Assembly (NCBI GenBank): GCA_017437755.1
Contig: JAFRXI010000012.1
Coordinates: 1-33,418 of the forward strand
Length of the DNA: 33,418 nt
Source of the DNA: Bacteroidales bacterium
Lineage (GTDB): Bacteria > Bacteroidota > Bacteroidia > Bacteroidales > UBA932
Direction: 5' to 3'
Numbering within the stretch: the first letter of the stretch is position 1; each line of letters opens with the position of its first letter. A program made the position numbers and the translations under genes. The notes under the pieces were generated by a model, which saw only the letters and a program-made list of their open reading frames with translations, made no database searches and was not told where the DNA came from. This document shows, piece by piece, positions 1-33,418 of this stretch.

Positions 1-302
1 ACCAGGAGCTTGATGTTGTTCTCCTGGAAGAGGGAAAGGTTGAAATTCTCCTCGAAATCCTTGTCGGTGGGTTTGAAACGGCTCATCTGGAGATAGGAAC
101 CGCCCCTGTTGAAATATGCATCGGCCTTGAAGAAGTCGATGTCCTCGGTACGGGGATTCTTGGAGAATAGTCCAGAATAGCCTCCGTGGAGACCTATTAC
201 CCGGTATCCACCGGTGAGGAAAGTCTTGGCAACGCTGAAAACAACGGTGTTCATGCCCGGTGCAGGGCCGCCGCCGCAAAGGATGATGATGGAATCTTTC
301 AT
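1..302 (-). CDS. pfkA: 6-phosphofructokinase, N-terminal part (runs off left edge)
   Basis: Reading the minus strand from the ATG at 302 gives about 100 residues beginning MKDSIIILCGGGPAPGMNTV. The G-G-x-x-P-G-M-N glycine-rich loop near residues 10-18 is the N-terminal phosphoryl-donor (ATP or PPi) loop of the phosphofructokinase family, which phosphorylates fructose 6-phosphate to the 1,6-bisphosphate in glycolysis. A second glycine-rich segment (GLHGGYSGLF) follows at about residue 40, as expected of the fold. The rest lies outside the window, so it cannot be decided whether ATP or pyrophosphate is the donor; Bacteroidota often carry several PFK paralogs. The gene is divergent from ligA and has its own -7 element at 346-353. 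Confidence 0.85.
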   Translation of the reverse strand, partial: MKDSIIILCGGGPAPGMNTVVFSVAKTFLTGGYRVIGLHGGYSGLFSKNPRTEDIDFFKADAYFNRGGSYLQMSRFKPTDKDFEENFNLSLFQENNIKLL

Positions 303-345
303 GATATAAGTGTTGGATTTTAGCTGATTTTAGTCTAACCGGGTG

Positions 346-353
346 CAAAATTA
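346..353 (-). promoter_or_regulatory. -7 promoter element for pfkA
   Basis: The minus strand reads TAATTTTG, a full match to the Bacteroidota -7 consensus TAnnTTTG, placing the start of transcription about 40 nt before the pfkA ATG. No good -33 TTTG is seen at the usual distance; only TTTCG around 376-380. The 303-413 gap therefore holds two divergent promoters and nothing else recognisable. Confidence 0.5.
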
Positions 354-387
354 GCAGTTTCCGTGAAAATTTCCACGAAAAAAACAG

Positions 388-395
388 TAAATTTG
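388..395 (+). promoter_or_regulatory. -7 promoter element for the ligA operon
   Basis: TAAATTTG matches TAnnTTTG and lies 18 bp before the ligA ATG at 414, giving a short 5' leader of roughly 12-15 nt. The upstream -33 region is A/T-rich (AAATTT) without a clean TTTG. This is the only candidate promoter seen for the six-gene plus-strand operon. Confidence 0.5.
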
Positions 396-398
396 TGA

Positions 399-2518
<2,120 letters not shown>

Positions 2519-2519
<1 letters not shown>

Positions 2520-3559
2520 TGGGCAGGAGATTCAATATAGTCACCAGGACCAAGGCCAGGATCCGTATCGCCACCTACCGGATAAAGAGGGTGGTGAAGT
2601 TCCTGACTGTGGATATATGGAGCCTGAATATCAACGACTTGTCCCGCTGGAAGGCTCGTCTGATAAAGGATACCAAAACCATAATAGTAACCCTGAATAC
2701 CTTCTCGGAGCAGAAGATGGGTTTCCAGATCACCGCCCTCGCCTACCAGTGCATGATGTCGGTTGTGCCGGCACTCGCGATAGCGTTTTTCCTCACCAGC
2801 GGTGTGGGGCTTTCCGACAAGCTGGAGGAGTTCCTGTACGCCAACGTGAGTAACGAGGCTCTGATAGCCAGCCTGATGAATGCTGCCGACAACATCATCT
2901 CAACTGCGCAGTCGGGCTTCTTCGGGTTTGCGAGTATGGCAACCTTCCTCTGGATAGTCATCTGGATGATGATTTCGGTGACACGGGTTTTCAACAACGC
3001 CTGGAAGGTAACCAAGCAGAGGAATTTCTTCCGGCAGCTTGGGGCGGTGATCCTCATACTGATCCTCTCCCCCTTCGTCCTGCTGCTGTTTTTCTCGGGG
3101 TCCATCGTCTATACCCATGTACTGGACCTGGTGGTTCCCAATGTGGCTTTTTCCGAGAACATCAAGAGTTTTCTGGCCTGGGTGGTTTTCGCCGCAGCCG
3201 CGGTGATGATCATTTCGCTGATGTACAAGTATATACCTGCCTGCAGGGTGCATTACAGACATGCCTTGAAGGCCGCCATTATTTCCGGCCTGGCTTTCAC
3301 CCTGCTGCAGTACCTGTATCTGGAAACCCAGGTGATGGTGACAAAGCAGAGTGCGGTGTACGGAGTTCTCGCGGGTATCCCCCTGTTCATGATCTGGCTC
3401 AATTTCAGCTGGTCCATTATCATATACGGCGCGGAGCTTTCATACGGTTTCCAGACAGTGGAGCAGATGAAGATTACCACCGAGCAGCTTGACGAGGAGA
3501 TTACCACCGCCAGGAATGAGAAAAGGAACAAGAGACAAATGATAAAGGTGCGCAAATGA
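2519..3559 (+). CDS. yihY: YihY/BrkB family inner-membrane protein
   Basis: 346 residues with about six hydrophobic segments (roughly 70-95, 135-155, 175-198, 213-236, 250-270, 285-310) and a basic N-terminus and C-terminus. The segment QKMGFQITALAYQCMMSVVP and the late IPLFMIWLNFSW / IIIYGAELSYG blocks are hallmarks of the YihY/BrkB family, formerly called ribonuclease BN by mistake. The biochemical role of the family is not established. The start ATG shares bases with the ligA stop, and the stop TGA overlaps the ATG of the next gene (ATGA), so the gene is an integral part of the operon. The C-terminal 40 residues are charged and probably cytoplasmic. Confidence 0.9.
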
Positions 3560-5799
3560 GTTTTTCGGAGTTTACAAAAGAGGATTACGATCTGATTGAG
3601 AAGGAGTACGGTCTCCTCCGGGAATCCGCATCCCGCCGCTGCCGCGACGAGGGGGAACTTGCTGTGGTCCGGAAAGCGTTTGAGTTTGCCAACTCGGCGC
3701 ATGCGAACGTCCGCCGCCGCTCCGGAGAACCCTATATGCTGCATCCGATAGCCGTGGCGAGGATAGTGGTGGAGGACATCGGGCTGGGGTATAAATCCAT
3801 CTCGGCAGCCCTTCTCCACGATGTGGTTGAAGACACGGATTATTCCGTCGAAGACATCAGGGAGGCATTCGGCCCCAAGATCGCGTCGCTGGTGGAGGGA
3901 CTCACCAAGATCAAGGTGGTCCTGGATAACGAGGGCCGGAACAATCCCGGGGAACTGTATTCCCAGAGTGTCCAGGCCGAGAATTTCAAGCGGATACTGC
4001 TTACCCTCAACGACGATGTGAGGGTGGTCCTGATCAAGCTTGCCGACCGTCTCCACAACTGCCGCACCATCGAGTTCATGCCCGAGCACAAGAGGGACAA
4101 GATCCTGAGCGAGACGATGTTCATCTTCATCCCGCTGGCCCACCGGCTTGGACTTTACGCAATCAAGTCGGAAATGGAGAACATCTGGCTACGTTACAAG
4201 GAACCGGACGCCTACCGCGACATATGCTCCCTGCTGGAGGGGAAACGGGAAGACAAGGAAAGGGAGATCGACGAGTTCATAGCCCCCGTGGAAAAGGCCC
4301 TGACGGCCGCAGGATTCCGCTTCGAGATACGCAAGAGGGTGAAGTCGCCCTACTCCATCTGGAACAAGATGCAGAAGAAGCAGATTTCCTTCGACCAGGT
4401 TTACGACCTTTATGCGATAAGGATAATCTTCGATCCCGATACCTCTTCCAACGAGAACGAAAGGGACCAGTGCTATCATATATTCTCCATTATATCAGGT
4501 CTTTACAGGTATATGCCCGAGCGGCTGCGCGATTGGGTGAAGCACCCCAAGAGCAACGGGTACGAGGCGCTGCACTGCACCCTGCTGAGCCCTAAGGGGA
4601 CCTGGATAGAGGTCCAGATCCGCACCCGCAGGATGGATGATATAGCGGAAAAGGGCATCGCTGCCCACTGGGCGTACAAGCGCAGCGGCTACATAAGCGA
4701 GAACGACAGCGAAATGGAGAAGTGGCTCTCGCAGGTGAAGGATATCCTGGTGAATCCCGACGTGGGTGCCCTGGAACTGCTGGACATAATCCACAATGAC
4801 CTGACCGGGGCGGAGATAATAGTATTCACCCCCAAGGGAGACCAGAAGTCCATCATGAAAGGTGCCACGGCGCTGGATTTCGGTTATCTGATCCACACCG
4901 AGATAGGCAACAAGGCCATTGCAGCCAAGGTAAACATGAAGCTGGTGCCTCTTTCGTATGTGCTCAGCACCGGGGACCAGATTGAGATAATCACCGCCGA
5001 GGACCAGCATCCAAAGCGGGACTGGCTGCAGTTCCTCCAGACCAGGAGGGCCAGGAGCATAGTCACCGATTATTTCAAGAACGAACGCGAACAGACGGTG
5101 GCATTCGGCCGGAAGACGCTGGAAGAGCAGCTGTCCTCGCTGGGATACAAACTGGACGACAGCAGGCTCCATTCCCTTATCCAGGCCTACAATGCCCGCA
5201 ATGCGGACGATCTGTGCTACCGCATAGGAATTGGCCACATTAAGCTCGGAAACCTGCAGGACGTCCTCAAAAGGACCACTGAGGGCACTTCCAGGAGGCT
5301 TTTCTCGTTCCTGTTCGGAAGGGACCGTACCAAACAGCCCGGCGATGCTCCGGTTGAGGTACAGGACCTGGACGACCGCCGCTTTGTGATTGCGTCGTGC
5401 TGCCGTCCCATCCCCGGCGATCCCGTCATCGGATTCGTGTCGCAGGACGGGAAATCGGTCACAGTTCACAAGAAGAGCTGTCCCGTGGCCGGTGAGATCG
5501 CGGCTAAGCACGGTGACCGGGTCGTGGTCCCGGCATGGGAGATCCCGGCCGAGGAAAAGTCGTTCCTGGTAAGGATTTCCCTGAAGGGAATCGACCGCGT
5601 TGGCCTTCTGAACGAGATTTCCAGGTACATCTCCCTGGTGATGGGGGTGAATATGAGGAAACTCTCGCTGGGGGCCGAGGAGGGCATATTCGAGGGATAC
5701 ATCGACATTTACGTCAATTCCCGCGACGTGCTTGACAAAATGATGAAGAAACTTTCCCTCATCGACGGCATCCAGTCGGTGGTGAGAAGCGAGATTTAA
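3556..5799 (+). CDS. Bifunctional (p)ppGpp synthetase/hydrolase, RelA/SpoT family
   Basis: 747 residues, a long RSH protein that makes and degrades the alarmone (p)ppGpp. The N-terminal HD hydrolase domain keeps its metal ligands (H63, H88-D89, D164), so hydrolysis should be active. The synthetase domain keeps RVKSPYSIWNKM (261-272), YDLYAIRIIFD, and EVQIRT with E352. A TGS domain starts near 418, the zinc-binding region has the C615-C616 pair plus a later HKKSC cysteine, and an ACT domain ends the protein (about 668-745). Both catalytic halves look intact, so this is a bifunctional Rel/SpoT type rather than a synthetase-only RelA. It overlaps the preceding gene by 4 bp and is followed after 1 bp by the next gene. 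Confidence 0.95.
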   Translation: MSFSEFTKEDYDLIEKEYGLLRESASRRCRDEGELAVVRKAFEFANSAHANVRRRSGEPYMLHPIAVARIVVEDIGLGYKSISAALLHDVVEDTDYSVEDIREAFGPKIASLVEGLTKIKVVLDNEGRNNPGELYSQSVQAENFKRILLTLNDDVRVVLIKLADRLHNCRTIEFMPEHKRDKILSETMFIFIPLAHRLGLYAIKSEMENIWLRYKEPDAYRDICSLLEGKREDKEREIDEFIAPVEKALTAAGFRFEIRKRVKSPYSIWNKMQKKQISFDQVYDLYAIRIIFDPDTSSNENERDQCYHIFSIISGLYRYMPERLRDWVKHPKSNGYEALHCTLLSPKGTWIEVQIRTRRMDDIAEKGIAAHWAYKRSGYISENDSEMEKWLSQVKDILVNPDVGALELLDIIHNDLTGAEIIVFTPKGDQKSIMKGATALDFGYLIHTEIGNKAIAAKVNMKLVPLSYVLSTGDQIEIITAEDQHPKRDWLQFLQTRRARSIVTDYFKNEREQTVAFGRKTLEEQLSSLGYKLDDSRLHSLIQAYNARNADDLCYRIGIGHIKLGNLQDVLKRTTEGTSRRLFSFLFGRDRTKQPGDAPVEVQDLDDRRFVIASCCRPIPGDPVIGFVSQDGKSVTVHKKSCPVAGEIAAKHGDRVVVPAWEIPAEEKSFLVRISLKGIDRVGLLNEISRYISLVMGVNMRKLSLGAEEGIFEGYIDIYVNSRDVLDKMMKKLSLIDGIQSVVRSEI

Positions 5800-5800
5800 G

Positions 5801-7606
5801 ATGAAAAAGAAGAATCCATTCATAAAGTTCCTTCCCCTTGCGGGGGCCCTGGCGATGCTCTCCACGGTGATATTCCCGTGGGGATGCGCCAATACCACCA
5901 CCCCTCCCACAGGAGGTCCCAAGGACACCATTCCCCCGGTAATCAGGAAGTTGAGCCCCCTGCCCGGTGCCGTGAACGTGCCGGTTCACAAGACGCGCCT
6001 GGAGTTCACCTTCAATGAGTACGTGGTGGTCAAGGACATGAAGGCCATCTTCCTTTCCCCTCCCCTCGAGAAGGCCCCGCGCCACAAGATCAAGGGAAAG
6101 ACGCTGGTGGTCTTTTTTGAATCGGACCTTGCCGAGAACACCACCTATACCCTGGACCTTACGGGGGCGGTGGCCGACAATAACGAGGGAAACATGTTCC
6201 CGGGCTTTACCCTGGTGTTTTCCACCGGTCCCAGGATCGATTCGATGATGGTCACCGGGACGGTCCAGGACTGTAATACCCTTCTGCCGGTAAAGGGCGC
6301 CACGGTAATGTTTTACAAGGACGCCTCCGATTCGGCGGTATTCCTGTCGAGGCCTGTGGCTGCGGCAAAGACCGACGACTGGGGCTTCTTCTCCATCCGC
6401 AACATCCAGGATACGGTATACCGGGTCTACGCGATAAAGGACGAAAACGGCGACAACATGTACCAGCCCGACAACGAGAGGATAGCATTCCTGGACTCCA
6501 CTTTCAGGCCCTCGGTGGTTGTCAACGATTCCCTGCCCGAACTCATGAAGTACGACATGAAGGATACCGCCCTCTGCCTTGCCAGGCACAGCGAACTGGA
6601 ACTCAACCTTTTCCGTGAGAAGCCGTCCAAGCAGATGATAGTCAAGAAGGAAAGGGTCGGCGACAGGACCGCATACCTGACCTTCATGGCCCCCAATACC
6701 AAGATAAACTCCATGAGGATCAAGGGCCTGCCCAAGGAAAAGCTGATTTCGCAGTTCAATCTCCAGAAGGACAGCCTGGAGCTTTGGGTGAATGACCAGC
6801 GGAAGATGCCCGACACCCTTTTCCTCCTCCTGAACTACGACAAGACCGACACCCTGGGTAAACTCGTCCCTACCGACGAGACCGTGAAGCTCGCCCGCGA
6901 CAAGAAGGCCAAGGCCGCCGCGGCAAAGAGTTCCAGAAGGGACATGAAGCACGAGGACACCACCTGCGTGATAACCACTGTTGCCGAGGGGGAAACCATT
7001 GAACAGTACGGTTTTACACTTGAATTCAAGTATCCCGTCATTGAGGCGGCCTTTGACAGCCTGCAGTTCAGGAGCGTCAATCCCCGCCAGCAGGAGAAGA
7101 AGGGAGCATATACCGTAACAAGGGACAGCACCAACCTGAGGAAGTATACGGTGATGCCCAAGGAACAGCTTCTCCCCGGGTACGAGTATTTCCTGAAGAT
7201 CCCGTACCGCAAGTTCCGGGATATCAACGGGTTCTATAACGACAGTACCGAACTGAAGGTCTCCCTTCCCAACGACGAGAAGCTCAGTACCATGACGCTC
7301 AAGCTGTCGGGGGTGAAGAACAGGTACATCATAGACCTTCTGACTGAGAAGCGCGACAAGGTAATCCGTTCTTTCATAGTTGATTCCGACGGTCCGGTGG
7401 TATTCCCCTACCTCAAGGCGGGATCGTACTGCATCCGTTTCATAGAGGACTTGAGCCGCAATGGGATGGTGGATACGGGAAACCTGCTGGAAAGGCGTCA
7501 GCCTGAGAAGGTCAAGTTCTACAAACTTGACGACCAGTTCCTGATTAAGATTCCGGAGAGGGCGGAAATCGAGCAGGACGTGGACATGGAGGTACTGTTC
7601 AAATGA
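5801..7606 (+). CDS. Ig-like domain lipoprotein
   Basis: 601 residues. A basic N-terminus and hydrophobic stretch end in a lipobox-like FPWGC with lipidation candidate Cys29, followed by TTTPPTGGPKDTIPP. That PTGGPKD signature directly after the cysteine is typical of a Bacteroidota lipoprotein family that carries an Ig-like (SbsA/Big_5-type) domain, here at about 43-150. The rest is predicted beta-rich with no enzymatic motif; a lysine/alanine-rich linker lies near 365-380. The function of the family is not known. The gene starts 1 bp after rel/spoT and overlaps the next gene by 4 bp (ATGA), so it is co-transcribed with the stringent-response gene. Likely anchored in the outer membrane. Confidence 0.8.
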   Translation: MKKKNPFIKFLPLAGALAMLSTVIFPWGCANTTTPPTGGPKDTIPPVIRKLSPLPGAVNVPVHKTRLEFTFNEYVVVKDMKAIFLSPPLEKAPRHKIKGKTLVVFFESDLAENTTYTLDLTGAVADNNEGNMFPGFTLVFSTGPRIDSMMVTGTVQDCNTLLPVKGATVMFYKDASDSAVFLSRPVAAAKTDDWGFFSIRNIQDTVYRVYAIKDENGDNMYQPDNERIAFLDSTFRPSVVVNDSLPELMKYDMKDTALCLARHSELELNLFREKPSKQMIVKKERVGDRTAYLTFMAPNTKINSMRIKGLPKEKLISQFNLQKDSLELWVNDQRKMPDTLFLLLNYDKTDTLGKLVPTDETVKLARDKKAKAAAAKSSRRDMKHEDTTCVITTVAEGETIEQYGFTLEFKYPVIEAAFDSLQFRSVNPRQQEKKGAYTVTRDSTNLRKYTVMPKEQLLPGYEYFLKIPYRKFRDINGFYNDSTELKVSLPNDEKLSTMTLKLSGVKNRYIIDLLTEKRDKVIRSFIVDSDGPVVFPYLKAGSYCIRFIEDLSRNGMVDTGNLLERRQPEKVKFYKLDDQFLIKIPERAEIEQDVDMEVLFK

Positions 7607-8448
7607 GAAGGTTCCTGGTTTTGATTGCGGCGGCGCTCTTCATTGCGCCGCATGTGGCCGGGGCACAGGAAGGCCTTGTCCTGGATACCGTCGCCTTCCG
7701 TCTTCCGGAGGTGGTGACAGATGAGTACCTCGATACGGTGAATGTCCGTAAGAAGTTCATGCTCAACGACTACTGCATGGTGGGAGCCTGGGGTGGCGTG
7801 GTGCTCAACAATACCTTCTTCAATCCTACCCGGGAAACCACGTTCTTCCTCAATTATCCGGTTTGGGGCGTGTCGTTCACCATGTACGGCAAGATGTTCG
7901 GATTCATGCCCTATTTCGGTTTTGAAGCCGGTTTCCAGCATACATACGAAGGGTACAAGTTCAAGAAGAACAAGGAGACGGGTGCCATCGGCCATGTGGA
8001 AGGTGCCACCAAGGCGGTGATGCCTGTTCTGGAAGCCCAGTATCTGTCCGTTTTCCACTTTGAGATAGGTAATTACTTCAAGATTCAGGCAAAGGCCGGA
8101 ATATATGGCGGTTACCGCATGGGAATCACCCGTTCCGGCGACGAGTCCCAGATTGACGAGAGCATACTTACCTCTTTCAAGGATACTGACCGGAGGTTTA
8201 CCTACGGATTCGAGGGCGGCGCAGGCTTCGGCCTGGTATTCAGCCCCGTGGAGATCCATTTCAACGCCCTGGCAAAATGGAGCTGGGCCTCCTTTTACAA
8301 TCCCGACTACTACAGCCCGTACTATTACCGTTTTGCATATCCCCTTGACATAATGGTTACGATGGGAGTCTATTTCCAGCTTACAAGGAGGTATGGCGCA
8401 ACGCATAAACAGCTCAGGCAGAAAGCGAAAAGCCTTGTCTATGAATAA
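7603..8448 (+). CDS. Predicted outer-membrane beta-barrel protein, function unknown
   Basis: 281 residues with a signal peptide (MRRFLVLIAAALFIAPHVAG, cleavage probably after AGA-Q near residue 22). The mature part alternates aromatic and glycine residues in short strands (VWGVSFTMYGKMFGFMPYFG, FTYGFEGGAGFGLVF, PLDIMVTMGVYFQLTRR), as in small PorT-like or OmpA-like barrels of Bacteroidota. No specific family was recognised. Its ATG lies inside the stop region of the lipoprotein gene and its own stop overlaps the ispG start, so the pair of envelope proteins is embedded between rel/spoT and ispG. They may act together at the outer membrane, but this rests on gene order only. Confidence 0.7.
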   Translation: MRRFLVLIAAALFIAPHVAGAQEGLVLDTVAFRLPEVVTDEYLDTVNVRKKFMLNDYCMVGAWGGVVLNNTFFNPTRETTFFLNYPVWGVSFTMYGKMFGFMPYFGFEAGFQHTYEGYKFKKNKETGAIGHVEGATKAVMPVLEAQYLSVFHFEIGNYFKIQAKAGIYGGYRMGITRSGDESQIDESILTSFKDTDRRFTYGFEGGAGFGLVFSPVEIHFNALAKWSWASFYNPDYYSPYYYRFAYPLDIMVTMGVYFQLTRRYGATHKQLRQKAKSLVYE

Positions 8449-9766
8449 ATCCAACCTCAGGTGGGCGGTTGCCCGCGTGGGTGGCGTTTCCATCGGGAAG
8501 GGCCATCCGATAGTGGTGCAGACCATGTGCAACACCCATACTTCCGACGTCGGTAAAACCGTATCGCAGTGCCTTTCCCTGGCCGCGGCAGGGGCGGAAA
8601 TCATAAGGATAACCGTTCCCGGGCTCAGGGAGGTCGAGTGCATGAAGGAGATCCGTTCCTCCCTCAGGTCGCAGGGCTGCGACGTCCCCCTGGTGGCCGA
8701 CATACATTTCTCGTCGGAAACGGCGATAGCGGTTGCTCCCGTGGTGGAGAAGGTCAGGATCAATCCCGGCAATTTCCATAAGGACCATTCCAAGGCCAGG
8801 GAACAGTTCTCCAGGCTGCTGGACGTCTGTGCCGGATGCGGGACGGCAATCAGGATAGGCGTCAACCACGGTTCGCTGGGCGAATATATCACGTCTCTCT
8901 ACGGAAATACCCCGGAGGCAATGGCAGAGGCGGCGATGGAATGGCTCAGGATGTGCCTGGAAAAGGATTTCCTGAACGTTGTGGTGTCGCTCAAGTCCAG
9001 CAATACCAAGGTGATGGTTGAAGCTTACAGGGCGCTGGTAAGGATGATGGAAGCCGAGGGAACGATGTTTCCGCTCCACGTGGGGGTGACTGAGGCCGGA
9101 AACGGCGATTCCGGCAGGATAAAGTCCTGCGTGGGGATATCCGCGCTTCTTTCGGAAGGAATAGGAGATACCGTGAGGGTATCGCTTACCGAGGACCCGG
9201 TTGCTGAAATCCCGGTCGCCCGTTACCTTTCCGGCCGATACGGCGGAAAGGTCTCATCGTCAATGGTTTCGCTCCGCATGGAAGGCCGCAGGGCCGTGGC
9301 CGTGTACGATGCCCCTTCAAGGGAAAGGCTCCTGGAAGACATTTCGTGCGACTTTGGACGCAAGCTTCTGGACAGGGAGATTGACGAGGTCGAGTTCCAC
9401 GGACCGTTCGTGGAGGGAACATACCTTGCCGACGAACTGTTGCAGGCCGCCAGGAGGCGTTTCTACAAGCCGGAATACATCGCGTGCCCCGGATGCGGCA
9501 GGACCATGTACGACCTCCAGGAGACCTTTGCCGAGGTCAAGCGGAGGACGTCGCACCTCAAGGACGTGGTGATAGCCGTGATGGGCTGCATAGTAAACGG
9601 CCCTGGCGAGATGGCTGACGCCGACTGGGGATATGTAGGCGAAGGTAACCACAAGGTCTCGATCTATAAAGGAAAGACCCCGGTATTGAGGCATGTGCCC
9701 GATACCGAGGCCGTCGACCGTCTGGTTGAGATGATAGAGGAAGCTAGTCGCGAAGCTCGGCAATGA
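8441..9766 (+). CDS. ispG: (E)-4-hydroxy-3-methylbut-2-enyl-diphosphate synthase, compact form
   Basis: 441 residues from the ATG at 8441; an upstream ATG at 8393 is in frame but would overlap the previous gene by 56 bp and adds a non-conserved basic stretch, so it was rejected. IspG (GcpE) reduces MEcPP to HMBPP in the MEP isoprenoid pathway with a 4Fe-4S cluster. Visible are the TIM-barrel blocks VVQTMCNTHTSD, PLVADIHF, VRINPGN, IRIGVNHGSLG, GVTEAG and GIGDTVRVSLTEDP. The C-terminal cluster domain has CPGCGRT (C349, C352) and GCIVNGPGE (C383, E390). Between barrel and cluster domain there are only about 80 residues, where Bacteroidota IspG usually carries a far longer A* domain. The gene overlaps the 3' end of psd on the other strand by 23 bp. 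Confidence 0.95.
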   Translation: MNKSNLRWAVARVGGVSIGKGHPIVVQTMCNTHTSDVGKTVSQCLSLAAAGAEIIRITVPGLREVECMKEIRSSLRSQGCDVPLVADIHFSSETAIAVAPVVEKVRINPGNFHKDHSKAREQFSRLLDVCAGCGTAIRIGVNHGSLGEYITSLYGNTPEAMAEAAMEWLRMCLEKDFLNVVVSLKSSNTKVMVEAYRALVRMMEAEGTMFPLHVGVTEAGNGDSGRIKSCVGISALLSEGIGDTVRVSLTEDPVAEIPVARYLSGRYGGKVSSSMVSLRMEGRRAVAVYDAPSRERLLEDISCDFGRKLLDREIDEVEFHGPFVEGTYLADELLQAARRRFYKPEYIACPGCGRTMYDLQETFAEVKRRTSHLKDVVIAVMGCIVNGPGEMADADWGYVGEGNHKVSIYKGKTPVLRHVPDTEAVDRLVEMIEEASREARQ

Positions 9767-10406
9767 CCGATTCCACCGCCCTTACCTTGTCGCCAACCTT
9801 TACCTTTATGTCAGCGTTGAGCGGCAGGTAGAGGTCTATCCTTGACCCGAACTTGATCACTCCGCACTGCTCTCCCCTGTTCTCCAGGTTACCCGGAACG
9901 GAATAGCATACGATCCGCCTTGCAAAGGTACCTGCGATCTGCTTGAAGAAGACTTCGCCGTGAGCATTCCTGAGGCAGCTGGAGGCGTGCTCGTTCAGCT
10001 CCGAAGACTTGGGCAGGAAAGCAAGGAGATATTTCCCCGGGTGATACTTGTAATAGCTGACCTGACCGGTTATGGGCCAGAAATTACAGTGTACGTCAAA
10101 GAAGTCCATATATACCGAGACCTGGATACATTTTTTCTTAAGGTATTCATTCTCAAATGCTTCTTCCACTATAACGACCTTCCCGTCGCATACCGAGGTC
10201 ACGAGGTTGTCGCCTTCGGGAATGGTCCGTCGGGGGATGCGGAAGAACCATGTGATGAAAACCATGAATACCACCAGGGCCACGGCTATCGGAATGGATA
10301 CCCACAGCGAGCGGATGAAATGGGCCGTGCACCATATCAGGAGGGCGCATATGCACCAGGCCAGGAGGATGGTTCCGTAGGAATCCTTGTCAATTCTGAT
10401 GTCCAT
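9744..10406 (-). CDS. psd: Phosphatidylserine decarboxylase family protein
   Basis: 220 residues from the ATG at 10406; a longer frame reaches 10475 but would run into cdsA, and the first well-conserved stretch is MDIRIDKDSYGTI. Two hydrophobic segments (about 11-28 and 36-55) anchor it in the membrane. The short form of the family is recognised by FRIPRR, VYMDFFDVHCN, and the self-cleavage site FGSRID, where Ser188 would become the pyruvoyl group after G187-S188 scission. It converts phosphatidylserine to phosphatidylethanolamine. It follows cdsA by 4 bp, so the operon supplies CDP-diacylglycerol and the last PE step; the phosphatidylserine synthase must lie elsewhere. The last 23 bp overlap ispG on the opposite strand. 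Confidence 0.92.
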   Translation of the reverse strand: MDIRIDKDSYGTILLAWCICALLIWCTAHFIRSLWVSIPIAVALVVFMVFITWFFRIPRRTIPEGDNLVTSVCDGKVVIVEEAFENEYLKKKCIQVSVYMDFFDVHCNFWPITGQVSYYKYHPGKYLLAFLPKSSELNEHASSCLRNAHGEVFFKQIAGTFARRIVCYSVPGNLENRGEQCGVIKFGSRIDLYLPLNADIKVKVGDKVRAVESVIAELRD

Positions 10407-10410
10407 AGGG

Positions 10411-11238
10411 TCAGATAAGGTTAACTGATATGAGGTAGATTGCGCCGGCGGGCATGGCCAGCAGCGAACTGTCAAAGCGGTCGAGCATCCCCCCGTGCCC
10501 GGGGATTATGTTACCCGAATCCTTGATGCCCGAAAGCCTCTTCCAATGCGATTCAAACAGGTCTCCGTATACTCCGGCGACGTTCATCACGGCCGAGAGG
10601 GCCACGCAGTGGAGGATAGGAAAATCCAGCAGGCCTGTCCATCCCAGGACGGCTCCGGTAAGCATCGACATGGCAAGGCCGCCCCAGAATCCAGCCCAGG
10701 ATTTCTTGGGCGACAGGGACGGGAACAGCTTCCTGCCATTCCTGCCCAGAAGGAGTCCCCAGCAGTAAGCACCTATGTCAGAGGCCCATACGATAAGGAA
10801 GAACCCGAGGACGGTCATGCCTGAAAAGTTCCCCGCCCCGTTGAATACCAGATATGGAGACAGTGATACAGGCAGGGCGATGTAGACCAGCGACGTGAAT
10901 ACTGCGGAGAAATTGTCCCCGGCTTCCCGTTCCCTGCTGTACAGCGACAGGACGATGGCGGAGAGCAGCGGGACGAACGACAGGCTGCAGTACTTTGCCG
11001 GCATGCCCCAGGCATTCACGGCAAAGACAAGGCAGAACAGCGTGACTCCGGTGAGTACGGAGGCAATGCGGACCGGGATGAACTTCCCTCCAACCGTCAT
11101 GGCATGGAATTCATGCATGCATGTCACCATCACGAGGAGCATGAGGGCGGCAAAGGCCAGCTTGTGCAGAAGCAGCCCCGCGAGCACGATGCCCACGAAT
11201 ACTATTCCGGATATGGACCTTTTAACCGTGCTGTTCAT
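10411..11238 (-). CDS. cdsA: Phosphatidate cytidylyltransferase (CDP-diacylglycerol synthase)
   Basis: 275 residues, strongly hydrophobic with about seven to eight membrane segments. The CDP-diglyceride synthetase signature is complete near the C-terminus: SHWKRLSGIKDSGNIIPGHG followed by GMLDRFDS, containing the conserved K-R, K-D, PGHGG and D-R-x-D. The enzyme makes CDP-diacylglycerol from CTP and phosphatidic acid, the precursor of PE and acidic phospholipids. The ATG at 11238 lies within the last codons of ftsH (17-bp overlap in another frame), and the stop is 4 bp before psd. Co-transcription with ftsH is notable because FtsH controls envelope lipid synthesis in other bacteria; here that is inference only. 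Confidence 0.95.
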   Translation of the reverse strand: MNSTVKRSISGIVFVGIVLAGLLLHKLAFAALMLLVMVTCMHEFHAMTVGGKFIPVRIASVLTGVTLFCLVFAVNAWGMPAKYCSLSFVPLLSAIVLSLYSREREAGDNFSAVFTSLVYIALPVSLSPYLVFNGAGNFSGMTVLGFFLIVWASDIGAYCWGLLLGRNGRKLFPSLSPKKSWAGFWGGLAMSMLTGAVLGWTGLLDFPILHCVALSAVMNVAGVYGDLFESHWKRLSGIKDSGNIIPGHGGMLDRFDSSLLAMPAGAIYLISVNLI

Positions 11239-13192
11239 CCTTGGGCAGCTCTTTTCTTTCGTCTTCGGGCGGTAGGACCTTGGGGCCTAGGATCTTCTCT
11301 ACGTCTTCTGCAAAGATGACCTCCTTCTCAAGCAGCATGGCCGCCATGGCGAGGAATCCCTCCTTGTTTTCAGTGAGGATCCTGAGGGTCCGGTCGTGGA
11401 TCATGGAAACCAGGTCCTTGACCTCCTGGTCCATCAGCTCGGCGGTCTTTTCCGAGTAAGGCTTGGTGAGGTCATAACCCCTGGCACCGGTGGAATCGTA
11501 GAACGACACCAGACCCACCTTTTCGCTCATTCCGTAGTACTGGACCATGCTGTAGGCCATCCTGGTGAGCCTTTCCAGGTCGTTCTGTGCACCGGTGGAC
11601 GGCTGGCCGTTCACTATTTCCTCGGCCACACGGCCACCTATGAGGGAGCACATCTCGTCTATCATCTGGTTGCGGGTCCAGAGCTTCCTCTCCTCCGGAA
11701 GATACCATGCGGCTCCAAGGGCGTCTCCCCTGGGGATCAGGGTCACCTTGAACAGCGGGTTGGCGTACGGAAGCAGCCAGCTTACCGTGGCGTGACCGGC
11801 CTCGTGATGGGCAATAGAGCGTTTCTCGGCCATGGTCATGATGGAGCCTTTCTTCTCAAGTCCGCCGACTATGCGGTCTACTGCATCGAGGAAGTCCTGC
11901 CTTTCGATGGCCGGCTTGTTCCTCCTTGCGGCGGTTAGGGCGGCCTCGTTGCAGACATTGGCTATGTCGGCCCCGGAGAAACCGGGAGTATGCTTGGCCA
12001 TGAACGACAGGTCGAAATCCTCGGCCAGCTTGAGACCCTTGAGATGGACCTTGAATATCTCCTCCCTCTCCCTGAGCTCGGGAAGGTCCACGTGGATCTG
12101 GCGGTCGAACCGGCCGGCCCTCATGAGGGCCTTGTCCAGGATATCGGCCCGGTTTGTTGCCGCCAGGACTATCACCCCCGAGTTGGTGCCAAAGCCGTCC
12201 ATCTCTGTAAGCAGCTGATTCAGGGTGTTTTCCCTCTCGTCATTGGAGGACCAGCCGGCATTCTTGCCGCGTGCCCGGCCCACTGCGTCGATCTCGTCGA
12301 TGAATACTATGCAGGGGGCTTTCTCCTTTGCCTGGCGGAAGAGGTCCCTGACCCTGGAAGCGCCCACTCCCACGAACATCTCCACGAAGTCGGATCCGGA
12401 GATGGAGAAGAACGGGACGTTGGCCTCTCCGGCCACGGCCTTTGCCAGCAGGGTCTTGCCGGTACCGGGAGGGCCCACCAGCAGGGCTCCCTTGGGAATC
12501 TTTCCGCCCAGGGCGGTGTATTTTGAGGGATTCTTGAGGAAGTCCACTATTTCCATGACTTCCTCCTTTGCGCCGTACAATCCGGCCACATCCTTGAAGG
12601 TTACGTTGACCTCGTTCTTGTCGGCAAGCTTGCCGGTGGACCTGCCCACGTTGAAGGGGTTGCCGCCTATGCCTCCGGGACCTCCCTGGCCGCCGCCCAT
12701 GGAACGGTTGAAACCCCGGAACATCCAGATCCACAGGAGGATCATGAGCACGGGCCATAGCAGCCATTCCAGGACGTTGCTCCACATCCTGTCGTTGTTC
12801 TTCATAACCACCTTGAAGCGGTCGGCCGGTTCGAGAGCTGAGTTGAGCTCCTCGAACGATTCCTCGGGATTGAATTTCTCGGATACTATGAAGAAGAAAT
12901 GGGGCGATTTGCGGGGAATGTTTCCCCCGAACTTGGATGCATACTTTGAAATGCGGTCGGCCTTCATCTTCATGAAGCCCTGGTAGTCGTTCCTGACGAA
13001 GGTTATTTCGTCCACGTCACCCTCGGAAATCATCTCCTTGACCTCATCCCACTCAACTTTCTGCGGGTTGGAGCCGCCCTGCGAGAACAGCATCCATCCC
13101 AGTCCGATGAGGAGGATCAGGTACAGCCAGGTGAAATTGAACCTGATCTTTATTATGCGGGGCTTCTCCCCGTTCCTGTCGTTCTTTGCCAT
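11222..13192 (-). CDS. ftsH: ATP-dependent zinc metalloprotease FtsH
   Basis: 656 residues from the ATG at 13192, one base after the rsfS stop; an in-frame ATG at 13255 lies inside rsfS and was rejected. A membrane anchor at about 21-37, a periplasmic domain at about 40-138, and a second membrane segment at about 141-158 precede a Gly-rich linker. The AAA+ module has Walker A GPPGTGKT (240-247), pore loop MFVG, Walker B VFIDEID, and the SRH region [20 protein letters not shown] (345-364). The protease domain has the zinc motif HEAGH (463-467). It degrades membrane and short-lived cytoplasmic proteins as a hexamer. The C-terminus is acidic/proline-containing. It overlaps the cdsA start by 17 bp. 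Confidence 0.97.
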
Positions 13193-13193
13193 C

Positions 13194-13571
13194 TTACTCC
13201 TGTGCCTGGGCCTTTTTGGCAATCCGCCTTTCCTTGTATTCCTTGCGGGGGACATCGGCCCAGAGATCCTCCAGGCGGTAGAATTCCCTGTACTGCGTCA
13301 GGAATATGTGAACCAGGATGTTACCGTAGTCCAGAATGATCCAGAAATTGTTCTCTTCACCCTGCGAACGGAGCAGCTTGAGTCCCTGCTCCTTCATCTT
13401 CTCCCGGATATTGTCGCAGATGGCGCCCACCTGGGTGGTGTTTGAGGCGTCGCATACTACGAACCAGTCGGATATGGCCCCGTCCACGGAACGGAGGTCC
13501 AGTGAAACAACATTCTGGCCTTTCTTTTCAAAGATTGCGTCGGCAATAACCCTGAGGTCGTGTGTGATCAT
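13194..13571 (-). CDS. rsfS: Ribosome silencing factor RsfS
   Basis: 125 residues matching the RsfS/Iojap/YbeB family: DWFVVCDASNTTQVGAICDN, then NFWIILDYGNILVHIFLTQY and REFYRLEDLW, the most conserved block. RsfS binds ribosomal protein L14 (uL14) and blocks subunit joining when nutrients are limiting. It is the first gene of the rsfS-ftsH-cdsA-psd operon; a 69-bp A/T-rich gap with its -7 element separates it from the divergent birA. The C-terminus is basic (RKEYKERRIAKK), as in other Bacteroidota members. Confidence 0.93.
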   Translation of the reverse strand: MITHDLRVIADAIFEKKGQNVVSLDLRSVDGAISDWFVVCDASNTTQVGAICDNIREKMKEQGLKLLRSQGEENNFWIILDYGNILVHIFLTQYREFYRLEDLWADVPRKEYKERRIAKKAQAQE

Positions 13572-13588
13572 ATTTGATTATTATATAT

Positions 13589-13596
13589 TATTTTTG
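13589..13596 (+). promoter_or_regulatory. -7 promoter element for birA
   Basis: TATTTTTG fits TAnnTTTG and lies 45 bp before the birA ATG. A TTTG at 13573-13576 is only 12 bp upstream, shorter than the usual spacing of about 19-21, so the -33 box is unclear. Confidence 0.45.
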
Positions 13597-13615
13597 CATG
13601 CTATTATACAATTTA

Positions 13616-13623
13616 CAAATATA
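13616..13623 (-). promoter_or_regulatory. -7 promoter element for the rsfS-ftsH-cdsA-psd operon
   Basis: The minus strand reads TATATTTG, a full -7 consensus, about 45 bp ahead of the rsfS ATG. A TTTG (13641-13638) lies 14 bp further up, closer than typical. The birA and rsfS -7 elements cross each other within the 69-bp gap. Confidence 0.5.
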
Positions 13624-13640
13624 ATCAAATTATTTACCAA

Positions 13641-14387
13641 ATGCCTATCCCGCCCCGCATAATCTGGTTCGACAGCCTTGATTCGACCTCTGACGAGGCC
13701 AGGAGGCAGATTCGGGGACTTGACAATATGTCAGTCGTGGCCGCCGTATGTCAGTATTCGGGGCGCGGGCAGAGAGGCAACAGGTGGATTTCGGCTCCCG
13801 GCGAGAACCTTACTTTCTCCGTTGTGCTCAAGCCCTCGGGGCTGCCTCTGAGGGGCATGCTGCCTTCGGGACAGTTCGCCATCTCGGAAATGGCTGCACT
13901 TGCGGTAAGGGATTACCTGGTCAGCCGTGGCGTACCGGCAATCGTAAAATGGCCCAACGACGTTTTTGTGGGCGACAGGAAGATATCGGGGATGCTGATA
14001 GAGAATTCGGTCCTTCCCGGCAGTATCGAATGGTCCATACTCGGGATAGGTATCAATCTGAACCAGAAGGACTTCCCCGTCATGGCGGCTGAAGCGGCTT
14101 CGCTTTCGATGCTTACAGGCAGGAACTATTCCCCCACGGAGGAACTGGATGCTTTCATGGGATTCCTTGACAGAAGGCTGCATTGTAACGACCCGGACGC
14201 CCTGCACCGGGAATACTGTTCCGGACTGTACCGGAAAGGAGTTTTCCACAATTATTCCGATACGGTAACCCAAGAGGTTTTCAGTGCTTCGATCTGCGGG
14301 GTCACTCCGGAAGGCCTCCTCGAGGCAATGCTGCCGGGAGGAGAAGTCAAACAATTCTCTTTCAAGGAGATAAGTTATATCATCTAA
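13641..14387 (+). CDS. birA: Biotin--[acetyl-CoA-carboxylase] ligase
   Basis: 248 residues, the short class without an N-terminal DNA-binding domain, so it is a ligase only and not a repressor. The biotinyl-AMP site GRGQRG (41-46), the KWPNDV motif (103-108), KISGMLIE and LGIGINLN are all present. The enzyme attaches biotin to carrier proteins of carboxylases. It stands alone on the plus strand, diverging from rsfS. Its TAA stop shares 4 bp (CTAA) with the TAG stop of rpe on the opposite strand. Confidence 0.94.
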   Translation: MPIPPRIIWFDSLDSTSDEARRQIRGLDNMSVVAAVCQYSGRGQRGNRWISAPGENLTFSVVLKPSGLPLRGMLPSGQFAISEMAALAVRDYLVSRGVPAIVKWPNDVFVGDRKISGMLIENSVLPGSIEWSILGIGINLNQKDFPVMAAEAASLSMLTGRNYSPTEELDAFMGFLDRRLHCNDPDALHREYCSGLYRKGVFHNYSDTVTQEVFSASICGVTPEGLLEAMLPGGEVKQFSFKEISYII

Positions 14388-15037
14388 ACGTAGTCGCCCC
14401 TCATTGCGGCTATCACCGCGGCGGGATCGGCGGCCTTGAACACCGCACTACCGGCAACCAGGATGTCGGCCCCGGCAGCGGCAAGGGCGGCGGCGTTGGA
14501 AGGGGAAACTCCCCCGTCGACCTCTATCTTCACGTCCAGGCCCAGTCTCTCGGTCTCGGCTTTCACGGAGGTTATCCTGCCGTAGGTTTCAGGGATGAAC
14601 TTCTGTCCGCCGAATCCGGCGAAAACGCTCATTATCAAGACGAAATCCACCTTGGGGAGATACGGGAACAAGACGCTTACGGGTATGTCGGGATTGATGG
14701 CCACCCCGGCTTTCATGCCGCAGGACCGTACCAGGTCCACGATTTCGCCCATATTCTCCCCCGCCGCCTCGTAATGGAAACTCAGCATTGCTGCTCCCGA
14801 CGACGAGAACCTGCGCACGTACTTTGCGGGGTCGGTAATCATGAGGTGCACGTCCAGGGGCTTTTCAGCCATTGAGGCCACAGCATCCACCACCGGGAAA
14901 CCGTATGATATGTTGGGGACGAAGATTCCGTCCATTATGTCGAGGTGGAAGATATCGGCGTTGGCGTTGACCATTTGGACGTCCTTCCCCAGGTTGAGGA
15001 AGTCGGCCGACAGCATTGACGGAGCGATGGAAGGCAT
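14384..15037 (-). CDS. rpe: Ribulose-phosphate 3-epimerase
   Basis: 217 residues with the full epimerase signature: APSMLSADF at the N-terminus, HLDIMDGIFVPN, DVHLMITDP, FHYEA, LIMSVFAGFGGQKF and EVDGGVSPSN. It interconverts ribulose 5-phosphate and xylulose 5-phosphate in the pentose phosphate pathway; the two histidines and two aspartates that bind metal and act in catalysis are in these blocks. It starts 3 bp after the pepD stop, as last gene of the dnaA-pepD-rpe set. Confidence 0.96.
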   Translation of the reverse strand: MPSIAPSMLSADFLNLGKDVQMVNANADIFHLDIMDGIFVPNISYGFPVVDAVASMAEKPLDVHLMITDPAKYVRRFSSSGAAMLSFHYEAAGENMGEIVDLVRSCGMKAGVAINPDIPVSVLFPYLPKVDFVLIMSVFAGFGGQKFIPETYGRITSVKAETERLGLDVKIEVDGGVSPSNAAALAAAGADILVAGSAVFKAADPAAVIAAMRGDYV

Positions 15038-15040
15038 GGC

Positions 15041-16465
15041 TCAGAGAGTGGTTACTATGTCTTTCAGCAGTGCGACGAACTTGTCGAGGGAGGCGAGTTC
15101 CAGCTTTTCTCCCGGGGCGTGCACGCCCCTGAGGGTAGGACCGAAGGAAATCATGTCCAGGTCGGGGAATTTCTGGAGGAAGAGTCCGCATTCCAGTCCG
15201 GCGTGGATGGCCTTGACCTCGGGATCGGTACCGAAGAGGCGACGGTATGATTCCACCGACTTTGCGAGGATGGCCGAATCCATGTTTGGCTTCCATCCGG
15301 GATATTCCTGGACATGCTCTGCATCGGCCCCTGCAAGGAGGAACACGGCCTCCACTTTCTGGGCCATCGCATGGAGTTCCGAAGTGACCGAACTGCGCTG
15401 GCTGGTGACCACCTTGACCACCTCGCCCTCCTCCTTCACGGAGGCGAGGTTGGTGGATGTCTCGACCAGTCCGGGTATGTCCATGCTCATTGCGGCGACT
15501 CCGTGCGGACAGGCGTTGAGCGCGGTTACGAGTCTTACCGTAAGTTCCTCAGTAAAAGGTTTTTCCTTGAATGAAACCTCCTCGCAGGACACTTTGACGT
15601 CGGGGTCTGATACCGCGAATTCGGAGGAAAGGATCCTGCCGAATTCCGCGAAATCGGCCTTCATGTCCTCCATCTCTCCGGCCGGTACGGCGATGACGGC
15701 CTCGGCTTCCCTGGCTATGGCGTTGGGCTTGTTGCCGCCCTTTATGGAAACCAGCTGCCAGTCGTACTGAAGCTGGGTATAGAGGAAGCGGGCAAGCTGC
15801 ATAAGGGTGTTGCAGCGTTCCTTGTTGATGTCGTCGCCGCTGTGTCCGCCGATGGCTCCGCCTATTGACAGGCGCAGTCCCCTGTATCCCCTGCGGCGGT
15901 TTTCCCTCTCGATCGCGAAAGTTGCTATAGTGTCGACCCCGCCGGCGCAGCCGACAAAAAGCTGCCCCTCGTCCTCGGAATCGAGGTTTATCAGGATCTT
16001 ACCGTCGAAAAATCCCTCTTCCAGGGCATTGGCACCGTCCATTCCGGTCTCTTCGGAGATGGTGAAAAGGCACTCCAGCCTGCCGGTGGGGAGGTCGCTT
16101 TCAAGGAGGGCGAGTTCGGCCGCGATGCCGATTCCGTCGTCGGCGCCGAGGGTGGTGTTGCGGGCAATCATCCAGCCGTCCTCGATCTCATATTTTATGG
16201 GGTCTTTGCGGAAGTCGTGTTCATAGCCCCCTACCTTTTCGCATACCATGTCCTGATGGCTTTGCAGGACTATGGTGGGAGTATTCTCTTTTCCGGGAGC
16301 CGCTTCCTTGATTATCAGCACGTTGCCTATTTTGTCGACGCGGCATTCGAGCCCCCTGTCGGCAGCGAATTTACGGAGGAAGCCGGTTATGGGCTCCTCG
16401 TGTCCCGACTCTCTGGGGACTAAGGTGATTTCCTTGAAGAAATCCAGTACGGAATTGGAATCCAT
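15041..16465 (-). CDS. pepD: Aminoacyl-histidine dipeptidase (PepD, M20 family)
   Basis: 474 residues, the usual PepD length. Metal and catalytic residues of the M20 family are in place: HQDM (H70, D72), LGADDGIG with bridging Asp109, SEETGMDGA with E138-E139, LDSE with D162, and IHAGLECGLF with the late metal histidine. A lid/dimerisation domain occupies about 190-385. It is a cytoplasmic zinc dipeptidase of broad specificity. No signal peptide is seen, so it acts on imported peptides. It follows dnaA by 12 bp and precedes rpe by 3 bp. Confidence 0.94.
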   Translation of the reverse strand: MDSNSVLDFFKEITLVPRESGHEEPITGFLRKFAADRGLECRVDKIGNVLIIKEAAPGKENTPTIVLQSHQDMVCEKVGGYEHDFRKDPIKYEIEDGWMIARNTTLGADDGIGIAAELALLESDLPTGRLECLFTISEETGMDGANALEEGFFDGKILINLDSEDEGQLFVGCAGGVDTIATFAIERENRRRGYRGLRLSIGGAIGGHSGDDINKERCNTLMQLARFLYTQLQYDWQLVSIKGGNKPNAIAREAEAVIAVPAGEMEDMKADFAEFGRILSSEFAVSDPDVKVSCEEVSFKEKPFTEELTVRLVTALNACPHGVAAMSMDIPGLVETSTNLASVKEEGEVVKVVTSQRSSVTSELHAMAQKVEAVFLLAGADAEHVQEYPGWKPNMDSAILAKSVESYRRLFGTDPEVKAIHAGLECGLFLQKFPDLDMISFGPTLRGVHAPGEKLELASLDKFVALLKDIVTTL

Positions 16466-16477
16466 GGGACGACGTTT

Positions 16478-17902
16478 TTAGCGTCTCCCCGGCACCAGCA
16501 TTTTTTCGATATCGGTCACGTACTGCTTGAAGGTCCTGTCGGTGGACATGAGGTCGGAAACCGTCGTGCACGCATGGAGCACCGTAGCATGGTCCTTGCC
16601 TCCCAGTTCCGCCCCGATGGTGGAGAGGGAACAGTTGGAAATCAGGTTACGGCTCATGTACATGGCGATCTGCCTAGCCTGGACAATCTGGCGTTTCCGC
16701 GACTTGGACAGGAGGGTATCCCTGGTTATGTTGAAATACTCGCAGACGACTTTCTCAACCTTGTCGATGCTGATGTCGTTCTGCTCCTGCCCTACTATCT
16801 TCTCTGTTATGCTTTCAGCCAGCGAGACTGTTATTTCCTTCCTGATGAGGGTTGCGTGGGCGATCAGGGAAATGAGCGCGCCCTCCAGCTCCCTGAAATT
16901 GGACTTGATGCGGGTGGCGAGGAACTCCAGGACATCGTCGCCGATGGCCACGCCTTCGCGGAAACTGCGGGCCTTGAGCATGGCCAGCCTGGTGGCGTAG
17001 TCCGGATGGGTAAGTTCCACTGAAAGTCCCCACTTGAAGCGGGACAGGAGCCTTTCCTCAAAGTTCTGGAGGTCCACAGGGGCCCTGTCGGACGTGAAGA
17101 TCAGCTGGCGCCCGTTCTGGTGAAGGTGGTTGAATACGTTGAAGAAGGCATTCTGCGAAGCCTGGCCCTGAAGGTCCTGGATATCATCCACTATGAGCAC
17201 GTCCATCTTCATGTAGTAAGCCATGAAGTCGGTGAGCTTGTTGCCCATTACGGCGTCGACGTACTGTGTCTTGAACTCGTTCCCGGTTACATAGAGGACC
17301 ACCAGGTCGGGATACTTCTCCTTTATGGCGATACCTATGGCCTGGGCGATGTGGGTCTTGCCGAGTCCGGGGCCGGCAAACAGGAACAGCGGGTTGAAGG
17401 GCGTTTTTCCGGGCTGCATGGAAATGCTCTGGCCGGCGGTGATTCCCATCTTGTTGCATTCCCCCTCGATCAGGTTGCCGAAGCAGTAAACCGGATTGAG
17501 ACGGGGATTGATCTGCACCCGCTGGATTCCGGGGAACACAAAGGGTCCGGGATTCCCCGATGGCTGGTATGTATTGATGGAAACTGTCTTGTTCACCGGG
17601 GTGTTTCCGTGCGAAGCGGGATAAACCATGGGGGGTTCCCTCTTGACGGGCTTTACCATGTATACCAGCTTTGCTTCCGCCCCTATCACCCTTTTCAGCG
17701 TCCTTTTGAGGACATCCAGGAATGCACCTTCAAGATACTCCCGGAAGAAGTCTGAAGGAACTTCCACCGTGAGGGTGGACTCCTTCATAGAGACCGGCTT
17801 TATGGGCTTGAACCACGTAACGAACTTCTGCGGCTCGATAATCTGCTCGATTATCCGGAGGCAGTTGTCCCATACGTCGATATGTCGATTTTGCTCGGTC
17901 AC
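16478..17902 (-). CDS. dnaA: Chromosomal replication initiator protein DnaA (GTG start)
   Basis: 474 residues. Domain I is at about 1-85, a linker at about 86-130, the AAA+ domain at about 131-345 with Walker A GPGLGKTH (177-184), Walker B VDDIQ (238-242) and the LLSRFKWG arginine block, and the DNA-binding domain IV with GGKDHATVLHA (434-444). The start is GTG at 17902: the frame closes upstream at a TGA with no ATG in between, and the sequence from there (TEQNRHIDVWDNCLRIIEQ) aligns with the normal domain I start. DnaA opens the origin and also acts as a transcription factor. It heads a dnaA-pepD-rpe cluster with no dnaN. No convincing promoter: CAACTTTG on the minus strand (17960-17953) is one base off the -7 consensus. 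Confidence 0.97.
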   Translation of the reverse strand: MTEQNRHIDVWDNCLRIIEQIIEPQKFVTWFKPIKPVSMKESTLTVEVPSDFFREYLEGAFLDVLKRTLKRVIGAEAKLVYMVKPVKREPPMVYPASHGNTPVNKTVSINTYQPSGNPGPFVFPGIQRVQINPRLNPVYCFGNLIEGECNKMGITAGQSISMQPGKTPFNPLFLFAGPGLGKTHIAQAIGIAIKEKYPDLVVLYVTGNEFKTQYVDAVMGNKLTDFMAYYMKMDVLIVDDIQDLQGQASQNAFFNVFNHLHQNGRQLIFTSDRAPVDLQNFEERLLSRFKWGLSVELTHPDYATRLAMLKARSFREGVAIGDDVLEFLATRIKSNFRELEGALISLIAHATLIRKEITVSLAESITEKIVGQEQNDISIDKVEKVVCEYFNITRDTLLSKSRKRQIVQARQIAMYMSRNLISNCSLSTIGAELGGKDHATVLHACTTVSDLMSTDRTFKQYVTDIEKMLVPGRR

Positions 17903-18192
17903 GTAAAAAAGGGTTGTTATTATTAAGTTTTGGCTTCAATCGGAAGTAAGTACAAAGTTGGAGGAAAAAAAATTAATAAAAAAACTTTAGAACTATTGTA
18001 TATGTAGTTTTTTTTACTTCTATCCCCTTTTTCCGGCTTCTGAACCGCAATTATAAATATTTGATTTTCAGTGTTTTATAGCGAGGCGGTTTTTGTAATG
18101 TTCGTGAGCGAGTGAATTTCCAATTTTGATGGATTCTAAATTAGAAAAACGCGTTTTTTATGTTTTCTGCGTGTCTGCAATAGGGAAAAATC
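17903..18192. other. 290-bp AT-rich gap upstream of dnaA
   Basis: No gene is seen. It contains A/T tracts around 17966-18015, a perfect 14-bp palindrome (AAAAACGCGTTTTT, 18145-18158) and two weak minus-strand -7 candidates (17953-17960 and 18048-18055). A 6-bp stem overlaps the amidase stop (AATAGG / CCTATT) but no T-run follows. I looked for DnaA boxes (TTATNCACA either way) and found none, so this does not look like a classical origin even though it adjoins dnaA. Confidence 0.6.
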
Positions 18193-19338
18193 CTATTTTA
18201 TCCTTGTGACTTCACCGTTTTGGAATTTTACCATGAAACAGTCGGAAAATTTCTTTTTTATTTCCGCGTTGGCCTTCCTTGCGTCGGCCAGGTTGCCGGA
18301 GACGCCGATGAAATATTTCCTGAGTTTGGGCGATATGACGCATTTGGGAGAGTAGCCCTTGAAGAAGGGGTCCTTATCGGACATGGTCCTGGAGGTGGCA
18401 AGAACCTGGGTGCCGTACCATACGGTGGAATCGGGCTGGACGGTGTCTTTCGGGGGCTCTTCCTGCTTTGCAGGTACGGCCGGTTTAACGGCCGGGTCAT
18501 TCTCCGCCCCAGAGGTGAACGCAGAACCTTCGTACCTTTTCTTATATGTGGTGAACGCCTTCAGGAGGCGTGCGGCTATGTCGTCACGGGAGTCCTTGTC
18601 CCTGAGGGCGGCAAGGTCGGTGGGATTGGATATGAAGGCGCACTCTATGAGTACCGCGGGCATGGTAGTGCGCCAAAGCACCAGGAACGGGTCCTGCGAC
18701 ACTCCCCTGCTGTTCTTGATGGGACCGCCCTTGAGGGCGTTGTTGATGTCCTCGGCAAGCGCGAGGCTGAGCTGGAGGTTGGAGTTCTGGAGGAGCGAGA
18801 AGAAGATGTAGGACTGGGTGTCGGACGGGTCAAAGCCCTGGTACGTGGTCTTGTAGTCCTCTTCCATCAGGATCACGGAGTTTTCCCTCTTGCACAGGGC
18901 CAGGTTTTTCCCGAAAAGGTCGTTCCCCTTCTTTGACGACTGCCCCAGGCAGTGGACGGAATAACCTCTGGCCGAACTGTTCCCGTCTATTGCATTGATA
19001 TGTATTGAAATGAAAAGGTCTGCACTTGCGTTGTTCGCGGTGTCGGCCCGGCCGCCGAGGGTTACGAAGGAGTCGGAATCCCTTGTGAGAATGACCTTTA
19101 CATCGGGATACGCGGCTTTGATCTTGTCGGCGAAGCGTTTGCCTATGTCAAGAGTGAGGGTTTTCTCGTAGGTTTTCTTGTCAGGACTGACGCATCCCGG
19201 GTCATGGCCGCCGTGTCCGGGATCTATGACAACCGTCTTTATCCTGAGCGCGGCCTCTTCAGCCGCGGATATATCCTGAATGCCCGCTCCTGCAACAAAC
19301 AGGGCTGCGATGAACGGAATCAGTCGGTATGATCTCAT
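18193..19338 (-). CDS. N-acetylmuramoyl-L-alanine amidase with C-terminal SPOR-like domain
   Basis: 381 residues from the ATG at 19338. The frame stays open upstream for 89 codons, but the signal peptide MRSYRLIPFIAALFVAGAGI begins exactly here and the promoter lies just upstream. The Amidase_3 domain (about 32-270) has zinc ligands in DPGHGG (H42), E58 and SIHINA (H113), and catalytic E232 in LIECAFISN. A Pro/Lys-rich linker follows, then a C-terminal domain (about 310-381) resembling SPOR, which binds denuded glycan at division sites. It cleaves the stem peptide from peptidoglycan in the periplasm, probably for daughter-cell separation. Confidence 0.93.
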   Translation of the reverse strand: MRSYRLIPFIAALFVAGAGIQDISAAEEAALRIKTVVIDPGHGGHDPGCVSPDKKTYEKTLTLDIGKRFADKIKAAYPDVKVILTRDSDSFVTLGGRADTANNASADLFISIHINAIDGNSSARGYSVHCLGQSSKKGNDLFGKNLALCKRENSVILMEEDYKTTYQGFDPSDTQSYIFFSLLQNSNLQLSLALAEDINNALKGGPIKNSRGVSQDPFLVLWRTTMPAVLIECAFISNPTDLAALRDKDSRDDIAARLLKAFTTYKKRYEGSAFTSGAENDPAVKPAVPAKQEEPPKDTVQPDSTVWYGTQVLATSRTMSDKDPFFKGYSPKCVISPKLRKYFIGVSGNLADARKANAEIKKKFSDCFMVKFQNGEVTRIK

Positions 19339-19365
19339 TTGGGACGTTTTTTGCAAATGAATTTG

Positions 19366-19373
19366 TATCTTTG
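19366..19373 (+). promoter_or_regulatory. -7 promoter element for lptD
   Basis: TATCTTTG is an exact -7 consensus and abuts the opposite-strand element at 19374-19381. A TTTG at 19338-19341 lies 24 bp upstream, slightly further than usual. Transcription would begin near 19379, downstream of the upstream TTG and ATG codons of the open frame, which supports the GTG at 19417 as the lptD start. Confidence 0.6.
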
Positions 19374-19403
19374 CAAAATTAGCCATTTTTGGCAAAAAAC
19401 AAA
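19374..19403 (-). promoter_or_regulatory. Promoter of the amidase gene
   Basis: On the minus strand a -33 TTTG (19403-19400) and a -7 TAATTTTG (19381-19374) are separated by 18 bp, close to the Bacteroidota standard. The start of transcription would be near 19368, giving a leader of about 30 nt before the amidase ATG at 19338. The -7 touches the lptD -7 without a gap. Confidence 0.6.
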
Positions 19404-19416
19404 AGATTATCCCCAA

Positions 19417-22176
19417 GTGTTCAAGGGCACTCTGAAATATATATTCCTTCTTGTCCTGGTGGCGGCCGTTGCCGCTACCGACCTTGCGTCGGCCCAGAAC
19501 CGGGGCCGGAGGGGGCGTAGGAACCGCGGCAACGTCTCGTTTGACACTACTGCCATTGCTCCCCCGGTCAGCGATTCGCTGAAGGCGGTGCAGGATTCCA
19601 TCCACAGGGCGGATTCCCTTTTCAGGGCCGATTCGCTGGCGCTTCTGGACAAGAGTTCCCTTGACGTACCGGCGTTCTCAACGGCCAAGGACTCTATCCG
19701 GGAGGTGTTCTCCGACGGCCAGCGGAAGATTTACTATTACGGCGACGTTTCCGTGAACTACCAGAACATGAAGCTCACGGCCGACTATATGGAGTACGAC
19801 ATGAATACCGGGACCGTCTATGCCCGCGGCACCAAGGACCCGGTTACCGGCGAATGGAAGGGACAGCCAGAAATGACCCAGGACGGCCAGTCGTACAAGA
19901 TGGAGGAACTGACCTATAATTTCAACTCCCGGAAGGCCAGGATCACCAACATGGTGACCCAGCAGGACGAAGGGATCCTTCAGGGCAGGAACATCAAGAT
20001 GCTCCCCGACCGCTCCATCAACATAACCAAGGGAATGTACACAGTCTGTGACCTGGAGCACCCGCATTATTATATGAAACTGACTGCTGCAAAGGTGGTT
20101 ACAAAGCCTTCGCAGAAGACGGTGTTCGGTCCGGCATATCCGGTTTTCGAGGATGTCCCCATTCCGTTTGGCCTTCCTTTCGGCTTCATCCCTAAGAAGC
20201 CGAGCCGCGCGACCGGAATGCTCATGCCCACGTTCGGCGAGGAGAATGCGCGCGGATTCTACATGAGGGATGCCGGAATGTACTTTGTGTTCGGGGATTA
20301 TTTCGACCTGTCCCTGACCGGTGACCTGTATACCCTGGGATCCTGGAGCGTTGACGTGAATTCAAGGTACAAGGTCAATTACAAGTTCAACGGAAGTTTC
20401 GCCTTCACCTATTCCAACGACCAGACCGGCGAGCGTGGGTCCACCGACTTCTTCCAGACCAGGAACTTCGGGGTACGCTGGTCGCATTCGCAGGACTCCA
20501 AGGCTCATCCCGGGACGTCGTTCACGGCATCGGTCAATTTCTCCAGCCCCTCCAACAGCAGGTATAATTCCCGTTCGGTGAACGAGGCCCTGCAGAACCA
20601 GATATCGTCGTCCATCTCGTATTCGCATAACTGGAACGGCAAGTTCAACCTCTCCATAAACGCCCTCCACAGCCAGAACTCCAGGGATTCCAGCTATTCG
20701 TTCACCCTTCCCAACGTCACGTTCTCAGTGACCAGGTTCTACCCCTTCAAGCGGAAGGTACGCGTTGGAAAGGAAAGGTTCTACGAGAAGTTCTCGCTGG
20801 GTTATTCCACCACGCTCCAGAACAAGATCAATTTCAGGGCTTCCGAGTTCGGTCAGCCGGGCTTCCTGGACAAATTCCAGAACGGAATGACGCACAACTT
20901 CCAGATAGGGCTTCCGAACTTCACCCTGTTCAAGTATATAAACTTCACGCCCTCGGTCAGTTATGGCCAGAACTGGTTCTTCCGGAAGACGGAGAAGGTG
21001 CAGGATCCGGAGACCATGGAGATAGTGGATGTGGACAGCGGCCAGTTCGGCGCATTCGGCATAACGCAGACTTATTCCGGAGGCATATCGGCTTCTACCA
21101 GGATTTACGGTATGTTCAACTTCGGACAGCATCACAAGCTTCAGGCTATACGGCATGTGATTACACCTTCGATATCGGCCAACTTCAGCCCTGAGAAAGG
21201 TAACAGGATGAACGGCTGGAGGACCCTCACCTACATCGACAAGAATACTGGAGAGGAGAAGACGATGGACTATAATATCTATGCCGGGCAGCTTTATTCC
21301 GCCCCCGGCAAGGGAAAGACCGGAAGCATGACCATCTCCATCGGGAACAACTTCGAGGCCAAGGTAAGGGACCTTCGCGACACCACCGGAACCGGCACCA
21401 AGAAGGTGAAGCTGATTGACCAGCTGAATTTCAGCGGCGGTTATAATTTCCTTGCGGACTCTTTGAAAATGAGCAACATAGGCGTAACCATGTCGACTTC
21501 CATCTTTGGAAAGCTGGGAATCAGCGCCAATGCCAACTTCGATCCTTACGCCATCGACGAAAGGGGGCGCAAGATAAACAAGCTCAACATCGTAAAGCAG
21601 GGCTGGGCGCATCCCCTGAGGCTTACCAACGCCAGCGCCTCGCTCTCGTATTCACTCCAGGGCAAGGGCACGATCAACGGGAACGACGGTTCCAAGGGTC
21701 CCGACGGATCCGGAAGCGGCAGTGGCGGCGGAAGCGACCCGGCCGATGCCTACAGACGCATCTACTATCATCCCATCACCGGCGAATACATCCCCGGAGG
21801 GTACGTTTACTACATGAATCCAAACGTACCATGGTCAGTGAACTTCAATTATTCGTTCAGCTATTCAAGGTCGTACCAATATACCAACAATCAGTTGGTT
21901 ACAAATCACAGGTATACCCAGACGCTCGGTATTTCCGGCAATATAAAGCTCACGCCCAGGATGTCGATCCAGGCCACTACCGGTTTTGACCTGATGGCCA
22001 TGAAACTCACCACTACCCAGTTGAGTGCGACGTACGACCTCCACTGCTTCAATATTTCTGTCTCGTGGGTGCCTACCGGAAACTGGAAATCATACAGTTT
22101 CCGCATCGCCGCTAACGCCTCGGCCCTTGCCGACCTGCTGCGTTTCAAGAAGAGCACCAGTTACTGGGATAACTAA
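19417..22176 (+). CDS. lptD: LptD-like outer-membrane LPS assembly protein (GTG start)
   Basis: 919 residues from a GTG at 19417. The open frame begins earlier (TTG at 19339, ATG at 19357), but those codons lie before or within the promoter, whereas the GTG start yields a proper signal peptide (hydrophobic KYIFLLVLVAAVAA, cleavage after SA near residue 26). An OstA-like periplasmic domain (about 75-220, starting RKIYYYGDVSVNYQNMKLTA) precedes a large beta-barrel rich in aromatic strands, as in the Bacteroidota LptD group. The family inserts lipopolysaccharide into the outer leaflet. A Gly/Ser-rich loop (GSGSGSGGGSDP) sits near residue 765. The last 32 bp overlap the glycerate kinase gene on the other strand. 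Confidence 0.85.
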   Translation: MFKGTLKYIFLLVLVAAVAATDLASAQNRGRRGRRNRGNVSFDTTAIAPPVSDSLKAVQDSIHRADSLFRADSLALLDKSSLDVPAFSTAKDSIREVFSDGQRKIYYYGDVSVNYQNMKLTADYMEYDMNTGTVYARGTKDPVTGEWKGQPEMTQDGQSYKMEELTYNFNSRKARITNMVTQQDEGILQGRNIKMLPDRSINITKGMYTVCDLEHPHYYMKLTAAKVVTKPSQKTVFGPAYPVFEDVPIPFGLPFGFIPKKPSRATGMLMPTFGEENARGFYMRDAGMYFVFGDYFDLSLTGDLYTLGSWSVDVNSRYKVNYKFNGSFAFTYSNDQTGERGSTDFFQTRNFGVRWSHSQDSKAHPGTSFTASVNFSSPSNSRYNSRSVNEALQNQISSSISYSHNWNGKFNLSINALHSQNSRDSSYSFTLPNVTFSVTRFYPFKRKVRVGKERFYEKFSLGYSTTLQNKINFRASEFGQPGFLDKFQNGMTHNFQIGLPNFTLFKYINFTPSVSYGQNWFFRKTEKVQDPETMEIVDVDSGQFGAFGITQTYSGGISASTRIYGMFNFGQHHKLQAIRHVITPSISANFSPEKGNRMNGWRTLTYIDKNTGEEKTMDYNIYAGQLYSAPGKGKTGSMTISIGNNFEAKVRDLRDTTGTGTKKVKLIDQLNFSGGYNFLADSLKMSNIGVTMSTSIFGKLGISANANFDPYAIDERGRKINKLNIVKQGWAHPLRLTNASASLSYSLQGKGTINGNDGSKGPDGSGSGSGGGSDPADAYRRIYYHPITGEYIPGGYVYYMNPNVPWSVNFNYSFSYSRSYQYTNNQLVTNHRYTQTLGISGNIKLTPRMSIQATTGFDLMAMKLTTTQLSATYDLHCFNISVSWVPTGNWKSYSFRIAANASALADLLRFKKSTSYWDN

Positions 22177-23287
22177 ATAACCTTTTAAGGGCTGTGCAGA
22201 TGTTGTCCATGGCAGTTTGCGGACGCATTGCGTCCTGGATGGACATGCCTTCGGGGGTTATGGGTATGACTGCCCTGAAGCCGGCGTTGATGGCCTCCTG
22301 AACGTCCTCTACGTCCCCTGCGATGGCGATTGCCGGGATTCCGAGCTTTTGGGAGTGCCTGAGGACGGCGATGGGAACCTTTCCCCTGAGGGTCTGGGAA
22401 TCCATCCGTCCTTCGCCGGTGATTACGAGGTCGGCGCCTGCAGCCTTGGCGTCGAACCCGCTTGCTTCCAACACAAGTTCCGACCCCGGTTTGAGCGTTG
22501 CTCCGAGGAATGCTGCGAACGCCCCTCCCAGGCCCCCTGCGGCACCTGCACCTTTCATTGCGGAGATGTCCTTACCGGTGCTGACCATGACGGTTCCGGC
22601 AAAAGAGACCATCCCGTCTTCAAGCGTTTCCACCATTGCCGGTGTGGCTCCTTTCTGAGGGGCGAACACCCTTGCGGCGCCTTCCGGTCCCACGAACGGC
22701 GTGTCCACGTCGCATGCGACGGTGAAAGAGCAGTCTTTAAGTTCTTTGCGGGCACCGGTGTGGTCGATTTCGGTGATTTCACCGAGGTTGCCTCCGCAGG
22801 GTACCACTTCCCTGCCGTTCCGGTCCAGAAACCGCCATCCCAGGGCCGCCAGCATTCCGGTCCCGCCGTCGTTGGTGGCGCTTCCCCCAATCCCCACGAT
22901 GAAGTTCCGGCAGCCGCGGTCCAGGGCATCGGCAATCATCTCGCCGGTGCCGGCGGTGGATGTGAGGAGAGGGTTCCGTCTTTCTTTTGGAATTAGGGTA
23001 AGTCCGCTTGCCTGAGACATTTCCATTACCGCGGTGCAGCCGGAGATGTGGTACGCGGCATTTACGGTATCGCCAAGGGGGCCGTGGACTTCTACAGTTA
23101 TCCTCTCTGAGCCTGTGAGGTAATTGGCAAGGGCTCCGGACGTCCCCTCTCCCCCGTCGGCCACTTCCAGGCATACGGTCTCACAGTCGGGAAATACGTC
23201 CCTGACCGCTTCTGCCGCGGCCCTTGCCACCTGCAAGGATGAGAGCGACCCTTTGAAGGAGTCGGAGGCGATAATTACTTTGTTCAA
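22145..23287 (-). CDS. Glycerate kinase (TTG start)
   Basis: 380 residues of the GarK/GlxK family, which phosphorylates D-glycerate. Visible blocks are VIIASDSFKGSLSS at the N-terminus, EVADGGEGT, GIGGSATNDGG, CDVDTPFVG, GAGAAGGLGGA and ITGEGRMDSQT. The conserved family start maps directly onto a TTG at 23287 and no ATG is available upstream in frame before the neighbouring gene, so TTG is the likely initiator. It lies 11 bp after the stop of the membrane protein gene and probably shares its transcript. The C-terminal codons run 32 bp into the lptD 3' end. Confidence 0.92.
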   Translation of the reverse strand: MNKVIIASDSFKGSLSSLQVARAAAEAVRDVFPDCETVCLEVADGGEGTSGALANYLTGSERITVEVHGPLGDTVNAAYHISGCTAVMEMSQASGLTLIPKERRNPLLTSTAGTGEMIADALDRGCRNFIVGIGGSATNDGGTGMLAALGWRFLDRNGREVVPCGGNLGEITEIDHTGARKELKDCSFTVACDVDTPFVGPEGAARVFAPQKGATPAMVETLEDGMVSFAGTVMVSTGKDISAMKGAGAAGGLGGAFAAFLGATLKPGSELVLEASGFDAKAAGADLVITGEGRMDSQTLRGKVPIAVLRHSQKLGIPAIAIAGDVEDVQEAINAGFRAVIPITPEGMSIQDAMRPQTAMDNICTALKRLFSYPSNWCSS

Positions 23288-23298
23288 TTGACTGACCG

Positions 23299-24045
23299 TT
23301 ATGCCGCGTTCAGATAGCGGGATATGATGCTAAGGATAATGAAGAATGACAGGAATACTGCGGACAGGACTACCATCGTCAGGTTGAAGCCGCCCACCCT
23401 CCTAGACTCCTTTGGAATGAGCCGGGCCACCAGTTTTGAGGTGTAAAGGTAACTGAGCAGGAGGGCCGACATCACTGCGCCTGACATCATGTTGGGGGCC
23501 GATGTCAGAACGGAATCGCCCGGACCGGCCATGAGACCGATAAACTTGTCAAGGATAAGGAAGATCAGATGGTATTTTGCGATAAAGACCGCATCGGGCT
23601 TCCTTTTGACGAATCCATAGATGGTGTATATGCCAAAGTAGCAGTAAAACAGCATGTAGAGCATGTCGACCAGCTGCCACCATAATTCCACGCCGCTTGC
23701 GTCCAGTTTCAAACGCAATGCGAACATGACCATAGATATGAGTATGCCTACGGGGGTGAAGAAATAAAGGTAGAAAGACAGGAAGCCGGAAATCCTGGCC
23801 GGCTCAGTGTCGGACAGGTTCTCCTCGCCCCATAGCTCGCGCTGCCTGCTGGTTTTGGCCTGTCCGGTGGAGGCGGACTGCTGCCTTAACGATTCGGCGC
23901 TGACCGAAGGGTCTTCGTTGAAGCTCCTGCACTCGTCCTCCCAGAAACCGATGGCTCCGGTAATGCTGCAGATGGTCCCGCGCCTATAGTCGTGGGACCT
24001 GTTGGTGCACCTTCGGCACAGCATCAACTTTTCTTCGCGGTTCAT
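23299..24045 (-). CDS. Membrane protein with N-terminal four-cysteine motif
   Basis: 248 residues. The N-terminus has C10-x2-C13-x12-C26-x12-C39 in a polar stretch (MLCRRCTNRSHD, TICSITG, WEDECRSF), suggesting a small zinc ribbon. A low-complexity Ser/Gln linker runs to about 75, then four hydrophobic segments follow at about 86-108, 122-145, 150-172 and 215-242, with more hydrophobic residues near 180-200. The layout recalls DUF2569- or Yip1-like proteins of Bacteroidota, but I cannot assign a family securely and no function is known. It has its own promoter (24062-24092) and precedes glycerate kinase. Confidence 0.75.
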   Translation of the reverse strand: MNREEKLMLCRRCTNRSHDYRRGTICSITGAIGFWEDECRSFNEDPSVSAESLRQQSASTGQAKTSRQRELWGEENLSDTEPARISGFLSFYLYFFTPVGILISMVMFALRLKLDASGVELWWQLVDMLYMLFYCYFGIYTIYGFVKRKPDAVFIAKYHLIFLILDKFIGLMAGPGDSVLTSAPNMMSGAVMSALLLSYLYTSKLVARLIPKESRRVGGFNLTMVVLSAVFLSFFIILSIISRYLNAA

Positions 24046-24061
24046 GCCAACATTGTCCGAC

Positions 24062-24092
24062 CAAAGGTAGCAATTATTCCTTTATACGTCAA
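24062..24092 (-). promoter_or_regulatory. Promoter of the zinc-ribbon membrane protein gene, next to a G8/C8 run
   Basis: The minus strand has -33 TTG (24092-24090), a 20-bp spacer and -7 TACCTTTG (24069-24062). The leader to the ATG at 24045 would be only about 10 nt. A run of eight C (minus strand, 24100-24093) directly abuts the -33 box. Confidence 0.55.
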
Positions 24093-24235
24093 GGGGGGGG
24101 AACCGGCTTGATTCATGATTATCCAATGCGTCACAAAAAATGCCTCTGAAACGCATAGGAAAGTCGCTTACTGATATTGCCTTATATTGCCCGAGAAATA
24201 ATTCTTAGTGGTTCACTGCACTATTGTACTATAGT

Positions 24236-24267
24236 CGGGAAAGCAGAAGCGGGTTCATGCTTTCCCG
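24236..24267. repeat. 10-bp perfect inverted repeat (hairpin)
   Basis: CGGGAAAGCA at 24236-24245 and TGCTTTCCCG at 24258-24267 are exact reverse complements around a 12-base loop. No T-run follows on either strand, so it is not an obvious intrinsic terminator. It lies 50 bp upstream of the rho promoter. It could be a protein-binding palindrome or part of a small RNA. Confidence 0.6.
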
Positions 24268-24316
24268 TCATTACGACGTGGAAGTGGCGGTCGGAATCAG
24301 ATTTTAACCGGCCCCA

Positions 24317-24348
24317 TTTGACATATTTGAAATTATTTCTTATATTTG
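24317..24348 (+). promoter_or_regulatory. Promoter of rho
   Basis: -33 TTTG (24317-24320), a 20-bp spacer and -7 TATATTTG (24341-24348): the best canonical promoter in the window. The leader of about 55 nt to the ATG at 24409 contains a small ATTTC-GTAA-GAAAT stem-loop (24373-24386) and an A/T-rich stretch before the start. Confidence 0.7.
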
Positions 24349-24408
24349 CAGTGCCTTGCAGTTCGGTGAGGTATTTCGTAAGAAATTTATTTCAATAATA
24401 ATATATTC

Positions 24409-26325
24409 ATGCCACACAGTCTTTTGGAACTGAACGCCATGAGCGAAGAACAGCTCAGGTCGTTAGCAGAAAAACTCAAAATCAAGAATTTCAAAAAATT
24501 GGATATACTCAACCTTGGATTTGCAATCCTGGACGAGGAAGCGCGCCTGGAGTCGATAAAGCCGGAACCGGCAGCTCCCAAGAAAAGGGGCCGTCCCAAA
24601 AAGGCCGCAGCCGAGCCTGCCAGGAATGACGGTGCCGCCGCACCCAAGGAGGCTGCTCCGGCCAAGGAGGCAGAGGCCCCCAAGGCCTCCGAGAACCCCA
24701 AGGCTGCACCGGCCGAGGCGAAACCCGCCGCCAAGGCAGCCAAGAGCCGCAAGGCAAAGAGCGCTCCTTCAGCCGACAAGCCCCAGGTAAAGGCCGAGGC
24801 AAAACCGGAATCCAAGCCGGAGCCGGCGGCCGAACCCAAGCCTGAAGCAAAGCCCGAGGAGGCCGCCAAGCCTGCCGATGCCGCTGCTCCCAAGAAACGC
24901 GGCCGCAAGCCCAAGGCTGCAGCACAGGCCGCCCCTGCCCAGCAGGACAAGCCGGCTGAAGCAAAAACCGAGGCAAAGCCCGAAGAAAAGACGGAGCCAA
25001 AGACCGATTCAAAGGCTTTCATCCATCAGATTTTCAACGAGTTGAACTCCGATGAGGTGCAGAAGGCAGAGCAGGCGGAAGAGAGGCTTCAGCGTCAGCA
25101 GATGAAGCGTCAGAAATTCCAGCAGCAGAACGGCCAGAACGGTCAGAACGGTCAGAACGGCGGTCAGCCCAAGAAACCTCAGATTGAGTTTGAAGGAACC
25201 GTTGAGGCTACGGGAGTGCTTGAGATAATGCCGGACGGATACGGATTCCTCCGTTCATCGGATTACAACTACCTGAATTCCCCGGACGACATTTACGTCT
25301 CCCAGAACCAGATCAAGTTCAACGCCCTGAAGAACGGCGATACCGTTACCGGTGAGATCCGTCCTCCCAAGGAAGGTGACAAGTATTTCCCCCTGGTAAA
25401 GATCAATTACGTCAACGGCAGGACTCCCGAGTTCGTGAGGGACAGGGTTCCGTTCGATTTCCTCACTCCCCTGTTCCCCACTGAGAAATTCAACCTTCTG
25501 GGCCATGGCCATGAGAAGGATCTCTCTTGCCGGATAGTGGATATGTTCACGCCCATCGGAAAGGGCCAGAGGGGCCTTATCGTGGCTCAGCCCAAGACCG
25601 GTAAGACAATGCTGCTCAAGGCTATAGCCAACGCCATAGCCGACAATCACCCGGAGGTTTACGAGATTGTACTGCTTATCGACGAACGTCCTGAAGAGGT
25701 TACCGACATGAGCCGGAGCGTAAAGGCCGAGGTGGTTGCATCCACCTTTGACGAACCGGCGGAAAGACATGTCAAGGTGGCCAACATGGTGCTTGAAAAG
25801 GCCCGTCGCCTCGTGGAGTGCGGACATGACGTGGTGATCCTGCTCGATTCCATAACCCGCCTGGCACGTGCGTACAACACCGTCCAGCCGGCATCCGGAA
25901 AGGTCCTTACCGGCGGCGTGGACGCCAACGCCCTGCAGAAGCCCAAGCGCTTCTTCGGCGCAGCCAGGAACATAGAGAACGGCGGTTCCCTGACCATACT
26001 TGCAACGGCCCTTACCGAGACCGGGTCAAAGATGGACGACGTCATCTTCGAGGAATTCAAGGGAACCGGCAACATGGAACTCCAGCTGGACAGGAACCTT
26101 TCCAACAAGAGGATATTCCCGTCTGTAAACCTCACGCTGTCAAGTACAAGGCGCGACGACCTGCTCTACGACCCCTATACCCTGAACAGGATCTGGATCC
26201 TTCGGAAACTGCTGTCAGACATGAACCCCGTGGAGGCCATGAACTGGATGCAGCAGCATATGGACGAGTTCAGGACCAACCGGGAGCTCATAGACAACAT
26301 GTCCAAACTGAGCAGGTTCGATTAG
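24409..26325 (+). CDS. rho: Transcription termination factor Rho with large disordered insert
   Basis: 638 residues, over 200 longer than the E. coli protein. A Rho_N helical region (about 1-48) is followed by a disordered Ala/Lys/Pro/Glu-rich insert to about 260, including AT-hook-like KKRGRPKK and KKRGRKPK and the tandem QNG repeat (240-251). The cold-shock-like primary RNA site (about 265-340; [13 protein letters not shown]) and the ATPase domain follow, with Walker A PKTGKT (395-400), [22 protein letters not shown] and the Q-loop [20 protein letters not shown]. Rho is a hexameric RNA helicase that terminates transcription. Such inserts are known in Bacteroides Rho, where they are reported to drive phase separation. 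Its stop overlaps the carB stop by 4 bp. Confidence 0.97.
25126..25161 (+). repeat. Four tandem 9-bp repeats in rho (QNG x4)
   Basis: CAGAACGGY occurs four times head to tail in frame, encoding QNG at residues 240-251 at the end of the disordered insert. Each unit keeps the frame, so copy number changes would alter only linker length. Confidence 0.85.
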
Positions 26326-29300
26326 TATTCGTCCCAGGCCTTTATGGACAGGTCCTCTAGGTTCTGGGAAGTGAAGGCCTGGATGAAGGCGGTAGCGAGC
26401 CTTGCATTGGTGAAGAGCGGTACATTGGAATCGATGGCCGCTCTTTTTATAAGGTAGCAGTCGTCGTTCTGGGTCTCGGAAAAGTCCTTGTTGATATTGA
26501 CCACCATATCCACTTCCTGGTTCCTGATGAGGTCCAGGGCGTGCCTGAAATGCTTCAGGTTGGGATTGTCCGTCTCGCTGGGCCAGAGGACCTTTGTGGT
26601 GGGGATGCTGTTCTCCACCAGGTAACGGTGGGTTCCCGAAGTAGCGTACAGGGTGTAGCCGTTTTCCGACAGCATCCGGCAGGCACGGAGCATGTCGGCT
26701 TTCTGCAGGGGGTCTCCGGTGGAAAGCAGGATACCCTTTGTGGGAATACCGTTGCCTACGGAGAGGACGGATTTTATGAGACCCTCGTCGAAATTGTCGC
26801 CCAGGCATCCCACTTCACCGGTGGAGGCCATGTCCACTCCGAGCACGGGATCGGCTTCCTCGAGCCTGGCAAAACTGAACTGGGACGACTTGATTCCCAC
26901 GTAGTCGAGGTCGAAGGCGCTCTTCAGCGGAGCCGAGGGATGAAGCGAAAGCATGACCTTTGATGCCAGCTCTATGAAGTTGATTTTCAGGACCTTAGAT
27001 ACGAAGGGGAAACTTCTGGAAGCCCTCAGGTTGCACTCGATAACCTTGATATAGCCGGGGCCAACCAGGAACTGGATGTTGAAAGGACCGGAAATCTCCA
27101 GGGCAAGGGCTATCTTCCTGGCTATCTTCTTGATACGGCGGACGGTCTCTACATAAAGCTTCTGGGGCGGGAACTGGATGGTGGCGTCGCCTGAGTGGAC
27201 TCCGGCGTATTCTATGTGCTCTGAAATAGCGTATGCGAGGATCTCGCCTTCGTCGGCTACGGCGTCGAACTCGATTTCCTTGCACCTGGACAGGAACTGG
27301 CTTACCACGACAGGATGCTCCTTGGAGACGTCTGCAGCCAGCGAGAGGCATTTACGGAGCTCCCTTTCGTCGTGGCAGACGTTCATGGCAGCACCGGACA
27401 GTACGTATGACGGCCTCACAAGTACCGGAAAACCAACCCTTTCCACAAATGCGTCGATGTCTTCTACGGTTGTTACTTCCTTCCATGCCGGCTGGTCCAC
27501 ATGGATGGCATCCATTATGGACGAGAATTTGTGACGGTCCTCGGCACGGTCGATATTCTCGGCCTTTGTGCCCAGGATGGGAACGCCGGCCTTGTCGAGC
27601 CTGAGTGCCAGGTTGTTGGGGATCTGTCCGCCCACGCTTACGACGACTCCGTGGGGCGATTCCATCTGGCAGATATCCATCACCCTCTCGAATGTAAGTT
27701 CGTCAAAGTAGAGGCGGTCGCATATGTCGTAGTCGGTTGAGACGGTTTCGGGGTTGTAGTTAATCATGATACCGCGGTATCCCTGCTGGCGGATTGTCTT
27801 CAGGCAGGTTACCGAGCACCAGTCGAATTCCACGGAGCTTCCAATCCTGTAGGCACCGGAACCAAGGACTATAATCGACTTGCCGTCATTCTCGTACGAT
27901 ACATCATTGAAAGTGCCGTTATAGGTAAGGTAGAGGTAGTTTGTGGCGGCCGGGAACTCAGCGGCAAGGGTGTCGATCTGCTTGACGACAGGTACGATGC
28001 CGTGTGCGATCCTCCAGGCACGGACCTCCATCATACGGTCGGCCCAGTTACCTTTATCCTTCCACAGGCAGCGCTGGATCTGGAAATCGGAGAAGCCCCT
28101 CTGCTTGGCCGTCCGCATGAGTTCTTCCGGCATATCTTCAAGGGAACTGCAGGCCGAAAGCTCATCCTGGGTGTGGACGATGTTCATGAGCTTGTCCAGG
28201 AACCACCTGTCGATCTTAGTGAGGGCGTGGATCCTGTCGACGGTATAGCCTTGCCTGAAGGCCTCTGCGATTACGAAGATCCGCTTGTCGGTGGGCTCGG
28301 ACAGTTCCTTGTCCAAGTTATTGACAGTGAGTTCCTTGTTGCCCACGAAGCCATGGGCTCCCTGGCCGAGCATACGGATCCCTTTCTGTATGGCTTCCTC
28401 GAAGCTGCGGCCTATGGCCATGACCTCCCCCACCGATTTCATGCTGGAACCGATCTTCCTGGAAACTCCGTGGAACTTGGAAAGGTCCCAGCGCGGAATC
28501 TTGCATACGATGTAGTCCAGGGCAGGTTCAAAGAAGGCGGGAGTGGTCTTTGTGACGGAATTCTTGAGGTCGAACAGGCCGTAACCCAGGCCGAGTTTCG
28601 CTGCTACGAAAGCGAGCGGGTACCCGGTGGCCTTGGACGCCAGGGCCGAGGACCGGCTGAGCCGGGCGTTCACCTCTATGACGCGGTAATCCATGGCGTC
28701 GGGGTCATAGGCGTACTGGACGTTGCACTCGCCCACAATCCCGAGGTGCCGGACGATCTTTATGGATAGTTCCCTCAGGAAATAGTAGTCCCGGTTGGAA
28801 AGCGTCTGCGACGGAGCCACCACGATGCTCTCTCCGGTATGGATGCCCAGAGGGTCGAAGTTCTCCATGTTGCAGACGGTGATGCAGTTGTCGTATTTGT
28901 CCCTAACTACTTCATATTCAATCTCTTTCCATCCTTTCAGGGATTTTTCCACGAGCACCTGCGGCGAAAATGAGAAAGCCTTGTTGCAGATTTCGGTGAG
29001 CTGCCCGGGGTTATCGCAGAAGCCGGACCCCAGGCCGCCGAGTGCGTAGGCGGCACGGACTATCACCGGATAGCCCAGCGTCCCGGCTGCCACGGTAGCT
29101 TCCTCGAGGGTTTTTGCGGGAACGGAACGGATGGTCTTGACCTCTATCTGGTCCAGCTTGCGGACGAACAGGTCCCGGTCTTCCGTGTCCATGATGGCAC
29201 TTACCGGGGTGCCGAGGACCTTGACTCCATACTTTTCCAGCATCCCGTTAGAGTACAGGGCGACACCGCAGTTGAGGGCTGTCTGCCCGCCGAAAGACAG

Positions 29301-29558
29301 GAGGATACCGTCGGGCCTTTCCTTCTCTATCACCTTCTCCACGAAGAACGGGGTGACCGGGAGGAAATAAACCCGGTCGGCAACGTCCTCTGAAGTCTGG
29401 ACGGTGGCGATGTTGGGGTTTATGAGTATGGTCTGGATTCCCTCTTCACGCAGGGCTTTCAATGCCTGGGAGCCAGAGTAATCAAATTCCCCGGCCTGGC
29501 CTATCTTCAATGCTCCAGAACCAAGTAGGAGCACTTTTTTTATGTTGGGATCTAGCAT
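26322..29558 (-). CDS. carB: Carbamoyl-phosphate synthase, large subunit
   Basis: 1078 residues, normal for CarB. Two homologous ATP-grasp halves are visible: the first begins [20 protein letters not shown] and carries [13 protein letters not shown] and [20 protein letters not shown]; the second begins [19 protein letters not shown] and carries [12 protein letters not shown] and [15 protein letters not shown]-terminal MGS-like allosteric domain starts near 930 (GILLSTGD to the end). The enzyme makes carbamoyl phosphate from glutamine-derived ammonia, bicarbonate and 2 ATP for pyrimidine and arginine synthesis. The wording ([43 protein letters not shown]) is closer to eukaryotic CPS than to E. 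coli CarB. It follows carA by 15 bp and is probably controlled by the attenuator upstream of carA. Confidence 0.96.
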
Positions 29559-29573
29559 GATGAGAGAAGTTGT

Positions 29574-30650
29574 CTAAAGTTTTCCTATAAATTCGTCGAA
29601 AAGGAATTCAGTGTCGGTTGGCCCGCTGGAGGCCTCGGGATGGAACTGCACCGAGAAGAACGGTTTTGACTTGTGGCGGATGCCTTCGTTGGTCCCGTCA
29701 TTCATGTTTATGAACCATGGTTCCCAGTCCTCTCCCAGGGTGGAATTGTCCACTGCGAATCCGTGGTTCTGGGAAGTGATGAAGCATTTGTTTGTGCCCG
29801 CCATCCTTACAGGCTGGTTGTGGCTGCGGTGGCCGTATTTCAGTTTGTATGTCCTTGCCCCTCCCGCACTTGCCAGCAGCTGGTTGCCCATGCATATCCC
29901 GAAGATGGGGCGGTCGTCCTTCATTGCGGTCCTTAGATGGGCTATCGTAGCCATGCTGAAAGCCGGATTTCCGGGGCCGTTTGAGATGAACAGACCGTCG
30001 TAGTCAAGGGTGTTGTAATCGTAGTCCCAAGGGACCCTGACAAGTTCTATTCCCCTGTCTACGAAGCACCTTAGAATGTTGTGCTTGACCCCGCAGTCGA
30101 CCAGGACCACCCTCTTGCTGCCGCTCCCGTACCTGATAATGTCCCTGCAGCTTACAATGGAAATCTGGTTTTCCAGGTTGGGGTCCTTGACGGGGAAATC
30201 CCGTTGCACGCCGTCTGGCACGATGATGCCCAGCATGGATCCGTTCTCCCTGAGGACCTTGGTAAGTTCCCTGGTGTCGATTCCGGAAATCCCCGGAACC
30301 TTCTGTTCCTGAAGCCATTGTCCAAGGCTCTTGACAGCGTCCCAGTGGCTGTAGTTGAATGAGTACTCCGATATCACCAGTCCCCTGACCCAGATCCTCT
30401 CGGACTCGAAATTAAGGGATATCCCATTCTTGTCCACCTCTTCGGACGGTACACCGTAATTTCCTATCAAAGGATAAGTTACGCACAGTATCTGGCCGGA
30501 ATATGATGGGTCGGTAAGGCTTTCGGGGTATCCCACCATGGCAGTGGAGAACACTACTTCACCGTCGGTCGGGCCTTCATAGCCGAAGGAATACCCGCGG
30601 AATTCCATTCCGTTTTCCAGTTTCAGGGTTGCGCCAAGTCGTCGTTCCAT
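29574..30650 (-). CDS. carA: Carbamoyl-phosphate synthase, small (glutaminase) subunit
   Basis: 358 residues. The N-terminal CPSase domain (about 1-150; DGEVVFSTAMVGYPESLTDP, SGIDTRELTKVLR) is followed by a class I glutamine amidotransferase domain with GICMGNQ (nucleophile C253) and QFHPEASSGP (H337, E339), so the full triad is present. It supplies ammonia to CarB. The ATG at 30650 is preceded by a leader of about 150 nt that contains a small reading frame and an intrinsic terminator ending about 20 bp before this ATG. It is transcribed together with carB. Confidence 0.96.
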   Translation of the reverse strand: MERRLGATLKLENGMEFRGYSFGYEGPTDGEVVFSTAMVGYPESLTDPSYSGQILCVTYPLIGNYGVPSEEVDKNGISLNFESERIWVRGLVISEYSFNYSHWDAVKSLGQWLQEQKVPGISGIDTRELTKVLRENGSMLGIIVPDGVQRDFPVKDPNLENQISIVSCRDIIRYGSGSKRVVLVDCGVKHNILRCFVDRGIELVRVPWDYDYNTLDYDGLFISNGPGNPAFSMATIAHLRTAMKDDRPIFGICMGNQLLASAGGARTYKLKYGHRSHNQPVRMAGTNKCFITSQNHGFAVDNSTLGEDWEPWFINMNDGTNEGIRHKSKPFFSVQFHPEASSGPTDTEFLFDEFIGKL

Positions 30651-30670
30651 ATTCTTAGAAACAGCTTCTT

Positions 30671-30704
30671 AAAAAAACCGGCCCTCCGTATAAATAGAAG
30701 GCCG
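30671..30704 (-). terminator. Intrinsic terminator (attenuator) in the carAB leader
   Basis: On the minus strand a 9-bp stem (CGGCCTTCT, 30704-30696, with GGAGGGCCG, 30687-30679; two G-T pairs, 8-base loop) is followed by G then seven T (30677-30671). It lies between the carA promoter and the carA ATG, so transcription must read through it to reach carAB. A competing CTCCG (30742-30738) upstream could pair with CGGAG (30688-30684) in the descending arm and open the stem. Confidence 0.75.
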
Positions 30705-30797
30705 TCAAAAACAAACAGGGAAAACCGGGGCAGTGACCGGAGTCTGACCGGAAAGTACCGTGTTGACGGGAAGTTTTGATACCCTTGTTTTACCCAT
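30705..30797 (-). CDS. Putative 30-residue leader peptide of carAB
   Basis: An ATG at 30797 opens a frame of 30 codons, MGKTRVSKLPVNTVLSGQ then TPVTAPVFPVCF, whose TGA ends at 30705, the base directly before the terminator stem. It begins within about 10 nt of the predicted transcription start, so initiation would be leaderless or nearly so. The last part of the frame is T-rich (13 T in the 20 bases GTTTTCCCTGTTTGTTTTTG). It has one Arg and is not enriched for a regulatory amino acid, which argues for nucleotide sensing rather than amino-acid sensing. Translation is not shown by sequence alone. Confidence 0.45.
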   Translation of the reverse strand: MGKTRVSKLPVNTVLSGQTPVTAPVFPVCF

Positions 30798-30804
30798 ATG
30801 GATG

Positions 30805-30835
30805 CAAATTTAGAAGATGTTTTGAATTCTTCCAA
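30805..30835 (-). promoter_or_regulatory. Promoter of carAB
   Basis: The minus strand has -33 TTG (30835-30833), a 20-bp spacer and -7 TAAATTTG (30812-30805). Transcription would start near 30799-30803, leaving a leader of about 150 nt before carA. The region lies inside the false upstream extension of yccF. Confidence 0.6.
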
Positions 30836-30853
30836 GAGTTGTGGACTTTTTCT

Positions 30854-30861
30854 TATATTTG
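30854..30861 (+). promoter_or_regulatory. -7 promoter element for yccF-GNAT-mnmE
   Basis: TATATTTG is a full -7 consensus, 20 bp ahead of the yccF ATG at 30882. No clean -33 TTTG is found at the right distance; the region is shared with the -33 of carAB. Confidence 0.55.
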
Positions 30862-30881
30862 TGGGACTTAATCATGATTCC

Positions 30882-31250
30882 ATGAAATTACTAGGTAACT
30901 TGCTCTGGCTTGTATTAGGGGGCCTTCTGGTAGCCCTGATATACTATTTTATAGGGCTTCTGCTGTGTATCCTCATCATCGGGATTCCTTTTGGGATACA
31001 GCTTTTCAAACTCGGAACATATGCTTTGTGGCCCTTCGGCCATGAACTCGTGAACGGTCCCGGTCAGCCCGGCTGCCTGTCTGTGCTGATGAACCTGATC
31101 TGGGTACTGTTAGGATGGTGGGAGATTGCCCTGGTGCACCTTGTCTGCGGACTGCTCTTCTGCGTTACCATAGTAGGTATTCCGTGGGGACTGCAGCATT
31201 TCAAGATGGCGGTTTCGTCTGTCTTCCCCTTCGGCAAGGAAATAGTTTAA
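30882..31250 (+). CDS. YccF domain-containing membrane protein
   Basis: 122 residues from the ATG at 30882. The frame is open from 30798, but the -7 element lies at 30854-30861, inside that extension, and the conserved protein begins MKLLGNLLWLVLGG. Two tandem YccF-type units are visible: IPFGIQLFKLGTYALWPFG (about 34-52) and IPWGLQHFKMAVSSVFPFG (about 99-117), each after hydrophobic stretches. YccF proteins are small inner-membrane proteins of unknown function. The gene is followed after 10 bp by the acetyltransferase gene. Confidence 0.88.
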   Translation: MKLLGNLLWLVLGGLLVALIYYFIGLLLCILIIGIPFGIQLFKLGTYALWPFGHELVNGPGQPGCLSVLMNLIWVLLGWWEIALVHLVCGLLFCVTIVGIPWGLQHFKMAVSSVFPFGKEIV

Positions 31251-31260
31251 GCCTCTGGTT

Positions 31261-31734
31261 ATGGAATCGTATATCCGACCGGCCGGAAAGGAGGACCTGG
31301 GGGCGGTGAATTCACTGCTTCGCCAGGTTCTTGCCGTGCATCACGGGGGCAGGCCCGACCTGTTCCGCAGCGAGGGTAAGAAATACACCGACAGTGAGTT
31401 GCTGTCAATTATCGCCGATCCCCTCAGACCTGTTTTCGTCTATGACCGTGACGGGGAGGTCCTGGGTTATGTCTTCTGTGAGATACAGGAGTTGGGAAGC
31501 GAGGTGATGAACCCGTTGAAGTCATTGTATATAAATGACTTATGTGTCGATGAAGGACATCGTGGAGAGCATGTTGGAAGGGCGCTTTTCGAGTATGCCC
31601 GGAGGTTCGCCGAGGATTCCGGGTGCCATAACATAACTTTGCACGTTTGGGAGTGCAACCCTTCTGCCAGAGCTTTTTACGACGCCATGGGAATGTCGGT
31701 TCAATACACATCTATGGAACTACTGTGTAAATGA
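31261..31734 (+). CDS. GNAT family N-acetyltransferase
   Basis: 157 residues. The GNAT core is seen as LYINDLCVDEGHRGEHVGRA (beta4 and the acetyl-CoA pyrophosphate loop, R-G-E-H-V-G-R-A) and the late NITLHVWECNPSARAFYDAM with the usual N-x-x-A-x-x-F-Y. The substrate cannot be read from sequence; RimI-like or small-molecule acetyltransferases are possible. The stop TGA overlaps the ATG of mnmE (ATGA), so the two are translationally coupled. Confidence 0.88.
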   Translation: MESYIRPAGKEDLGAVNSLLRQVLAVHHGGRPDLFRSEGKKYTDSELLSIIADPLRPVFVYDRDGEVLGYVFCEIQELGSEVMNPLKSLYINDLCVDEGHRGEHVGRALFEYARRFAEDSGCHNITLHVWECNPSARAFYDAMGMSVQYTSMELLCK

Positions 31735-33140
31735 AGATGCAGTTGAAGAGCGATCAGACCATAGTTGCCCCCGCCAGCGGCAGCGGAGGTGCCGTTGCGA
31801 TAATCAGGGTGAGCGGCCCGGACGCCCTTGCTATTTCCGACAGGGTGGTTAGGCTAAGGAAGGGAACCGTCTCTGCTTCAAAGGGGTTCTCCCTCCATTT
31901 TGGCGAAGCCCTTTCAGGAGGCGAGGTCGTGGATGAGGTCCTTGTAAGTGTGTTCCGTGCCCCTCGTTCGTACACGGGCGAGGATTCTGTTGAAATAAGT
32001 TGTCATGCATCGCCATTCATCGTGCATGAGATCGTGCATGCTTTTACAAGCTGCGGAGCCAGGATGGCTGAGGCGGGTGAATTCACATCAAGGGCTTATT
32101 TAAACGGGAAGATGGATCTATCTCAGGCAGAAGCGGTTGCCGATTTGATATCATCTACTTCCAAAGCTGCCTCAAAGGTGTCTTTGAACCAGCTCAGGGG
32201 CGGGGTTTCATCGGAACTCGGAAAGATGAGGGAGGAGTTGCTGAAGATGGCATCGCTGCTGGAGTTGGAACTGGATTTTGGCGAAGAGGAGGTGGAGTTC
32301 GCTTCCAGGGAATCGCTGGTGAATCTGCTCGACGGCGTCATCGCACATGTGGATTCCCTTTCCGGAACTTTCAGGACTGGGAATGCGATCAGGCGGGGCA
32401 TACCGGTAACGATTGCGGGAAACGTCAACGCCGGGAAGAGCACCCTGCTGAATGCGATACTCGGTGACGACAGGGCCATTGTCTCGCCTACCCCCGGGAC
32501 AACCAGGGACACCGTGGAAGATACCCTGACAATCGACGGACACATGTTCCGGTTTATCGATACGGCGGGTATCCGGGAGTCTTCCGACGACGTGGAGAAG
32601 ATAGGTATCGAGCGGAGTTTCAAGAAGATTTCCGAGGCTGAAATTGTCCTTGGAGTGCTGGACGCTACTGATTCTGAAAACGACCTTTTGAACAATCTTT
32701 CAATTCTCGAAAAATCGGTTAACATACAGCAACAGAAGTTGATAATTCTCCTTAACAAGGTGGATTTGACTGTTAACAAAAATGTTAATACAATTAACAA
32801 GATTGTTTCATATATTGGTAATAAATATATTACTATAAAACTATCTGCTAAAGAGAAAATTGGCCTGGATTTGCTGTTTAATGAGCTCTACAAAGTGACA
32901 AAAGCATATTCTGTTGCCGGAAATTCGACAATAATAATAAATGCCCGTCATTACGATGCGCTCCTCCGTGCCCGTGTCCCGCTCGTCTCGGCCCGCTCTG
33001 CCATCACCTCTTCCCTCCCCTCTGACCTTATTGCCGAAGACCTCCGTCAGGCCATCTCCATCCTCGGCGAAATCACCGGCACCATCACCACCCCCGACAT
33101 CCTTGAAGAGATATTCGGGAAGTTTTGCATCGGGAAATAA
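31731..33140 (+). CDS. mnmE: tRNA modification GTPase MnmE, compositionally mosaic
   Basis: 469 residues. An N-terminal folate-binding domain (about 8-125; IVAPASGSGGAVAIIRVSG, SYTGEDSVEISCH, GEFTSRAYLNGKMDLSQAEA) and a helical domain surround the G domain: G1 GNVNAGKS (230-237), G2 TTRD (257-260), G3 DTAG (277-280), G4 NKVD (342-345). The C-terminal CIGK with its essential cysteine is intact. With MnmG it installs the cmnm5U34 modification in tRNA. Base use is uneven: 32761-32880 is about 25% GC by hand count, with Lys/Asn/Ile-rich protein, then 32941-33000 jumps to 68% with CTC, CGT and CCC codons rare elsewhere in the window. The reading frame remains intact throughout. Confidence 0.95.
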   Translation: MKMQLKSDQTIVAPASGSGGAVAIIRVSGPDALAISDRVVRLRKGTVSASKGFSLHFGEALSGGEVVDEVLVSVFRAPRSYTGEDSVEISCHASPFIVHEIVHAFTSCGARMAEAGEFTSRAYLNGKMDLSQAEAVADLISSTSKAASKVSLNQLRGGVSSELGKMREELLKMASLLELELDFGEEEVEFASRESLVNLLDGVIAHVDSLSGTFRTGNAIRRGIPVTIAGNVNAGKSTLLNAILGDDRAIVSPTPGTTRDTVEDTLTIDGHMFRFIDTAGIRESSDDVEKIGIERSFKKISEAEIVLGVLDATDSENDLLNNLSILEKSVNIQQQKLIILLNKVDLTVNKNVNTINKIVSYIGNKYITIKLSAKEKIGLDLLFNELYKVTKAYSVAGNSTIIINARHYDALLRARVPLVSARSAITSSLPSDLIAEDLRQAISILGEITGTITTPDILEEIFGKFCIGK

Positions 33141-33418
33141 TCGCCATAACACATTGTATACCAATTACTTGATTAGTCATGCAAGTGCAGTTTTCAGTAT
33201 CTTTTTCAGCTGAAATACGCAATCGTTTTTCGATAAGAAAATAGCGATTAACAATATATTTCTCACTTTCCAATTGGACCTATACTGAAAATGTTGCCTA
33301 ACATTTCTACGGTACTGGTTTTTGGTCACTTTTCCCCTGTTTAAGGGCATCATAAGGTCCTGTTTCTTGGCGTGTCAAATCGCTCTGTTCTCCTTCCTAA
33401 CGATTAGATCAGCCGCAG
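33141..33418. other. AT-rich noncoding stretch at the right edge
   Basis: No gene is recognised. It contains a 12-bp palindrome TTTCAGCTGAAA (33204-33215), a 10-bp inverted repeat TTTTCAGTAT (33191-33200) / ATACTGAAAA (33282-33291), and a 7-bp hairpin AAATGTT-GCCT-AACATTT (33289-33306). Short frames on the minus strand (33085-33273) lack protein-like features. Confidence 0.5.

Follow-up and report, generated by a model that had tools for sequence, protein, structure and literature searches.

Introduction

To our knowledge, the sensing of UTP by a pausing RNA polymerase and a trailing ribosome is known only from enterobacteria. Leader terminators also precede pyrimidine genes in Bacillus, where the pyr attenuators are PyrR-dependent, and in trp-type attenuators it is the position of the ribosome on a leader ORF that decides termination. 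The closest described system to the one considered here is the pyrBI operon of E. coli, the leader of which (pyrL) is made up of a promoter, a short leader ORF, a 6-bp hairpin, a 10-nt spacer, a T-rich tract, and an intrinsic terminator that is reached by the ORF. Coupling of transcription and translation across pyrL is reported to prevent the terminator (PMC5021804). A pyrL pause has been mapped in vitro, and at this pause no effect of NusA and no rescue by compensatory changes are reported (PMC9291695). A second control of pyrBI is exerted by reiterative transcription at the T run of the transcription start (PMC6245113). The carAB operon of E. coli is described in the same source as being controlled by regulator proteins and by UTP-dependent reiterative transcription, with attenuation not involved at promoter P2 (PMC6245113).

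In Bacteroidota, short ORFs in long 5' UTRs have been called reminiscent of leader peptides (PMC7366714), and clues for leader-peptide attenuation before amino-acid operons have been reported from Flavobacterium (PMC9723704). No carAB attenuator in Bacteroidota was found among the matches listed in full-text searches of mostly open literature, and the main text of PMC10994844 has neither "attenuat" nor "carA". The subject of this work is the leader of carAB in a stretch of 33,418 nucleotides of a Bacteroidales bacterium (the window; contig JAFRXI010000012.1 of assembly GCA_017437755.1), from a genome of 2.88 Mb in 76 contigs that is 84.87% complete.

Organization of the carAB leader

The features of the leader and of the neighboring genes are collected in Table 1. 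The initial annotation had described a 30-codon ORF, a T-rich tract, a 9-bp terminator with seven T, and carA 20 bp further on, and all of these lie on the minus strand where it had placed them. The stop codon of the ORF abuts the stem, the first stem base being the next base after TGA, and the carA ATG at 30650 is 20 bp past the last T of the terminator. In the predicted fold of the leader, the outer six pairs of the terminator have a mean pairing probability of 0.986. A 3' terminator of an upstream gene was considered for this hairpin and set aside: the upstream yccF-type gene is divergent, thus the hairpin has no upstream gene to end and could serve carA only.

Table 1. Coordinates of the leader elements and neighboring genes in the window.
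Feature	Position	Strand	Basis or remark
carB, carbamoyl-phosphate synthase large subunit	26322..29558	(-)	TIGR01369, 1515 bits, cut-off 1027
carA, carbamoyl-phosphate synthase small subunit (putatively regulated gene)	29574..30650	(-)	TIGR01368, 442 bits, cut-off 307
Intrinsic terminator: 9-bp stem-loop 30704..30679, then G, then seven T (30677..30671)	30671..30704	(-)	
Leader ORF, 30 codons, MGKTRVSKLPVNTVLSGQTPVTAPVFPVCF	30705..30797	(-)	ORF reading; ATG 30797 to TGA 30705
T-rich tract, best 20-mer with 13 T; proposed UTP-sensitive pause region	30707..30726	(-)	
P1, candidate pause hairpin CCGG-TCAGACT-CCGG	30737..30751	(-)	12 nt 5' of the T-rich tract
-7 promoter box of carAB, TAAATTTG	30805..30812	(-)	Bacteroidota consensus TAnnTTTG
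-7-like box of the divergent yccF-type gene (its own)	30854..30861	(+)	
yccF-type gene, divergent from carA	30882..31250	(+)	family search

The canonical promoter of the initial annotation held as a promoter and had to be corrected in type, since an E. coli sigma-70 scan found none and the box is of the Bacteroidota kind. The Bacteroidota -7 consensus TAnnTTTG is placed at -12 to -5 (PMC7366714, PMC9723704). On this placement, transcription of carAB would start near 30800 with a 5' UTR of about 3 nt, and the leader ORF is likely to be nearly leaderless. Only about 3.7% of 5' UTRs are reported to be shorter than 10 nt in B. thetaiotaomicron (PMC7366714); across the 20 clusters of related leaders described below, the gap between box and ATG ranges from 7 to 30 nt (median 20.5), and the window is the shortest case. 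The T run that serves the second control of pyrBI is absent at the transcription start as placed from the box, where CATCCATATGGG follows the -7 box.

The order of promoter, leader ORF, T-rich tract, and terminator is that of pyrL, as would be the spacing of about 10 nt between the candidate hairpin and the T-rich tract, and the pathway is likewise that for pyrimidines. The differences are the following: the operon that would be controlled is carAB and not pyrBI, the phylum and the promoter type are other ones, and the pyrL frame as annotated crosses its terminator and ends 3 nt before pyrB, while that of the window already stops at the base of the stem. For the leader of the window taken singly, 18% of dinucleotide shuffles likewise have a frame that leads from the first ATG up to the stem, the whole-leader fold is not unusually stable (z -1.37), and P1 is weak, with p 0.087 in a position-specific test with a distance window chosen post hoc.

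Sample of related carA leaders

Upstream regions of carA were gathered from the genus with which the window's genome groups (Candidatus Cryptobacteroides and kin) and from the family. The 188 loci comprise 40 picked rows and, from each search, the carA matches that scored best; the sample is therefore not random, and distant carA copies in the genus are under-read. Removal of identical or short (<60 nt) upstream regions left 118 distinct ones, at least 13 of which come from other genera of the family. A terminator-like hairpin lies within 200 nt of carA in 64 of the 118, and 58 of these hairpins have a promoter match upstream. The six hits without a promoter match (L006, L055, L107, L125, L130, and L178) were left out, though L107 and L125 still carry the terminator. 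Three more were removed by judgement as doubtful, two with a covering frame (L024 and L108) and one without (L041), leaving 55 curated leaders that fall into 20 clusters at 70% leader identity.

By eye, L107 and L125, both from Cryptobacteroides, look like collapsed leaders in which a promoter is followed almost directly by the same terminator. A 7-codon frame seems to end in the terminator loop of L107, and in L125 a frame that begins at the stem seems to continue into carA without a change of phase.

Conservation of the stop-to-stem register

Repression of a terminator by a stop codon at a distance of up to 27 nt has been reported from an E. coli test system (PMC4824070), and this limit (stop end at -27 or later relative to the stem) was taken over from the literature. 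Every one of the 55 curated leaders has an ATG frame that stops within it, be it shortly before, inside, or beyond the terminator. Counted by cluster, this is 20 of 20 against 9.8 expected from dinucleotide shuffles (P 7e-8; this and all other cluster P values assume independence, and as the clusters share ancestry they are too small by an unknown amount). With tighter limits, all set after the positions had been seen, the excess is larger: the stop ends within -12..+3 in 15 of 20 clusters (2.4 expected, P 8.5e-12), the frame of the first ATG reaches the stem (stop end at -12 or later) in 16 of 20 (5.8 expected, P 1e-6), and some ATG frame does so in all 20 (7.9 expected, P 6e-10). The stop ends 21-22 nt into the hairpin in three further clusters and beyond the terminator in two.

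What is conserved is the geometry. Leader sequences are less than 70% identical between clusters, yet the register of ORF and terminator is kept. All 20 clusters have standard pairs at the first five positions of the terminator stem, and each of these positions shows two to four types of pair; that the pairs are standard is partly by construction, as stems were found by pairing. The leader peptide differs between clusters. In three clusters, pN/pS of the leader codons is 0.67 (12 of 15 members, leaving out L062 as well as L018 and L109, in which the frame runs on), 0.60 (10 of 10 members), and 0.20 (4 of 4 members, few changes), next to 0.69 to 0.97 and once 4.5 in other frames, so the peptide is at most weakly conserved. 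The conservation in close relatives that the initial annotation had proposed as a check of its reading was therefore found for the frame, the terminator, and their register, although not for the peptide.

The terminator has a pairing probability above 0.8 in the full leader in 52 of the 55, and in these, with the terminator dominant, no competing antiterminator fold is predicted. The leaders thus show no antiterminator of their own, and whatever keeps the terminator from forming must come from elsewhere, the ribosome being the simplest candidate.

As a control for the specificity of the arrangement, a 400-kb part of contig C2 from relative G016 was used, which amounts to roughly a sixth of that genome and has 300 ORFs of at least 100 codons taken as genes. 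It holds 44 terminators outside same-strand genes, six of which stand before a gene and away from the end of an upstream same-strand gene. Only one of these six leader-type terminators has both a promoter match and a frame to the stem, and it is that of carA.

The same contig contains, near 45734, a leader (L261) that reads ATG ATA TAT AGC AAC TCA TAT TGG TGG TGG and is followed by a terminator, which is another of the six; its three Trp codons in a row are as in trp-type leader peptides, and the gene after it, recognized from sequence, is presumably trpB. At L261, no Rfam family beyond tmRNA and tRNA scored over threshold. A trp-type leader before a trpB-like gene makes ribosome-coupled attenuation plausible in this genus, and it lends some weight to the idea that the carA leaders work in the trp manner, with an amino acid such as arginine as the signal, as carbamoyl phosphate also feeds arginine synthesis. 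Several Arg codons are indeed present in some leaders outside the genus (L243 and L249). Against this stand the composition of the leader peptides in the 20 clusters, in which Arg makes up 2.4% of 468 residues and no conserved run of one amino acid was seen, and the dominance of the terminator over any alternative hairpin; on both points the carA leaders are unlike trp-type attenuators. We regard amino-acid attenuation of carAB as very unlikely.

A leader controlled by a protein or a ligand, of the PyrR or riboswitch type and with an incidental ORF, seems equally improbable, even though control of pyr operons by PyrR-dependent attenuation is widespread among Gram-positive bacteria. The PyrR model NF003549, for which B. 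subtilis was among the controls that matched, has no match in the window's genome (itself 84.87% complete) and is over its cut-off in none of 21 genomes, the window's included, with weak matches in 10 of the 21; no known Rfam leader or riboswitch matches the window at gathering score. In contrast to the Bacillus attenuators, moreover, the carA leader reads as an ORF, and an ORF that keeps its register to the terminator while leaders diverge below 70% identity is hardly incidental.

The T-rich tract and the candidate hairpin before it

The T-rich stretch noted in the window is also common to its relatives, above all to the 13 clusters whose leaders are at least 90 nt long. Between -22 and -8 relative to the stem, T makes up 0.54 of the bases in these 13 clusters and 0.46 in the full set of 20; the value for comparison, from 27 ordinary 3'-end terminators of a relative, is 0.34 (Mann-Whitney P 0.0004 for the 13 clusters and 0.014 for the 20). 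A T-rich tract was found in 13 of the 14 clusters looked at (of 20). L004, which represents a long-leader cluster, fails the definition of the tract, and other members of its cluster pass. The short-leader clusters L009, L019, L022, L026, and L122 are low in T at the same positions (0.13 to 0.33).

A small hairpin before the T-rich tract had been overlooked in the initial annotation; pyrL of E. coli has one too. For P1-like hairpins ending 5-13 nt before the first T run, a distance window set post hoc, the summed energy over the 13 clusters is -56.6, compared with -15.2 (sd 6.8) in shuffled sequences (z -6.1, 0 of 300 shuffles as low). Tested one by one, 5 of the 13 clusters are at or below p 0.05, and the outcome is clearly negative for L031 and L085. 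A whole-segment fold test of the same 13 clusters gave no significant result (mean z -0.36). In a re-test on 14 leaders hand-picked from 35 non-representative ones, six had p<=0.05, four had p between 0.05 and 0.1, and four (L011, L018, L095, and L149) were clearly negative. These results make P1 no more than a suggestive candidate for a pause hairpin.

The weight of the T-rich tract bears on how the leader would be read out. It is conceivable that the leader is ribosome-coupled without sensing UTP and reports on translation in general, e.g. on growth rate or ribosome supply, the T tract being incidental or an aid to termination. The geometry of stop and stem is present in every curated leader and the T tract in only part of them, and many leaders of other families are, by eye, A-rich and not T-rich, as would be expected if UTP were not the signal. 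We nevertheless consider this rather unlikely, on three grounds: T before the stem exceeds that of ordinary terminators in the long-leader clusters; the spacing of hairpin, about 10 nt, and T tract tends to recur and matches that of E. coli pyrL; and among the 300 genes sampled in G016, carA alone is preceded by the arrangement.

The initial annotation had proposed a pyrBI-type attenuator. Its coupling to the ribosome is well supported by the comparison of registers, whereas its UTP step keeps the standing of a reading by analogy; because several short-leader clusters and, by eye, many leaders of other families have a weak T tract or none, ribosome coupling is the better supported of the two.

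Distribution of the leader element

A tree of 107 carA proteins, 54 with the element and 53 without it, calls for at least 12 gains or losses, compared with 35.8 in shuffles (L107 and L125 were counted as attenuated, and close relatives make some clustering expected). Judging from this tree, the leader element is inherited along clades, with repeated loss or gain. That 53 of the 107 sampled genes do without the element is what a constitutive partial terminator, or a chance arrangement without any regulation, might lead one to expect. The statistics of the register and the clustering on the carA tree speak against both, and we hold the absence of regulation to be the least probable of the alternatives weighed here.

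Outside the genus, 25 terminators were found in 157 distinct carA upstream regions (13 of them also among the 118). Twelve have a promoter match and a frame to the stem (L194, L202, L224, L236, L243, L249, L328, L339, L365, L367, L376, and L386); they represent two further genera of the family as well as four further families of Bacteroidales, and their terminator sequences differ. In six of the twelve (L194, L202, L328, L339, L367, and L386) the end of the stop is again 1 to 6 nt ahead of the stem, in L202 with the frame of the second ATG, as the first frame runs through. In L236, L365, and L376, all of one other family, a long frame passes through the terminator into the carA start, much like pyrL, which runs to 3 nt before pyrB. 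In L235 the frame begins at the stem, and a covering frame is lacking at L245, L248, L340, L350, and L362, 5 of the 18 terminators for which a promoter was matched. The remaining 7 terminators lack a promoter match; several of them follow long open frames and look like the ends of upstream genes.

The frames of L236, L365, and L376 have 76 to 99 codons from the first ATG and share a KILLSxKHxGFEQ-like stretch and a CCTGCC..GGCAGG terminator. Their peptide looks more conserved than the leader peptides of Cryptobacteroides.

A different element was observed before carA of other Bacteroidales families. There, ACGATAGAA (or TACGATAGA), often within GGTTTTCACGATAGAAACC or similar, lies near the 5' end of the transcript. 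It begins 50-66 nt upstream of the carA ATG, and its exact complement immediately precedes this start codon. The element is present in 11 of the 157 distinct regions (L215, L217, L219, L222, L314, L315, L316, L318, L320, L326, and L335); in the L335 variant the 5' arm differs by one base, which would give a G-U pair. By its sequence, this element might act as a switch, with a hairpin at the 5' end as one state and a sequestered carA start as the other.

No terminator was found within 200 nt upstream of pyrB in the 30 loci of the genus that were scanned (from 61 genomes searched). In the window's genome, pyrB (L189, on contig C76 of G000) lies directly 3' of a 206-codon gene, which we take to be YigZ-like, and is without a leader terminator; the gene after it is presumably serC-like.

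Proposed mechanism

Our best reading of the carAB leader, which we consider fairly likely, is that of a translation-coupled attenuator which, probably, senses UTP by polymerase pausing as in pyrBI. It stands on four observations on sequences, namely the arrangement of the leader, the conserved register, the scarcity of such leaders in the portion of a related genome that was sampled, and fold predictions that show no competing antiterminator. Taken by themselves, the two parts of this reading differ in strength: that the leader is a ribosome-coupled attenuator is very likely, and that UTP is what it senses, as the T-rich tract suggests by analogy with pyrL, is more likely than not.

The leader may operate by the following steps. 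RNA polymerase would start near 30800, and a ribosome would begin to translate the leader ORF without delay. With an ample supply of pyrimidine nucleotides, the polymerase would outrun the ribosome through the T-rich tract; the terminator would then fold and end transcription ahead of carA. With UTP (perhaps also CTP) in short supply, the polymerase would slow down in the T-rich tract, probably aided by P1. The ribosome could then catch up and, because the leader ORF stops at the base of the stem, cover the 5' arm of the stem and block the terminator, and carAB would be transcribed. We infer for this scheme a working terminator, a ribosome that keeps up with the polymerase, and UTP as the signal.

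Implications

A wider proposal, to which we give tentative and somewhat less than even credence, is that ribosome-coupled, UTP-sensing carAB attenuators evolved repeatedly in Bacteroidales, independently of the enterobacterial pyrBI system and with the same three-part geometry, namely a pause hairpin, a T-rich tract about 10 nt later, and a terminator met by the stop of the leader ORF. Most Bacteroidota genes start without Shine-Dalgarno sequences; if the proposal is true, repeated carAB attenuators would imply close coupling of transcription and translation in this phylum. If a dominant gut phylum has its own version at carAB, the same solution would also have arisen more than once. Since the peptide varies widely and the stop-to-stem register is kept, such elements should be easy to find in other genomes and easy to dissect. 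Bacteroidota would also gain a testable reporter for transcription-translation coupling. Finally, control by pyrimidines would act in these bacteria at carbamoyl-phosphate synthase and not at aspartate transcarbamylase.
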